Shown piece after piece: positions 1 to 64,000 of a stretch of DNA of 64,000 nucleotides (positions within the stretch are counted from its first letter, which is position 1; each line of letters starts with the position of its first letter). The stretch is from Ureibacillus sinduriensis BLB-1 = JCM 15800. Its GTDB lineage: Bacteria > Bacillota > Bacilli > Bacillales_A > Planococcaceae. The notes below the pieces were generated by a model. That model did no database searches. It saw nothing but the letters and a program-made list of their open reading frames with translations, and was not told the origin of the DNA. The translations under genes were made by a program, and so were the position numbers. Where the stretch lies: the NCBI RefSeq assembly GCF_000772955.1, contig NZ_JPVO01000055.1, forward strand, positions 124,001-188,000, written 5' to 3'.

Positions 1-2
1 CA

Positions 3-779
3 AGCGAGTTTTTTATGTTTGCCGTAAACAATGGTGTTGTAACGCAAGCATATACGAATGCAGAAATGTCTGATATTAGTCCTTATAAAATGGGGCAATC
101 TCTCGAAGACATTTATGGTATGTCGATTATAGATTCAGAAGTGAGCACAACAATCGAAGATAATGTTTATACGTTTTCGATGAGTGAAGATGATATGAAT
201 ACGAGGATTTTAACGAAGTTCGATAGTCTTTTCGCACAGCTTTATATCGACAGTGAAACAGGTACGTTAAGCGGCGTTCGATTTATGGACAGCAGAACGT
301 TGGTCATACACCGTCCCTATGAAATGTCTTTTGTCGGCAAGTTGTTGTCACCGCCTAATCCAACTTCCTATCTAATAGAAGAAAGTAATAGGTCGAATGC
401 AACGCAAATTTATGACTTGTTGAATGTATTCCGAGTCAACAATGAACTACCGATCCTGGCCGCTCATGATGCTGCAACAATGGTTGCTATGGAGCATAGT
501 GAAGAAATGTATTCCCAAAGTTATTTGTCCCATGAATCACCAACCAAGGGGTCCTTAAAGGAAAGATTGGAATCTGAAAAAATCGAGTATAAGAACGCAG
601 AGGAAAATATCGCCACCTCCTATATTGACTCGATTGAGGCAGTACATGGATGGCTAAATTCAAATGCACATCGCAAGTATATGCTGGATGAGTCGTATAC
701 TCATGTGGGATCTGGATCATTCATGAACTATTATACTCAAATCTTTATTGAAGAAGAGATGGGTCAATTGGAAGAATAA
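3..779 (+). CDS. ylbC: CAP/SCP-domain protein, YlbC-like, 5' partial
   Basis: The reading frame is already open at the left edge: codons before the first ATG (base 15) continue without a stop, so the gene begins outside the window. The first ~85 visible residues resemble the domain found upstream of CAP domains in Bacillus YlbC (VVTQAYTN, then SPYKMGQS). Residues ~130-250 form a CAP (cysteine-rich secretory/antigen 5/PR-1) domain. Its hallmarks are the region of VAMEHSEEM, the SHESP segment, AEENIATS and GWLNSNAHR, which carry the conserved His/Glu cleft residues of bacterial CAP proteins. Such proteins are usually exported and act at the cell surface; no enzymatic role is established. The B. 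subtilis protein is about 346 residues, so roughly 85-90 N-terminal residues, including any signal peptide, are missing. A hairpin with a T-run follows. Confidence 0.85.
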   Translation, partial: SEFFMFAVNNGVVTQAYTNAEMSDISPYKMGQSLEDIYGMSIIDSEVSTTIEDNVYTFSMSEDDMNTRILTKFDSLFAQLYIDSETGTLSGVRFMDSRTLVIHRPYEMSFVGKLLSPPNPTSYLIEESNRSNATQIYDLLNVFRVNNELPILAAHDAATMVAMEHSEEMYSQSYLSHESPTKGSLKERLESEKIEYKNAEENIATSYIDSIEAVHGWLNSNAHRKYMLDESYTHVGSGSFMNYYTQIFIEEEMGQLEE

Positions 780-790
780 AGTGTTAACGG

Positions 791-832
791 ACCTCCTAGT
801 CGAGTAGATTGGCTATAGAGGTTCTTTTTTTA
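791..832 (+). terminator. Rho-independent terminator after ylbC
   Basis: ACCTC (791-795) can pair with GAGGT (818-822), extended by TAG/CTA, and is followed by a run of Ts. The loop is long, so this is a moderate-quality terminator. Confidence 0.55.
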
Positions 833-907
833 TAATAATTTTTAAGCCACGAAAATTTAGTGTCACTATTGGAACCTAGGCATAAAATAGGGAAAAGGAG
901 TGACAGC

Positions 908-2383
908 TTGCAACTAGCAGAACTTTTAAAAGAATGGCCATGTACAGTAAAAGGTGGTTCTATTCGAGTTGAAGTAACTGGAATTGAGGATTATGCACAA
1001 GGTGTCAAAGATGGCGATTTATTCATCGTACGTAAAGGCCGAAAATCCGATGGTTTAAAATATGTGGATATGGCCATAAAAAATGGGGCAATCGGTATCG
1101 TCATTGAAGATGAAAAGCAGTTGGATTCTCTAAAATTAACTGTTCCGGTCATCTGGGTTCCCAACGTCTTGAAATTTATGTCATATAGTGCTGCAAAACT
1201 AAATCAATTTCCGGCTGATGCAATGCAAGTTATCGCAATTACAGGTACAAATGGAAAAACAACAGTTAGTCATTTTATCGGACAGATACTACACGCACTA
1301 CATAAAAACGTAATAGTCATTGGAACAAATGGAATCTACATTAACGGTGTTGAAGTAAATATAGATTACGAGCATTTAACTACACTTCAGCCGAAACATC
1401 TACACAAGATATTGAAAATAGCGGTTAGCCGTGGTGTGGAATATGTCGTCTTGGAAGCTTCCTCTATGGGGCTTGCAAAACATCGCCTGGACGATTGTTC
1501 GATCGATATTGGGGTCTTCTTAAATTTGGCGGAGGATCATATTGAAGATCATGGGTCCTATGATAAATATAAAGCTGCCAAACAACTGCTTGCCACACTT
1601 TCAGATCAACTTGTTTTAAATGGGGACGATTCCTTTTGTCGAACAGTAGGTCTCCAAGCAAAAAAGAAAAAGGCTTATTTTGGTCTTGGAAATCGAGTGG
1701 ATTATCAACTCCAGCTCCTTGCTGAAGGGCTGACGACCTCAACATGTTGCCTGCAAAGCAATAAGGGTCAGAAAGTATTCGCGGTTCCTTTTGTCGGGGA
1801 GCACCATTTACAAAACACGATTGCAGCCATTACAGCTGTAAGTGAACTTGGTTTTTCCATAGAGGATATTTGTGAGGCCGTAAATAAGCTTACTTTGCCG
1901 GATGGCCGGCTAGAAGTAATTGAAAATAATTTAGACATCGATATTTATATTGATTATGCACATACAGAAGCAGCATTAAGAGCAGTTTTGCAAACTTTGA
2001 ACAAAACTGTCAAACGAAATTTAGTTGTCATATTCAGCTGCGGCGGTGACCGGGATAAACACAAAAGAATCAAGATGGGTGCTGTTGCCTCAAAATATGC
2101 AGACATGATTTATTTGACGACGGATAACCCTCGCAGCGAAGATCCCGAACTCATCAACGCTCAAATTGCTGCGGGATTTTCTCCGAAACAACAGTACGAA
2201 ATGATATTAGACAGGGGAGAGGCGATTGAAACGGCAATCCGTAAGGCAAAAAAAGGGGATACTATTTTAATTGCTGGAAAAGGTCACGAAACAACACAAA
2301 CAATAGGTTCGGTGGAAATTAACTTCTCTGATTATGAAAGCGTGAAACTTGCACTCGATAAAGTGTCAAGAGATCTTGTGTAG
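908..2383 (+). CDS. murE: MurE-family UDP-MurNAc-tripeptide synthetase
   Basis: ATP-dependent cytoplasmic ligase that adds the third amino acid to UDP-MurNAc-L-Ala-D-Glu. I start it at TTG 908 because AAAAGGAG at 893-900 sits 7 nt upstream; an in-frame GTG at 860 has no ribosome site. That gives 491 residues, normal for MurE. Visible: N-terminal substrate domain (GVKDGDLFIVRKG, SDGLKY), P-loop TGTNGKTT near residue 113, the C-terminal FSCGGDRDKHKR segment, DNPRSEDP near 400, and the closing GKGHE motif near 460. In characterised MurE enzymes DNPR marks meso-diaminopimelate specificity, whereas lysine-adding enzymes carry other residues (for example DNPA). The centre is divergent: LTTLQP where NTTPE is usual, LEASSMGL where EVSSHAL is usual, and LNLAEDHIEDHGS where TNLTQDHLDYH is usual. 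The gene stands alone where B. subtilis has ylbD/ylbE, and the dcw cluster downstream has no murE. Confidence 0.85.
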   Translation: MQLAELLKEWPCTVKGGSIRVEVTGIEDYAQGVKDGDLFIVRKGRKSDGLKYVDMAIKNGAIGIVIEDEKQLDSLKLTVPVIWVPNVLKFMSYSAAKLNQFPADAMQVIAITGTNGKTTVSHFIGQILHALHKNVIVIGTNGIYINGVEVNIDYEHLTTLQPKHLHKILKIAVSRGVEYVVLEASSMGLAKHRLDDCSIDIGVFLNLAEDHIEDHGSYDKYKAAKQLLATLSDQLVLNGDDSFCRTVGLQAKKKKAYFGLGNRVDYQLQLLAEGLTTSTCCLQSNKGQKVFAVPFVGEHHLQNTIAAITAVSELGFSIEDICEAVNKLTLPDGRLEVIENNLDIDIYIDYAHTEAALRAVLQTLNKTVKRNLVVIFSCGGDRDKHKRIKMGAVASKYADMIYLTTDNPRSEDPELINAQIAAGFSPKQQYEMILDRGEAIETAIRKAKKGDTILIAGKGHETTQTIGSVEINFSDYESVKLALDKVSRDLV

Positions 2384-2395
2384 AACTAAGGGTGT

Positions 2396-2430
2396 CCCAA
2401 AAGTTGTTTATTAAACTTTTGGGATTTTTT
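2396..2430 (+). terminator. Rho-independent terminator after murE
   Basis: Perfect 10-bp stem CCCAAAAGTT (2396-2405) / AACTTTTGGG (2414-2423), 8-nt loop, then ATTTTTT. Confidence 0.92.
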
Positions 2431-2498
2431 GCGGGTGCAAAACGTTTATTTTTCATAGATTCATAATAATGCAAAAACCGAATGCCATTCGTCTTTGT

Positions 2499-2508
2499 TT
2501 TGTCGAAA
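2499..2508 (+). promoter_or_regulatory. Candidate Spo0A box upstream of ylbF
   Basis: TTTGTCGAAA matches the published 0A-box consensus TTTGTCRAA at every position. It lies about 130 nt before the ylbF start. One such 9-mer could occur by chance in a window this size, so this is a candidate only. Confidence 0.35.
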
Positions 2509-2637
2509 TATGGCCCACCTCTACATTTTTGGGATTTTACAGCAACAAAAATAAATCCCCCACTAAAATTCGTAACTTCTTAATACAAATTTCTTTAGAA
2601 TTCTGCTATGATTGGTGATAGTAGATTGGAGGAAATA

Positions 2638-3090
2638 ATGATGATAATGACATCAGAATGGGCCTTCATCTTAGATGAAGCAGATGAAATAAGTGCGATG
2701 ATTCTTTCATCAGAACAAGCTCAAAGGTTGCGCAATGCATATGAGGATGTTTATGGTGATGAAAATCTGGTCCACCAAATTTCTGTATTTAAACGCATGA
2801 AAGAACAATATGAGGATGTCCAACGATTTGGCAAATACCATCCTGATTATCATACAATCATGAAGCAAATTCGTCAGCTGAAAAGAAGTCTGGATATAGA
2901 TGAGCGGGTTGCGAATCTGAAGGTAGCAGAAAATGACTTTCAAGACTTGCTAGATGAACTAAGCTTGATTATTGGAAAGTCTGTATCAGAAGCTGTAAAG
3001 GTTCCGGTAAGTAATCCGTTCTTTGCAACAAGCTCTTCTTCTTGTGGAACGGGCTGTGGGACTGGTGGAAGCTGTTCTTGCTCAGCTTAA
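2638..3090 (+). CDS. ylbF: YlbF (RicF), Y-complex subunit
   Basis: Small all-helical protein of the YlbF/YmcA family. In B. subtilis it forms the Y (Ric) complex with YmcA and YaaT, which promotes RNase Y-dependent mRNA maturation and is needed for competence, biofilm formation and Spo0A-dependent sporulation. The segment EQYEDVQRFGKYHPDYHTI is nearly identical to B. subtilis YlbF. The C-terminus CGTGCGTGGSCSCSA carries four cysteines of the type that ligate the Fe-S cluster in the Ric complex. I start at ATG 2638 because GGAGG at 2628-2632 is 5 nt upstream (an ATG at 2641 is equally possible); upstream in-frame codons lack a ribosome site. Length about 150 residues, as expected. Its partner genes are not in this window. 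Confidence 0.95.
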   Translation: MMIMTSEWAFILDEADEISAMILSSEQAQRLRNAYEDVYGDENLVHQISVFKRMKEQYEDVQRFGKYHPDYHTIMKQIRQLKRSLDIDERVANLKVAENDFQDLLDELSLIIGKSVSEAVKVPVSNPFFATSSSSCGTGCGTGGSCSCSA

Positions 3091-3117
3091 AAGGACAATC
3101 TTTTTGTATAACTAATA

Positions 3118-3151
3118 AAGGGTGACTCAATTGTGGGTCACCCTTATATTT
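3118..3151. terminator. Bidirectional terminator between ylbF and the phosphodiesterase gene
   Basis: AAGGGTGAC (3118-3126) pairs perfectly with GTCACCCTT (3137-3145). A T-rich tract follows on the plus strand and an A-tract precedes it, so it can serve both convergent genes. Confidence 0.85.
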
Positions 3152-4077
3152 TATTCAGCTTCGTTTGACTCTTCCGCCATACTTTGTAGAACTGAAACAG
3201 CAATATCAGGCCGGTCCGTAATGATTCCCTTTGCACCATTTTTGACAAGGCTTACCATCGTATCCTCATCATCTATCGTCCAGTAGTGGACTGGAATGTT
3301 CAGCTTTGCTAAAAAGGCGATGAACCTTGGAGAATCCAATGAAACCATACCGTGTTTCACAGGAATTTGGAATACGTCCACTTTTGGGTGATACAGGTGT
3401 CCAAATTGACTTGTGAATGCTGTAAAGGCTTTTCTTACATCATTTTCCCCTGCCCCCAAAGCAACTTGGTTTTGGGCATATAGATTGAAACGATCCACTT
3501 GCTCACTATAAAAACTTGTGATGACAATGCGGTTTTGTGCATCGAATTCTTCGATGAGCCTCCATAGTTTGGAAGGCATCAGGCTTCCTTCATACGTGTC
3601 AGGATGATCTTTAATATCGATATTAATATACATATTGGGGAAAGCTTCGAACAGTTCGCGCAAACTAACGATTTCTACCATTTCCTCCTTATATGGGAAT
3701 TCTCCATCCAAATCTTCAAAATGGTATCCGAAATTTAGTTGTTTTAATTCCTGTAAAGTATAATCTTTTACGGATCCCGTACCATCGCTGGTGCGATCCA
3801 CTGTTTCATCATGGAATACGACAATTTCCTCATCTTTTGTTAAGCGTATATCAATTTCAAAACCATCCACTCCAAGAGAATGCGCTTTTTCAAAAGCAAT
3901 CATTGTATGCTCTGGGGCTAAGCGGGAGCCTCCTCGATGAGCAAGTACGATTGGTCTGCCGTATTGCAGAACTTCTTTATCTTCTCTTTTTTGAGGTTTA
4001 ATGATCGCTTTACTGCCTGCCCAAGCTGCCGCACTGGCCGCTGCAATCGCAATCGCTACTTTTGTTTTTTTACCCAT
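3151..4077 (-). CDS. Glycerophosphodiester phosphodiesterase (GDPD family), membrane-anchored
   Basis: Hydrolyses glycerophosphodiesters to glycerol-3-phosphate and an alcohol. An N-terminal hydrophobic Ala-rich stretch (residues ~7-22, after KKTK) looks like a signal anchor, so the enzyme probably acts at or outside the membrane. GDPD signatures: LAHRGGSRLAPEHT with catalytic His47, GFEIDIRLTKD supplying the metal-binding Glu/Asp pair, VVFHDETVDRTSDGTG with the second catalytic His89, and near the end YWTIDDEDTM and GAKGIITDRPD, typical of the C-terminal strand of this TIM barrel. Its 308 residues are normal. GGAGG lies 5-10 nt before the ATG on the minus strand. The gene is inserted, convergently, in the ylbF-ylbG interval; the two are adjacent in B. 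subtilis. Confidence 0.93.
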   Translation of the reverse strand: MGKKTKVAIAIAAASAAAWAGSKAIIKPQKREDKEVLQYGRPIVLAHRGGSRLAPEHTMIAFEKAHSLGVDGFEIDIRLTKDEEIVVFHDETVDRTSDGTGSVKDYTLQELKQLNFGYHFEDLDGEFPYKEEMVEIVSLRELFEAFPNMYINIDIKDHPDTYEGSLMPSKLWRLIEEFDAQNRIVITSFYSEQVDRFNLYAQNQVALGAGENDVRKAFTAFTSQFGHLYHPKVDVFQIPVKHGMVSLDSPRFIAFLAKLNIPVHYWTIDDEDTMVSLVKNGAKGIITDRPDIAVSVLQSMAEESNEAE

Positions 4078-4412
4078 GAAAATCCTCCTTCAATCCTGGC
4101 TGAGTGTTTAGTATTCAACATTGTTTTTCGTCAGTAATCATCATTTTTGATGTTGAGCAAGTACCTCTTGGAAAATGGTCATTTTAAGTCAACTTTCATT
4201 TGGTGAGATATTCTTTTGAAGTTAAGGAGATACTCAAGAAAGTAGTATTTTGTCACCACCGGTATGGTCCTAAGTAAATAAAATGAAAGTAAAAGAATTG
4301 TAAATTCTCTCTAGATGATTATAACGGAAATTATACACGGGTGTCACTAAACTCTGTTGCTATCAAAATTGACATTATGGTATTCTTTTATGTAAGAAAT
4401 GAGGGAAATGAA
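4078..4412. other. Intergenic region upstream of the divergent phosphodiesterase and ylbG genes
   Basis: Holds the minus-strand Shine-Dalgarno GGAGG of the phosphodiesterase gene next to its start and, for ylbG, a loose promoter candidate (TTGTAA, about 16 nt, TATAAC, ending near 4333). I see no RNA gene or convincing repeat here. Confidence 0.4.
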
Positions 4413-4685
4413 ATGCAAGAACGACAAGGGTTAATTGTATACATTCATCAGCTGAAACATGCAAAAAGTTTAAGGAAATATGGACATGTACATTATATTT
4501 CTCGAAAACTGAAATATGTTGTGATTTATTGTAATCGCCAAGAAATTGAAGGCACAAAATATAAAATACAACGCCTCCCTTTTGTGAAAGACGTTGTAGA
4601 ATCGTATCGCCCATTTTTGAAAACAGAGTTTGAAAATGCCAAACCGGACAAAGCGAAGGAATATGATTATAAAGTTGGTTTATAA
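4413..4685 (+). CDS. ylbG: YlbG family protein (UPF0298)
   Basis: A 90-residue protein of unknown function. The match to B. subtilis YlbG is extended: [22 protein letters not shown], then [30 protein letters not shown] and a C-terminal [12 protein letters not shown] start at ATG 4413 (GAGGG at 4401-4405, spacing 7), matching the known N-terminus; the frame is open upstream to 4341 but without a ribosome site. In B. subtilis it directly follows ylbF; here the phosphodiesterase gene intervenes. No domain or catalytic motif suggests a reaction. Confidence 0.9.
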
Positions 4686-4726
4686 ATAGTTTTTTTAAAA
4701 GAATAGAATCCTTATCTTGCCCGTTT

Positions 4727-4886
4727 GAAGGTGCTAGCTCCTTGCGCAGTTAGGAATCGCCTGCGAAGACAAAGAGCGTCCTTTTGTTGGATTCTTCCAA
4801 TAGTTGAGGCGCACACGATGTGCGTCATGTCGGCGATGCAACAGGACGTTGCGATTTCGCCGACGCGGAGCTGATCGAGCACCTTC
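4727..4886. repeat. Hairpin-forming intergenic repeat-like element
   Basis: About 160 bp of markedly higher GC than its surroundings, bounded by GAAGGTGCT (4727-4735) and its exact complement AGCACCTTC (4878-4886), with AGCTCC (4736-4741) / GGAGCT (4867-4872) stacked inside. Internal hairpins include GCGCAC/GTGCGT and CGGCGA...TCGCCG enclosing GCAAC/GTTGC. No ORF. The architecture is that of an interspersed palindromic element or non-autonomous repeat; a second locus at 35043-35281 has the same style. Confidence 0.6.
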
Positions 4887-4893
4887 CGCTTTT

Positions 4894-5283
4894 CTATTGT
4901 TTTGGGGGGATAAAATGATTCATTCGTAAAATGCCGATTAAATGCTGGTAAAACAGTACCGGCTCAGAAAAAACCGAGGAGTGTTTAATCTCCATCGGGA
5001 TGGCTTTTTTTCCTAGTTCATGCAAAGTATCTTCAAATATTTCAAGTCGTTTAGAAGGTTTATCAGGATTATATGGAATTCCTTCACGACATACATATAT
5101 CGGCATAAACTTACTATCTCCAACCGGTTTTAAAGCGACGGCGATGGAAGCAACCTGTGAATCACCTTTGTTTGAGATAAAAATAAAAGCATGATGATAT
5201 CTTTTTTCATTTGTTTTGATGAGTTCACACAGTTCATAAATGTCTCCATACCCTCGTCCGAGTTCAATAAATTGTTGAATCAA
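4894..5283 (-). CDS. Conserved hypothetical protein (YlbA/DUF7147-like)
   Basis: Encodes 129 residues starting at a TTG (AAAGGA about 10 nt upstream). The opening IQQFIELGRGYGDIYELCELI and the central ASIAVALKPVG...MPIYVCREGIPYNPDKPSKR resemble small Bacillus proteins of the YlbA/DUF7147 kind as I recall them. No signal peptide, membrane segment or catalytic motif is visible, so it is probably cytoplasmic. It is divergent from the next gene, with 55 nt between their starts. Function unknown; the family name is from memory and should be treated as tentative. Confidence 0.65.
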   Translation of the reverse strand: MIQQFIELGRGYGDIYELCELIKTNEKRYHHAFIFISNKGDSQVASIAVALKPVGDSKFMPIYVCREGIPYNPDKPSKRLEIFEDTLHELGKKAIPMEIKHSSVFSEPVLFYQHLIGILRMNHFIPPKQ

Positions 5284-5338
5284 CTTTCACACATCCTTTC
5301 CGATAACAATAGTATCACGACGAAAGGGGGGAAGGCAC

Positions 5339-6748
5339 ATGAAATATGCAATTAGTTTTTTGGGAATTTTACTGCTCGTAATTTGCGGGACGCTTTTCCT
5401 TCAGTATCAAGTGTTTTCAGATAAACTTGATACCGAAGAAGGTGATTTTACATATACTCAGGAAATTGAAATTACATATCGAAGTGGAAGTTTAGATATC
5501 CGTCAGCATATACACAATTTAACAGACCAGTCCATCGATTTATCTTGGCCGAACTTAGCCATCAGTACAGATTGTTTTTTAGAAACCGAGACGAGCTGCG
5601 AACGTTTGAGCGAGGACAAAACAAAATTAAAGGCTTCTACGAATAGAAATGTTTCTCTATCGTACATCATTCCATTAGAGGGTGGGCTTCAGTCCAACCG
5701 TTTATTAAAGGATATTTTTGTAACGCTTAAAAATGGGGATGCAGGATATTCTACTGTACATATTTCAACAGATAGTGAAGTGAAAGGGCAATGGATAACT
5801 GGTTTACCGTTAATAGGAAATCAGTCGTTATCCATGGTCAACTATTCAATGTTTGGTGGGACAGGAGATATTTCGGAAATTTATTGGCAAAGCGGAGTAA
5901 TGGGTATTCATGAAGTGACAGACCATTTATCAATTTATTCGCATAAGCGTCCGGACGAAAATCTACTAAAAAAATTAAAAAATTTAACAACTTTGAGTGA
6001 AGATCATATAGTCGTTGTCCAAGGTAAGAATAATCCTGTTCAACAAGGAAACCGTATTTTCTTTACAGACGAGCTTTCAATTGCTTCGATGAAAGATAAG
6101 GTAATTCTTTCGCAAGTTAAAGCATCGTATGGTCTGGAAGGAGCTCCACAGTGGTTAAGTGAAGTGATTGCCTCATTTTTAACCGGTTCTCCAGTTGGCA
6201 GCAATAAATCGATTGAAATGGTCAAGACTTTGAATAGCGAACTGTCGGACACTCAGAAACTGAACTGGGTAGAAAAATTGAATGACCTTAAAAGGACCGA
6301 TGTTACATCGGAAAAATTGGACGATTTATTAACGGAAATTTTTGGTCAACCTACGGAATACTTCGCGATGAATGAAAAGACTGATCGAATTCACCCGTTC
6401 TTGTTCAATGACGGCAGGAAAGTGTATGTTGAAAGTGAATTAAGAGAAAATGTGAAGGTGATTTTGGAAGACGGACAAGTTCTCTATCCTCTTGAACCGT
6501 TGTTGAAAAGCTTAGGTTATCAAACTAACTTGGGGGAAAATGGATATTACGTCCAGAATGAAACGCAAAAGTTTAGATTCCCTCAAGGCTACGGGTTTTA
6601 TGTTTACAATAATCAACGATATAATACAATTTCCGAACCACTTACGCTTATAGCCGATACACTTTATATGGAAGAGACATGGTTGCAAAAATTATTTAGT
6701 GTAGATATACAAAAGAATGAGGATTCGATAACGATTAAACAGCAATAA
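5339..6748 (+). CDS. Membrane-anchored/secreted protein with C-terminal stalk (copper amine oxidase N-like) domain
   Basis: A 469-residue protein I do not recognise as a named family. Residues 3-23 are a single hydrophobic segment (signal peptide or anchor) followed by an extracellular-looking region. Residues ~35-215 look beta-rich (ITYRSGSLDIRQHIHN, RNVSLSYIIPLEGG). The middle ~215-345 is mixed and helical. The last ~95 residues (from about VKVILEDGQVLYPLEPLLKS) have the alternating pattern of the stalk domain also seen at the N-terminus of copper amine oxidases: supply of a value, then PLEPLLKSLGY, NETQKFRFPQG, and a closing DTLYMEETWLQKLFSV. Such domains are common in Bacillales surface proteins and carry no known catalysis. 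Three Cys-free stretches and only two Cys (residues ~80-88, spaced 7) could form one disulfide. It lies just before rsmD, in the position where ylbG and ylbH are neighbours in B. subtilis. Confidence 0.7.
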   Translation: MKYAISFLGILLLVICGTLFLQYQVFSDKLDTEEGDFTYTQEIEITYRSGSLDIRQHIHNLTDQSIDLSWPNLAISTDCFLETETSCERLSEDKTKLKASTNRNVSLSYIIPLEGGLQSNRLLKDIFVTLKNGDAGYSTVHISTDSEVKGQWITGLPLIGNQSLSMVNYSMFGGTGDISEIYWQSGVMGIHEVTDHLSIYSHKRPDENLLKKLKNLTTLSEDHIVVVQGKNNPVQQGNRIFFTDELSIASMKDKVILSQVKASYGLEGAPQWLSEVIASFLTGSPVGSNKSIEMVKTLNSELSDTQKLNWVEKLNDLKRTDVTSEKLDDLLTEIFGQPTEYFAMNEKTDRIHPFLFNDGRKVYVESELRENVKVILEDGQVLYPLEPLLKSLGYQTNLGENGYYVQNETQKFRFPQGYGFYVYNNQRYNTISEPLTLIADTLYMEETWLQKLFSVDIQKNEDSITIKQQ

Positions 6749-6807
6749 TAGACAAAAGATTTAATGAGTTTGGAGCTCTAGCTATTATAAAAGGCTTGGT
6801 GATAAAA

Positions 6808-7880
<1,073 letters not shown>

Positions 7881-7903
7881 CCTAAACATTGCGGTATAAA
7901 ATT

Positions 7904-7941
7904 AACGACAGAACCCTAAAATAGGATTCTGTCGTTTTTTA
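7904..7941 (+). terminator. Rho-independent terminator after coaD
   Basis: AACGACAGA...TCTGTCGTT stem with an inner CTA/TAG pairing, followed by TTTTTT. Confidence 0.92.
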
Positions 7942-7979
7942 TTCCGTAAGCCAAAGGACAGTGATTTGTAGAATGTTTC

Positions 7980-8891
7980 TCACAGGAAGAGCAGATAGAA
8001 CAGGGCAGGAATCAATAAAACATAGAGCACCCTCATCAAAATATATGGTTTTAAGGATAGGTGTTCGCCTTTTGCAATAACGGCAACTTGCATATGGATA
8101 CTCAGTCCCTGGCTTGTTAGAAAGGTAGCCATAAGGACCAGAAGAAGTGTATGTTGATCGGCGAACAGTTCTTGTCCGATTCGCAAACCGTTTGTCATTT
8201 CCAGCATTGCTGCAATCAGCAGCATGACATTATTATGTATGTCAGGGACCAAGCTTTTAACAGAATGCATGACAACCGTATAAATTGTTGTGAAAAAGAT
8301 GATCGTCGCTCCAACAACCAGGACTGTAGGGATACTATCCTTCACACTGCTTGTAAAAGGATTGGTTTGTTTTGTTGCCGGTTCAGGGGTGGCGACAGGT
8401 TTTCCCTTGTCCTCTCTGCGAAAATAAAAAAATACCCCACATAAAATGGAAAGTGAAACGATATGATACAAAATCAAAAACTGCCAGCTGAAAGTTGTAT
8501 CATTTAATAAATCATTGCCGACAAATCCCAATACGAAAAGAGGGCTTGGACTATGACAAATGCTTAAAAGAATATTTGCTTCACGCAGTGATATTTGTTT
8601 GCTTTTTTTCAAATAAGTAATCGTCGCAGCCCCTGTCGGAAATCCCCCAAGAGCGCTGATGCCATATGTTTTAAAATAGAGTTTGAACCTGGATGAGGAA
8701 TTGCTTGTATTTGGCGTTAACCTGATAAACCATTGAGTTAGGATTAAATAGGGCAATAAGTAGGGAAATAGAGCCTCCATAAATAATTCGACACCTAGAT
8801 CTGTACCTTCGTGTGCAATCCCTGGGAAAAATAGTAATAAACAGATTAATGTGATACAAATAAATAAATAGAGTGCAGGAATAAGCATCAT
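7980..8891 (-). CDS. ylbJ: YlbJ-like sporulation membrane protein (GATE/nucleoside-recognition domain), short form
   Basis: Polytopic membrane protein, 303 residues with about seven or eight hydrophobic segments. Similarity to B. subtilis YlbJ lies in FPYLLPYLILTQ, the SALGGFPTGAATITYLKK turn (compare SGFPAGAKITARLRK) and CHSPSPLFVLGFVG (compare TNTSNPLFIFGAV). YlbJ is a mother-cell sporulation protein in B. subtilis with a gate-type fold; the transported substrate is unknown. It is about 100 residues shorter than the B. subtilis protein; the amphipathic linker following the second helix appears deleted. It is divergent from ylbL. A CATATATT (minus strand, 8942-8935) about 44 nt before the start resembles a sigma-E -10, though its -35 is poor. 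Confidence 0.75.
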   Translation of the reverse strand: MMLIPALYLFICITLICLLLFFPGIAHEGTDLGVELFMEALFPYLLPYLILTQWFIRLTPNTSNSSSRFKLYFKTYGISALGGFPTGAATITYLKKSKQISLREANILLSICHSPSPLFVLGFVGNDLLNDTTFSWQFLILYHIVSLSILCGVFFYFRREDKGKPVATPEPATKQTNPFTSSVKDSIPTVLVVGATIIFFTTIYTVVMHSVKSLVPDIHNNVMLLIAAMLEMTNGLRIGQELFADQHTLLLVLMATFLTSQGLSIHMQVAVIAKGEHLSLKPYILMRVLYVLLIPALFYLLFL

Positions 8892-8994
8892 CTCTTTTCA
8901 AATTTTTGTTTTCCATTTCCGCAAATGCTAAACTAATATATGCGATGTGTTAAAAATTTAGTCTTAAAAGGTTACTTTAGGAGGTGCTATACAT

Positions 8995-10041
8995 ATGAGA
9001 AAATCGTTCCTATATATGATCATCCTGTTCGTCATCGTCTTTTTCTTGAGTTTTTACAAATTGGACTACTATATTATGAAGCCCGGTAGTGCTTATAATG
9101 TGAGTGAATTTGTTACGGTGGAAGACGGGGATAAAAACCACGAAGGAACCATGAGTCTAATGACGGTGGCAATGGCTCAAGCAACACCTCTTACATATGC
9201 TGTTTCGTATTTTAGTGAGTATGAGGAAGTATTTAAGGAAGAAGAGGTTAGACAAGAGGAAGAAGACGAAAAAGAATATAGTGTCCGTCAATTAAAGTTA
9301 ATGTCGGATTCACAATTCAATGCTTTATATGTCGCCTTCCAAAAAGCAAACCTACCATATACAATTGAGTATCACGGTGTGACTGTTCTAAATGTGCTGG
9401 CAGATGGTGCGGCAGATGGAGAGCTGGAACCGGGTGATGAAATAGTTGAAATCGACGGAGTCATGATCGAAAAAGCACAGGAGCTTACGGAAATTTTAAG
9501 TGCAAAAAAAGAGAATGAAGCAGTTGAACTAGTTATCGACCGAGATGACAAGCTGTTGGATCGAACAATCAAATTGAAACCGATTCCCGGCAGTGAAAAA
9601 GTAGGGATTGGTATCACATACTCTGAAAGTAAATTAATCAAAACTGATCCAAATGTTAAAGTGGACGCGGATAAAATCGGTGGACCTTCGGCTGGCCTAA
9701 TGTTCACTCTCGAAATTTTAAATCAATTACTCGATGATGATCTAACAAAAGGGTACAGCATAGCTGGTACAGGTGAAATGAATGAAGATGGCACGGTTGG
9801 ACGAATTGGCGGGATTGAGAAAAAAGTAGTGGCAGCCGATAGGGATGGGGTTGAAATCTTTTTCGCACCGGATGATGAAATTACCCAAGCAATGCTTCAA
9901 ATCAATCCAAACCTAAAATCAAATTACGATGTTGCTGTCGAGACTGCAGAAAAAATTGATACGGATATGGAGATTGTGCCCGTGAAAACAATCGATGATG
10001 CTATTGATTATATAGAAAAGCTTCAACCAAAAAAGGATTAA
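8995..10041 (+). CDS. ylbL: YlbL, PDZ-Lon type membrane serine protease
   Basis: One N-terminal membrane helix (residues ~5-22), then a PDZ domain (~125-205, VLADGAADGELEPGDEIVEIDG) and a C-terminal Lon-type proteolytic domain. The catalytic dyad is visible as Ser232 in GGPSAGLMF and Lys277 in GGIEKKVVAAD. In B. subtilis YlbL, together with CtpA, degrades the division inhibitor YneA after DNA damage; pneumococcal SepM is a relative that processes a peptide pheromone. Length 348 is normal. AGGAGG lies 9-10 nt before ATG 8995. An acidic stretch (EEEVRQEEEDEKE, ~80-94) separates the membrane segment from the PDZ domain. A very strong terminator follows. Confidence 0.94.
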   Translation: MRKSFLYMIILFVIVFFLSFYKLDYYIMKPGSAYNVSEFVTVEDGDKNHEGTMSLMTVAMAQATPLTYAVSYFSEYEEVFKEEEVRQEEEDEKEYSVRQLKLMSDSQFNALYVAFQKANLPYTIEYHGVTVLNVLADGAADGELEPGDEIVEIDGVMIEKAQELTEILSAKKENEAVELVIDRDDKLLDRTIKLKPIPGSEKVGIGITYSESKLIKTDPNVKVDADKIGGPSAGLMFTLEILNQLLDDDLTKGYSIAGTGEMNEDGTVGRIGGIEKKVVAADRDGVEIFFAPDDEITQAMLQINPNLKSNYDVAVETAEKIDTDMEIVPVKTIDDAIDYIEKLQPKKD

Positions 10042-10048
10042 CTGTTTA

Positions 10049-10091
10049 AGGGGGAGAAAAAGTCACTGTACTTTTTCTCCCCCTGTTTTTT
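10049..10091 (+). terminator. Strong Rho-independent terminator after ylbL
   Basis: Perfect 15-bp stem AGGGGGAGAAAAAGT (10049-10063) / its complement (10070-10084), 6-nt loop, then GTTTTTT. Confidence 0.95.
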
Positions 10092-10152
10092 GGCAAGGAC
10101 TATTGCATTAATGTAACAGAAAAAAATGGCTTACACAGCATAGAGACGAGGC

Positions 10153-11361
10153 CTATAAACGAATCGGAGGAGTTTGGTAGTCCCCGGCAATCAGCTCTCC
10201 GGAAGCCATTTCCACCCCCAAAGCATACATATCGGTTGCGCGGATATCCAATAACAGCATGGGATCGTTTGTGGATGCAACACGGCTTATTAAAGGTAAC
10301 GGAAACTGTTTTTTATGTTTTGATAAGTACGCCTGCCCATTTTTCGTCATCCCCAATAATCGAATATAAGATAGTTTCGAGGAATTGTGTAGTTGCTCTT
10401 TTGTAATACCTGTGAATATATGTGTCAGCATTCGCTGGAGTCTTGTCCATGTATATCGTTTAGACTTGATTAAGGTCATGAATTGGTTAAAAGAATTACT
10501 CTTTTTCGCAGCCTTGCTGAGGGCAAATTCTATTCCCTCACTGACATCTGCGAAACGGGTCAATTGCTCCGGTGTATGCCGTAAAATGGCGAAGCGTAAA
10601 TATGGCCAAAACGTTTCCCACTGTATAAAAGAAATATACTTATTTTGCCATTCTTCTAGTAGCATATATGTTTCATCCGGTACAAATTGTACGATTTCTT
10701 CGAGAGATTGCTGCTCAAAGATAGCTTTTCTTATTCCGGTTGCACTGGCGATGGTAGACTCGGTATTTATGTCATCATGAAAGCCGGCCTGAATCCGTGG
10801 AATCGTCATAGGCTCAATGTTTAGATTTAAACGTTTGGCAGCTTCTATATAGTGATAACCGAGAATGTTGTTGGGTTTTGATAAATCTATTGTATGCCCT
10901 TGTTCCTTTTGGCGGAGTTCCTCGTATGCCTTGAATAGACTTTGGGGATAACTAATGCCAGTTGAAACATACTGTTTAATGAGTGCATTATATTGCTCTT
11001 CGTGGCTTTTTAATAATGTAAAAGTGTTCAGAAAGGGGTGAATCGTGCCTTCTTCACTTCCAAAAGCAAAATTCGTACAGCCAATAGCCTCCAATAGTTG
11101 AATGGCACCTTCAGCAAAAAAAGTAGCATGCCCGGTACAGAACGCATAAGGAAGTTCAATCACAATATCTACACCGTTTTTCAAAGCCATTTTGGTGCGA
11201 TGCCATTTATCTATTACTGCGGGTTCACCCCGTTGCAAGAAGTTCCCACTCATAACAGCGATAACCACATCGGCATTTGACCGATCTTTCGATTGACTTA
11301 CATGATAAAAATGTCCATTATGAAATGGGTTGTACTCAACAACTACTCCTACAGCTTTCAT
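10153..11361 (-). CDS. tmcAL: tRNA(Met) cytidine acetate ligase TmcAL
   Basis: Adds acetate to C34 of elongator tRNA-Met (ac4C) using ATP, the job done by the acetyl-CoA enzyme TmcA in E. coli. The N-terminal nucleotidyltransferase domain is clear: AVGVVVEYNPFHNGHFYHV (HxGH-type motif HNGH), VMSGNFLQRGEPAVIDKW and IELPYAFCTGHATFFAEGA. Further motifs PKPNNILGYHY-type (LSKPNNILGYHYIEA) and SATGIRKAI are typical. The 402 residues match B. subtilis YlbM. It is transcribed divergently from ylbN-rpmF as in other Bacillales. Confidence 0.95.
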   Translation of the reverse strand: MKAVGVVVEYNPFHNGHFYHVSQSKDRSNADVVIAVMSGNFLQRGEPAVIDKWHRTKMALKNGVDIVIELPYAFCTGHATFFAEGAIQLLEAIGCTNFAFGSEEGTIHPFLNTFTLLKSHEEQYNALIKQYVSTGISYPQSLFKAYEELRQKEQGHTIDLSKPNNILGYHYIEAAKRLNLNIEPMTIPRIQAGFHDDINTESTIASATGIRKAIFEQQSLEEIVQFVPDETYMLLEEWQNKYISFIQWETFWPYLRFAILRHTPEQLTRFADVSEGIEFALSKAAKKSNSFNQFMTLIKSKRYTWTRLQRMLTHIFTGITKEQLHNSSKLSYIRLLGMTKNGQAYLSKHKKQFPLPLISRVASTNDPMLLLDIRATDMYALGVEMASGELIAGDYQTPPIRL

Positions 11362-11421
11362 TATATGTTACACTCCTATGTGGGAAGACTTTTAAGAAAA
11401 AGATACCAAAGATTAGTAAAC

Positions 11422-11459
11422 AAGAAAGATGAATTGGACTATATTCTGAAATCTTTCTT
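11422..11459. other. Intergenic hairpin between tmcAL and ylbN
   Basis: AAGAAAGAT (11422-11430) and ATCTTTCTT (11451-11459) are perfect complements, with GAAT/ATTC stacked inside. It lies in the 220-nt space between divergent genes; it could be an RNA structure or operator, and its role is unclear. Confidence 0.35.
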
Positions 11460-11524
11460 ATCTATCGTTTTTTATGATTTATCTAAATTATATTACTCAA
11501 TTTGTATAGTGACAAGAAAATATC

Positions 11525-11553
11525 TTGACATCTAAAAATACACATTATATAAT
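11525..11553 (+). promoter_or_regulatory. Consensus sigma-A promoter of ylbN-rpmF
   Basis: TTGACA (11525-11530), exactly 17 bp, TATAAT (11548-11553): a perfect match to the vegetative consensus, about 30 nt before the ylbN start. Confidence 0.93.
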
Positions 11554-11582
11554 CAACATTGTTGTCTCGAGGTGATTAGTGA

Positions 11583-12116
11583 ATGAAATGGTCAATTCAT
11601 CAATTATCGAAGTATCGCCAAAATGGGATGCCGATTGATGCAGAAGTACAATTGGATGATGTAATGAAGCGAAACAATGATATTCGTCATATTTCACCCG
11701 TTCATGTAAAAGGACACTGTACTTTCGGTGCATCGCAAATGACATGTCAATTTACGATGACAGCGACATTAACTCTTCCATGTTCTAGGACTTGGGAGGA
11801 TGTTGAATATCCGATAGAAGTTGATACAGTTGAAATATTCAGCTGGGCAGATCCTGAACATCGTGGTAATGACGATGGTGATATACATTATATTGATGGT
11901 GAAGTTATCGACTTTAATCCAGTTTTAGAAGAACTTGTGCTACTTGAAGTGCCTATGCAGATTTTTAAAGAAGACACTGAAGGAAAAGTACAGGGAGGCA
12001 AAAACTGGAGCTATTCAACAGATGAAGATGAAGCTCGTCAAAAGGAAAATGACGAACCAAAAGTGGATCCAAGACTTGCTGATTTAGCTAAGTATTTTGA
12101 TCAAACAGATGAATAG
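11583..12116 (+). CDS. ylbN: YlbN, YceD/DUF177 family protein
   Basis: A 177-residue protein of the YceD (DUF177) family, which in most bacteria is encoded immediately upstream of ribosomal protein L32; its plant relative is linked to 23S rRNA accumulation. Family features: central TCQFTMTATLTLPCSRTWEDVEYPIEV and the acidic ending DPRLADLAKYFDQ. GAGGTGA lies 7 nt before ATG 11583. It shares a consensus promoter and an operon with rpmF, 24 nt apart. Probably acts in ribosome biogenesis in the cytoplasm (inference from family and neighbour). Confidence 0.92.
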   Translation: MKWSIHQLSKYRQNGMPIDAEVQLDDVMKRNNDIRHISPVHVKGHCTFGASQMTCQFTMTATLTLPCSRTWEDVEYPIEVDTVEIFSWADPEHRGNDDGDIHYIDGEVIDFNPVLEELVLLEVPMQIFKEDTEGKVQGGKNWSYSTDEDEARQKENDEPKVDPRLADLAKYFDQTDE

Positions 12117-12140
12117 ATAATCTGTAAGGAGGTGCCAATA

Positions 12141-12314
12141 ATGGCTGTACCATTTAGAAGAACTTCTAAAACTGCAAAAAGAAAGCGTCGTACGCATTTC
12201 AAATTATCTGTACCTGGTATGGTAGCATGCCCAAACTGTGGCGAAGCAACTTTAGCTCACCACGTATGTAAAGCTTGTGGACACTACAAAGGTAAAGAAG
12301 TAGTTAGTAAATAA
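12141..12314 (+). CDS. rpmF: 50S ribosomal protein L32
   Basis: 57 residues beginning [20 protein letters not shown], the classic Bacillales L32 start. Two CxxC pairs (CPNC and CKAC) make it the zinc-binding form. ATG 12141 is preceded by AAGGAGGTG, an almost complete anti-16S match; a GTG at 12132 inside that site is not a plausible start. Expressed with ylbN and followed by a terminator. Confidence 0.98.
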
Positions 12315-12332
12315 TTCAGTATTTACTAAATA

Positions 12333-12377
12333 AGGCTATTAGAGAGGCCATGGCTCTCTAGTAGCCTTTTTTCTTTT
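12333..12377 (+). terminator. Rho-independent terminator after rpmF
   Basis: AGGCTATTAGAGAG pairs with CTCTCTAGTAGCCT (one mismatch), 7-nt loop, then TTTTTTC. Confidence 0.92.
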
Positions 12378-12501
12378 TATCCCAGCATGACAAAGGAAAT
12401 CGGTTCTATTCTTGTAATAAGTTCATTCCTCCCGTACTATTTAATTTGTATGGTCTAGTTAATTCTTAAGTATCCATGAAGCTAAAGGGGGATGTTTTAG
12501 T

Positions 12502-13263
12502 ATGGTTTACAAGATAGAAAAAAATGAGGGAGTCATTACTTTCACCATTGATCGAGCAGAAAAAAGGAATGCCATAAATGACGAAGTAATGGAAGGGTTT
12601 AAGAAAGTTATTACATATATCAAAGAGCATAATGATGTGCGCTTCCTCGTTATTACAGGGAGCGGGGAGCAAGCTTTTTGCTCGGGTGGAGACTTGTCGG
12701 AATTTCATTTCCTTAAAACGGAAGCGGAAGCTTTTGGAATGTTAAGCAAAATGGGGAATATCCTATACGATTTAGCGACTTTGCACGTGCCAACCATTGC
12801 GCTAATAAATGGCGCTGCTGTCGGCGGAGGCTGTGAAATAGCAACCGCTTGTGATTTTCGTTTAGTCGCAAGTCACGCAAAATGTGGCTTTATACAAGGC
12901 ACGTTATCCATTACAAGTGGGTGGGGGGGCGGTACCTATTTGTTTGAAAGAGGCTTGCGGCATGATCAGGCTCTAAAGATGCTCATAGAATCGAAAAAGT
13001 ATGATGCACAGCTTCTTTATGAAATGGGTTGGGCTATGGGTGTATTCGAAGGTTCGAAAGAACAAGCGCTGGAAGCATTTATAGGTGATATGAGAAATAT
13101 CCACCCAGATGTCCATCGAGCTTATAAGGAAATAGAACTTCGTAAGTGGAAAGAGAAAAATATGTATGAACGTGTGATGGAAGAAATTCGTTTATGCGCA
13201 AAACTATGGGAAAGCGATGCTCACAATGAAGCGGTCGCTCGGTTTTTGAACAAGACAAAATAA
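12502..13263 (+). CDS. Enoyl-CoA hydratase/isomerase (crotonase) family protein
   Basis: A 253-residue crotonase-fold protein. Visible: N-terminal RAEKRNAINDEV, the first oxyanion-hole segment FCSGGDLSEF (~residues 53-62) and the second, INGAAVGGGCEIATACDFRLVAS (~95-117). The stretch that normally holds the two catalytic glutamates of hydratases reads FIQGTLSITSGWGGGTYLFERG, so the usual PE-x-x-LGL-x-P glutamate is absent. This pattern, ending in GWGG, recalls decarboxylating crotonases such as ethylmalonyl-CoA decarboxylase rather than true hydratases. The substrate cannot be deduced. A GGGGG ribosome site lies upstream of ATG 12502. It sits between rpmF and gerR, a place empty in B. subtilis. 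Confidence 0.8.
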   Translation: MVYKIEKNEGVITFTIDRAEKRNAINDEVMEGFKKVITYIKEHNDVRFLVITGSGEQAFCSGGDLSEFHFLKTEAEAFGMLSKMGNILYDLATLHVPTIALINGAAVGGGCEIATACDFRLVASHAKCGFIQGTLSITSGWGGGTYLFERGLRHDQALKMLIESKKYDAQLLYEMGWAMGVFEGSKEQALEAFIGDMRNIHPDVHRAYKEIELRKWKEKNMYERVMEEIRLCAKLWESDAHNEAVARFLNKTK

Positions 13264-13290
13264 AAGGTGCTCATCTCTGGAGGAGGTGAG

Positions 13291-13398
13291 GTGTTTGCCG
13301 ACTCTTTTTGCGAAAAACAAGTGGTAGAAAGAAAGTTAATACAATTTATCCTTTTTCCATTGTTTGTTATTCTATTTAATCTATTTACCTGCATATAG
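13291..13398 (+). CDS. Possible 35-residue membrane protein
   Basis: GTG 13291 is preceded by GGAGGAGGTGAG (13279-13290), a near-complete complement of the 16S 3' end, though the spacing is short (about 4 nt). The ORF encodes 35 residues: a charged head (about residues 4-15, with Glu, Lys, Arg) followed by a continuous hydrophobic stretch of about 19 residues rich in Phe, Leu and Ile, ending before TAG 13396. That is the form of a single-pass small membrane protein. It lies between the crotonase gene (27 nt downstream of its stop) and gerR. No family recognised. It could instead be a leader ORF or a chance ORF. Confidence 0.4.
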   Translation: MFADSFCEKQVVERKLIQFILFPLFVILFNLFTCI

Positions 13399-13399
13399 T
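13392..13399 (+). promoter_or_regulatory. Candidate sigma-E -10 element upstream of gerR
   Basis: CATATAGT fits the sigma-E -10 pattern CATANNNT and lies 25 nt before the gerR start. The -35 region is only a partial match (TAT rather than ATA at 16-nt spacing). B. subtilis gerR is known to be under sigma-E, which raises the prior. Confidence 0.4.
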
Positions 13400-13423
13400 A
13401 GTAAAAAATGCGAGGTGATAGAA

Positions 13424-13807
13424 GTGGATGGAAAAAGACGTAAAGATCAATGGACGGCCGATGACGATGAGAAATTAGCCGAAATCGTTATTCAAGCTGT
13501 TCAAAATGGTAAAACACAACTTGAAGCTTTTGCTGAAGCTGCAAGTTTATTGAATCGTACAAAACAAGCGTGCGGCTTCCGTTGGAATAAAACACTCAGG
13601 CAGCAGTATGGCCAAATGCTTAATAGTGTACGAAAACGTCCAAAGCAATTAATGCGCAGCCATTTAAAACTAGCACTCAATAGTTTCGATGAACTTACCG
13701 AAGCATATAACGAACTAGAAACTAGGTATCGGGAATTGCAGTCAGAACACGAAAAAATTCTTAAATGGCTTCAACAAGGTTCCAGTTTTATAGAACAGCA
13801 TAAATAA
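13424..13807 (+). CDS. gerR: GerR/RsfA-family sporulation transcription regulator
   Basis: 127 residues. A Myb/SANT-like DNA-binding domain occupies residues ~5-60 (QWTADDDEKLAEIV, LLNRTKQACGFRWNKTLRQQY), the hallmark of the RsfA/GerR/YlbO family; a coiled-coil tail follows (SFDELTEAYNELETRYRELQSEHEKIL). In B. subtilis GerR (YlbO), at this chromosomal position, represses sigma-E genes in the mother cell, and RsfA tunes sigma-F genes in the forespore. Start at GTG 13424 (GAGGTGA at 13412-13418, spacing 5) fits the family N-terminus; the frame is open further upstream with no ribosome site. Confidence 0.88.
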   Translation: MDGKRRKDQWTADDDEKLAEIVIQAVQNGKTQLEAFAEAASLLNRTKQACGFRWNKTLRQQYGQMLNSVRKRPKQLMRSHLKLALNSFDELTEAYNELETRYRELQSEHEKILKWLQQGSSFIEQHK

Positions 13808-14288
13808 ATCTCGACATAGCAGTTTATGTTAGAAAAAGTAACCGTTATAATGGAATAATTTTCCGATTCAGGCGTTTTCATATGAAGTTGTATTTTATAA
13901 ATGGCATCAATGTATTTAGGGTCGCCTAAATGAGAAAAAAGTTAATGGAAAATCATTAATTTCAACAGATGGGCGGCACAAAAATGCATGATTACTTTGA
14001 TGTATTCGTGATGCACAGTGTTATTTTTTTATCCGGCTCTATTAATAATTTCGATCTTATCCTAAAAATGTAATGGTCGGGTTCTAAAATATGCCTATAT
14101 AGGAAATAAATTTCATCAGACATATCGTAAATAATTGGTGTATCCATTATAATGAATATCAACAAGACAAGGTCTGCCAATTGGTAGACCTTTAATTTTC
14201 GTTATGCGATTTTTGACAAACTTGTCATTTTAAAAAAGACTTGATAACTTTTATTTTAGAGAACGAACAATGGATAGGAGGGTGAATC
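13808..14288. other. Long intergenic region between gerR and panE
   Basis: AT-rich, about 480 nt, where B. subtilis has ylbP. I find no acceptable gene on either strand. A 62-codon minus-strand frame (13992-14180) starts inside the terminator stem at 14169 and lacks a ribosome site. The only clear element is the terminator near its right end. Confidence 0.6.
14169..14199 (+). terminator. Terminator-like hairpin before panE
   Basis: AAGGTCTGCC (14169-14178) pairs with GGTAGACCTT (14183-14192) with one G-U pair, 4-nt loop, followed by TAATTTT. It may end a transcript from gerR or from the unexplained intergenic stretch. Confidence 0.7.
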
Positions 14289-15191
14289 ATGGAAATAGTT
14301 GTAATTGGTGGCGGTTCGGTTGGTATGCTGATAGCTAGCTTTTTAGCGGAGTATAATGATAGAGTTACTCTTATCACACACACGGAAGACCAGGCAAGGA
14401 CCCTTAAGCAAAATGGACTTGTACGGAAAAATATAGATGGTACGACTACTGTATGCAGGGTTGATGCATACACAGATTTATCTTATCTTTCCAAGGATGC
14501 GCTCGTCATTGTTGCAGTCAAATATGGACATCTTGTACAGGTTTATGAAACACTGCAAAATTTGGATCCTGCAATCCCACTTCTCTTCCTGCAAAACGGT
14601 TTGGCTCATTTAGAGGAAGCCGACTCTTTACCTCAACTTTCGATTGCCTTTGGTTCATGCCAATTCGGTGCTGAACGGGAAAATGACGTAATGGTCCATC
14701 ATCGAGGTATAGGCGTTATGAAAATTGCAGTTGAAAAAGGGGATGTACATCCATTTAAGCTCTTATTGGAAAGTCCCAACTCGTTTTTTCAAGTTGAATT
14801 TGTCAAAAGTGCAGAAGAAATGCTTTTTGAGAAAGCGATACTAAATTGTTTTATCAATCCATTAACAGCTGTTTTAAATGTTACTAATGGGAAGTTGGTT
14901 GAAGATCCAAGCTGCTATAAGCTTCTCCAAAATATATATAAAGAGGTATTGAACGCTTTCCCGGAAGAAATGTCCCGAATTTCATTTTCTGACGTGGTGA
15001 ACTTGTGTCGGAGAACTGCCTCTAATACATCTTCCATGTTAGGGGATATGTTAAAGTCCAGCCCGACGGAAATTGAAACAATTGTCGGGGCGGTTATAAA
15101 AAGAGCTGCAAAAGCTGGGCGGAACTTACCAATTTTGGAAACATTGTATTTATTAGTTTTAGCAAAGGAAGGAAGCGGTGAGAAAATGTGA
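14289..15191 (+). CDS. panE: 2-dehydropantoate 2-reductase (PanE/ApbA family, YlbQ-like)
   Basis: NADPH-dependent reduction of ketopantoate to pantoate in pantothenate/CoA synthesis is the family reaction. N-terminal Rossmann motif VVIGGGSVGMLIASFLA (residues ~3-19). The middle contains the ketopantoate reductase pattern VAVKYGHLVQVYETL and the QNGLAHLE segment, and the C-terminal helical domain contains KAILNCFINPLTAVLNVTNG with the conserved Lys/Asn pair. 300 residues, normal. AGGAGG is 6-7 nt upstream of ATG 14289. The stop overlaps the GTG of the next gene by four bases, so the two are translationally coupled. B. subtilis has a functional PanE elsewhere, so this paralogue's physiological substrate is less certain. 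Confidence 0.88.
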   Translation: MEIVVIGGGSVGMLIASFLAEYNDRVTLITHTEDQARTLKQNGLVRKNIDGTTTVCRVDAYTDLSYLSKDALVIVAVKYGHLVQVYETLQNLDPAIPLLFLQNGLAHLEEADSLPQLSIAFGSCQFGAERENDVMVHHRGIGVMKIAVEKGDVHPFKLLLESPNSFFQVEFVKSAEEMLFEKAILNCFINPLTAVLNVTNGKLVEDPSCYKLLQNIYKEVLNAFPEEMSRISFSDVVNLCRRTASNTSSMLGDMLKSSPTEIETIVGAVIKRAAKAGRNLPILETLYLLVLAKEGSGEKM

Positions 15192-15580
15192 AAATACTGA
15201 TTCAATACATAGTGAGTATCCTTATTTTTTTCCCTATTATTATATTCTTTATCACATATTTTATAGCTCGCAAGCAGAAAAAAGGCAAGTCAAAGTCATT
15301 CGGGCTTGCAAGTGATGCTACGACAATTATCCTGTTTTTCTCTGTACCCCTTTCCATTTCAAGCTTATGGGACAAGAATTATAATGTACTTGTTTTTGTT
15401 ATAGCTATTGTTATAGCCATTATTTTTACATACATAGATTGGCGTACGAAAAAAGAGATTGAAGTTTTGCGACTATTAAAGAAGACATGGAGATTATACT
15501 TTATTCTGCTGACAATTGCGTTTCTTGTTATTTGGATTGTTGGTTTGGTTCAAAGTATAATTGATTATGCTTTTAGCTGA
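15188..15580 (+). CDS. DUF3397 family membrane protein
   Basis: 130 residues with four hydrophobic segments (~6-26, 43-60, 67-84, 98-124) separated by short basic loops (ARKQKKGKSK, RTKKEIEVLRLLKK). Topology and position between panE and bshC match the DUF3397 family of Bacillales. Starts at GTG 15188, overlapping the panE stop (GTGA). No known function. Confidence 0.75.
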   Translation: MKILIQYIVSILIFFPIIIFFITYFIARKQKKGKSKSFGLASDATTIILFFSVPLSISSLWDKNYNVLVFVIAIVIAIIFTYIDWRTKKEIEVLRLLKKTWRLYFILLTIAFLVIWIVGLVQSIIDYAFS

Positions 15581-15701
15581 TTTAAGCATTTTCTTTTGAA
15601 GTAGAAGTTTGATACTTTACAATAAGGAATGGGATAAAACTAAGATTAGATAGAAATTAGAACAAGGTTGAAAACTGTTCGTAGAGTAGAGGAGATTTTT
15701 T

Positions 15702-17318
15702 ATGAGGCTGGAGCATATTGAAATACCAGTTAGCAATAAATTACTCGCTGAATATTGGTCGGGTAGTGAAGAATTACTGTCGTTTTTTGAATATAAGTAT
15801 AATGATGAAGCGTATAGAACTCGCTATAATTACTTAAAATCGAAGCATTATTATAGTGCGGAATTAAGCGCGATTGTTCGTCAATATATGGAACCCTTTG
15901 GTATTTCTAAAAAAGTTGAGGAAAATTTAACTGCTCTGGCGAATGGATCGGTTGCAGTAGTCGGAGGCCAACAGGCAGGGATCTTAACCGGGCCATTATA
16001 TTCCGTTCACAAGGCCATTTCAGTCATTTTGCTGGCGAAAAAACAGAGCTCGGAGTTGGGAGAAAAAATAGTCCCGATATTCTGGATTGCCGGGGAAGAT
16101 CATGATTTGGATGAAATCAATCATACTTTCACAATTGTAGAGGGTTCAATAAAAAAACGCGTCTACGGTAAGCGAACTAAATTGAAAACGATGGCTTCGA
16201 CTACAAATGTTAATAAAGAAGAATTGAAAAGCTTATTAAGTACAATTTTCAAAGATTATGGAGAAACCGAATATACCCATTCGCTTTATGAAAATTGTAT
16301 ATTCCAACTCGAACAAAGCAAGACCTTCACCGACTTTTTCGCACGTTTAATGAACGAATTGTTCAAGACGGAAGGATTGCTGATGATAGATGCGGCGTAT
16401 GAGCCTTTCAGGAAATATGAATCGGAATATTTTATCAAAATTATCGAGTCGAATGAAAAAATTGCGGAAGCAGTTGTTGAAAGGGAGAAACTTCTTAGTG
16501 GCGCCGGGTTTGGCAATCCGATAGAAGCTAGTCCGGAAAGTGCCAATCTTTTTTATGTACAGGAAGGCGAACGCTTCTTGCTCGAAAGAAATGCTGAGTT
16601 CTATCAAGATGCCAGTGGTTTCATTAAAATGTCCAAGGAGCAGCTTTTGGAGGTTGCAAAAAATAATCCCGAAATGTTAAGCAATAATGTAGTAACGAGA
16701 CCACTTATGCAGGAAATGACGATTCCGGTATTGGCTTTTGTCGGTGGTCCCGGAGAGCTAGCTTATTGGGCGACATTAAAGGATGCTTTCAACGTTCTTG
16801 ATTTACAGATGCCTATTCTGGCGCCAAGACTGAATATTACGCTGGTAGACAGAAAAATTGATCAGCTTCTTTCAACATACCAATTATCGGTTCTGGATAT
16901 TATTGATGGCAAAGCCAAGGCTTTGAAAGCGGAATATATCGACGGTGTTCAAGATAAGGAAGCCAAAGAGCAACTAGTTGCTTTAAACATGTTGGTGAAA
17001 GAGCATTATAGAGAATTAAATGCCCACTTAAAATCGCAGCAAATCGAATTGCAATTGCTTGTGGACAAAAATATAAAATATCATGAAAAACAGTTTGATT
17101 ATTTGAGCAAAAAGATTGAGCAGCAAGTCTTGATAAAGCATAAGAAAACGATTCGTCATTTTGATTCGATGCAATTTGAGATTTATCCAAATGATAGTCT
17201 GCAAGAGAGAGTATATAATCCATTCCAATATTTGAATCAATACGGACCCGAATTAATCAGGGACCTATGTTCACTTCCTTTTGAAATTGCAAATAAGCAC
17301 TATGTAATTCTTCTGTAA
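15702..17318 (+). CDS. bshC: Bacillithiol synthase BshC (cysteine-adding enzyme)
   Basis: Joins cysteine to glucosaminyl-malate in the last step of bacillithiol synthesis, the low-molecular-weight thiol of Bacillales. 538 residues, essentially the length of B. subtilis BshC (YllA). Recognisable segments: VVGGQQAGILTGPLYSVHKAIS (residues ~87-108), IPIFWIAGEDHDLDEINH-type (VPIFWIAGEDHDLDEINH, ~127-144), FVGGPGELAYWATLKDAF (~346-363) with MPILAPRLNITLVD following, and a long coiled-coil insert (~400-480). Its position immediately before mraZ is conserved in Bacillales. A terminator follows. Confidence 0.96.
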   Translation: MRLEHIEIPVSNKLLAEYWSGSEELLSFFEYKYNDEAYRTRYNYLKSKHYYSAELSAIVRQYMEPFGISKKVEENLTALANGSVAVVGGQQAGILTGPLYSVHKAISVILLAKKQSSELGEKIVPIFWIAGEDHDLDEINHTFTIVEGSIKKRVYGKRTKLKTMASTTNVNKEELKSLLSTIFKDYGETEYTHSLYENCIFQLEQSKTFTDFFARLMNELFKTEGLLMIDAAYEPFRKYESEYFIKIIESNEKIAEAVVEREKLLSGAGFGNPIEASPESANLFYVQEGERFLLERNAEFYQDASGFIKMSKEQLLEVAKNNPEMLSNNVVTRPLMQEMTIPVLAFVGGPGELAYWATLKDAFNVLDLQMPILAPRLNITLVDRKIDQLLSTYQLSVLDIIDGKAKALKAEYIDGVQDKEAKEQLVALNMLVKEHYRELNAHLKSQQIELQLLVDKNIKYHEKQFDYLSKKIEQQVLIKHKKTIRHFDSMQFEIYPNDSLQERVYNPFQYLNQYGPELIRDLCSLPFEIANKHYVILL

Positions 17319-17405
17319 TAAATGTAGTAGGAGTTTAATGTTGTTGGGTAATTGTACCTAATATAAAGGCGGAGGCCTGCTATATAGAGCTTTGGGTGCA
17401 ATAGT

Positions 17406-17440
17406 AAGAAGTCGTCTCAATAAGAGACGACTTCTTTTTT
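17406..17440 (+). terminator. Rho-independent terminator after bshC
   Basis: Perfect 13-bp stem AAGAAGTCGTCTC (17406-17418) / GAGACGACTTCTT (17424-17436), 5-nt loop, T-run. Confidence 0.95.
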
Positions 17441-17520
17441 GTGCCAAATTTCACATGTGTGTTGGTGTAGAAAAGTACTATATGCACAAATTATAAAAAG
17501 TAGTTAACAATCTCTTTAAA

Positions 17521-17570
17521 AATGTGGAGGAAAGTGGGGGAATGTGGTACATTATTTACTAAAGTGGGGT
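17521..17570 (+). promoter_or_regulatory. MraZ operator: in-phase AAWGTGG repeats before mraZ
   Basis: Three consecutive 10-bp units start at 17521, 17531 and 17541 (AATGTGGAGG, AAAGTGGGGG, AATGTGGTAC), and a fourth, AAAGTGGGGT, starts at 17561, exactly in phase. MraZ proteins are known to bind short direct GTGG/TGGG repeats at about one-helical-turn spacing upstream of their own gene. The fourth copy overlaps the mraZ ribosome-binding region. Confidence 0.8.
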
Positions 17571-17577
17571 GAGTAGC

Positions 17578-18009
17578 ATGTTCATGGGAGAATATCAACA
17601 TTCCGTTGATGCAAAAGGACGCCTTATTATTCCTTCCAAATTTCGTGAAGACTTGGGGAATACTTTTGTTATTACACGTGGACTTGATAACTGTCTATTT
17701 GGATATCCTATGGATGAATGGCGAAAACTCGAGGAAAAATTAAAGGAATTGCCAATGACGAAAAAGGATGCCCGTGCATTTGCAAGGTTTTTCTTTTCTG
17801 GTGCAACAGAAGTTGAAATAGATAAGCAAGGAAGAATTAATATACCATCCACACTGACTACTTACGCTAAGCTTGAAAAAGAATGTGTAGTTGTAGGTGT
17901 TTCAAGTAAAATTGAAATTTGGGCTAAAGAATCTTGGGAATCCTATTTCAACGAAGCTGAAAATTCTTTTAATGAGATAGCAGAAAATTTAATTGGCTTT
18001 GACTTCTAG
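17578..18009 (+). CDS. mraZ: Transcriptional regulator MraZ
   Basis: First gene of the dcw cluster; a DNA-binding protein that forms oligomeric rings and autoregulates the operon. 143 residues with two SpoVT/AbrB-like halves, each with the DxxGR signature: [15 protein letters not shown] (~10-24) and [13 protein letters not shown] (~82-94). Start at ATG 17578 matches the invariant MFMGEYQH N-terminus; an in-frame GTG at 17569 would add three residues. The operator repeats lie directly upstream, consistent with autoregulation. Confidence 0.97.
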
Positions 18010-18040
18010 AAAAGTTGCCGCCAAGAAGGAGTAATGGTGA

Positions 18041-18991
18041 ATGTTCGATCATACAACCGTATTATTAAAAGAAACTGTTGATGGACTGAACATCAATCCC
18101 AAAGGAATATATGTGGATTGTACATTAGGTGGCGCTGGGCATAGTGAATACTTAGTACAGCAATTATCATCAGAAGGTCGACTTATTTGTTTCGACCAAG
18201 ATACGACAGCGATAGAAAATGCAAAAGTACGATTAGCGGACTATTTAGACCGAGTGACATTTGTACATTCGAATTTCCGGTACGTGAAAGAAGAATTACA
18301 AAAGCTTAATATTCAAAAAGTTGATGGCATTCTTTATGACTTGGGTGTCTCTTCTCCACAACTAGATACTCCGGAACGCGGATTTAGTTATCATCACGAT
18401 GCACCTTTAGATATGCGTATGGACCAAACAGCACCGCTTTCTGCTTTCCATGTAGTGAATGAATGGGCTTACGAAGATTTAGTACGTATTTTCTTCCGAT
18501 ATGGGGAGGAAAAGTTCTCCAAGCAAATTGCTAGAAAAATCGAGGAAACAAGAAAAAACGCACCCATTGAAACAACTGGACAACTGGTGGAACTTATTAA
18601 GGAAGGAATCCCTGCACCTGCCCGAAGAAAGGGTGGTCATCCAGCGAAGAGAGTTTTCCAAGCAATTCGAATTGCGGTTAATGATGAGTTGGGAGCAGCG
18701 GAAGATTCATTAGTTGATGCATTGAAGTTGTTAAAGGTTGGTGGGAGAATTAGCGTGATTACATTCCACTCTTTAGAAGACCGATTAACCAAATCCATTT
18801 TTAAAGAGGCTTCCTCTCTTCCAGATTTACCACCCGGTTTACCGGTAATCCCGGATGAGTTCAAGCCATCATTGAAACTTGTTACTAGAAAGCCAATTGT
18901 ACCTACAGATGAGGAGCTTGAAAAAAATAATCGTTCACGATCGGCAAAACTGAGAATTGCCGAGAAAATAAGCGAGAAAGGACGAGAATAA
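18041..18991 (+). CDS. rsmH: 16S rRNA (cytosine1402-N4)-methyltransferase RsmH (MraW)
   Basis: SAM-dependent N4-methylation of C1402 in the decoding centre. [13 protein letters not shown] at the start, the SAM loop [14 protein letters not shown] (~residues 27-40), [19 protein letters not shown] (~103-121), the insertion domain, then [14 protein letters not shown] and [12 protein letters not shown], all standard. 316 residues, normal. Its stop codon is immediately followed by the ftsL ATG. Confidence 0.98.
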
Positions 18992-19360
18992 ATGGCAGTA
19001 CGTGCTAGGCAAAATTCTTATGTGAGCCAACCGGTAAATCCTGAACAGCAACAAGTACAACAACAGAGAAATAAAAGAAAGAAATCGATAATCACAGCAA
19101 AAGAAAAAATGCTCTATATCGCATTCATTGTCCTGGTTTGTGCTTTGGCAGTTACTATACTACATAAGCAGAGTTCAATTCAGCAAACGACCATGGAGAT
19201 ACAAAAAATTGAATCGGAAATCACGGAGCTAGAAAAACAAAATGTGAATTTAAAAGTTCAAGTGAGTGAATTATCAACCTATGAGAGAATTTGGGAGAAA
19301 GCAAAAGAACTCGGTTTAACACTTAATGAGAAAAATGTGAAGGTAGTGCCGGGAGAATGA
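18992..19360 (+). CDS. ftsL: Cell division protein FtsL
   Basis: 122-residue bitopic protein of the divisome. A basic, Gln-rich cytoplasmic head (QQQVQQQRNKRKK), one membrane helix (~residues 39-57, LYIAFIVLVCALAVTIL), then an extracytoplasmic coiled coil (IQKIESEITELEKQNVNLKVQVSEL) that zips with DivIC and contacts DivIB and PBP2B. It abuts rsmH without a gap and overlaps pbpB by four bases (ATGA), indicating coupled translation. Confidence 0.93.
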   Translation: MAVRARQNSYVSQPVNPEQQQVQQQRNKRKKSIITAKEKMLYIAFIVLVCALAVTILHKQSSIQQTTMEIQKIESEITELEKQNVNLKVQVSELSTYERIWEKAKELGLTLNEKNVKVVPGE

Positions 19361-21582
19361 AAAAAAAGAGATTTCGATTCCAATGGGGAGCCTTTCTAAT
19401 GTTAGTTATTTACGGAGGGCTCTTTTTTGCATTATTTATTCGTATTTTTTATATTCAGTCAACTGGTGAAGTGAAAGGGCAGCAACTAGAAGCAAAAGCA
19501 GCTGCACTTTACGGGAAAGAAGCAATCCTGACTGCCGAACGCGGCAAGATTCTTGACCGAAATGGCGGTGTAATTGCAGAAGATACACTAAGCTATCGGC
19601 TTGTAGCGGTGGTGAATCCCGAGGCGACTACAGACAAGGACAAACCAAGACATGTAGTCAATCCTGAAAAAACGGCCAAAGTTCTGGCCAAATATATATC
19701 GATGGAAGAGTCAGAGATTTATAAAATCCTCACTAGAAAACTCAGTGATGGAAGGACACCTTACCAAGTTGAATTTGGTGTAGCCGGTCGCAGCATCAGT
19801 CACGAAGTAATGACGGCCATTAAAAATGAAAAACTGGAAGGAATTACTTTCACAAGCGATTCAACCCGCTATTACCCAAATGGTCCATTTGCCTCCCATT
19901 TAATTGGTTTCGCATTAAAGGAAGAGCAAGAGGATAGCACTTTTAAAACTGTAGGGAAAATGGGCTTGGAATATACTTACAACAAAGAGTTGACGGGTAA
20001 GGACGGCTCAATCCAATACGAGAGTGACATTTTCGGATATTTGTTGCCAAATAGCGAAAAAATGGTAACACCTGCTGAAAATGGGGATGATATCTATTTA
20101 ACTATAGATAAGACGATTCAGAACTTCCTGGAAGAGTCAATGACGAACGTATATAAAAAATACAATCCTGAATCGATGGTTGCGGTAGTCGCAGATCCCA
20201 AAACTGGTGAAATTTTGGCGATGTCCCAGCGACCGACTTTTGACCCGGATACAAGAGAAGGGCTTGATTCATGGAATAACAATGTCATAGAATCGGTAAT
20301 TGAACCTGGTTCAACCATGAAAACTTTCACTCTAGCAACAGCGATAGAAACAGATAATTGGGCTCCAAACGCTTATTATCAATCAGGTTCCTACACATTG
20401 CTGGGGGATACGATTCGGGACCATAACCAAAGAGGTTGGGGACCGATAACGTATTTGCAAGGATTCCAACGGTCATCGAATACAGCTATGGCGAATCTTC
20501 TAGAATATATCGGAAATGATACATTAATAGATTACTTCAAGAAGTTTGGATTTGGAGAAAAGACTGGTATCGATTTACCCGGGGAAGCATCGGGTACATT
20601 ATTGACGAACTGGCCGATAAACTATGTGACAACTTCATATGGACAAGGATCAACAGCAACACCTATTCAGCTTGTCCAGGCCATGACAGCAATTGCGAAT
20701 GATGGTGAAATGATGCAGCCATATGTGATTAATAAAATAGTGGATTCCTCAACCGGCAAAGTAATTAAAGAAGAGAAACCGACGGTAAAAGGGAATCCGA
20801 TATCCAAAGAAACAGCAAAGCAAGTTCGTGAAATTCTAGCTTCTACTGTTACTTCAGAGGTCGGGACGGCCAAAAGTTTCGCTATCGAAGGTTATGATGT
20901 GGCCGGGAAAACAGGAACAGCATACATCCCTAGATCAGATGGATCGGGTAGATACCTGACAGGCAATAAAAATAATTATTTATATTCATTTTTAGGTCTG
21001 GCTCCGGCAGATGATCCACAATTAATTGTCTATGTTGCGGTAAAACAACCTAAACTAGAAGCGACAGAGCTTGGATCAGCACCTGTATCCGAAGTGTTCA
21101 CCTCCGTGATGCAAAACAGTTTGAAATATTTAAATATAAACCCTGAAGATGTAGCGGAAGCACAAAAAACGACGTTGAAAGATTATGTTGGTGATAATGC
21201 TGATAATGTTCAGGTAGAGTTGATGAACCAAGGTGTTACACCGGTCATTATTGGAGATGGTGGCAAGATCATTGATCAATATCCAGAAAAAGATTTATCT
21301 ATAACAAAGGGAAGTATAGTCTTTTTGAAAACGGAAGGGTCGATTACTTTACCTTCATTCAGTAACTGGTCGCTCCGAAATCTGTTGGTTTATAAAATGA
21401 TGTCCGGACTGACAATTGAAATAGTTGGAGAGGGATATGTTGAAAGCCAAAGTGTCTCTGCTAATACAATCGTGGATCAAGGTTCCCCAATCGTTGTGCA
21501 GCTAAGGACGCCTGAAGAGATATATTCCTCACCCCCTATAGAAGAAACTTTTATAGATGGAGAAGAATTGCCGCAAGATTAA
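19357..21582 (+). CDS. pbpB: Septal transpeptidase PBP 2B
   Basis: Class B penicillin-binding protein that crosslinks septal peptidoglycan. Membrane helix at residues ~12-31, dimerisation domain beginning AERGKILDRNGGVIAED, then the transpeptidase domain with S319xxK322 (EPGSTMKTF), SSN in QRSSNTAM (~375-378) and KTG in VAGKTGTAYI (~520). About 150 residues of C-terminal PASTA repeats follow. 741 residues, close to B. subtilis PbpB (716). Position after ftsL separates it from the next, sporulation-specific paralogue. Confidence 0.95.
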   Translation: MKKKRFRFQWGAFLMLVIYGGLFFALFIRIFYIQSTGEVKGQQLEAKAAALYGKEAILTAERGKILDRNGGVIAEDTLSYRLVAVVNPEATTDKDKPRHVVNPEKTAKVLAKYISMEESEIYKILTRKLSDGRTPYQVEFGVAGRSISHEVMTAIKNEKLEGITFTSDSTRYYPNGPFASHLIGFALKEEQEDSTFKTVGKMGLEYTYNKELTGKDGSIQYESDIFGYLLPNSEKMVTPAENGDDIYLTIDKTIQNFLEESMTNVYKKYNPESMVAVVADPKTGEILAMSQRPTFDPDTREGLDSWNNNVIESVIEPGSTMKTFTLATAIETDNWAPNAYYQSGSYTLLGDTIRDHNQRGWGPITYLQGFQRSSNTAMANLLEYIGNDTLIDYFKKFGFGEKTGIDLPGEASGTLLTNWPINYVTTSYGQGSTATPIQLVQAMTAIANDGEMMQPYVINKIVDSSTGKVIKEEKPTVKGNPISKETAKQVREILASTVTSEVGTAKSFAIEGYDVAGKTGTAYIPRSDGSGRYLTGNKNNYLYSFLGLAPADDPQLIVYVAVKQPKLEATELGSAPVSEVFTSVMQNSLKYLNINPEDVAEAQKTTLKDYVGDNADNVQVELMNQGVTPVIIGDGGKIIDQYPEKDLSITKGSIVFLKTEGSITLPSFSNWSLRNLLVYKMMSGLTIEIVGEGYVESQSVSANTIVDQGSPIVVQLRTPEEIYSSPPIEETFIDGEELPQD

Positions 21583-21651
21583 CTTCCTTAAATCATTAAT
21601 TCTTAGCGTTGGAAGTGGAGTGCACCAAGTTGAATATCATTAAATATCCGA

Positions 21652-21678
21652 ATAGAAATCGCTTTTCATTCATACTTT
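21652..21678 (+). promoter_or_regulatory. Sigma-E promoter of spoVD
   Basis: ATA (21652-21654), 16 bp, CATACTTT (21671-21678): matches the sigma-E consensus ATA-N16-CATANNNT. It lies 26 nt before the spoVD start. B. subtilis spoVD is known to be transcribed by sigma-E. Confidence 0.8.
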
Positions 21679-21703
21679 GTTAAAAACGAGGTGTGAATAG
21701 TAG

Positions 21704-23632
21704 ATGAAGTGGATTTCGACCATTTCAAAGAAACGCTTAAAGTTGATTGTTTATGGGTTTATTCTTTTTGGGATAGCGGTTGTTATTAGGTTATTTTATG
21801 TACAAGTCATTCAGCACGATGAATTGACGAAACTTGCAAAAGAGAATTGGGATAGGGAGATTCCGTTTGCTTCAGAAAGAGGGGAAATTGTCGACCGTAA
21901 CGGGGAAACCATCGTAACGAATAAATTGGCTCCGACTCTTTATTTTATGCCTGCACAAAATGATAATATTGAAGAAGCTGCCAAGCAAATTGCTTCGGTG
22001 TTAGATCTGGATGCAGACAAGTTGTTCGAAAAAATGAATAAGCGGACTTATTTAGTAAAACTTGCACCAGAGGCCAAAAATATTACGTATGAACAAGCTG
22101 TTGAAATTCAGAGTCTCAAGATCGACGGTTTGTATAGTGGCGTAGACTATGTCCGACATTACCCTTATGGAAATTTATTGTCGCGCTTTATCGGTTTTAC
22201 AGGCTATGATACACAAGGTCTTGCCGGTATTGAGTACCAATATGACAAAGTATTGACTTCCAAGGAGGCTGCAATTCGACTCTTTACTGATGCGCAGGGG
22301 AATTCCCTGCCTCATGTGGATGATGAATGGCGTGAAGGAGATCAAGGAGCAACTGTCGAGCTAACGATTGATTTGGAAGTCCAAAAGGTAGTGGAACGAG
22401 AGTTATCGCAAGCGATGGAAAAATATGATGCCGATCAGGCATTAGCAATTGCCATGAATGTAAATACTGGTGAAATATTGGGGCTGTCATCGTATCCTAC
22501 ATATGATCCCGCTAATTTTGATGATGTAGATCAATCAATTTATAACCGCAATTTGCCAGTTTGGATGACCTATGAGCCGGGGTCTACATTTAAAATTATT
22601 ACACTAAGTGCAGCACTTGAGGAAAACGTTGTCGATTTAGAAAAAGATACGTTTTTTGACAAGGGATATACAATTGTGGAAGATACACGGTTGCGTTGTT
22701 GGAAGCGTGAAGGTCATGGCCAAGAGACGTTCATGCAAGTTGTAGAAAATTCCTGCAATCCAGGTTTTATCGAGCTAGGTCAGCGAGTGGGCTCTGACAA
22801 GCTTCTGCAATATATAAAAGATTTCGGTTTTGGTGAACCTACTGGCTCCAATATTCCAGGGGAAGCATCCGGTATACTTTTTTCCAAAGAAAACTTTGGA
22901 CCTGTCGAACATGCCACAACCTCCTTTGGCCAAGGGATTGCTGTTACGCCGATTCAACAGGTTCAAGCAGTAGCAGCTGCAGTTAACGGTGGGAAATTAT
23001 TTACACCGTATGTCGTTTCCAAAGTCGTAGATCCGGAATCTGGCAAGGTCATTTCTGAAACTAAGCCAGAAATGAAACGAACAGTCATAAGTGAAGCGAC
23101 ATCTGCAAAAGTCCGTAACGCATTGGAATCGGTTGTTGCCAATGGATCAGGTAGACAAGCATTTCGTGATGGTCTCCGTATTGGCGGCAAAACAGGAACG
23201 GCACAAAAAGCGGTTGATGGCCGATATAAAGATGGAGAATATATCGTTTCCTTTATCGGTTTTGCACCTGCGGATAAACCCGAGGTTGTAGTTTATGTGG
23301 CAATCGACAATCCGAAAAGCGCGACAGTTTTTGGTAGTACAATTGCCGCGCCTATCGTCGGACAAATTATTGAAGATATTGCACCTACAGTCGGCATTGA
23401 AGTAAATCGTGAAGGACAAATGGAAAAGCAATATCGTTGGGGAGACCCTATAACGGACCGAGTTCCTAATTTGGTTGGTTATTCGGTAGATGAATTAGCA
23501 AAATTACAATATCCATTTAAGATGGAGTTGCATGGCGAAGGTACGATTATCAAATCACAATTGCCTGAACCAGATAATATTCTTGAACAAGATGGAACAA
23601 TACATCTTTACTTAGACGAAAAAAATGAATGA
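21704..23632 (+). CDS. spoVD: Sporulation transpeptidase SpoVD
   Basis: Class B PBP needed for spore cortex synthesis in the mother cell. Membrane helix ~13-34, SERGEIVDRNGETIV dimerisation segment, transpeptidase domain with S294xxK297 (YEPGSTFKII), the SCN triad in ENSCNPGF, and KTG in IGGKTGTAQK (~500). A single C-terminal PASTA domain (DRVPNLVGYSVDELAKL) distinguishes it from PBP 2B and fits the SpoVD layout. 642 residues (B. subtilis 646). It acts with SpoVE and is preceded by its own sigma-E promoter. In B. subtilis murE follows; here mraY does. Confidence 0.94.
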   Translation: MKWISTISKKRLKLIVYGFILFGIAVVIRLFYVQVIQHDELTKLAKENWDREIPFASERGEIVDRNGETIVTNKLAPTLYFMPAQNDNIEEAAKQIASVLDLDADKLFEKMNKRTYLVKLAPEAKNITYEQAVEIQSLKIDGLYSGVDYVRHYPYGNLLSRFIGFTGYDTQGLAGIEYQYDKVLTSKEAAIRLFTDAQGNSLPHVDDEWREGDQGATVELTIDLEVQKVVERELSQAMEKYDADQALAIAMNVNTGEILGLSSYPTYDPANFDDVDQSIYNRNLPVWMTYEPGSTFKIITLSAALEENVVDLEKDTFFDKGYTIVEDTRLRCWKREGHGQETFMQVVENSCNPGFIELGQRVGSDKLLQYIKDFGFGEPTGSNIPGEASGILFSKENFGPVEHATTSFGQGIAVTPIQQVQAVAAAVNGGKLFTPYVVSKVVDPESGKVISETKPEMKRTVISEATSAKVRNALESVVANGSGRQAFRDGLRIGGKTGTAQKAVDGRYKDGEYIVSFIGFAPADKPEVVVYVAIDNPKSATVFGSTIAAPIVGQIIEDIAPTVGIEVNREGQMEKQYRWGDPITDRVPNLVGYSVDELAKLQYPFKMELHGEGTIIKSQLPEPDNILEQDGTIHLYLDEKNE

Positions 23633-23712
23633 TTAACTTCTTAGTTTAAATGCCAAACATGGTTTTAGAGTAGTACTAAAGAAGAATGAACTGAAATTAG
23701 AGGAGATCTAAC

Positions 23713-24687
23713 ATGACAATCACAACAACAATAACCATTCTAGCAATTTCATTTATCGTTTCTGTGGTTTTAGCACCGATATTCATCCCGTTGCTTCGTC
23801 GATTGAAGTTTGGACAGAGTATTCGGGAAGAAGGTCCACAATCACATATGAAAAAAGCTGGAACTCCAACAATGGGGGGCATAATTTTTTTAATCTCGAT
23901 AATTGCTACAACGGTAATTGTTGGAAATATGTACGACATATTTACGACTCAATCAATCGTCATCATTCTAGTGCTGGCTGGATTCGGCTTGATCGGATTT
24001 TTGGATGATGGGATAAAAGTAATTTTTAAACGTAATCTAGGGTTAACATCTTTGCAAAAGTTAATTGGCCAAATCATTATCTCAATCGCTGCATTTCTAT
24101 TATTGCGGCTTGGTTCATTCGATACATCAATTAATGTGCCGTTTATCGATTGGTCGATTGATTTAGGTATTTTATATGTAGGTTTTTTAATTTTCTGGTT
24201 GGTCGGTTTCTCAAATGCGGTAAACTTGACGGACGGATTAGATGGACTGGTTGCTGGGACTGCATCGATTGCCTTTACTGCATTTGGAGTGATTGCACTA
24301 TATAATGAACAGGCCGATGTTGCACTATTTACATTTGCGGTGACGGGTGCGCTTTTAGGATTTTTAATTTTCAATGCAAATCCTGCAAAAGTATTTATGG
24401 GTGATACAGGATCCCTCGCTTTGGGCGGATCCCTCGCCCTTGTCTCCATCCTTGTGAAAGCGGAGTTGCTTTTACTGTTGATTGGGTTGGTTTTTGTTAT
24501 TGAAACATTATCGGTTATCCTGCAGGTGGCAAGTTTTAAATTACGAGGCAAACGTATTTTTAAAATGAGTCCGATCCATCACCATTTTGAATTGTCCGGC
24601 TGGTCAGAGCGCAAAGTTGTCGGCGTCTTTTGGTCAACGGCAGTAGTAGTGGCATTAATCGCAGTAGTATCGGAGGCATTGCTATGA
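23713..24687 (+). CDS. mraY: Phospho-MurNAc-pentapeptide translocase MraY
   Basis: Transfers phospho-MurNAc-pentapeptide onto undecaprenyl phosphate, making lipid I. Ten or so membrane helices. Signatures: KKAGTPTMGG (~residues 45-54), GFLDDGIKV (~95-103, the DDxxK type motif), NLTDGLDGLVAG (~175-186), GDTGSLALGG (~229-238) and the cytoplasmic HHHFELSGWSE near the end. 324 residues, normal. Overlaps murD by four bases (ATGA). Confidence 0.98.
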   Translation: MTITTTITILAISFIVSVVLAPIFIPLLRRLKFGQSIREEGPQSHMKKAGTPTMGGIIFLISIIATTVIVGNMYDIFTTQSIVIILVLAGFGLIGFLDDGIKVIFKRNLGLTSLQKLIGQIIISIAAFLLLRLGSFDTSINVPFIDWSIDLGILYVGFLIFWLVGFSNAVNLTDGLDGLVAGTASIAFTAFGVIALYNEQADVALFTFAVTGALLGFLIFNANPAKVFMGDTGSLALGGSLALVSILVKAELLLLLIGLVFVIETLSVILQVASFKLRGKRIFKMSPIHHHFELSGWSERKVVGVFWSTAVVVALIAVVSEALL

Positions 24688-26033
24688 TTGAATATACAAA
24701 ATTGCAACATAAAAAAGTCTTGGTATTGGGATTGGCAAAAAGTGGCGTAGCTGCCGCGGAACTGCTTCATCAATTAGGTGCTTTCGTTACAGTGAATGAT
24801 TCAAAGCCTTTTGATGAAAATCCACAGGCACAAAGCTTGCTAGAAAAAGGGATTACTGTGATCTGTGGTCGACATCCAGAAGATTTGCTTGATGAAGGAT
24901 TTGAATTGCTTGTCAAAAATCCTGGCATTCCATATACAAACCCTATCGTGGATGATGCGGTGAAACGGGGGGTGCAGGTGATTACAGAAGTCGAACTTGC
25001 TTATTTAGTCAGCGATGCACCGATTATCGGAATTACGGGGACAAATGGGAAAACGACAACGACAACTTTGATTTTCGAAATGTTAAATAGAGGACGGAAA
25101 AGTCCATTAATTGCTGGAAATATAGGAACAGTTGCTTGCGGAGTGGCGGCTGGTGCGACAAAAGACAATGTTATCGTGACGGAACTTTCCTCATTCCAGC
25201 TAATGGGGACGAAAGAGTTCAAACCGAAAATTGCCATTCTGACGAATTTATACGATGCACATTTAGATTACCATGGTAGTTTTGAGGACTACGCAAATGC
25301 TAAATTCAATATTACGAAAAATCAAGATGAATCGGATTGGTTCATATACAATGCCGATCAGGAAATAGTGAATGAATATGCTGCTAAATCGAAGGCAGGT
25401 AAAATACCTTTTAGTTCAAATGGACGGTCCGATGTCGGCATCAGTGCTGATGACGAGATGATCTATTGGCAGGGTGAAGCCTTTTTAGAAAGAGTAAATA
25501 TAGCACTCCCAGGGAAACATAACTTAGAAAATATTTTGGCAGCACTTGCAGCCTGTATTCTATACGGCTGTGAAAAAAAAGCTTTAGAAGAAGTGTTGAA
25601 AACTTTCACTGGAGTCCGTCACCGTACACAGTTTGTTCGGGAGTGGAATGGACGGAAAATTTATAACGACTCAAAAGCGACAAACTGTCTGGCAACAAAA
25701 GTTGCTTTGGAGGCTTTCACACAGCCAATAATTTTACTGGCTGGGGGGTTGGATCGGAATCACTCCTTTGAGGAGCTTCGTGCATCCATGAAGAATGTGA
25801 AAAGTGTTGTAGCATTTGGACAGACAGGTGAAAGATTTATCGAATTTGCAAAATCATGTGGAGTTGAAGAAGCGGTATTGGCAGAAGATGTAGAGGATGC
25901 CGTAACGAAAGCAGCTTCAATTTCCGAAGATGGTGATGTTTTATTATTGTCTCCTGCATGTGCCAGCTGGGATCAGTACAAAAGCTTTGAAATTCGCGGG
26001 GATTTGTTCATTGAAGCTGTAATGAAGCTGTAA
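24684..26033 (+). CDS. murD: UDP-N-acetylmuramoylalanine--D-glutamate ligase MurD
   Basis: Adds D-glutamate to UDP-MurNAc-L-Ala. N-terminal Rossmann motif VLVLGLAKSGVAAA, P-loop GITGTNGKTTTTTLI (~residues 114-128), ELSSFQL, HNLENILAA and NDSKATNCLA; a C-terminal domain with LLLSPACASWDQYKSFEIRG. Starting at ATG 24684 (overlapping the mraY stop) gives 449 residues, the normal size. Followed by a terminator-like hairpin rather than a tight junction to the next gene. Confidence 0.97.
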   Translation: MIEYTKLQHKKVLVLGLAKSGVAAAELLHQLGAFVTVNDSKPFDENPQAQSLLEKGITVICGRHPEDLLDEGFELLVKNPGIPYTNPIVDDAVKRGVQVITEVELAYLVSDAPIIGITGTNGKTTTTTLIFEMLNRGRKSPLIAGNIGTVACGVAAGATKDNVIVTELSSFQLMGTKEFKPKIAILTNLYDAHLDYHGSFEDYANAKFNITKNQDESDWFIYNADQEIVNEYAAKSKAGKIPFSSNGRSDVGISADDEMIYWQGEAFLERVNIALPGKHNLENILAALAACILYGCEKKALEEVLKTFTGVRHRTQFVREWNGRKIYNDSKATNCLATKVALEAFTQPIILLAGGLDRNHSFEELRASMKNVKSVVAFGQTGERFIEFAKSCGVEEAVLAEDVEDAVTKAASISEDGDVLLLSPACASWDQYKSFEIRGDLFIEAVMKL

Positions 26034-26073
26034 TGGAAGTAGGGCGGATTTTTAGTGAAAAGATTAAACTTTT

Positions 26074-26110
26074 GTGCTTAGAGCAAATTCCTCTAAGCAC
26101 AGTGCTTTTT
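26074..26110 (+). terminator. Terminator-like hairpin between murD and spoVE/ftsW
   Basis: Perfect 10-bp stem GTGCTTAGAG (26074-26083) / CTCTAAGCAC (26091-26100), 7-nt loop, followed by AGTGCTTTTT. It sits inside the dcw cluster, 28 nt before the next start, so it may attenuate transcription of the distal division genes. Confidence 0.75.
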
Positions 26111-26137
26111 GAGTATTTATAAGAAAGGATGCCTTAG

Positions 26138-27223
26138 CTGAAGTTTACCTATAAGAGGCTCTTCATATTTTCTGCAATCTCGCTGTCATTGTTTGGAATC
26201 ACTTTCATTTATTCTGCCGGTACATATTGGAGTGCGATTCACTACGAAGGTGAACTGCCTTTCTATATTAAGCAACTTATTTACTTGATTTTAGCTTTAG
26301 CTGTATTTCTAACTGTTACCAATATGCCGCTCTTTACTCAGGAAAAGACTTGGATTGTACTCTATGTGTTCTCTCTAGTATTATTGGTTCTAGTATTGAT
26401 TCCTGGTATCGGCCTTGAACGAAATGGTTCCCAAAGCTGGATTGGTCTTGGTCCACTAACCATTCAACCAGCAGAACTCGTCAAAATAACGACTTTGATG
26501 TATTTAAGTTTTTTGCTAAGTAAAGTCAAAAATGATGAGCGTGTTGTCCAGATAAAACACTTTTTAATCATAATCCTTCCGTGTGCATTAATTATGCTGC
26601 AGCCAGATTTTGGGTCTGTGTTCATCCTAGTGGTAGCGGCGTTTATTTTACTTTTCATTGCCAAATACCCAATCAAATTATATGTTGGGTTTATAGTTCT
26701 GGGGATAGTTGGTTTGGTTGCGTTAATTGCTTCTGCTCCATATCGTCTGAAACGGATTGAAGCTTTTATCAATCCTTGGGCGGATCCATTAGTTAGTGGC
26801 TTCCAGGCAGTGCAATCGTTGCTGGCGATAGGTCCGGCAGGGTTATTGGGACATGGATTCCAGGAAAGCCGTCAAAAGTTTCTATACTTGCCAGAGCCTC
26901 AAAATGACTTTATCTTCTCCATAATCCTGGAGGAAATTGGATTCTTGGGTGGATGTGTGGTGTTGGCACTTTTTGCTGTTTTTATATATTCAGGCTGTGG
27001 ACTAGCCATTCAATCACTGAAAAGTTCCGATTTTTATGCCATCTCCGCGTTGGTCGGGATGGTAGGATTCCAAGCAGCATTAAATATTGGAGTTGTTATC
27101 GGTCTGATTCCCGTAACTGGAGTAACTTTGCCTTTTATTAGTTACGGTGGTACATCGCTGATGATTATTTGGTTTGTTGTGGCCATTATAATTAGCTTTG
27201 CAAATCGAACCGACAATACCTAA
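26138..27223 (+). CDS. spoVE: SEDS lipid II polymerase SpoVE/FtsW
   Basis: Polytopic SEDS glycosyltransferase that polymerises lipid II with a partner class B PBP (SpoVD for SpoVE, PBP 2B for FtsW). Signatures: LVLIPGIGLERNGSQSWIGLGPLTIQPAELVK (seen in pieces from residue ~77), MLQPDFGS, ESRQKFLYLPEPQNDFIFSIILEEIGFLGG and VTGVTLPFISYGGTS. A start at TTG 26189 would delete the first helix and has no ribosome site. The frame is open back to CTG 26138, preceded by AAAGGA with 8-nt spacing, and then supplies KFTYKRLFIFSAISLSLFG, aligning with transmembrane helix 1 of SpoVE. I therefore infer a CTG start (361 residues; B. subtilis SpoVE 366). An in-frame ATG-CCT-TAG precedes it directly. Which of the two roles it plays is not decided by sequence alone; position favours SpoVE. 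Confidence 0.88.
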   Translation: MKFTYKRLFIFSAISLSLFGITFIYSAGTYWSAIHYEGELPFYIKQLIYLILALAVFLTVTNMPLFTQEKTWIVLYVFSLVLLVLVLIPGIGLERNGSQSWIGLGPLTIQPAELVKITTLMYLSFLLSKVKNDERVVQIKHFLIIILPCALIMLQPDFGSVFILVVAAFILLFIAKYPIKLYVGFIVLGIVGLVALIASAPYRLKRIEAFINPWADPLVSGFQAVQSLLAIGPAGLLGHGFQESRQKFLYLPEPQNDFIFSIILEEIGFLGGCVVLALFAVFIYSGCGLAIQSLKSSDFYAISALVGMVGFQAALNIGVVIGLIPVTGVTLPFISYGGTSLMIIWFVVAIIISFANRTDNT

Positions 27224-27295
27224 GTCCTATATATAAAATGATGGTATGATATCAACCATATGAAAAGAAAGTGGAGGAAAGGAGGAGTAAAAATT

Positions 27296-28138
27296 ATGGA
27301 TAAAGTAATCGATATCGAAGAACGGATTCCAACTCTCAGAGAAAAAAGAAGAAAAAGAACAAACTTTAAATTTATTTTTTTGATTGTAATATTCTTGGCA
27401 ACATTATTTTTACTCCTTTACTTTCAATCTCCATATAGCGAAATCAAAAATGTTGAAGTGGTTGGTGCCGAGTTGGTAGACGCGGATTATTATAGAGAAC
27501 AATCCACTTTACAACCGGGAGATTCGATGTGGGGATTTAAAGTAACTGATGTTTCGGACAAAATAAGCAGGGAACACTGGGTAAAGGATGTTTCGGTAAA
27601 AAGAAAATGGTTGACAACCGTGCAAATCGAAGTCGAAGAATGGGAAAAGGTTGCATACATATCACTTGAAAATGAGCTTTATCCTATGTTGGAAAATGGA
27701 GATATATTCAAAGAAGCCAGCAGCTTGGCGCCTATTGATGCTCCGTTATTTTTGGAATTTGAGGATGAAAAATTGAGGAAAAGGGTATTGGAGGAACTTG
27801 CAAAGTTGGATTCGACGGTCCTATCGTTAATTTCTCAAATAAATTCCACACCCAGCAGTGCAGACCCTTATGCACTTACCCTTTTTATGAATGACGGGTA
27901 TGAAGTCCGAGCAGAGGTTACTACTTTAGCCGAAAAGTTGAATTATTACCCTTCCATTGTTGCTCAAATCGAGAGCGCCGGTTCTACTGAAAAGGGGATA
28001 ATTGATATCGAGGTAGGTTCGTATTATAAATCCTATCAAGATGAGTATGTGGAACTTGACTTAAATACGGATGTGTTAGATGGAGCGGTGAGTGAAGAAC
28101 AGGAAGTGATGGATGATGAAGAAACCACTTCAGACTAA
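27296..28138 (+). CDS. divIB: Cell division protein DivIB (FtsQ family)
   Basis: Bitopic divisome protein. Basic cytoplasmic head (LREKRRKRTNFK), one helix (~residues 24-42), then the POTRA domain (IKNVEVVGAELVDADYYREQ...) followed by the beta domain (HWVKDVSVKRKWLTTVQIEVEEWEKVAYI) and an acidic C-terminal tail. ATG 27296 is preceded by GGAGG (27281-27285); the frame extends upstream to 27260, but the ribosome site decides. 280 residues (B. subtilis 263). It overlaps ylxW by 26 bases. In B. subtilis murG and murB stand between spoVE and divIB; both are absent here. Confidence 0.9.
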   Translation: MDKVIDIEERIPTLREKRRKRTNFKFIFLIVIFLATLFLLLYFQSPYSEIKNVEVVGAELVDADYYREQSTLQPGDSMWGFKVTDVSDKISREHWVKDVSVKRKWLTTVQIEVEEWEKVAYISLENELYPMLENGDIFKEASSLAPIDAPLFLEFEDEKLRKRVLEELAKLDSTVLSLISQINSTPSSADPYALTLFMNDGYEVRAEVTTLAEKLNYYPSIVAQIESAGSTEKGIIDIEVGSYYKSYQDEYVELDLNTDVLDGAVSEEQEVMDDEETTSD

Positions 28139-28835
28139 AAAAAACAGCAAATTTACAAGAAAGCAGCTCATCATACTAATTGTATGCATCACAACAGGAT
28201 TTATTATCGGTTACTCCTATAAATTAACAAAAAATCATGAAAACCGAAATAACTCCTATGTAGAACAAGAAGAATCATACCGTGAAGACTTAATTCACCA
28301 GCAGGAAAGAAACAAAGAATTGGCGGAAGAATTGAGGGATCTGCAAGAACGGCTGAGAGATTACGAAAGGTCCTTTGCAAAGGATGAAGATAAATATGAG
28401 CATTTACTTGAGGAAGCCGAGAAGTTGCGATTGATGCTCGGTAAAATTCCTTCCCAAGGACCTGGAGTACAAGTCACTCTGAACGACAATGAATATGATC
28501 CCAATTCAACAAACCCAAATGAATATATCGTGCATGAAAGCCATGTCTTTTCTGTAATCAATGAGTTGAAGATATCTGGAGCCGAAAGTATCTCGATTAA
28601 TGGGCAAAGGTTAAAATCGAATTCATATATCAGATGTAATGGCCCGGTAATAACAATTGATGGGAAGCATTATCCTGCTCCGTTTGTCATTGAAGCAGTC
28701 GGGGATTCGAAAACACTTATATCTTCTTTAAAAATTGTCGGAGGAGTATTTGACCAATTACTAAGTGATAATATTGTGGTAACGATTGAGGAGAAAAATC
28801 TTATACAAATGGATTCAATAAGTGATGAAGCATAA
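28113..28835 (+). CDS. ylxW: DUF881 family protein YlxW
   Basis: 240 residues. Membrane helix ~17-35 (QLIILIVCITTGFIIGY), an extracytoplasmic coiled coil (~50-110, EQEESYREDLIHQQERNKELAEELRDLQERL), then the DUF881 domain (GPGVQVTLND, NELKISGAESISINGQRL, FVIEAVGDSKTL). Second position after divIB in Bacillales; function unproven, probably linked to division or envelope assembly. Starts within the 3' end of divIB (ATG 28113 or 28116). Confidence 0.85.
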   Translation: MMKKPLQTKKNSKFTRKQLIILIVCITTGFIIGYSYKLTKNHENRNNSYVEQEESYREDLIHQQERNKELAEELRDLQERLRDYERSFAKDEDKYEHLLEEAEKLRLMLGKIPSQGPGVQVTLNDNEYDPNSTNPNEYIVHESHVFSVINELKISGAESISINGQRLKSNSYIRCNGPVITIDGKHYPAPFVIEAVGDSKTLISSLKIVGGVFDQLLSDNIVVTIEEKNLIQMDSISDEA

Positions 28836-28877
28836 CTTTATCCGAGGACAAGCCCAGAGCGTTTAGGAGGGGAACCG

Positions 28878-29597
28878 ATGAAGAAAAGAATAGTTACCCA
28901 AATGACGGTTATCTCATTTATTGTAGGTCTTATGATTGCTGTTCAATATAATACAGTTCAAAATCCTACAACAAGGGACACAAGGGATATTTGGGCAATC
29001 AGGCAGGAACTATCCGAAGAAAAGGAAAATCACTCAAAGTTGTTATCGGAAATAGCCACTTATAATGAATTTATCGAACAGTATAAGGACGATGATACTC
29101 AAAGTCAGGCTGCATTGTTAAATAAAACGGTCGATGATCTTAAACGTGAAATTGGACTATTGCCTGTCAATGGGCCTGGATTGGTGCTTGATATTAGCCC
29201 AGCCATGGAATTAGTGCAATTTGGTTATGAGATTGAACCCATTGCACCTGATTTATTAATTCGATTAGTAAATGAAATCTACCGCTATAATGGCCTTTAT
29301 ATCGAAATTGCGGGGCAACGCCTTACACATCGATCGGCTATTCGGGATATCAATGGTGCAACAACGGTCAATGGTGTTGCCATTGATGAGACGGATATTA
29401 ACATTAAAATTATAACCGAAACCTTCGAAAAAGCTGAAAAGCTATATGGTTACTTATATGCTTCAACTTTTAGGGATGATTTTTACTTGGATAATCTAAA
29501 CTTGCGTATAAATGGAGCGCAAAAAAATATTAAAATTGCAGAAGTTGACGGACCATTATCAACAGATTACTTAGTTGAAAACAACGAAGGGGACTAA
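28878..29597 (+). CDS. ylxX: DUF881 family protein YlxX
   Basis: 239-residue paralogue of the preceding gene: N-terminal hydrophobic segment (~8-24), short helical region, then DUF881 (LLPVNGPGLVLDISPAM, YNGLYIEIAGQRLTHRSAIRDINGATTVNG). Strong GGAGGGG ribosome site before ATG 28878. The two neighbouring copies reflect an old tandem duplication shared with B. subtilis ylxW-ylxX. Confidence 0.85.
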   Translation: MKKRIVTQMTVISFIVGLMIAVQYNTVQNPTTRDTRDIWAIRQELSEEKENHSKLLSEIATYNEFIEQYKDDDTQSQAALLNKTVDDLKREIGLLPVNGPGLVLDISPAMELVQFGYEIEPIAPDLLIRLVNEIYRYNGLYIEIAGQRLTHRSAIRDINGATTVNGVAIDETDINIKIITETFEKAEKLYGYLYASTFRDDFYLDNLNLRINGAQKNIKIAEVDGPLSTDYLVENNEGD

Positions 29598-29599
29598 CT

Positions 29600-29968
29600 A
29601 TGTGGTTACCATTATTAGGACTAATATTAGGCTTAAGTTTAGGAGTATTAACCGATATACAAATCCCTGCTATTTATGAAAATTATTTATCAATAGCAGT
29701 ATTGGCGGCTTTGGATACTTTATTTGGAGGAATACGTGCAAATCTGCAACAAGTATATGACGATAAAGTATTTGTATCCGGTTTTTTCTTTAATATAGCA
29801 CTTGCTGCAGGACTGGCATTTTTGGGCGTCCATCTGGGTGTTGACCTCTATTTGGCTGCCATATTTGCCTTTGGTGTCCGATTGTTCCAAAATATTGCAG
29901 TCATTCGACGAATTTTGATATCAAAATGGGAAGAGAGACATATAAAAAAGGATGAAAATACAGTATAA
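29600..29968 (+). CDS. sbp: Small basic membrane protein Sbp (DUF1290)
   Basis: 122 residues, three to four hydrophobic segments (LPLLGLILGLSLGVLTDI; YLSIAVLAALDTLFGGI; FNIALAAGLAFLGVHLGVDL) and a conserved FGVRLFQNIAVIRR ending. Matches B. subtilis Sbp, located just before ftsA. Starts two bases after the ylxX stop. Function unknown. Confidence 0.9.
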   Translation: MWLPLLGLILGLSLGVLTDIQIPAIYENYLSIAVLAALDTLFGGIRANLQQVYDDKVFVSGFFFNIALAAGLAFLGVHLGVDLYLAAIFAFGVRLFQNIAVIRRILISKWEERHIKKDENTV

Positions 29969-30003
29969 TAGCTGTAAAATTAAATCTTGTATATGATTTT
30001 ATT

Positions 30004-30032
30004 TAGACATTACTTTGGAATTACAATAGAAT
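30004..30032 (+). promoter_or_regulatory. Sigma-A promoter of ftsA-ftsZ
   Basis: TAGACA (30004-30009), 17 bp, TAGAAT (30027-30032): five of six matches in each hexamer, 32 nt before ftsA. B. subtilis also has promoters at this spot. Confidence 0.75.
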
Positions 30033-30063
30033 AAAATATAGCAGGAAACGAAGGAGGTGCGGA

Positions 30064-31359
30064 ATGATGAATCACCAAGATATTTATATATCACTTGATA
30101 TTGGTTCATCTTCTATTAAAGTTTTGATAGGAGAGATTACAGATAACCAATTGCACGTAATTGGTGTTGGTAATGTAAAATCCAACGGTATACGTAAAGG
30201 CGCAATCGTTGATATAGATGCTACTGTACAATCCATTAAAAAAGCAATCGAACAAGCAGAACGCATGACAGGAATCAAAATAAACGAAGTAGTACTTGGT
30301 ATACCCGCAAATCAAACAACACTTCAACCAGTAAAAGGTGTAGTAGCTGTAAATAGTGAAAACCGTGAAATTACTGATGAAGATTTAGACAGAGTAATTG
30401 AATCCGCACAAGTGATGTCAATTCCACCAGAAAGAGAACTTGTTAATATAATCCCACGTCAATTCATAGTTGATAATCTAGATGAAATTAAAGACCCACG
30501 CGGTATGATTGGTATTCGTTTAGAAATGGATGCTACAATGATTACAACTTCCAAAACATTAGTCCATAATGTTTTGCGTTGTGTAGAACGTGCTGGATTG
30601 CAAATTAGAGAAATCTATTTACAACCGTTGGCAGCTGGATCTTTTGCTTTGACTGAAGACGAAAAAAATCAAGGAACAGCCTTTATCGATCTAGGGGGAG
30701 GTTCCACTACTGTAGCAGTATTCGAAGAAGGTTTACTCACACGGACAGGGGTGATCCCTGTTGGTGGCGAACATATAACGAAAGATTTATCGATTGTACT
30801 TAAGACACCAACTGAGCAAGCGGAAATTATAAAAAAACAGTTTGGACATGCCTTTTATGATGATGCTTCGGATGATGAAATTTTTGAAGTGCCTGTATCT
30901 GGCACCGATGCGATGGATCAGTACAGCCAAAAGTTCATTTCAGAAATTATCGGTGTCCGTCTTGAAGAATTATTCGAACTAGTTTTAGATGAATTGGCCC
31001 GTTTAGGAGTTCGTGATTTGCCTGGTGGAGTAGTCCTTACAGGTGGTGTTGCACAACTAGAGGGAATTGCACAGCTTGCTCGCCAAGTTATGCAAACACG
31101 TGTAAGAATTTATACTCCAGACTATATTGGGGTTCGTGAATCGGCATATACAACAGCTGTAGGTTTAATACGTTATGCACATTTAGAGGATGAATTCTAT
31201 GGTAGAAGTCCAGTCCAAGCGCCAGCATATGCTTCAGTCGGTGCTGGAACACCGCCTCCTAAAAAAACATCCAACACTGTGGAAAAAGATAGCAATAATA
31301 CAAACAAAACAAGCGTAATTAATAAAGCTAAGAAACTTTTCGATAAGTTCTTTGAATAA
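30064..31359 (+). CDS. ftsA: Cell division protein FtsA
   Basis: Actin-like membrane tether of the FtsZ ring. SLDIGSSSIKVLIGE (phosphate-1 loop) at the N-terminus, IDLGGGSTTVAVFEEG (phosphate-2, ~residues 203-218), and GGVVLTGGVAQLEG (adenosine motif). The extreme C-terminus INKAKKLFDKFFE is the amphipathic membrane-targeting helix. 431 residues. AAGGAGGT lies 5-6 nt before the ATG. Forms an operon with ftsZ, 33 nt downstream. Confidence 0.98.
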   Translation: MMNHQDIYISLDIGSSSIKVLIGEITDNQLHVIGVGNVKSNGIRKGAIVDIDATVQSIKKAIEQAERMTGIKINEVVLGIPANQTTLQPVKGVVAVNSENREITDEDLDRVIESAQVMSIPPERELVNIIPRQFIVDNLDEIKDPRGMIGIRLEMDATMITTSKTLVHNVLRCVERAGLQIREIYLQPLAAGSFALTEDEKNQGTAFIDLGGGSTTVAVFEEGLLTRTGVIPVGGEHITKDLSIVLKTPTEQAEIIKKQFGHAFYDDASDDEIFEVPVSGTDAMDQYSQKFISEIIGVRLEELFELVLDELARLGVRDLPGGVVLTGGVAQLEGIAQLARQVMQTRVRIYTPDYIGVRESAYTTAVGLIRYAHLEDEFYGRSPVQAPAYASVGAGTPPPKKTSNTVEKDSNNTNKTSVINKAKKLFDKFFE

Positions 31360-31392
31360 TAATTCAAGATAAGTGTGGCAGGAGGAGAAACT

Positions 31393-32544
31393 ATGTTAGA
31401 ATTTGATACGAATATAGACCAGCTGGCTAACATCAAGGTAATCGGTGTCGGCGGTGGCGGTAATAATGCAGTAAATAGAATGATAGAGCATGGTGTACAA
31501 GGCGTTGACTTTATCGCCGTAAATACCGATGCACAAGCATTAAACCTTTCAAAAGCAGAATATAGATTACAGATCGGCAACAAACTGACTAGAGGTCTTG
31601 GTGCAGGGGCAAACCCTGAAGTCGGTAAAAAAGCGGCTGAAGAAAGCCGCGAGCAGATCGAGGAAGTTTTGCGTGGCGCCGACATGGTTTTCGTTACTGC
31701 TGGCATGGGTGGGGGCACAGGTACTGGTGCAGCACCGGTAATTGCTTCAATTGCCCGTGATTTAGGAGCTTTGACTGTCGGTGTAGTGACACGACCATTC
31801 TCATTTGAAGGCCGTAAACGTCAAACGCAGGCAATCGGTGGTATTGCAGCAATGAAAGAGGCTGTAGATACTTTAATCGTCATTCCAAATGATAAATTAT
31901 TGCAAATCGTTGATAAGAGCACTCCGATGTTGGAAGCTTTCCGTGAAGCAGATAATGTGCTTCGCCAAGGGGTTCAAGGTATTTCGGACTTGATCGCAAC
32001 GCCTGGATTAATTAACCTTGACTTTGCAGACGTTAAAACAATCATGTCTGACAAAGGTTCGGCATTAATGGGAATCGGTATTGCCACTGGCGAGAACCGT
32101 GCAACGGAAGCAGCGAAAAAGGCGATCTCAAGTCCATTACTTGAAACTTCGATTGATGGGGCAAAAGGCGTTATCATGAACATCACTGGGGGCTCTAATC
32201 TAAGCTTATTTGAAGTGCAGGAAGCGGCGGATATTGTCGCATCAGCTTCAGACGAGGAAGTAAACATGATTTTTGGTTCTGTAATCAACGAGAACTTAAA
32301 TGATGAAATCATTGTTACCGTCATCGCAACAGGTTTCTCTGATGATATTCTTACTCAGCCACAACGACAACAAAGCAGTCGCCCAACAATGCGTGGAGGC
32401 CAAGCCCAGGCCCAACCTCAAGCACCTGCGCGTGAACGAGTGCAAGAGCAGCCGGTTCAACAAGAACCACAAAGACAGGTTCAACAACAGCAGGATGATG
32501 TACTGGAAATTCCAACATTCCTGCGTAACCGTCGTAATCGATAA
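31393..32544 (+). CDS. ftsZ: Cell division GTPase FtsZ
   Basis: Tubulin-like GTPase forming the Z-ring. [17 protein letters not shown] near residue 13, the tubulin signature [10 protein letters not shown] (~103-112), and the T7 loop segment [12 protein letters not shown] (~202-213). A Gln/Arg/Pro-rich linker of about 55 residues ends in the conserved C-terminal peptide [15 protein letters not shown], the docking site for FtsA and SepF. Start at ATG 31393 (GGAGGAG 6-7 nt upstream) gives 383 residues, normal; the frame is open to GTG 31375. Confidence 0.98.
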
Positions 32545-32582
32545 GCGGCATCGTAAGATAAGATTCGACAGATGGTTCTAGA

Positions 32583-32624
32583 GTGTAGACAAAGTCGAGC
32601 TTCGACTTTGTCTACACGTTTTTT
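32583..32624 (+). terminator. Strong terminator after ftsZ
   Basis: Perfect 16-bp stem, GTGTAGACAAAGTCGA (32583-32598) with its complement (32602-32617), 3-nt loop, then GTTTTTTTT. Confidence 0.95.
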
Positions 32625-32658
32625 TTAGGTTATTTCCAATAATGAAAAATTACACAGA

Positions 32659-32817
32659 CTATCTTGAAAACGCTTGGCAGACAAGATAGGCAGTCGAGTG
32701 AAGAATTGAATAGAACAAAACGTTCATGAGGGGACGAACGAGACAACCAGCTCAGCTCAGGATGAAAGCGTTTATCAACAGTCTGAAGCCATCTCACTAA
32801 GTTGAGATGGTTTTTTT
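32659..32817 (+). ncRNA. Candidate structured RNA with intrinsic terminator
   Basis: No ORF fits, but the segment is dense in complementarity: hairpin CTATCTTG (32659-32666)/CAAGATAG (32682-32689); its loop carries AAACGCTT (32668-32675), exactly complementary to AAGCGTTT at 32766-32773, which could form a pseudoknot or long-range stem; a further hairpin CGTTC (32721-32725)/GAACG (32736-32740); and a terminator CCATCTCA (32789-32796)/TGAGATGG (32803-32810) with TTTTTTT. I could not match it to any riboswitch or small RNA I know. It could be a standalone small RNA or a leader remnant. Confidence 0.45.
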
Positions 32818-32904
32818 GCATCCTTTGCATCCAGTAAATTCAAGCCTTCATATCAGCAGCGAAATTCATTGACGGTCCTATACAACAAAACTGATCAAAT
32901 CGTA

Positions 32905-32989
32905 GCGGCCCACTAGGAGCTTTTGGTTTACATGAGGAGCCATGCTTCGTGCACCTCTTGCACAATTAGCATCGTGTTGGCCCTTTTTT
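32905..32989 (+). ncRNA. Second terminator-ended hairpin RNA candidate
   Basis: GGCCCAC (32907-32913) can pair with GTGTTGGCC (32974-32982, two-base bulge), enclosing a hairpin GTGCA (32949-32953)/TGCAC (32959-32963); a T-run CCCTTTTTTG closes it. Follows the previous candidate by about 90 nt. No ORF or known family. Confidence 0.35.
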
Positions 32990-33096
32990 GCTAAAGAAAG
33001 AATATTATATTGAATGACTATAAGCGACAACTGACTCGGAACGGTTCACCATATTTTTACCTCGTAATATACTTCCTTTAAAGAATTTCTACATAT

Positions 33097-33135
33097 TGTG
33101 TCAAAAAACTTCACTTTTTAATACATATTGTCAAA
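33097..33135 (+). promoter_or_regulatory. Candidate Spo0A boxes upstream of spoIIGA
   Basis: TGTGTCAAA (33097-33105) and ATTGTCAAA (33127-33135) each match 8 of 9 positions of TTTGTCRAA, within a longer repeated context (ACATATTGT...CAAAAA) spaced 30 bp. In B. subtilis the spoIIG operon is activated by Spo0A-P from boxes at comparable distances. Confidence 0.6.
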
Positions 33136-33161
33136 AAGAAAATTCATATTTGTACGACGGT

Positions 33162-33197
33162 TTGACATTTTCTGAAAGCCTGCGGTGTTACTCTATT
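33162..33197 (+). promoter_or_regulatory. Candidate spoIIG promoter with long spacer
   Basis: A perfect TTGACA (33162-33167) has no acceptable -10 at 17 bp; the nearest (TCTATT) is at 24 bp. The B. subtilis spoIIG promoter is known for an over-long 22-bp spacer and Spo0A dependence, and this layout echoes it. Confidence 0.5.
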
Positions 33198-33214
33198 AAC
33201 AGGAGGACGCTGAA

Positions 33215-34039
33215 ATGATTGGAGAATTACTCGTACTATACAATACGTTATTCAACTATTTTTTATTAAAGTTCACGCAAGAAATAACGGGATTGTATGT
33301 AAAAAGGAGTAGGTTGTTACTTAGTGCGTTTTGCAGTGGACTGATTGCAAGCATTTTCTACCAGACATTGATTGGGGCCTTACTAAGTTTTATCGTACTC
33401 ATTGGACTAGCATTTTCCTTTAGACTCCAGGCGTTGTTAAAGCAAGGCACTGTACTTTTTATAACTACCTTTTTTTTGGGTGGCGTATTAACAAGCTTAC
33501 TGCCCTTTTTATTAAATCAATCAGAAGTTACTTTTTTTATTTTATGTACAGCCATCGCCTTTTTAGGACTAACAGCGATCCATTCAAAATGGAGAGCGAT
33601 GACGCTATCCAAAATTCAACATTCATTTGTCGTAGATTGTGACCTCGAATTATTTAAAAAAACATATAGTTTGAAAGGGTTTATCGATACAGGGAATGAA
33701 TGCACCGAACCTATGAGCGGGAAACCGGTTCATTTTCTATCATATTCGGCAGTATCGACATACTTACCGGAAGATTTCCATAAAGCTTTGCTGGAATGGG
33801 ATGAGAAAAATCCTTATCAACTAAAGATGTTTCCTGCTTACGTTTATCCAAAGGTGAGGGTGTTGACGCTATCGACAGTGCAGCAAGAACGGTCCACAGT
33901 CCTTGCTTTCCGATTTGACAAGCTAAAACTGACCGGTACAACTACGAAAGAAATGTTTGAACAGTATATTGTTTTCACTAAACAAGATGCGAGATACCCA
34001 CAAGACGCACAAATGATTCTTCACGTTTTAGCACTATAA
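33215..34039 (+). CDS. spoIIGA: Sigma-E processing peptidase SpoIIGA
   Basis: Membrane-embedded aspartic protease that removes the pro-sequence of pro-sigma-E. N-terminal half with about five hydrophobic segments (residues 5-125); C-terminal half is the protease domain with the active-site motif FIDTGNECTEPMSGKPVHF (Asp158). 274 residues, a little shorter than B. subtilis (309). AGGAGG lies 8-9 nt before ATG 33215. Followed by its substrate gene sigE after 237 nt, an unusually wide gap since in B. subtilis the two are close. Confidence 0.94.
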   Translation: MIGELLVLYNTLFNYFLLKFTQEITGLYVKRSRLLLSAFCSGLIASIFYQTLIGALLSFIVLIGLAFSFRLQALLKQGTVLFITTFFLGGVLTSLLPFLLNQSEVTFFILCTAIAFLGLTAIHSKWRAMTLSKIQHSFVVDCDLELFKKTYSLKGFIDTGNECTEPMSGKPVHFLSYSAVSTYLPEDFHKALLEWDEKNPYQLKMFPAYVYPKVRVLTLSTVQQERSTVLAFRFDKLKLTGTTTKEMFEQYIVFTKQDARYPQDAQMILHVLAL

Positions 34040-34193
34040 ATTACTATGCTTTCATTTGTCTAATTAGTAGTGCAATGTCTAAATCGCCAAAAAACGCGTA
34101 ACCAAATTTTGGACAAGGTATATAGGGTACTAAATCTCCTTCCTAAGTGTTTAGTAAAGTGAAGAAGTGTAGGAGAGATAAGACCGCGTGCGC

Positions 34194-34234
34194 TATTCAG
34201 CTACCTATCACTGGCGGAGATATATCCGATAGTG
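34194..34234 (+). other. Hairpin in the spoIIGA-sigE spacer
   Basis: CACT-GG-CGGA (around 34209-34218) can pair with TCCG-AT-AGTG, loop GATATA; CTATC/GATAG is an alternative outer pairing. Not followed by a T-run, so it is not an obvious terminator; it may affect sigE mRNA. Confidence 0.3.
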
Positions 34235-34276
34235 AGGGACCACTTAATCAAATTTACGCATAAAGGGGGAAAATGA

Positions 34277-34984
34277 TTGTTTAATAAAATAATTGACCTA
34301 TTTAGAAAAATTTGGAGTAAGTTTCGTCTTAAAGGAACGTACTATATAGGAGGGCACGATTCATTGCCAGTACCATTAACTAGAGAAGAAGAGATGACAG
34401 TTATTGAAGCCTTTATGAATGGTGATTTAAGAGCGAGAGATACCCTGATCGAGAGAAATCTCCGTCTTGTTGTCTATATTGCAAGACGTTTTGATAACAC
34501 AGGCACGCCAATAGAAGATTTAATAAGTATTGGTTCCATTGGGTTAATAAAAGCAATTGAAACATTTAATACTGAAAAAAACATAAAATTAGCAACATAT
34601 GCTTCAAGATGTATTGAAAATGAAATTTTGATGCACTTGCGAAAGACAAGCCGCATGAAGGGAGAGGTTTCACTAGACGAGCCTTTAAATTCAGACCCGG
34701 ATGGAAATGAATTGCTACTCTCGGATATTCTCGGAACAGAAGAACAAATCATCATGAATGATGTCGAGAAGAAGATTGAACGTCAGCACATGTTCCAAGC
34801 AATCAACGGATTGAGTGAACGTGAACGCTATATTATGGAATGCCGGTTTGGCTTAAATGGCAAACAGGAAATGACACAAAAAGAAGTGGCAGATCATTTA
34901 GGAATCTCCCAATCCTACATTTCACGTTTAGAAAAGAAAATTATTCTGGATTTACGGGAACATTTAAATCAGCCAATTTCTTAA
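34277..34984 (+). CDS. sigE: RNA polymerase sporulation sigma factor SigE (pro-sigma-E)
   Basis: Early mother-cell sigma factor. Pro-sequence: 22 residues of basic amphipathic character ([20 protein letters not shown]) before YYIGG, where the B. subtilis precursor is cut between two tyrosines; the B. subtilis pro-region is 27 residues. Region 2: [38 protein letters not shown], and [17 protein letters not shown]; region 4: [13 protein letters not shown]. 235 residues. Starts at TTG 34277 with AAAGGGGG upstream; an overlapping ATG at 34273 leads only to ATG-ATT-GTT-TAA in another frame. Confidence 0.96.
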
Positions 34985-35011
34985 GATGAAAAATGGAAGA
35001 TGACCTTTGAG

Positions 35012-35040
35012 GCGGAGCTAAGCAGCAGCTCCGCTTTTTG
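35012..35040 (+). terminator. Terminator after sigE
   Basis: GCGGAGCT (35012-35019) / AGCTCCGC (35027-35034), 7-nt loop, TTTTTG. It separates sigE from sigG. Confidence 0.9.
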
Positions 35041-35042
35041 TT

Positions 35043-35281
35043 GTCCAGCTGCGATCGCCAGCTCCTCGAGCAACTTCGGTGCTGCAAAAAGGGCAAAAAA
35101 GCGCCCTTTTGTCAGCCCCTCCAGTTGATGTCGGAGCTGGGCGGGCGATTCTTTCGCATTTCGAGTGTCCAGCTGCGATCGCCAGCTCCTCGAGCAACTT
35201 CGGTGCTGCAAAAAGGGCAAAAAAGCGCCCTTTTGTCAGCCCCTCCAGTTGTTGTCGGAGCTGGGAAGGCGATCTGCGCTT
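35043..35281. repeat. Tandem duplication of a 124-bp hairpin-forming element
   Basis: Two near-identical units begin at 35043 and 35167 (period 124 bp); the first ~105 bases differ at only a few positions. Each unit folds back on itself: ATCGCCAGCTCC (35054-35065) against GGAGCTGG...GGCGAT (35133-35149), plus an inner AAAAGGGC/GCGCCCTTTT stem. GC is well above the neighbouring sequence. It has no convincing gene and resembles the element at 4727-4886 in style (hairpin ends, TCCTTTTGT-like core). Confidence 0.8.
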
Positions 35282-35318
35282 TTCTGATTGATTGGATGAA
35301 ATTGGACGATTTTTTTGT

Positions 35319-35347
35319 GCATATTCTTTTTTATTCCGGACAAACTT
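35319..35347 (+). promoter_or_regulatory. Candidate sigma-F promoter of sigG
   Basis: GCATA (35319-35323), 14 bp, GGACAAACTT (35338-35347): fits the sigma-F pattern GYATA / GGNNANANTW. B. subtilis spoIIIG is transcribed by sigma-F in the forespore. The predicted leader is about 200 nt. Confidence 0.6.
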
Positions 35348-35555
35348 AAAAAACAGTTCAGAGATATATGTGAAACTTTCTTCAAGATTAACTTAGGAAA
35401 GTTGAAGACCACCTATGTGGTTTTCGCAGACAGTTCACACTAGATGGACTCATTGGCTGTGCACATAGAAATTCAAGCATTTGCTGACTGTTTATTCCTT
35501 TGATTTTTACAGCAGTAAATGCGGGGAAAAAAAAGACAGTTCGGAGGAAAAGAAG

Positions 35556-36338
35556 ATGGTTCGTACTAAAGTAGAACTTTGTGGTGTAGATACTGCTTCT
35601 TTGCCAGTGCTAAAACATGAAGAGATGAGAGCGCTGTTCGTTCGCTTACAAGCAGGAGAAGAATGGGTAAGAGATGAACTGGTCATTTGTAATTTAAGGC
35701 TTGTATTAAGCATCGTCGGAAGGTTTTCCTATCGAGGCGAACAAGCAGATGACCTATTCCAGGTAGGTTGTATAGGTTTATTGAAAGCTATTGATCATTT
35801 TGATCTGAAGCATAATGTTCGATTTTCAACATATGCTGTACCAATGATCATTGGTGAAATTAGAAGACACTTGCGTGATCACCATGCATTACGTGTCTCA
35901 CGATCCCTGCGTGACATTGCTTATAAAGCGATGCAAGCAAAAGAAAAATTTATTTCCGAAAATCTACATGAGCCGACAATCGAACAGTTAGCGGAAGCCA
36001 TCGAAATGAAGAAAGAAGATGTATTGTATGCTCTGGATGCAATTCAAGACCCCTTATCTTTGCAAGAGCCGATCTATTCAGATGGTGGTGACGCCGTTTA
36101 TATTATGGATCAATTAAGAGATGATGATGTATCCGAGGAACAATGGGTTGCGTATGTAAGTGTCAAAGAAAGTATGCAAAAGTTGGATGAAAGACAACAA
36201 ATGATTCTTTCCAAGCGATTCTATTACGGCGAAACACAAACTGAAATTGCAAAATCACTCGGCATTTCTCAAGCGCAAATTTCCCGTTTGGAAAAAAATG
36301 CAATCGAGACAATGCAAAAAGACTATAAATTAGGATAA
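35556..36338 (+). CDS. sigG: RNA polymerase sporulation sigma factor SigG
   Basis: Late forespore sigma factor. N-terminus KVELCGVDTASLPVLKHEEMR is the typical SigG start; region 2 NLRLVLSIVGRF...DDLFQVGCIGLLKAIDHFDLKHNVRFSTYAVPMIIGEIRRHLRD; region 3 VSRSLRDIAYKAM; region 4 ISQAQISRLEKNAIETM. Start at ATG 35556 (GGAGG 7-8 nt upstream) gives 260 residues, equal to B. subtilis; the frame is open upstream to 35481 but without family similarity. A terminator follows. Confidence 0.97.
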   Translation: MVRTKVELCGVDTASLPVLKHEEMRALFVRLQAGEEWVRDELVICNLRLVLSIVGRFSYRGEQADDLFQVGCIGLLKAIDHFDLKHNVRFSTYAVPMIIGEIRRHLRDHHALRVSRSLRDIAYKAMQAKEKFISENLHEPTIEQLAEAIEMKKEDVLYALDAIQDPLSLQEPIYSDGGDAVYIMDQLRDDDVSEEQWVAYVSVKESMQKLDERQQMILSKRFYYGETQTEIAKSLGISQAQISRLEKNAIETMQKDYKLG

Positions 36339-36345
36339 TACATGC

Positions 36346-36376
36346 AGCGCACTTATTTTTAAGTGCGCTTTTATTT
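36346..36376 (+). terminator. Terminator after sigG
   Basis: AGCGCACTT (36346-36354) / AAGTGCGCT (36361-36369), 6-nt loop, TTTATTT. Confidence 0.92.
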
Positions 36377-36499
36377 GCCATTGAATAGTACTGGAATTTA
36401 TGCAAGAAGTTTTTCTATTTAGTATAAATTTTGCTCTCCAAAGCATAAGTGTTATTAAGAATAGAATGAGATAATTATGTACGCGGAAGGAGATTATAT

Positions 36500-36736
36500 T
36501 TGCGTTTTTCGGATGTGCAGCAGAAGGAAATCATCGAAGCGGGTAATGGCCGGTTTATCGGCTATATCGTGGATGCGGAAGTTGATGAAAAGACAGGAAG
36601 TATCGTTGCATTTTTAGTTTCCGAACCGAAAAAGTTCATGTCCTTTATGCAAAGTGAGGAACAAGTAAGAAAAGTACTAATCAGTGATGTGCTTGTTGTT
36701 GGAAAAGATGTCATTTTGGTAAGAGAACTTGCTTGA
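36500..36736 (+). CDS. ylmC: YlmC/YmxH family PRC-barrel protein
   Basis: 78-residue PRC-barrel-type protein: MRFSDVQQKEIIEAGNGRFIG, then VDEKTGSIVAFLVSEPKK and VVGKDVILVRE. The family is annotated as sporulation-associated because of its distribution; the function is not established. Starts at TTG 36500 behind AAGGAG (spacing 7). In B. subtilis ylmD and ylmE follow; ylmD is absent here. Confidence 0.88.
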   Translation: MRFSDVQQKEIIEAGNGRFIGYIVDAEVDEKTGSIVAFLVSEPKKFMSFMQSEEQVRKVLISDVLVVGKDVILVRELA

Positions 36737-36814
36737 TGCAAGTCTCTATGCATTGAAAAATAGCATGTAGATTGATACAATAAAAGAAACTATAGATGCA
36801 AAGTTGGGTTTAAA

Positions 36815-37483
36815 TTGGCAAAGATACAAAAAAACTTGCAAATCATAAATGAAAAAATAGAACAGGCACAAAATGGCATTGAAAGAGCGCAAGAAGTGAA
36901 AGTCATCGCCGTCACAAAACAAGTATCGACAGAAAGAGCGATGGAAGCAATCGAAGCGGGATTAATTCACCTCGGTGAGAACCGTCCAGAAGGATTATTA
37001 GCAAAAAAAAGCGAAATTAATAATTCAGCAGTTTGGCATTACATCGGTTCCCTGCAATCAAGAAAAGTGAAACAAGTCATTAATGAAATAGACTATCTTC
37101 ATTCCCTGGATCGTTTTAGTTTAGCTGAGGAAATAAATAAACGGGCACAAAAAACGATCAATTGTTTTGTACAGGCAAATGTCTCGGGAGAACAATCGAA
37201 ACATGGGCTAAGCAAAGATGAAGTCATACCATTTATCAAGAGTCTAGAGCAATTTGAAAATATCCATATAGTTGGTTTAATGACAATGGCTCCAAATACA
37301 GAAGATGAAGCAATTATTCGCAATGTATTTCGTGAACTAAAAAATCTACAACAGGAAGTTGTTAATCTCAACTTGCCATCTGCACCTTGCCAAGAACTTT
37401 CAATGGGTATGTCAAATGACTACGAAATTGCGGTAGAAGAAGGTGCAACATTTGTAAGAATTGGAACAGCTCTTGTTGGATAG
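36815..37483 (+). CDS. ylmE: YggS-family pyridoxal-phosphate homeostasis protein (YlmE)
   Basis: 222 residues of the PLP-binding YggS/PROSC family, which buffers pyridoxal phosphate and influences amino-acid metabolism. VIAVTKQVS holds the lysine that binds PLP (~residue 34), HLGENRPEGLLAKK, WHYIGSLQSRK and the closing LSMGMSNDYEIAVEEGATFVRIGTALVG are all diagnostic. Starts at TTG 36815 with no good ribosome site, which may mean weak initiation or coupling. Member of the ylm block near sepF as in B. subtilis. Confidence 0.92.
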   Translation: MAKIQKNLQIINEKIEQAQNGIERAQEVKVIAVTKQVSTERAMEAIEAGLIHLGENRPEGLLAKKSEINNSAVWHYIGSLQSRKVKQVINEIDYLHSLDRFSLAEEINKRAQKTINCFVQANVSGEQSKHGLSKDEVIPFIKSLEQFENIHIVGLMTMAPNTEDEAIIRNVFRELKNLQQEVVNLNLPSAPCQELSMGMSNDYEIAVEEGATFVRIGTALVG

Positions 37484-37500
37484 AAAAGAGGGATTACTAA

Positions 37501-37974
37501 ATGAGCATGAAGAACAAAATCAAAAATTTCTTTTACCTAGAGGAAGATGAAGAGGCAGTAGAAGTGCACGCTCCAAGTCCGGCGAACCTTCCAAAAGAGC
37601 AACCATTATCCAAATCGCGCATCAAAAAGGAAAGAAAAGTTGTGGAGGTAGAAGCACCATCACAATCACCTCGAAATGTTGTCAGTTTACAAGCTGCGAA
37701 TTCGTTGAAAAATTCAAAGGTAGTTATTGCCGAGCCACGTGTATATGCAGAAGCTCAGGATATTTCGGAACACTTAAAAAACAAACGCGCCATTATCGTG
37801 AATTTACAACGGATTGACCGAGAGGCTGGAATTCGAATAATCGACTTCCTGAGTGGCACAGTTTACGCATTAGGCGGAGATATTCAACGGATAGGTACTG
37901 ATATATTCTTGTGCACACCAGAAAATGTAGAGGTATCTGGTGAAATCTCAAATTATTTTTCTGAGGAATCCTAA
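37501..37974 (+). CDS. sepF: Cell division protein SepF (YlmF)
   Basis: 157 residues. N-terminal membrane-targeting amphipathic helix ([16 protein letters not shown]), a charged linker, then the SepF core ([67 protein letters not shown] in pieces; residues ~80-150). It binds FtsZ's C-terminal peptide, forms rings and is partly redundant with FtsA. Normal length. Confidence 0.96.
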
Positions 37975-38089
37975 CTTCATTCCTTATTTTGGGATGGAGT
38001 TACCCTCTGTTTAACACGTACATAAGAAAAAATATCACCCGGTAACTGTTTTCAAAAAAATCTTAATCTAGAGAGGGTTATCAAACTAA

Positions 38090-38368
38090 ATGCTGCAATC
38101 TATTATGTCAATAGTATCAATCGCATTTTCGATCTATTCGTTCATGCTAATCGTGTACATTCTCATGTCTTGGGTCCCGGCTGCCCAAGAGTCTTCATTT
38201 GGCCGATTATTGGCTAAATTATGCGAACCATATTTAGGCTTTTTCCGAAAGTTTATTCCTCCGATTGGTATGATTGATTTTTCGCCAATCATCGGGATTT
38301 TATTATTAAACTTTATCGAACGAGGCGTAAGAATTGTTCTACTGAATCTTTCAACTATGATCGGATAG
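38090..38368 (+). CDS. ylmG: YggT family membrane protein YlmG
   Basis: 92 residues, two hydrophobic segments (~8-27 and ~65-83) flanking the conserved SWVPAAQESSFGRLLAKLCEPYLGFFRKFIPPIGMIDFSPI loop. Matches YlmG at the same position. Its relatives (chloroplast YlmG, YggT) are linked to nucleoid or division organisation; the mechanism is unknown. Confidence 0.93.
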   Translation: MLQSIMSIVSIAFSIYSFMLIVYILMSWVPAAQESSFGRLLAKLCEPYLGFFRKFIPPIGMIDFSPIIGILLLNFIERGVRIVLLNLSTMIG

Positions 38369-38373
38369 GACAT

Positions 38374-38401
38374 AACCCCTACGGAATGTGGGGGTTTTTT
38401 T
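38374..38401 (+). terminator. Terminator after ylmG
   Basis: AACCCC...GGGGGTT stem with extra AC/GT pairing, followed by a run of Ts. Confidence 0.75.
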
Positions 38402-38502
38402 ATCACGAAAAAAGTGGGAGTTTATCCATACATTAAAAATTTCAAATTTTGGAACACTAATAACGTGTACAAGTAATATAGTAAAGAGTGAGGCTTTCGG
38501 AG

Positions 38503-39291
38503 ATGGAGCATTTAATTCAGCATTTTAGAAAAGACGAACAAACGTTTATAGAAAAAGTGATTGGCTGGCAACGGGAAGTAGAGGACCGTTTTGCACCAAA
38601 GCTTACGGATTTCCTTGATCCGCGGGAACGATTTATTGTTTCGTCGATTATCGGCCAACAAAGTGACCTGCAAATACTCACCTTTGGAGGTTTCCATGAA
38701 GCAGAGCGCGAACGACTTTTTATTTGCCCAAATTACTTTGAACCCTCTTTGGATGATTTCCAGATTTCCTTCTTCTCGATTCATTATCCCGCCAAATTTG
38801 TGCAACTGAAACACCCAGATGTTTTAGGGGCATTATTGTCTTTGGGGATGGGGCGCAATAAGTTTGGGGATATTCGTATAGAAGGGGAAACTATCCAGTT
38901 CGCGGTTGCAGGGGAAGTGCAAGATTATATAAAAGCCAACTTAACGTCAATTGGGAAATCAAAAGTTAAAATTGAACAGATTGAAGCAGAGGATGAATTA
39001 ATCACTTTGACAGAAGAATGGTTTGAAAAATCCTACACTGTTTCTTCCATGAGATTGGATGTCATCTTGGCAACAGTTGCGAATATATCAAGACAAAAGT
39101 CTCAAAGTCTGATAAAAGCAGGAAAAGTCAAAGTGAATTGGACGGTAAGAGAGGATACTTCATTTGAAGTGCAAGAAGGGGATGTGCTTTCAGCAAGAGG
39201 GTATGGCCGAATTAAAGTCATGATGACAGAAGGCCGAACAAAAAAGGATAAAATCCGACTGCAAGTGGGCAGATTAGAGCAAAAACAGTAG
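38503..39291 (+). CDS. rqcP: Ribosome quality control protein RqcP (YlmH), S4 domain
   Basis: 262 residues. N-terminal region KLTDFLDPRERFIVSSIIGQQ is characteristic of YlmH, and the C-terminal S4 RNA-binding domain (MRLDVILATVANISRQKSQSLIKAGKVKVNW) occupies residues ~180-240. In B. subtilis RqcP binds stalled 50S subunits and cooperates with RqcH in adding C-terminal alanine tails. ATG 38503 with GAGG (38490-38493) nine nt upstream is preferred; a GTG at 38488 is in frame. Its partner rqcH is at the far right of the window. Confidence 0.9.
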   Translation: MEHLIQHFRKDEQTFIEKVIGWQREVEDRFAPKLTDFLDPRERFIVSSIIGQQSDLQILTFGGFHEAERERLFICPNYFEPSLDDFQISFFSIHYPAKFVQLKHPDVLGALLSLGMGRNKFGDIRIEGETIQFAVAGEVQDYIKANLTSIGKSKVKIEQIEAEDELITLTEEWFEKSYTVSSMRLDVILATVANISRQKSQSLIKAGKVKVNWTVREDTSFEVQEGDVLSARGYGRIKVMMTEGRTKKDKIRLQVGRLEQKQ

Positions 39292-39340
39292 ATCCTACTG
39301 AAAATTTACGAAATTTGATGTCAAGTGGCGTGTCGAGCTG

Positions 39341-39346
39341 TATAAT
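39341..39346 (+). promoter_or_regulatory. -10 element of a probable divIVA promoter
   Basis: A perfect TATAAT 37 nt before divIVA; the candidate -35 (TTGATG, 20 bp away) is distant, so the promoter assignment is only probable. Confidence 0.45.
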
Positions 39347-39382
39347 AGAGAAAGATATTTGAAACGAAAAGGAGTGTTGAAC

Positions 39383-39934
39383 ATGCCATTATCACCTCTT
39401 GATATACATAATAAAGAATTTACTAGAGGCTTCCGCGGTTATGCAGAAGACGAAGTGAATGAATTTCTGGATCAGATTATTAAGGACTATGAAATTATCC
39501 TTCGTGAAAAAAAAGAGCTGGAAGAGAAGATTAAAACGATGACCGAACAGATGAGTCATTATAATACGCTGGAAGAGACATTGCAAAAATCTATCGTCGT
39601 TGCCCAAGAAGCTGCTGAAGAGGTGCGTCGCAATTCCCAGCAAGAGTCGAAGCTCATTATTAAGGAAGCAGAGAAAAATGCAGACCGCATCGTCAATGAA
39701 GCACTAGGCAAAGCGCGCAAAATTGCAATCGAGATTGATGAGTTGAAAAAACAGTCGAAAGTATTCCGCAACCGCTTTAAAATGTTGGTGGAAGCTCAAT
39801 TGGATCTTTTGAGTACGGATGACTGGGACCACTTGATGCAATATGATGTCGGTCTAACGGAAATTCAAAAACATGCAAGAAGAGAAACAGATGAAATCGA
39901 ACTAACGCCTGAAGAGTTAAATAAACTTCTCTAG
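39383..39934 (+). CDS. divIVA: Cell pole/septum organiser DivIVA
   Basis: 183 residues. N-terminal membrane-curvature domain MPLSPLDIHNKEFTRGFRGY retains Phe17 and Arg18, which insert into and bind membrane in B. subtilis DivIVA, followed by DEVNEFLDQII and a long coiled coil for oligomerisation. ATG 39383 is preceded by AAAAGGAGTG. Located between rqcP and ileS as in all Bacillales. Confidence 0.97.
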   Translation: MPLSPLDIHNKEFTRGFRGYAEDEVNEFLDQIIKDYEIILREKKELEEKIKTMTEQMSHYNTLEETLQKSIVVAQEAAEEVRRNSQQESKLIIKEAEKNADRIVNEALGKARKIAIEIDELKKQSKVFRNRFKMLVEAQLDLLSTDDWDHLMQYDVGLTEIQKHARRETDEIELTPEELNKLL

Positions 39935-39946
39935 TTCTGTTTTTAC

Positions 39947-39975
39947 TTGACGTAAATAAGTAGTTTCCATATACT
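39947..39975 (+). promoter_or_regulatory. Sigma-A promoter of the ileS T-box transcript
   Basis: TTGACG (39947-39952), 17 bp, TATACT (39970-39975), five of six matches each, immediately before the T-box leader. Confidence 0.85.
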
Positions 39976-39984
39976 GATATCACA

Positions 39985-40272
39985 ACAATCAAAAATTGGC
40001 TTCATAACTGCATTGACGGAGACAGTATTTTTTGAACGTGGCTAAAGCGATTCGGGGATGGTGCAAGCTCGAACAAACATTCAAAAAAGAAAATCACTCC
40101 TGAGCAAAATTACTGAACTTAAAAGCATCATTGCTTTTTTAGTAAGTGGTTTCGTATACACTAGCGTTAAAGTGTCTAAGAGGTAATCTAACCGTACGAT
40201 TAGATTGCAAATTAGGGTGGTACCACGAGTTATAGCAACTCGTCCCTTTATTGGGATGAGTTGCTTTTTTTT
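39985..40272 (+). promoter_or_regulatory. T-box riboswitch controlling ileS
   Basis: The leader contains the T-box core AGGGTGGTACCACG (40214-40227), pairing partner for uncharged tRNA and antiterminator. A terminator AGCAACTCGTCCC (40234-40246) / GGGATGAGTTGCT (40253-40265) with T-run overlaps it. Stem I is visible as GGAG...CTCC around a specifier loop in which ATC (40093-40095), an isoleucine codon, is followed by A; this agrees with the downstream ileS. Confidence 0.95.
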
Positions 40273-40487
40273 GTGAAAATAACTATAAGCCTTCCCGTAT
40301 ATATTCGATCCATATTCATTCAGAAAGTTATACTGTGGATCGCACCATGATTTACATCATCCAGTCATTGAGTGTGTTGAATCGGTAAGCTTGGTCGGGA
40401 TTTTATTTGGCTTAATGCTTAATGTAGTTATTAGCAAACATACGGGTCGTTTATAATGAAGGAATATAAAATTTAGGAGGACTTAAA

Positions 40488-43247
40488 ATGGTAGAGTACA
40501 AAGATACGTTATTAATGCCGAAGACAGATTTTCCAATGCGCGGAAATTTACCGGCGAATGAACCGAAAATGCAAGAAAAATGGAACGAAATGGACATCTA
40601 CAAAATGGTTTTGGAGCGTACAAAAGATCGTCCGCATTACGTATTGCATGATGGACCTCCATATGCCAATGGAGATATCCATATCGGGCATGCTTTAAAC
40701 AAAGTATTGAAAGATATGATTACACGCCATCGTTCAATGACCGGTTACCATGTACCTTATGTACCGGGTTGGGATACGCACGGTTTACCGATTGAGCAGG
40801 CCCTTACAAACAAGGGTGTAAAACGCAAAGAAATGACAGTTGCCGAGTTCCGTGAGTTATGTGAAAAATATGCATATGAGCAAGTAGAGAACCAAAAATC
40901 GCAATTTAGCCGTTTAGGGGTTCGTGGGGATTGGGAGAATCCTTATATTACACTGAAACCGGAATTTGAATCACGCCAAATTGAAGTATTCGGAAAAATG
41001 GCTGAAAAAGGCTATATTTACAAAGGTCTAAAACCGGTTTATTGGTCTCCTTCTTCAGAATCAGCATTGGCTGAAGCCGAAATCGAATATCAAGATATTA
41101 AATCGCCTTCAATTTATGTAAGTTTTAGTATTAAGGATGCAAAAGGTGTTGTGCCTGAAGACGCAAAATTCATTATCTGGACAACAACTCCATGGACGAT
41201 TCCGGCAAACTTGGGGATTTCTCTAAATCCTGAAATCACATACGTAGTAGTGGCTGTAAATGAAAATAAATTTATCATTGCAAAAGAATTGTTGGCGAAT
41301 GTAGCCGAAACACTTGAATGGGAAAATCCACAGGTTATTCAGGAAGTTAAAGGGCAGGAGCTTGAATACATCATCGCAAAACACCCATTATACGATCGTG
41401 ATTCGTTGATCATGGTAGGAGATCATGTAACAACTGATGCAGGTACAGGGTGTGTTCATACAGCTCCGGGTCACGGGGAAGATGACTTCATTGTTAGTAA
41501 AAAGTATGGCCTAGAAGTTTTAAGCCCGATCAATGACCAAGGATGCTATACAAATGAAGCACCTGGATTTGAAGGGTTGTTCTATAACGACGCCAATAAA
41601 GTTGTCACAGAAAAGTTGAAAGAAGCCGGTGCACTGGAGAAGCTTTCCTTCTTTACGCACTCATATCCACATGATTGGCGTACGAAAAAACCGGTAATTT
41701 ACCGTGCGACACCCCAATGGTTCTGTTCAGTGGAAGCATTCCGTGATGAACTGTTGAAAGCGGTTGAAGATACAACTTTCACACCGGCTTGGGGTGAAAC
41801 GCGACTTTATAATATGATTCGTGACCGTGGGGACTGGTGTATTTCACGTCAACGTGCGTGGGGTGTTCCGATTCCGGTATTCTACACTGAAAATGGTGAA
41901 GAAATTATTACACCTGAAACAATTTCCCATGTATCACGATTATTCCGTGAACACGGGTCAAATATTTGGTTCCAATGGGACGCAAAAGACTTGCTTCCAG
42001 AAGGATTTACACACCCAGGAAGTCCAAACGGCCGTTTCTCGAAAGAGACTGACATTATGGACGTATGGTTCGATTCTGGCTCATCCCACCAAGGTGTACT
42101 TGTTGAGCGTGGAATGAAATATCCTGCTGACTTATATCTGGAAGGTTCTGACCAGCACCGTGGATGGTTCAACTCTTCTTTAATTACATCTGTTGCAATT
42201 AATGGCTATGCACCTTACAAAGGACTTCTAACGCACGGATTTGTTCTGGATGGCGATGGACGTAAAATGAGTAAATCATTAGGAAACGTGATCATTCCTG
42301 AAAAAGTAATGAATCAATATGGTGCGGATATCCTTCGTTTATGGGTGGCTTCGGTCGACTATACTGGGGATGTACGGATCTCAATGGATATGTTAAAACA
42401 AATTTCGGAAGTATACCGTAAAATCCGGAATACACTACGTTTCCTACACGGTAACGTTTCTGATTTCAATCCTAAACAAGACCGTGTAGCGTACGATGAT
42501 TTGCGTGAAATGGATCAGTACATGTATATGCGTCTTCAAGATGTATTAAAAACGGTGCGTAGTGCGTATGATCGTTATGAGTTTGCATCTGTTTATCATA
42601 CAATCAATAATTTTGTTGCAGTGGAACTATCTGCATTCTACTTGGATGTAGCAAAAGACGTTGTTTACATTGAAGGAAAAGATAATCATGACCGCCGTGC
42701 AATGCAAACCGTGATGTATGATACTCTCCAAACTTTGTTGAAAGTGTTGACGCCAATCTTGCCGCATACGACAGATGAATTATGGTCCTACTTAAACGAA
42801 GAGGAAGTATCAGTGCAATTAACAGACTTCCCGGAACTTGACGAGCATAGCAACTTCCCAGAGCTTCGTGCAAAATGGGAAAAAGTTATTGCCGTGCGTG
42901 ATGACGTTCTAAAAGCTCTTGAAGAAGCACGTAATGCTAAGATAATCGGTAAATCACTAGAAGCAAAACTGACTATCTTTGCAAGTGAGGATGTTGCTGC
43001 ATTATTAAATGATCCAGCAGTCAACTTTGCACAAAGCTGCATCATTTCCCAACTTGAGGTAGTAACAGGTAAAGAAACTGCCCCTGAAACGGCGCTTGTT
43101 TTAGAGAAGACTTCAATTGTTGTTGAAAAAGCGGGCGGAGAAAAATGTGAACGTTGCTGGTCATATTCTGAAACTGTAGGGCAAAACGCGTCACATCCAA
43201 CTTTATGTAGCCGTTGTGCTGATGTAGTGGAGAAACATTACGTTTAG
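40488..43247 (+). CDS. ileS: Isoleucyl-tRNA synthetase
   Basis: Class I synthetase charging tRNA-Ile, with editing of valine. HIGH motif at residues 65-68 ([11 protein letters not shown]), the editing domain ([31 protein letters not shown]), KMSKS in [10 protein letters not shown] (~residues 592-596), anticodon-binding domain, and a C-terminal zinc module CERCW...CSRCAD. 919 residues, the eubacterial type (B. subtilis 921). Expressed from the T-box leader, with AGGAGG before ATG 40488. Confidence 0.98.
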
Positions 43248-43336
43248 TGTCTGATTTCCCGGGTTGACAGATATGTGGCGAATTTATGCGCATATTGGAC
43301 GTCGATTTTTGAAAGCCTAAAAAATGCAAATGTATC

Positions 43337-43367
43337 ACCGCTCTCGTTATCGGGAGCGGTTGTTTTT
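43337..43367 (+). terminator. Terminator after ileS
   Basis: ACCGCTC/GAGCGGT stem with a 10-nt loop, then TTGTTTTT. Confidence 0.85.
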
Positions 43368-43521
43368 CGCACTGGCCGAAAAACATGAAAACTGTTGGTC
43401 TTTAGTTCCTACTATCGCCTATTCCATGTTAGGATAGTATAGGATAATTCTTATAATCTTTGCCGAATGATTCATTTGAATTGAAAAAAAGGTAAAGATC
43501 ATGGTCAAATGGGGGAATACT

Positions 43522-43998
43522 GTGTATAAATACTATGCTATCGCTGCTCTTGTTTTAGTATTAGATCAGTGGACGAAATGGTTAATTGTAAAAAATATGG
43601 AGCTTGGAGATCGCATCACGATTTGGGATCCATGGTTTGGTCTTTTATCCCACCGTAACCGGGGTGCTGCATGGGGAATGTTGGAAGGACAAATGTGGAT
43701 TTTCACGATTGTCACATTGATTGTGATTGCAGGTATTATTTATTACTTCCATAAAGAAGCAAAAGGCAAGCCGGCCTTTGGAATCAGTTTAATGATTTTA
43801 TTGGGTGGTGCGTTAGGTAATTTTATCGATCGTATTTTCAGAGGAGAAGTTGTTGACTTTGTTGATGTACTAATCCCGATTATTAATTATGACTTCCCAA
43901 TTTTTAATATTGCTGATGCAGCTTTAACGATTTCAGTTATTATGCTTATTTTAGTGATGCTCAAAGAAGAACGGAATGAAAAGAAAAAGGTGAAATAA
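43522..43998 (+). CDS. lspA: Lipoprotein signal peptidase LspA
   Basis: Membrane aspartic protease (signal peptidase II) that cleaves lipoprotein precursors. Four membrane helices; motifs DQWTKWLIVKNMELG near the start, RNRGAAWGML, GGALGNFIDRIFRGEVVDFVDV and FNIADAALTI, which contain the catalytic Asp pair (VVDF and NIADA). I take GTG 43522 as start (GGGGG 6 nt upstream; matches the family N-terminus); ATG 43501 with AAAGG is an alternative adding seven residues. 158 residues. Stop overlaps the next start (TAATG). Confidence 0.95.
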   Translation: MYKYYAIAALVLVLDQWTKWLIVKNMELGDRITIWDPWFGLLSHRNRGAAWGMLEGQMWIFTIVTLIVIAGIIYYFHKEAKGKPAFGISLMILLGGALGNFIDRIFRGEVVDFVDVLIPIINYDFPIFNIADAALTISVIMLILVMLKEERNEKKKVK

Positions 43999-44909
43999 TG
44001 ACAGTTGTCACGATTACAATTGAACAAGAAAATGCAGGAGAGCGTATTGACAAAGCGCTTTCAACGATTCAAGAAGAATGGTCGAGATCCCAGATTTCTT
44101 CATGGATTACAGACGGGATTGTTAAAGTAAATGGTGAAGATGTTAAAGCGAAATACAAGGTCAAAGCCGGTGATGTCATTGAAGTCGATGTACCGGATCC
44201 GGAAAGTTTGGAAGTAATACCGGAGGATTTGGACCTGGAAATTATTTATGAAGACAAAGATGTACTCGTTGTGAACAAACCGAAGGGAATGGTTGTACAT
44301 CCTGCTCCCGGCCACTTAACAGGTACATTAGTCAATGGCTTGATGCATCATTGTCAAGATTTATCGGGTATCAACGGAATTTTAAGACCAGGTATTGTGC
44401 ACCGTATTGATAAAGATACATCGGGCTTATTGATGGTTGCCAAAAATGACCAAGCCCACCATTCGCTTGTTGACCAACTTGTGAACAAGACAGTTACCCG
44501 CAAGTATACGGCTTTGGTTCACGGTCATATTGCACATGATAAAGGAACGATTGATGCCCCTATAGGACGAGACCCAAAAGATCGTCAAAAACAAGCAGTC
44601 GTCGATAATGGCAAACATGCCGTAACCCATTTCAGTGTATTGGAACGACTTGGCGATTTTACCCTTGTAGAATGTCGTCTTGAAACAGGGCGCACGCATC
44701 AAATTCGTGTCCATATGAATTATATTGGTTATCCACTTGCAGGTGATCCGAAATATGGACCGAAGAAAACAATTGATTTCGGTGGACAGGTATTGCATGC
44801 CGGCGTATTAGGGTTTGTACATCCGGCAACGGAAGAATATTTAGAGTTTGAAGTTCCACTTCCAGCTGACTATGTTGCATTATTGGAAGAATTACGGCAA
44901 GGCAATTAA
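43998..44909 (+). CDS. rluD: RluD-type ribosomal large-subunit pseudouridine synthase
   Basis: 303 residues. N-terminal S4 domain (ERIDKALSTIQEEWSRSQISSWITDGIVKVNG), then the RluA-family catalytic domain with HRIDKDTSGLLMVAKN (catalytic Asp), TRKYTALVHG, and RTHQIRVHMNYIGYPLAGDPKYG. Converts uridines in 23S rRNA. B. subtilis orthologue YlyB lies in the same place after lspA. Its exact target positions cannot be read from sequence. Confidence 0.93.
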   Translation: MTVVTITIEQENAGERIDKALSTIQEEWSRSQISSWITDGIVKVNGEDVKAKYKVKAGDVIEVDVPDPESLEVIPEDLDLEIIYEDKDVLVVNKPKGMVVHPAPGHLTGTLVNGLMHHCQDLSGINGILRPGIVHRIDKDTSGLLMVAKNDQAHHSLVDQLVNKTVTRKYTALVHGHIAHDKGTIDAPIGRDPKDRQKQAVVDNGKHAVTHFSVLERLGDFTLVECRLETGRTHQIRVHMNYIGYPLAGDPKYGPKKTIDFGGQVLHAGVLGFVHPATEEYLEFEVPLPADYVALLEELRQGN

Positions 44910-44956
44910 TTGCTTCAGAACGAGTTCTTAATGAATGGCGCAAATGCTCTCAATGC

Positions 44957-44997
44957 AAAAAGGGGGGTGTCTCGATATGGGGCATCTCCTTTTTTCT
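44957..44997 (+). terminator. Probable terminator after rluD
   Basis: An imperfect GGGGGTGTC / GGGGCATCTCC hairpin followed by TTTTTT, just before the pyrR promoter. Confidence 0.6.
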
Positions 44998-45016
44998 AAT
45001 AATTTATAAAATAATA

Positions 45017-45045
45017 TTGACTTAAAACTATATGAAGACTATACT
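45017..45045 (+). promoter_or_regulatory. Sigma-A promoter of the pyr operon
   Basis: TTGACT (45017-45022), 17 bp, TATACT (45040-45045); five of six in each hexamer, start expected near 45052. Confidence 0.88.
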
Positions 45046-45052
45046 AACAACA

Positions 45053-45932
<880 letters not shown>

Positions 45933-45953
45933 CAGGTAAAAGAGGGAAAAGAC

Positions 45954-47246
45954 ATGTCAAAAGCGGTTTTGGACATCAATGAAAAGCCAACAGCTGGCCA
46001 ACTCGTTACGCTAAGCTTTCAACATATGTTTGCAATGTTCGGTTCAACAATTTTAGTGCCCCAGTTAGTAGGATTAAGTCCGGCAATCGCATTGCTAACG
46101 AGTGGAATAGCGACGATCATCTTCTTACTCATCACGCAATTTAAAGTGCCGGCATATTTAGGCTCATCCTTTGCCTTTATTGCACCGATTTTAATTGCTG
46201 CCGGCGGTCTGGATGGGAATGGAGCAAGCGTTAACCCTGGGAATGCAATGATAGGAGCCATGGCGGTGGGGCTCGTATATGGAATTGTTTCCTTACTAAT
46301 ATGGAAAACAGGTTATAAATGGTTAATGCGTTTATTGCCACCGATCGTAGTAGCCCCGGTTATTATCGTGATTGGACTCGGATTGGCTGGAACTGCCGTT
46401 GATATGGCAATGAACATAAATGGAGAATATAGCTTCAAACATTTTACAGCTGCACTGGTTACTCTGTTTGCGGCAATTATATTCACTGTATTTTTTAAAA
46501 ATATCCTAAGTACAATGCCGATCCTCCTAGGGTTAATCGTAGGGTATATTTACTCGGCAATCATCGGGATTGTGGATTTCACTCCGGTGTCGGAAGCAAA
46601 AATGTTTGCACTGCCGAACTTCTTAATTCCTGGTGTGGATTATGAGTTCAAAGTAACATCAACGATTTTACTGGCAATGGTCCCAATCGTGATTGTCACA
46701 ATTTCAGAACATATCGGCCATCAATTAGTATTGGGAAAAGTCGTTAACAGAAATTACATAAAAGACCCGGGGTTACATCGATCTTTACTTGGTGATGGAA
46801 TCGGAACATTCGTCAGTGCCCTGATTGGTGGACCTCCCAAAACTACATATGGCGAGAACATCGGGGTACTTGCCATCACGAGAGTATTTTCAGTGTATGT
46901 CATCTTTGGTGCAGCAGTATTGGCCATTTTGTTCTCCTTCCTTGGAAAAGCGATGGCTCTAGTACAAACGATACCAACAGCTGTACTAGGAGGAATCTCG
47001 ATCTTGTTATTTGGGATAATTGCTTCAAGTGGTCTGCGCATGTTGGTCGAAAACAACATCGATTTTAGTAACAGCCGCAACATGGTGATTGCTTCCGTCA
47101 TTCTTGTCGTTGGAATAGGTGGGGCTGCACTTCGATTCAATGCAACGTTCTCGATTGAAGGAATGGCACTTGCGGCGATAGTCGGAGTTGTTTTAAACCT
47201 AATCTTACCAGGAAGAGATAATAAAGAACCATTATTAGAAGAATAA
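45954..47246 (+). CDS. pyrP: Uracil permease PyrP (NCS2/UraA family)
   Basis: 430 residues with about fourteen hydrophobic segments, family motif SFQHMFAMFGSTILVPQLVGL near the start, SSFAFIAPIL, GDGIGTFVSALIGGPPKTTYGENIGVLAITRV (~residues 280-311) and a hydrophobic C-terminus. Proton-coupled uracil import. Located second in the operon as in B. subtilis. No attenuator separates it from pyrR here. Confidence 0.95.
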   Translation: MSKAVLDINEKPTAGQLVTLSFQHMFAMFGSTILVPQLVGLSPAIALLTSGIATIIFLLITQFKVPAYLGSSFAFIAPILIAAGGLDGNGASVNPGNAMIGAMAVGLVYGIVSLLIWKTGYKWLMRLLPPIVVAPVIIVIGLGLAGTAVDMAMNINGEYSFKHFTAALVTLFAAIIFTVFFKNILSTMPILLGLIVGYIYSAIIGIVDFTPVSEAKMFALPNFLIPGVDYEFKVTSTILLAMVPIVIVTISEHIGHQLVLGKVVNRNYIKDPGLHRSLLGDGIGTFVSALIGGPPKTTYGENIGVLAITRVFSVYVIFGAAVLAILFSFLGKAMALVQTIPTAVLGGISILLFGIIASSGLRMLVENNIDFSNSRNMVIASVILVVGIGGAALRFNATFSIEGMALAAIVGVVLNLILPGRDNKEPLLEE

Positions 47247-47263
47247 TATTACCTTTTAATGAA

Positions 47264-47374
47264 TTGTCCAGAGAGGCAAAGAAGGGGAATTTGGCAAGTG
47301 GGTACATCAGTATTGAGGTACCTTAGCTTGTCATACCTCCTAGCCTCGCGAATCAACTTTGCGAGGCATTTTTT
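47264..47374 (+). promoter_or_regulatory. PyrR-dependent attenuator between pyrP and pyrB
   Basis: PyrR loop core TTGTCCAGAGAGGC at 47264-47277, then AAAGAAGG; terminator GCCTCGC (47343-47349) / GCGAGGC (47361-47367) with ATTTTTT. Second PyrR-controlled site of the operon. Confidence 0.9.
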
Positions 47375-47438
47375 CTGCTAAGAAGGATTTAGTAAACGAG
47401 TTTTCTAAAGAAAACCGGGAATTAGGAGGAAAAAACAA

Positions 47439-48314
47439 GTGAAAAATTTATTATCAATGGAACATTTATCAAATGAAGATATTATGAGGATCATAGAACG
47501 TGCTGAACAGTTTGAAGATGGTGAATTGTCCAGATTAACAAAATCCTATCATGTCTCAAATCTTTTCTTTGAGCCAAGTACGAGAACGAAAACAAGCTTC
47601 GAGATGGCTGAAAGAAAAGTCGGATGCACGGTAATCCCGTTTGACGCTGATTTTTCAAGTGCCTTAAAGGGTGAAACAATGTATGACACGGTAAAGACGC
47701 TTGAAATGATTGGTATGGATGCAGTGGTCATTCGTGCAAAAGAAGATGAATACTATAACGAACTTCTGGAGGGGATCAATGTAGCAGTGATCAATGCTGG
47801 AGACGGAGCTGGTCAACATCCTTCGCAAAGTTTGCTTGATTTATATACGATACATAAGGAATTCGGCTCATTTGAAGGGTTGAATATAACAATCGTAGGC
47901 GATATCTCTCATAGTCGTGTTGCCAAGTCGAATGCAACCGCACTGAAGCGACTCGGTGTTAACGTCCGTTTCTTATGCCCACCAGAGTGGGCGGGGGATT
48001 TCGAGTCATATCACTCCTGGGATGGACTTATAGAAGATAGTGACGTGGTGATGCTCTTGCGAATCCAGCACGAACGCCATGTTGTAAATAAGAGCTTTTC
48101 AAAAGAAAGTTATCATGAGCAATACGGTCTGACATTTGAACTGGAAGCGAAAATGAAAAAAAACGCCATTATCATGCATCCTGCGCCGGTCAATAGAGAT
48201 GTAGAGATTGTATCAGAGCTAGTTGAATGTGAACGCTCAAGGATTTTTGATCAAGTTCGAAATGGTGTTTTTGTCCGAATGGCGATACTAGAGACTCTCC
48301 TGGAAGGAAGATAG
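47439..48314 (+). CDS. pyrB: Aspartate carbamoyltransferase catalytic chain
   Basis: Carbamoyl phosphate + aspartate to carbamoyl aspartate. [15 protein letters not shown] (carbamoyl phosphate site, ~residues 46-60), [18 protein letters not shown], and [12 protein letters not shown] in the aspartate domain. 291 residues, slightly shorter than B. subtilis PyrB (304), with the usual domains intact. Starts at GTG 47439 after AGGAGG. pyrC follows in two bases. Confidence 0.97.
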
Positions 48315-48316
48315 AC

Positions 48317-49591
48317 ATGACAAAATATATTAAAAATGTAAAACGACTAAACGAACAAAGTGAATTAGTGAACACAACAGTGACAATCGTTGAAGGCCGC
48401 ATCGTGGAGTTGGGCGGGGAACAGCCTGATGGTGCGGAAATAATTGATGGCAACGGAAACTTGCTGGCTCCAGGTTTTGTGGATGTACATGTTCATTTAC
48501 GTGAGCCTGGCTTTGAACATAAAGAAACGATCGCGACAGGTACGGCATCTGCAGCAAAAGGTGGATTCACAACAATTTGCGCCATGCCGAATACGAAACC
48601 GGTGCCTGATTCAATTGAAAATTTGCAATTGATAAATAGCTTAATTGAACAAAGTGCAAAAGTGCGGGTTCTGCCTTATGGATCATTGACGGTAGCACAA
48701 TCCGGTGATGAACGGACGGACTTAAGCGCCCTTAAAGCTGGTGGTGCAGTTGCATTCTCGGATGATGGTGTGGGTGTGCAGCTTGCTTCTACTATGTACG
48801 AACAAATGCAGAGTGCCGCAAAGCTCGATATGGTCGTTGTGGCGCATTGCGAAGATAACTCCTTGATCTACGATGGGGTAATGCACGAAGGAAAACGAAA
48901 TAAAGAACTGGGACTGCCCGGGATCCCATCGATTTGTGAATCGGTTCAAATTGCCCGGGACGTATTGCTGGCTGAAGCGGCTGGTGCCCGCTATCATGTA
49001 TGCCACGTATCGACGAAAGAATCCGTAAGAGCTGTAAGAGATGCAAAAGCTGCGGGCATTCGAGTTACAGCGGAAGTTTGTCCACATCATCTTCTATTGG
49101 AAGAAATGGATATTCCTAGTGACGATGCCAACTGGAAAATGAACCCACCACTACGGGCTTCCGAGGATAAAGATTCCTTGCACGCCGCACTACTTGATGG
49201 AACAATCGACTGTATTGCAACAGACCATGCACCACACACAGTTGAAGAAAAATGCTGTGGAATGGTTGGTGCCCCGTTTGGAATTGTAGGCTTCGAAACA
49301 GCATTCCCGCTTTTATATACAAGATTCGTAGAGACCGGGAAATGGACATTAAAGCAATTAATCGATTGGATGACAATTAAACCAGCACAAATCTTTGATC
49401 TTCCATATGGAACTTTAGAAGAAGGTGCAACTGCGGATTTGGTATTAATTGATCTAACGAAAGAACAAATGATAAATCCAGAAGAATTTACAACAAAAGG
49501 ACGTAATACCCCATTTGCCGGATGGAAGGCAAAAGGTTGGCCGGTATTGACTATGGTTGAAGGCGACATCGTTTACGAGGAGGCAAAATAA
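48317..49591 (+). CDS. pyrC: Dihydroorotase PyrC
   Basis: Zn-dependent cyclisation of carbamoyl aspartate. [21 protein letters not shown] carries the HxHxR metal motif (~residues 57-64), then [21 protein letters not shown], and [14 protein letters not shown] with the catalytic Asp. Class I dihydroorotase, 424 residues, as B. subtilis. The stop overlaps the pyrAA start (TAATG). Confidence 0.97.
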
Positions 49592-50691
49592 TGAAAAAGC
49601 GTTTATTGATTTTGGAAGATGGAACAGTATTTAATGGCTACGCATTCGGTAGCGAAAGAGCTTCGCAAGGTGAAGTAGTATTTACAACAGGGATGACGGG
49701 ATATCAAGAAACATTATCAGATCCCTCTTTTTATGGACAGATTATTACATTTACTTACCCGTTAATTGGTAACTACGGCATTAATCGTGATGATTTTGAA
49801 TCCATTACTCCAGCTATTCGTGGGATGGTTTGCCGCGAGCTTGCAAAAGAGCCGTCCAATTTCCGGAGCGATCTTTCATTGAATGATTATTTAGTATCAC
49901 AAGATATCCCGGGAATCGAAGGGATTGACACACGTAAGCTAACGAGAATTATCCGTTCGAAAGGTGCTGTAAAAGCTATGCTGACGGCATCTGATGCCGA
50001 AGTAAACATTGAAGAAGTAGTAGCAAGCTTGCAAGCAACCCCACTTATTAGAAATCATGTAAAAGAAGTCTCTCCAAAAGCTGCTTATCCTAGTCCTGGG
50101 CGAGGAAAACGTGTTGTGTTGATGGATTTCGGTATGAAGCATGGGATTTTGCGCGAGTTGAACAAACGCGATTGTGATGTACTTGTAGTACCATACAACA
50201 CTTCGGCACAACAAATCTTAGCGTGGCATCCGGATGGCATTATGCTTTCAAACGGACCTGGGGACCCAGCGGATGTGACGGAGGGTATTGAAACAATCCG
50301 CAATCTAATCGGAAAAGTGCCAATCTTCGGAATTTGTTTGGGGCACCAATTATTTGCTTTGGCCAGCGGGGCGAAAAGCTTCAAACTTCCATTCGGTCAC
50401 CGTGGTGGTAATCATCCAGTGAAGGATTTGCGTACTGGCCGAACAGAGCTCACTTCTCAAAATCACGGATATGCAGTGGACGAAAGCTCGTTGGAAGGCA
50501 CTGACCTGGAAGTAACGCATATTGCTTTAAATGACGGTACAATCGAAGGATTACGCCATAAGAAACATCCAGTATTCACGGTGCAATATCACCCAGAAGC
50601 TTCTCCTGGGCCGGAAGATTCCAACCACCTATTTGACGAATTTATTGAATTGATGGAATCACATGTAAAGGAAGGGAAACAACATGCCTAA
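49591..50691 (+). CDS. pyrAA: Carbamoyl-phosphate synthase small subunit (pyrimidine-specific)
   Basis: Glutaminase subunit delivering ammonia to the large subunit. [15 protein letters not shown] begins the glutaminase domain; catalytic Cys in FGICLGHQL, and the His-Glu pair in [13 protein letters not shown]. 366 residues. Overlaps pyrAB by eight bases. Confidence 0.97.
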
Positions 50692-53600
50692 ACGTACAGA
50701 TATTGAAACTATTTTAGTAATTGGATCTGGCCCGATTGTTATTGGCCAGGCAGCAGAATTTGACTATGCAGGTACACAAGCTTGTCTTTCTTTGAAAGAG
50801 GAAGGCTACAAAGTAATATTGATCAACTCGAATCCTGCCACAATCATGACAGATACTGAAATTGCAGACAAAGTATATTTAGAACCGATTTCACTGGAAT
50901 TTGTGTCCCGTATTTTACGTAAAGAACGCCCAGATGCAATCCTACCAACACTTGGCGGCCAAACTGGCTTGAATATGGCCATTGAATTAAATAATTCCGG
51001 GATTTTGGATGAGCTGGATATTGAAATTTTAGGTACAAAACTGGATGCCATCCATAAAGCGGAGGATCGTGATTTATTCCGAAATTTAATGTATGAATTG
51101 GGTGCCCCTGTACCGGAATCCGACATTATCCATAACTTACAGGAAGCGAAAAACTTTGTTGCAAAAATTGGCTACCCGGTAATCGTGCGACCTGCTTTCA
51201 CGCTTGGCGGTACAGGCGGCGGGATTTGCTCGAACGACCAAGAGCTGGAAGAAACTGTGACGAGCGGATTGAAATATAGCCCCGTAACACAATGTTTGCT
51301 TGAAAAATCGATTGCGGGCTACAAAGAAATCGAGTACGAAGTGATGCGTGATTCAATCGATAATGCGATTGTCGTCTGCAACATGGAGAACTTCGACCCA
51401 GTCGGGATTCATACAGGGGATTCCATCGTCGTAGCACCATCCCAAACATTGTCTGATCGCGAATATCAAATGCTCCGCAATATTTCATTGGATATTATCC
51501 GTGCGCTAAAAATTGAAGGTGGCTGTAACGTACAACTAGCGTTAGATCCCCATAGCTTCAACTATTATGTAATCGAAGTAAACCCGCGTGTATCAAGGTC
51601 ATCGGCACTAGCTTCCAAAGCAACTGGCTATCCAATTGCGAAGCTTGCGGCAAAAATTGCAGTTGGCTTAACTTTGGATGAAATTATTAATCCTGTGACA
51701 GGTTCAACGTATGCAGACTTCGAGCCGGCTCTGGATTACATTGTTGCAAAAATTCCTCGTTGGCCATTCGATAAATTCGAATCTGCAAAACGTAATTTAG
51801 GGACACAAATGAAGGCAACCGGGGAAGTAATGGCATTAGGACGCAATTTCGAAGAAGCCATTTTGAAGGCAGTACGTTCTCTTGAAACGGGGCATATCCA
51901 TATCGAGCTAAAGCATGCAGAAGAAAATAGCGACAACTGGATTGAAAAACGTATCCGTAAAGCCGGGGATGAGCGATTATTCTTTATTGCGGAAGCATTG
52001 CGACGCGGGGTTACAATCGAGAAAATCCATGAGTGGTCTGAAATCGATCTTTGGTTCTTGAATAAACTGCAAAACATCATCAAAATGGAAACAACTTTAG
52101 CGGATAATGTAAATAATGCGGAAATTTTGCGACAAGCTAAACGTATAGGCTTTGCTGATAAAAAGATAGCAGAACTTTGGGATACTGACGAAAATGCAAT
52201 TTATGCCTACCGTAAAGAACATAACATCATGCCGGTTTATAAAATGGTTGATACGTGTGCAGCAGAATTCGAATCAACAACACCTTACTTCTACGGGACA
52301 TACGAAGATGAAAACGAATCCATTGTAACGGAGAAACCGTCCGTGATTGTATTGGGTTCGGGTCCAATCCGGATCGGTCAGGGAGTCGAATTCGACTATG
52401 CGACAGTCCACTCAGTATGGGCGATCCAAGAAGCAGGATATGAAGCCATCATCATCAACTCGAATCCGGAAACCGTATCAACCGACTTCTCGATTTCCGA
52501 CAAACTCTACTTTGAGCCACTTACAATTGAAGATGTGATGCATATCGTCGATTTAGAGAAACCGATTGGTGTAGTTGTTCAATTCGGAGGCCAAACGGCA
52601 ATTAATTTAGCCGATAAATTAGCAGCAAATGGCGTCAAGATTCTGGGAACGAGCTTAGATGATATTGACCGAGCGGAAAACCGCGATAAATTCGAGCAAG
52701 CTTTGCGTGAATTGGATATTCCGCAGCCTGCAGGTGAAACAGCTGTTTCAACTGTTGAGGCTATCGCCATCGGTAAAAAACTGGGCTTCCCTGTATTAGT
52801 TCGTCCTTCCTATGTGCTTGGTGGCCGTGCTATGGAAATCGTTTATAACGAGCAAGAGTTGGAGCATTACATGGAAAATGCGGTGGAAGCTTCTCCAGAT
52901 CATCCTGTTCTTGTTGATCGATACTTAACGGGCCAAGAAATTGAAGTGGATGCGATTTGTGATGGTGAAAATGTATTGATTCCAGGTATTATGGAGCACG
53001 TTGAACGAGCTGGGGTCCACTCTGGCGACTCGATATCGGTCTACCCACCACAAAAACTGACGGAAGAACAAAAAGCAACAATTGTTGACTACACAACCCG
53101 TCTAGCCAAGGGCTTAAACATTGTCGGGTTAATGAACATCCAGTACGTCCTTTCTAAAGGGGAGATTTTCGTTATTGAAGTAAACCCCCGTTCAAGTCGT
53201 ACCGTACCATTCCTGAGTAAAATAACAAACATACCAATGGCCAACATCGCTACAAAAGCAATCCTTGGGCAATCAATCCTGGAACAAGGCTACCCAACAG
53301 GATTGGCAAAAGAACAAAAAGGGGTGTTTGTAAAAGTCCCGGTATTCAGCTTTGCAAAACTTCGCCGTGTGGACATTACGTTGGGACCTGAAATGAAATC
53401 GACAGGGGAAGTAATGGGGAAAGATGCAACATTTGAAAAAGCACTCTATAAAGGCTTTGTTGCAGCAGGAATGGAAATTAAAACTCACGGAACTGTGCTA
53501 TTCACAGTATCAGATAAAGATAAAAAAGAAGCGATTGAATTAGCAAAACGTTTCAACACAGTTGGTTACCGCATTATGGCAACTGAAGGTACTGCAAAAA

Positions 53601-53880
53601 CCTTTGCGGCAGCTGGCGTTCATGCCGATGTAGTCGGAAAAATCGGATCGAAAGAAAAAACATTGCTTGAAGTAATTCAAAATGGTCAAGCACAGCTTGT
53701 TGTCAATACTTTAACAAAAGGAAAACAGCCTGCTCGTGATGGTTTCCGAATTCGACGCGAATCTGTAGAAAATGGTGTTCCATGCTTAACATCACTTGAT
53801 ACAGCCGAAGCGATGCTGGAAGTAATTGAATCCATGACATTTACAGCAGAAGAAATGCCAAAAGCGGAGGTAGTTCATTA

Positions 53881-53881
<1 letters not shown>
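50684..53881 (+). CDS. pyrAB: Carbamoyl-phosphate synthase large subunit (pyrimidine-specific)
   Basis: 1065 residues with two homologous ATP-grasp halves, each beginning GSGPI.IGQ..EFDYA (residues ~14-28 and ~559-574), for carboxy phosphate and carbamate phosphorylation, and a C-terminal MGS-like allosteric domain ([21 protein letters not shown]...). Cytoplasmic synthesis of carbamoyl phosphate; B. subtilis PyrAB is 1071 residues. Ends in ATTAATG with the pyrK start overlapping. Confidence 0.98.
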
Positions 53882-55562
<1,681 letters not shown>

Positions 55563-56270
55563 ATGAACACAAAACCAATCGTAGCATTAGATTTTCCTGG
55601 TGAAAAAGAAGTATTTCAGTTTTTAAATCATTTTAACGAATCGATTTTTGTAAAGATTGGAATGGAGTTATATTTACAAGAAGGTCCGAGTATTGTGCAG
55701 AAGGTAAAAGAACAAGGCCATGATATTTTCCTGGATTTGAAGCTTCACGATATACCGAATACAGTAAAGTCCGCCATGAAAGGACTGGCCCGTCTTGGTG
55801 TGGATTTAGTCAATGTGCATGCTGCAGGCGGTATTGAGATGATGCGAGGTGCACTTGAAGGATTGGAAGCAGGGACGCCAGCCGGCAAGAAACGTGCGAA
55901 AATAATTGCTGTAACGCAACTAACTTCCACTACTGAAGAACAAATGAATCAACAACAGAAGATTAGCCTCACTTTATTGGATTCCGTTCTTCATTATGCA
56001 AGTATTACGAAGGAAGCCGGATTGGATGGGGTTGTTTGTTCCGTGCATGAAGCAGGTCAAATCGCTGAAAGTTGCGGGCAGGAGTTTCTGCGGGTGACAC
56101 CTGGTATACGTTTACCTGGTGGGGAAGCTCATGACCAAAAACGGATAGCTACACCAGATGGAGCCCGAAAAGGCGGATCATCATTCATCGTAGTGGGTCG
56201 GGCGATTACCGGGGCAGATGACCCATTGGCGGCGTATAAAAAAGTTTGCGAATTATGGGAGGAAAAATAA
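55563..56270 (+). CDS. pyrF: Orotidine-5'-phosphate decarboxylase
   Basis: Final step to UMP. Signature FLDLKLHDIPNTVKSAMKG (catalytic Lys/Asp, ~residues 57-75), VVCSVHEAGQI, TPGIRLPGGEAHDQKR and SFIVVGRAITGADDP. 235 residues, the short bacterial type. Begins where pyrD ends, and its stop abuts the pyrE ATG. Confidence 0.97.
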   Translation: MNTKPIVALDFPGEKEVFQFLNHFNESIFVKIGMELYLQEGPSIVQKVKEQGHDIFLDLKLHDIPNTVKSAMKGLARLGVDLVNVHAAGGIEMMRGALEGLEAGTPAGKKRAKIIAVTQLTSTTEEQMNQQQKISLTLLDSVLHYASITKEAGLDGVVCSVHEAGQIAESCGQEFLRVTPGIRLPGGEAHDQKRIATPDGARKGGSSFIVVGRAITGADDPLAAYKKVCELWEEK

Positions 56271-56900
56271 ATGGCAGTACAAATAGAAATCGCTCGTGGA
56301 ATGTTAAAGGTGGGGGCGGTCGAATTAAATCCGACTGATTTATTTACTTGGGCTTCAGGTATCAAGTCCCCAATCTACTGTGATACTAGGTTAACCATCT
56401 CTGATGTCATAGTTCGTAAACAAATTGCACAAGGCCTTGCACATAACATCAAAGAATACTTCCCGGAAACAGACGTAGTAGCGGGAACAGCAACAGCAGG
56501 CATCCCACATGCTGCATGGGTGTCGGATGTATTGGAATGTCCAATGGTTTACGTTCGATCAAAAGCAAAAGGACATGGCCGTGGCAATCAAATTGAGGGG
56601 AAAATCGCACCAGGCCAAAAAGTGGTGGTAGTGGAGGACATCATTTCCACTGGCGGTTCATCTATTACAGCAGTGGAAGCATTACGTGCTGCTGGCTGCG
56701 ATGTAGTAGGCGTTGTGTGCGTATATACATATAATCTACCACTAGCTGAGCAAGCCTTTGAAGAAGCGGGCGTGAAATATGTTTCATTAACAAACTTTGA
56801 TTATTTAGTGGAAGCAGCTAGTGAAACAGGGGCAATCAAGGAACAAGATATCCCGTTTTTAAAGGAATGGCACGCAAAGCTTAAGGCGGGAGAGTTATAA
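56271..56900 (+). CDS. pyrE: Orotate phosphoribosyltransferase
   Basis: Orotate + PRPP to [19 protein letters not shown] near the start, [31 protein letters not shown] and the PRPP loop [22 protein letters not shown] (~residues 117-138). 209 residues. Last gene of the operon, closed by a terminator. Confidence 0.97.
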
Positions 56901-56973
56901 CCGTTGAAAGAACATTAATTAAAAGAGAGCTATGCCGAGTGCGTGCAATTTTATAGCTGTAAATAAAGTGAAA

Positions 56974-57010
56974 AAGGGCTTCCCAATGTTTTGGGAGGCC
57001 CTTACTTTTT
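56974..57010 (+). terminator. Terminator after pyrE
   Basis: AAGGGCTTCCCAA (56974-56986) / TTGGGAGGCCCTT (56991-57003), one mismatch, then ACTTTTT. Lies between convergent pyrE and the response regulator gene. Confidence 0.92.
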
Positions 57011-57027
57011 GTGTAAGCATATCTTGG

Positions 57028-57663
57028 TTAATGTGTTACAACGTAGGTTACTAGACCTTTTGCATTTGCATAGAGGGCTGCTTGTGTACGATCAGAAAGC
57101 CCTAATTTTGAGAAAATTTGGCTCACATGTTTTTTTACAGTGTATTCCGTTATATACAGAGCATTTGAAATTTCTTTATTGGACAAACCTTTTCCTAACT
57201 CTATTAAAACTTCTATTTCTTTTGGGGTAAGTTGTTCCTCGTATTCATGCAGACTGTTTGAATTCATCACACCATCTAGTATTGTAGGATCATAGTATTT
57301 GCGCCCTTTTGCAATGACATTCAGGCCGTATATTAATTCTTCGGCTAATGCTTCTTTTGAAAGGAAACCATCGACATTCATATCCTTGGCTCTCTGAAAA
57401 TCCTCTTCCGTCATAGAAGAGGCAAGAATTGCAAACTTGCAAGCTACTCCAAGGCGATGTGCTTCTTTAATTATATTCAACCCATGCTCATCTCCGAGCT
57501 GTAGATCAATGATTGCTATATCCGGTTGCACTTTATTCAATAAATGAAGTGCTTCTTGACTATTGGTTGCTTCGCCTGTCACTTGAATTGTCCCGACTGT
57601 GGAAAATATAAATTGTAAACCTTTTCGAATTAATGCATGATTATCGATAATTACTACCTTCAA
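57028..57663 (-). CDS. NarL/LuxR-type response regulator (orphan)
   Basis: 211 residues. Receiver domain with phosphoacceptor Asp53 (IIDLQLGD), acidic IIDN at 5-8 and Lys103 (GFLSKEA); C-terminal LuxR helix-turn-helix (LTPKEIEVLIELGKGLSNKEISNALYITEYTVKKHVSQIFSKLGL, in two segments). A transcription factor, probably phosphorylated, but no histidine kinase is adjacent. The divergence from the housekeeping pyr block and the neighbouring surface genes suggest it is part of the accessory region. Target genes are unknown; the nearest minus-strand genes, the coiled-coil and subtilase genes, are upstream neighbours rather than in its operon. Confidence 0.92.
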   Translation of the reverse strand: MKVVIIDNHALIRKGLQFIFSTVGTIQVTGEATNSQEALHLLNKVQPDIAIIDLQLGDEHGLNIIKEAHRLGVACKFAILASSMTEEDFQRAKDMNVDGFLSKEALAEELIYGLNVIAKGRKYYDPTILDGVMNSNSLHEYEEQLTPKEIEVLIELGKGLSNKEISNALYITEYTVKKHVSQIFSKLGLSDRTQAALYANAKGLVTYVVTH

Positions 57664-58164
57664 TTGTTACACCTCTTAGAATAAATATTTACTCAGAATC
57701 AGTATTGTTGTATTTATGGAAATGATGAGTTTATAAAACAAACAGCTTAATATAATAAACCTTCAAAAATGGCAAAATTTGAAGTAATGCCTACGCGTCT
57801 AATATATTTATAAATTTATCACCTCTCTATGATCGTTGATGTATAATTTTTCCTATTTATCTTATATGATTCTTTTTGATTATTTATTAACAGAAAATTA
57901 AAAAATATTTTTATTTTTTACGACCAATCATTACATATATACTAGGTTGTGCAAAAATAGAGAGTGGATTTTTTATTTTTGATTATAAAGTAGTAGTTGA
58001 GGTTGTTGGGAAAGTTGCTAAACTATTAGGTACCCATGAAGATAAAACTTGCCTTTTTACAAGACAAGTGGAAAAAGGCAACCTGCAAAGAGTATAAGTC
58101 CTTGCAAGTTACCTATTGAATTCAGTCTGCTAATTAGTGCATGCCTAATAGTAAACAATGAAAA
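57664..58164. other. Very AT-rich intergenic region
   Basis: About 500 nt with long A/T tracts. It holds the presumed promoter of the response regulator gene (minus strand) and, at its right side, terminators of the coiled-coil gene. No RNA or ORF is evident. Confidence 0.5.
58050..58113 (-). terminator. Tandem terminator hairpins after the coiled-coil gene
   Basis: Read on the minus strand: AACTTGCAA / TTGCAGGTT followed by GCCTTTTT, then TTGCCTTTTT / AAAAAGGCAA followed by GTTTT. Two overlapping T-run hairpins. Confidence 0.65.
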
Positions 58165-59154
58165 TTATTCTGTTACAACATCATTGATTGTTGCATTTAA
58201 CTCGGAGGAAACATCAGAAGCTTTTGGATTGTTATCAATATTTGAATTTACTTCCGATGCAAAAGCTTTAACCTCTTCATTAGCTTTATTAATCTCGGCG
58301 TTAGCTTGTTCCACTAAATCATCTAAGCGTTCGATTTCGTCATTTCCTTTGATAATTTCTCCATCTGCTTTAATAATTTCACCATTGGCTTTATTTAATT
58401 CATCATAATTGATGTCGGATGCTTCGGTTGCATCTGCTAACTCTCCTTCTAATTGAAGAATATACTCATCATCTAATTCTTTTTGCTTTTCAGCATCCGC
58501 AACAACTTTAGTTAACTCATCCACTTCTTTTTCAGCAGCTGCCAAGTCAGTTTGAGCTTGAGTTAATTCGCCTTGAGTTAATGCTAACGTAGCTTGTGTT
58601 GCTTCCAATTCTTTTTGTTTGTTTTCTAGATCTGCATGTGCATTTGCTAGTTCAAGTTTAAGTGCTTCGTACTTGTCTTTAAGTTCTGTCATTTGCCCTT
58701 TTAGCAATTCTAATTCTTCATTAGTTGCTTTATTAGATGCCAATAAGTCATTGTATTTCTTTTCCAATGCCTTGAAGTTTAGTCCTACTTCTTCTAGAGA
58801 CTTAGTTAGACCTTTAATCTTTTTATTTTTCTCGGCTATCTCATCATTAAGAGTTGCTACTGTGCCTTCCAGTTCGGAGACTTTAGTTTCCAACCCAGTA
58901 ATTTTTCCTTTTTGCCCTTGTATGAATGCGTTCGCCTTGCTGATTTTCCCGTTAGCATCAGCTACTAGATCATTCACTTTACCTTTTAAAGCTTCCTCAT
59001 TCTGTTTGAATTGCAGGATGTTTTCACTTTGTTGAGCGATTTTGGACTTCACGCTGTTTAATGCCTCGCTGCCATCATAGGCTACAACACCAATTGCACT
59101 ACCAAAAACGATCGTACCTGCCAATACTAATGCTTTTCCTGTAATAATTCCCAT
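58165..59154 (-). CDS. Membrane-anchored or secreted coiled-coil protein
   Basis: 329 residues, no recognised family. N-terminal hydrophobic helix (residues ~5-26; a cleavage after VVA is conceivable), then almost continuous coiled coil from ~30 to ~310, with Ala, Glu, Lys and Leu heptads. Residues ~255-275 contain strict 7-residue units (NGEIIKA, DGEIIKG, NDEIERL, each starting with Asn/Asp). No Cys, no cell-wall sorting motif or SLH domain. Such rods are typical of surface or periplasm-like spacer proteins. AGGAGG is 8 nt before the ATG. The gene is adjacent to, and co-oriented with, the large subtilase gene. Confidence 0.7.
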   Translation of the reverse strand: MGIITGKALVLAGTIVFGSAIGVVAYDGSEALNSVKSKIAQQSENILQFKQNEEALKGKVNDLVADANGKISKANAFIQGQKGKITGLETKVSELEGTVATLNDEIAEKNKKIKGLTKSLEEVGLNFKALEKKYNDLLASNKATNEELELLKGQMTELKDKYEALKLELANAHADLENKQKELEATQATLALTQGELTQAQTDLAAAEKEVDELTKVVADAEKQKELDDEYILQLEGELADATEASDINYDELNKANGEIIKADGEIIKGNDEIERLDDLVEQANAEINKANEEVKAFASEVNSNIDNNPKASDVSSELNATINDVVTE

Positions 59155-59504
59155 TTAATAATTCCTCCTAGTATGTTGTCATGTTTTTCCGGATTAGCCG
59201 GTTACAAGACTTATTCTAGGTAATTCTTAACAAAACAACCTCACTCGTTGGTGCCAAAGTTTGAACGCGTACGTATACTATTTTTGTAATACTATTTAGA
59301 TTTATTTTGGTACTCCAGAATTTAAGCTTATACTTTAGTGCCACTTTTTACGTATATATGTCTTGGAATATTAAACTATAAAAGGGAAGTAAGTAGATGC
59401 GAATAAGCTTTAGTTGCAGTATCAACAATACGGAAATTGCCCTTGCATGGTATCAGTTAAAAAGAAGGTAGGCGCTGGGGTGGTTCCAACGTCTACCTTC
59501 TTAA
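59155..59504. other. Intergenic region between the coiled-coil and subtilase genes
   Basis: Contains the minus-strand AGGAGG of the coiled-coil gene (just right of 59154) and the subtilase terminator at its right end. The remainder is AT-rich without visible structure. Confidence 0.5.
59456..59502 (-). terminator. Terminator after the subtilase gene
   Basis: On the minus strand AAGAAGGTAG (59502-59493) pairs with CTACCTTCTT (59471-59462), loop of about 21 nt, followed by TTTAAC. Confidence 0.75.
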
Positions 59505-62500
59505 TTAATCTTCTATTGTTCCTTCTTCCAGTACAGCATCCGGTATTACATTTTCATCAACAGCGTCTGTTTCTTCGATATTTCCATTTTCATTCCCTGG
59601 ATTTCCATTGCCTTTTCCAGGAGTTTCTTTTCCTCCACTTCCATTTTCATTCCCATTCCCTTTACCTGGTTTTTCATTGGATTTTCCCGTCTTTTTGATT
59701 TGAATCGTTTGTGATGCAATATTTCCCGCTAAGTCTTCAGCCTCGATGACAAATTCATTTGTACCGTCAACTAATTGAAGTTCTAATTCAACTTGTTGTT
59801 CAAAACCGTTCATTGCATATGGTTCCGATAGTTCATGCATGAATCTTTCATCACCATTCACGGTTAATCTTATTTCATCGAAGTTATCCTTTAAAGTAAC
59901 TACTAAAGTTACAGTGTTTTCTTTAGTATTTTTAGGGTGCTTGCCAACCTCAATAGTAGGCGCTGTCGTATCAACGAAGATTTTGCGCGTGATTTGCATC
60001 TCGTTATCAAACTCATCAATTGCTTTCACGCGTATATCTTGCACGCCGTTTTCCAGATTTAACGTATGAGAAAATTTCATACCATCCATAGCTGCTTCTT
60101 CGTCGTTTACTGTGACAGATTTAATATTGGATCCATCTTCTATTGTTCCGAAAACATCCACTTCGTGTGTATTATAGACATCGAAGAATTCAGGTGCCTC
60201 TATATAGATTACAGGTGGTGTTGTTTCATGTTCGCTTTCAGCTTGCAAGTCATATGCTGCCGTATTTAGTGCCGCATCAACTACATGGACAGTAATCTTG
60301 TCTTTATTTGTTATTTCAGCATCAATAGTAAATGTAGTAGTGGAAGTTGGCAGCACTCCAGAAATTGCTTTATCATTTACTAGCACTTGCCAGTAATCCA
60401 CTCCTGTTCCCGTTTGTGCATCATTGAAATTTGCTGCTGTTACAGTTTTTGTTTCGTTATCAAAGGCAATTTCTGCTGTTGGAGCCGCAGTGTCAATTTT
60501 CACTGGGAAGTCAATGGATTGCCATTGGGCATCCTGATAATCAATGACACCGCTTAGGCGAAGGATATAGTCCCCATCAGCTGCCAGGGCATTATTAATT
60601 TTTCCATCCCAACCATAGTCTAAATTGTACGTATATGGAGGTGTTGTATCTGAAGAAGTATAATGCTTCGTTAAATTGTTCGCAGTACGAATTGTACGTA
60701 AAACATTGCCCTCTGTATCGACAACTTGCACTTTAAATTGCTTTGCGTTACGGAAGAGGGAGAACACAGGAATTGCTAAATCGCGTACTCCATCGTCGTT
60801 TGGCGAGAAACCGAAACTGTTAGGATCAAACCCATCTGTTCCACCAGTAATAAATAATCCTTGTTCATCTGCTAAAGCCGTATAACCCCAGTAACTTAAA
60901 CTGTCCCAGGCAAAATAATCGAAAATAGGGGCATCATCCCAGTTCCCGTTAAAGCCGAAGAAAGGTACAGATAACGGAACATTACCGGTCATTTCCTCAT
61001 TTGGGTCAACTAGAGTGACAAAGCCGTCTACAAAGAATCCATTAGTATAAATCGAACGAATATCAGCTGGAATACCTGATACATCCGCCGAAATTGTGAT
61101 TGTTGCTGTACCGTTGGCAGGAACAGTAACATTTTCAGGCGCCATTATATCAACTTCTTCTTCTGTAAGTACGTATGAACCGATTTCGTTCGGTGCAGTT
61201 ACATACAAACCATCACCAACATCCGTAGGGTAGTCAATTTGAAGCTGTGTATTTACATCGTAAGTCACTTCTTCGTTTGAATAGTTTTTAGCTTGTAGCG
61301 TAAAGGTGAACTGGTCATTAAAAATTTCATTCAATGCAACTTTACCTTCTTTTGAATTGCTATTTGTTACAACTACATTTGTGGAAAGAGCATTTGCGAG
61401 CTGCATTAAACCGGCACCTTGTCTGCGGGGTGAAACATATTCACCATCTGCAAGTTCCACTGGAATGGCAGTATTCATTAATAGGTTTTTTGCAAGCTGA
61501 ATTCTGTCAAAACCGGCTAGTTTAAATTCTGTGTCAACTCGCTCCAAAACCAAAGCACTCCCACCTGCAACATGAGGAGCCGCCATCGATGTGCCACTCA
61601 TTAAACCATATTGATCGTTATTTAATGTAGAGAAAATATTGCCACCAGGTGCTGTAATTTCAGGCTTGAAATCCAGGTTTGGAGTCGGGCCCCAAGATGT
61701 AAAGCTACTCATTTGACCGGCACTTGGATTTTGTATTTCTACAAAATTCCCTTCAAATGAAACTGTGACTGCTTGGCCGTTGTCTAGCGCAGTTTTCAAT
61801 GCTAACCCATCCGACTGTAAGGCAGACATGAATGGTATTGTAATTGCCGGATCGGAGGCCATATTGATTGTGCCGGATGCATTGTTATATACAATTGCAG
61901 CAACTGCCCCAGCATTTTGTGCATTTAATCCTTTTTCAACGAAAGAAATACCTCCGCGAGAAATTAGAGCGATTTTCCCTTTAAAATCTTTCCCCTGAAA
62001 ATCTTCCGGTGTTCCTAATCCTGCATCGATCACCTCAACCTGTCCAGATAATACTGATTGAGGATCTGCACCATTCGCTAAAAGATAGAGTGCGCCTCCA
62101 GCTTTTTTTCCATCAAATTGATAATCGAAACTGTAGGCTGTAATCATGCTATTTTCAATTGATGCTACACTAATTGAATCATTGGAAATACCTGGGGAAC
62201 CTGTTACACCATAATCTTGGTTTTCTGCATATGGATAAAAACTTCCCGAACCATACATATCAGAGTTACCTGAGGAGATAGCAACCATGATGCCATTTTC
62301 CGTTGCTCTCGTAACAGCCTGTTGTTCTGGACTATTCCCATCAACATAGCCGGCTGGCGAACCTAAAGACATATTTATCACATCGGCGTCCAGTTTGATC
62401 GCGTCATCAATCGCTTTAATGTAAATATCCCCGTAAGTAGAGGGGAATAGTGGATCATTGCCGAATACTTTAAGAGCTAATAGCTGTGATTCAGGAGCTA

Positions 62501-63350
62501 CACCTTTAATGCCATTGTTTTCTTCATTGCCGTTTGCCCCAACTGTTCCACCAACGTGCATACCATGCATTGAAGCATCTGGACCTAAATCTAGAATAGT
62601 ATTATTGCCATCCATATAGTTATAACCGAAAGGAACTTTTTCGGTATAGAACTGGCCATTCTCAATTGCCCCACTTGCTAACAATGAAGCAACTTCACTT
62701 TGTGTCAACTCGGCTGTGCTATTATCCGATAGAATCATATCTTTATGGCTAGGGTCAATCCCAGTATCGATAATGCCGACAACCATTCCTTCCCCTTTAA
62801 AGCCATAATCCTTCCATGCTTGCTGAGCTTGTACTAATTCTTTTGAATACACCATATCCGGAGTGAATTCTGGTCTTTCATATTCCATTGCTTCATAGAC
62901 GGCTTTTACTCCGGAAGTCGATGCTATCTCTTCAATATATTTCGCCTCAACCTCCGCTGAGAATCCATTAAAGACGACAGTGAAGTTTTTTAAGTATTTC
63001 ATTGAAGGGGATTTCGATTTTAGTTGAGATTTAACGTTTTTTTGTTCATTTTCAACGGTTGCTTCTATGGACTTTTTTTCTGTTGCTTTTAGTTGCTTAT
63101 ATAGAAGACCTTTGTTTGTGGCTTTTTGAATTGCTGGTTCTCCCTCAAGCTCGACAACCACCCGGACTTTTTCTTCGGGATTTTGTCGATTTAGTAAGGA
63201 TTCCGAGATGTTAACATCTGGCTTTTGCTTTTGAATAGTACGTAAACTTTGCAAATCTTTGCTTGCACTAGCAATACTCACATTAAGTAGTGCTGAACTT
63301 AGTGACAAAATGAAAATAATAGTCACAAGTAAGATTTTCTTTAGCTTCAT
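59505..63350 (-). CDS. Large secreted S8 serine protease (subtilase, Vpr-like)
   Basis: 1281 residues from the ATG at 63350 (GGGGG upstream; the frame extends to 63413 without a ribosome site). Order: signal peptide (KLKKILLVTIIFILSLSSALLNVSIASA), inhibitor-I9 propeptide (~50-150), subtilisin catalytic domain with Asp195 (GIIDTGID), His262 (SMHGMHVGG) and Ser588 (GTSMAAPH), interrupted by a PA domain (~430-525, as in B. subtilis Vpr). Fn3-like and Ig-like domains follow, then a C-terminal tail of Gly/Asn/Lys (GKGNGNENG, PGKGNGNPGNENG) and an acidic end. No LPXTG or SLH motif, so it is exported and perhaps loosely wall-associated. Likely an extracellular protease for nutrient release; B. subtilis Vpr is 806 residues, so it is unusually long. 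Confidence 0.92.
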   Translation of the reverse strand: MKLKKILLVTIIFILSLSSALLNVSIASASKDLQSLRTIQKQKPDVNISESLLNRQNPEEKVRVVVELEGEPAIQKATNKGLLYKQLKATEKKSIEATVENEQKNVKSQLKSKSPSMKYLKNFTVVFNGFSAEVEAKYIEEIASTSGVKAVYEAMEYERPEFTPDMVYSKELVQAQQAWKDYGFKGEGMVVGIIDTGIDPSHKDMILSDNSTAELTQSEVASLLASGAIENGQFYTEKVPFGYNYMDGNNTILDLGPDASMHGMHVGGTVGANGNEENNGIKGVAPESQLLALKVFGNDPLFPSTYGDIYIKAIDDAIKLDADVINMSLGSPAGYVDGNSPEQQAVTRATENGIMVAISSGNSDMYGSGSFYPYAENQDYGVTGSPGISNDSISVASIENSMITAYSFDYQFDGKKAGGALYLLANGADPQSVLSGQVEVIDAGLGTPEDFQGKDFKGKIALISRGGISFVEKGLNAQNAGAVAAIVYNNASGTINMASDPAITIPFMSALQSDGLALKTALDNGQAVTVSFEGNFVEIQNPSAGQMSSFTSWGPTPNLDFKPEITAPGGNIFSTLNNDQYGLMSGTSMAAPHVAGGSALVLERVDTEFKLAGFDRIQLAKNLLMNTAIPVELADGEYVSPRRQGAGLMQLANALSTNVVVTNSNSKEGKVALNEIFNDQFTFTLQAKNYSNEEVTYDVNTQLQIDYPTDVGDGLYVTAPNEIGSYVLTEEEVDIMAPENVTVPANGTATITISADVSGIPADIRSIYTNGFFVDGFVTLVDPNEEMTGNVPLSVPFFGFNGNWDDAPIFDYFAWDSLSYWGYTALADEQGLFITGGTDGFDPNSFGFSPNDDGVRDLAIPVFSLFRNAKQFKVQVVDTEGNVLRTIRTANNLTKHYTSSDTTPPYTYNLDYGWDGKINNALAADGDYILRLSGVIDYQDAQWQSIDFPVKIDTAAPTAEIAFDNETKTVTAANFNDAQTGTGVDYWQVLVNDKAISGVLPTSTTTFTIDAEITNKDKITVHVVDAALNTAAYDLQAESEHETTPPVIYIEAPEFFDVYNTHEVDVFGTIEDGSNIKSVTVNDEEAAMDGMKFSHTLNLENGVQDIRVKAIDEFDNEMQITRKIFVDTTAPTIEVGKHPKNTKENTVTLVVTLKDNFDEIRLTVNGDERFMHELSEPYAMNGFEQQVELELQLVDGTNEFVIEAEDLAGNIASQTIQIKKTGKSNEKPGKGNGNENGSGGKETPGKGNGNPGNENGNIEETDAVDENVIPDAVLEEGTIED

Positions 63351-63720
63351 AATTTTCCCCCTTGCTCCATGTAAAAGTAGTTTAGAATTAACATCAATTA
63401 AATCTAAAAACAATTTAAGATTTAAGAGAGTTGAATCTAATCTATTAGTTTGTTATATAGATTGAATATTCCTTCAATTCGGAATTATTTGATTCGAAAG
63501 AAAGGTAGTTTCAAATATTTCTTGTATCGAAATACTTAAACAGAATTGAAGCAAATAAAAAATGGAGAGAAAGGTGTCGAAAAATCATGGCAATTCAAAT
63601 GAAGTTTGGAAGAAGGTTGGTTCTAATGGGGGACATCTTCTCAGGAGAATAAAACTATTATATTGGAAAAAAAGACTCAAGAAGAGGAGTCCTTCTTAAG
63701 TCATTGGTGTTCTATTGAGA
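63351..63720. other. Intergenic region upstream of the subtilase gene
   Basis: Contains the minus-strand ribosome site of the subtilase gene and the rqcH terminator near 63670. A plus-strand 21-codon ORF at 63587-63652 has no convincing ribosome site. No other structure noted. Confidence 0.5.
63666..63702 (-). terminator. Terminator after rqcH
   Basis: On the minus strand GACTTAAGAAG (63702-63692) pairs with CTTCTTGAGTC (63684-63674), one mismatch, followed by TTTTTTTCC. Confidence 0.88.
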
Positions 63721-64000
63721 TTATTTTTTTAATTTCATGACAAGCTCCTCATCCGGAGTAACATAAAGTGTTTTTTGTTCAAAATAAATGACAAAACCGG
63801 GCTTTGCGCCATTTGGCTTCTTCACTTGTCGGATTTCGGTATAGTCGACCGGCACCGAGGAAGACTCCCTTGCCTTACTAAAATAAGCACTTAAAGTGGC
63901 TGCCTCGAGTAAAGTGGTTTCATCGGGTTCGTTGGAGTGAATTACTACATGAGAACCGGGGATGTCTTTTGTATGCAACCAAGTATCGGTTTTTTTCGCC
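63721..64000 (-). CDS. rqcH: RqcH (NFACT family), 3' part only
   Basis: The minus-strand frame is open to the window edge; only the C-terminal ~92 residues are present. They contain the NFACT-R signature [20 protein letters not shown], then [43 protein letters not shown], and end in KLKK. This is RqcH, which binds obstructed 50S subunits and recruits tRNA-Ala to append alanine tails, working with RqcP. The truncation is only the window end, not a mutation. A terminator follows. Confidence 0.93.

Follow-up and report, generated by a model that had tools for sequence, protein, structure and literature searches.

A second murE gene that tracks sporulation genes in the family of Ureibacillus sinduriensis and probably encodes the diaminopimelate ligase of the spore cortex

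Known MurE ligases and the two murE genes of this genome

Ureibacillus has a lysine-containing vegetative wall, and the spore cortex of Bacillus sphaericus contains diaminopimelate. In the 1970s, Linnett and Tipper reportedly described a sporulation-induced meso-diaminopimelate ligase activity in Bacillus (Lysinibacillus) sphaericus. The gene analyzed here, murE2, resembles that system in being a second ligase beside a lysine ligase, in being tied to sporulation, and in occurring in the same family of bacteria, but the B. sphaericus enzyme is known as an activity, whereas murE2 is known here from sequence. Excerpts of two papers describe the vegetative wall of Lysinibacillus as Lys-Asp type (PMC4363355, PMC10434897). 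A search restricted to open-licence papers found none on a second, sporulation MurE and none assigning the murE2 gene, and the word murE is absent from the main text of a survey of sporulation genes (PMC3533761). Our best reading is that murE2 would be the gene for the ligase known from the classical biochemistry of B. sphaericus.

Three groups of characterized or annotated MurE enzymes are useful for comparison. The L-lysine ligase of Staphylococcus aureus (4c12) belongs to the MurE family and is a close relative of MurE1, the other MurE of this genome (470 bits), but matches MurE2 at 229 bits and has DNPA where MurE2 has DNPR. The Thermotoga maritima lysine ligase (4bub) scores highest against MurE2 among the solved structures (243 bits), but has DDPR, as in MurE1. 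The diaminopimelate-type MurE enzymes of Bacillaceae (Bacillus zhangzhouensis, Neobacillus muris) share DNPR with MurE2 and are expected to catalyze the same reaction, whereas MurE2 forms a separate clade, its gene lies away from the dcw cluster, and the genome encodes another MurE besides.

The window is the whole stretch of DNA that was analyzed, 64,000 nucleotides of U. sinduriensis, a member of a genus that belongs to the Caryophanaceae; its features are listed in Table 1. murE2 encodes an intact MurE ligase other than the housekeeping copy: the protein has the Mur ligase domains and scores 427 bits against the MurE model TIGR01085 (curated cut-off 257.3), and the TTG behind AAAAGGAG is the best start also among the orthologues listed. 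The preliminary description had read TGTNGKT, DNPRSEDP, and GKGHE as intact, and they are. The ATP-site motif TGTNGKT is invariant in a 19-row alignment, as are T158, T159, S185, S186, and R193, which we take to form the dipeptide site with roles as in E. coli MurE, K225, presumably the carbamylated lysine, H215, and the diaminopimelate-type residues N407 and R409 (DNPR) and G457 and E461 (GKGHE). These invariant residues rule out a decayed copy. Because the active-site residues are kept, the earlier suggestion of a repurposed ligase is superfluous. The three segments that had been noted as departing from the MurE pattern do depart from it and are common to murE2's own clade; the His of the usual EVSSH is absent in 27/27 rows of this clade (hereafter, window-type), and 22/22 MurE1 rows have EVSSHG.

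Table 1. Features of the murE2 locus and of related loci
Feature	Position	Strand	Basis or detail
YlbC-like CAP protein, upstream neighbor, cut by window edge	3..779	+	Pfam CAP_assoc_N + CAP (run on L010:7710-8780)
Mother-cell-type promoter element GTGTC-N16-CATAAAATA	860..889	+	-35 at 860-864, -10 at 881-889; conserved in orthologues
Shine-Dalgarno AAAAGGAG	893..900	+	sequence; kept in same-genus orthologues
murE2, sporulation-linked MurE	908..2383	+	491 aa; TTG start 908, TAG stop 2381-2383
Codons for DNPR, diaminopimelate-type motif	2123..2134	+	sequence; motif counts
ylbF, downstream neighbor	2608..3090	+	Pfam Com_YlbF
spoVD	21704..23632	+	TIGR02214, 699 bits (cut-off 688)
mraY, immediately after spoVD	23713..24687	+	TIGR00445
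ACT-less short aspartokinases	L235:7856-8587, L236:8327-9055, L237:8089-8832, L238:7692-8519, L239:8813-9556, L240:9279-10064, L243:8179-8850		Pfam

The preliminary description had suspected another MurE elsewhere and had named a single murE in the genome as the finding that would count against its reading. The genome search returned two, and only two, MurE proteins over the family cut-off, the window gene and MurE1 (G000:C1:43655-45124), which lies 81 kb from murE2, with prfC as the next gene downstream; a prfC-like frame stands behind MurE1 in 40/51 loci. The S. aureus lysine ligase is the nearest match of MurE1 (470 bits, with the next at 311 bits), and MurE1 is 34-35% identical to MurE2 of this genome. 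Thus, murE2 is separate from the gene for the lysine-type ligase, as would be expected of a B. sphaericus-type sporulation ligase. MurE1 is also the only MurE found in all eight genomes of genus g10, which by protein identity is Kurthia (97% to a 'Candidatus Kurt...' entry, 74% to K. sibirica), a genus with a lysine wall and no spores. Given MurE1 in the same genome, the window gene was rejected as its sole or vegetative murE.

Two further groups of ligases were seen in the family. Genera g2 and g5 are without MurE1 and have instead a long-branched MurE with ATNGKT and no DNPR-like motif (L099-L105), and several genera, both spore-forming and non-spore-forming, have more MurE-like ligases, in which the specificity motif reads DHPG or DDLN (L106-L130).

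The neighbors of murE2 are, as first described, YlbC-like (CAP_assoc_N/CAP) and Com_YlbF proteins, and the TIGR02214 and TIGR00445 matches place spoVD directly before mraY without a murE in between. The order ylbC, murE2, ylbF is kept in the 13 genera read, with Pfam support for YlbC and YlbF in the window and in g3 and identification from the ORF list elsewhere; one or two extra genes separate murE2 from ylbF in g2, g5, g6, g11, g14, g18, and g19. Between murD and ftsA (window positions 24630-31359), an FtsW/SpoVE-like gene and divIB were seen; murG and murB were not found in the ORF list for this interval, which was read by eye with some ORFs checked by family.

In phylogenetic trees, the window-type rows together with Sporosarcina highlanderae lie on one side of a branch with an SH-aLRT of 91 (81 without the long-branched G020), apart from MurE1 (SH-aLRT 100) and from the Bacillaceae MurE. 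An origin of murE2 as a relocated Bacillaceae dcw murE was rejected, as no such grouping appears in the tree, in which deep nodes are weak. Across 299 sampled genomes of the class, all 17 matches above 455 bits are in the window's family and the best match outside it reaches 454 bits, and a clade widespread in the class was therefore rejected.

Substrate motif and promoter element

According to excerpts of a study of the S. aureus enzyme (PMC3829189), the DNPR motif holds the free carboxyl of diaminopimelate through its Asn and Arg, S. aureus MurE has DNPA, the A409R variant of that enzyme has no diaminopimelate activity, and the enzyme relies on the pool of lysine instead of selecting tightly; the DNPR motif by itself is thus not sufficient to set specificity. 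Among 53 window-type genes, the motif is DNPR in 45, DNAR in 3, DNCR in 2, DNSR in 2, and DSPR in 1, so that it is changed in 8/53, with the Asn kept in 52/53 and the Arg in 53/53. All 51 MurE1 proteins have DDPR, with Asp replacing Asn. Scores against solved structures show no favorite: MurE2 matches the diaminopimelate ligases at 230 and 229 bits, about equal to its scores for the T. maritima and S. aureus lysine ligases given above. Both copies pass the cut-off of the NCBIfam diaminopimelate-ligase model NF001126, MurE1 with the higher score, and both, MurE1 included, fail the lysine-ligase model. Most of the source names listed call either copy a 'diaminopimelate ligase', and automatic annotation of this kind should be treated with caution.

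Taken with its distribution and promoter, these residues suggest that murE2 probably encodes a mother-cell sporulation ligase that adds meso-diaminopimelate to cortex precursors, with MurE1 making the vegetative lysine wall. It is unlikely that MurE2 is instead an unspecific or lysine-adding isozyme for sporulation, with the mother cell's substrate supply accounting for any diaminopimelate in the cortex. The reliance of the S. aureus enzyme on the lysine pool, the insufficiency of the motif alone (excerpts of PMC3829189), and the even scores against solved structures would fit such an isozyme, but the motif Asn and Arg persist in a clade that evolves fast and in which the proline varies, MurE1 carries Asp for Asn in every case, and a separate ligase would hardly be required for adding the same residue.

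A promoter element of mother-cell type precedes murE2. The pattern GT[G/C]NC-N16/17-CATANNNT[A/G] occurs within 200 nt upstream of 49/53 window-type genes (all except L087, L089, L090, and L093), compared to 0.02 expected from first-order random sequences, an expectation that is too favorable because the pattern was written after many sequences had been seen. CATANNNTA alone occurs upstream of 51/53 (3.5 expected). For MurE1 genes, the full pattern was found in 0/51 and CATANNNTA alone in 2/51 (5.4 expected), and for other MurE-like genes, including L095, the values were 0/36 and 3/36. The 53-gene set excludes the duplicate L002 and the divergent L095; some of the chosen starts are false (g5 rows, L078-L081), and those upstream slices are therefore shifted. 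The genome contains the exact GTGTC element three times and, as a control, a reversed pattern twice. The other two exact matches are at G000:C21:99391-99420 and C21:109068-109098 (L233, L234).

Assignment of the element to a sigma factor is less certain. Upstream of the genome's own spoIVA is TCATATT-N14-CATAGACTA, which we take to be the sigmaE form. The -35 of sigmaK promoters ends in AC, whereas in the window's genus the -35 of murE2 ends in TC. By spacing, the murE2 element may be sigmaK-like, with sigmaE as the alternative; the comparison is with a 5-base -35, a spacing of 15 ± 1, and a 10-base -10, as given for sigmaK in an excerpt of PMC517825, and assumes that two bases of the -10 block precede CATA. 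The choice between sigmaE and sigmaK appears less clear in genera with GTGACATTT.

Precursors of the germ-cell wall are made in the forespore. A role of MurE2 in another sporulation step, for example in the germ-cell wall, or on a non-wall substrate is very unlikely: the clade-specific central motifs and the long branches would fit such a role, but the clade shows no variation at the residues that form the ATP, dipeptide, and third-residue sites, and the mother-cell type of the promoter element argues against the germ-cell wall.

Distribution of murE2 and spoIVA

To relate murE2 to sporulation, each of 151 genomes of the family was searched for MurE, the window protein, and spoIVA. spoIVA scored over the cut-off in 113 genomes, was present as a piece at a contig end in G099, gave broken or partial matches in G001, G038, and G054, and had no match in 34. 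Window-type MurE, defined by at least 37% identity and 280 bits, was over threshold in 112 genomes; to these were added G002, with two pieces in one frame, and G020, whose gene is below threshold (36% identity) but has DNPR and the same neighborhood. With G099 counted among the spore-formers and G020 among the murE2 carriers, window-type MurE was found in the same 114/114 genomes with spoIVA and in 0/37 without spoIVA or with broken spoIVA. In a second set of 37 further genomes, all from the already-sampled genera g3, g8, and g14, it was present in 20/20 with spoIVA (42-58% identity; G163 in two pieces) and in 0/17 without, where matches were at most 33% identical. Overall, 134/134 spoIVA genomes have the gene, the G020 copy being divergent, compared to 0/54 others with an intact copy. 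Thus, the sporulation-type ligase proposed in the preliminary description gains support from the co-occurrence with spoIVA across 188 genomes and from the mother-cell-type promoter element. G020, a fourth genome of g2 beside the three with broken or partial spoIVA, has full spoIVA; its murE2 is divergent, in a frame of 439 residues in which GKGHE has no match, and may have lost part of its function.

Genomes of the same genus are related, and changes were therefore counted on a tree. Well-supported branches of the MurE1 tree (41 family rows and 3 outgroups; g2 and g5, without MurE1, are absent) force at least five spore/non-spore changes. Where spoIVA is broken in g2 (three genomes), only C-terminal murE2 remnants are left between ylbC and ylbF, and sporulation in g2 thus appears to be in the process of being lost, with spoIVA and murE2 decaying together. 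In these genomes (L299, L300, L301), both genes are broken or partial. No murE2 match was found in the 4 kb before a retained ylbF in one genome each of g7, g8, g9, g10, g12, and g16; ylbC was not found in the g9 genome. The L. sphaericus C3-41 genome has sporulation genes, including spoIVA, that are missing or frameshifted and was judged insufficiently reliable by the authors of the survey of sporulation genes (PMC3533761); single genomes can therefore mislead. It is extremely improbable that MurE2 is a vegetative ligase linked to spoIVA through shared ancestry only, a reading favored by the relatedness of genomes within a genus and by the origin of the second set in three already-sampled genera, but opposed by the separate changes on the MurE1 tree, by the further joint decay with spoIVA inside g2, and by a promoter that differs from that of MurE1.

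A predicted switch in wall chemistry and the neighboring kinase

In the favored reading, that of a cortex diaminopimelate ligase, murE2 would be switched on in the mother cell during sporulation from a sigmaK-like promoter, and MurE2, as a second UDP-MurNAc-L-Ala-D-Glu ligase, would add meso-diaminopimelate to precursors of the spore cortex. MurE1 would build the vegetative, lysine-containing wall, and turning on murE2 would change the wall chemistry of the cell. We infer the substrate, timing, cell type, and cortex use of MurE2. An old observation, two wall chemistries in one bacterium, would thereby be given a gene, and the two-MurE arrangement, which is family-wide and lost with sporulation, bears on the question of what a bacterium with a lysine wall needs diaminopimelate for in its spores. 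In excerpts of PMC10434897, the response that Lysinibacillus fusiformis induces in flies is more Gram-negative-like (Imd), a property that the authors relate to the unusual Lys-Asp wall of this bacterium; speculatively, diaminopimelate from sporulating cells might be another cause of this response.

Aspartokinase catalyzes the first step to diaminopimelate and lysine. In 7 of the 13 genera read (g2, g3, g4, g5, g6, g11, and g17), ylbC and murE2 flank a divergent gene for a protein with an amino-acid-kinase domain and, in 7/7 by Pfam, no ACT domain. The three kinases run against the NCBIfam aspartokinase model, which we take to be of the DapG type, match only about the first 250 of its 405 positions. 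In 6/7 genera, 19-25 nt separate the murE2 -35 from the start of the kinase. This ACT-less aspartokinase could be a feeder of diaminopimelate for the spore. More tentatively, spore-forming Caryophanaceae may possess a wall-switching module, in which MurE2 under a mother-cell promoter is joined, in about half of the genera read, by the divergent DapG-type aspartokinase, which would have lost its regulatory ACT half, as a feedback-free source of cortex diaminopimelate; such a kinase would allow the lysine-walled cell to switch wall chemistry during sporulation. The window's genome has no ACT-less aspartokinase beside murE2; in this genome, the aspartokinase model matches frames of 412 and 457 residues and, weakly, one of 248. 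Part of the divergent kinase remains in the g2 genomes G038 and G054.
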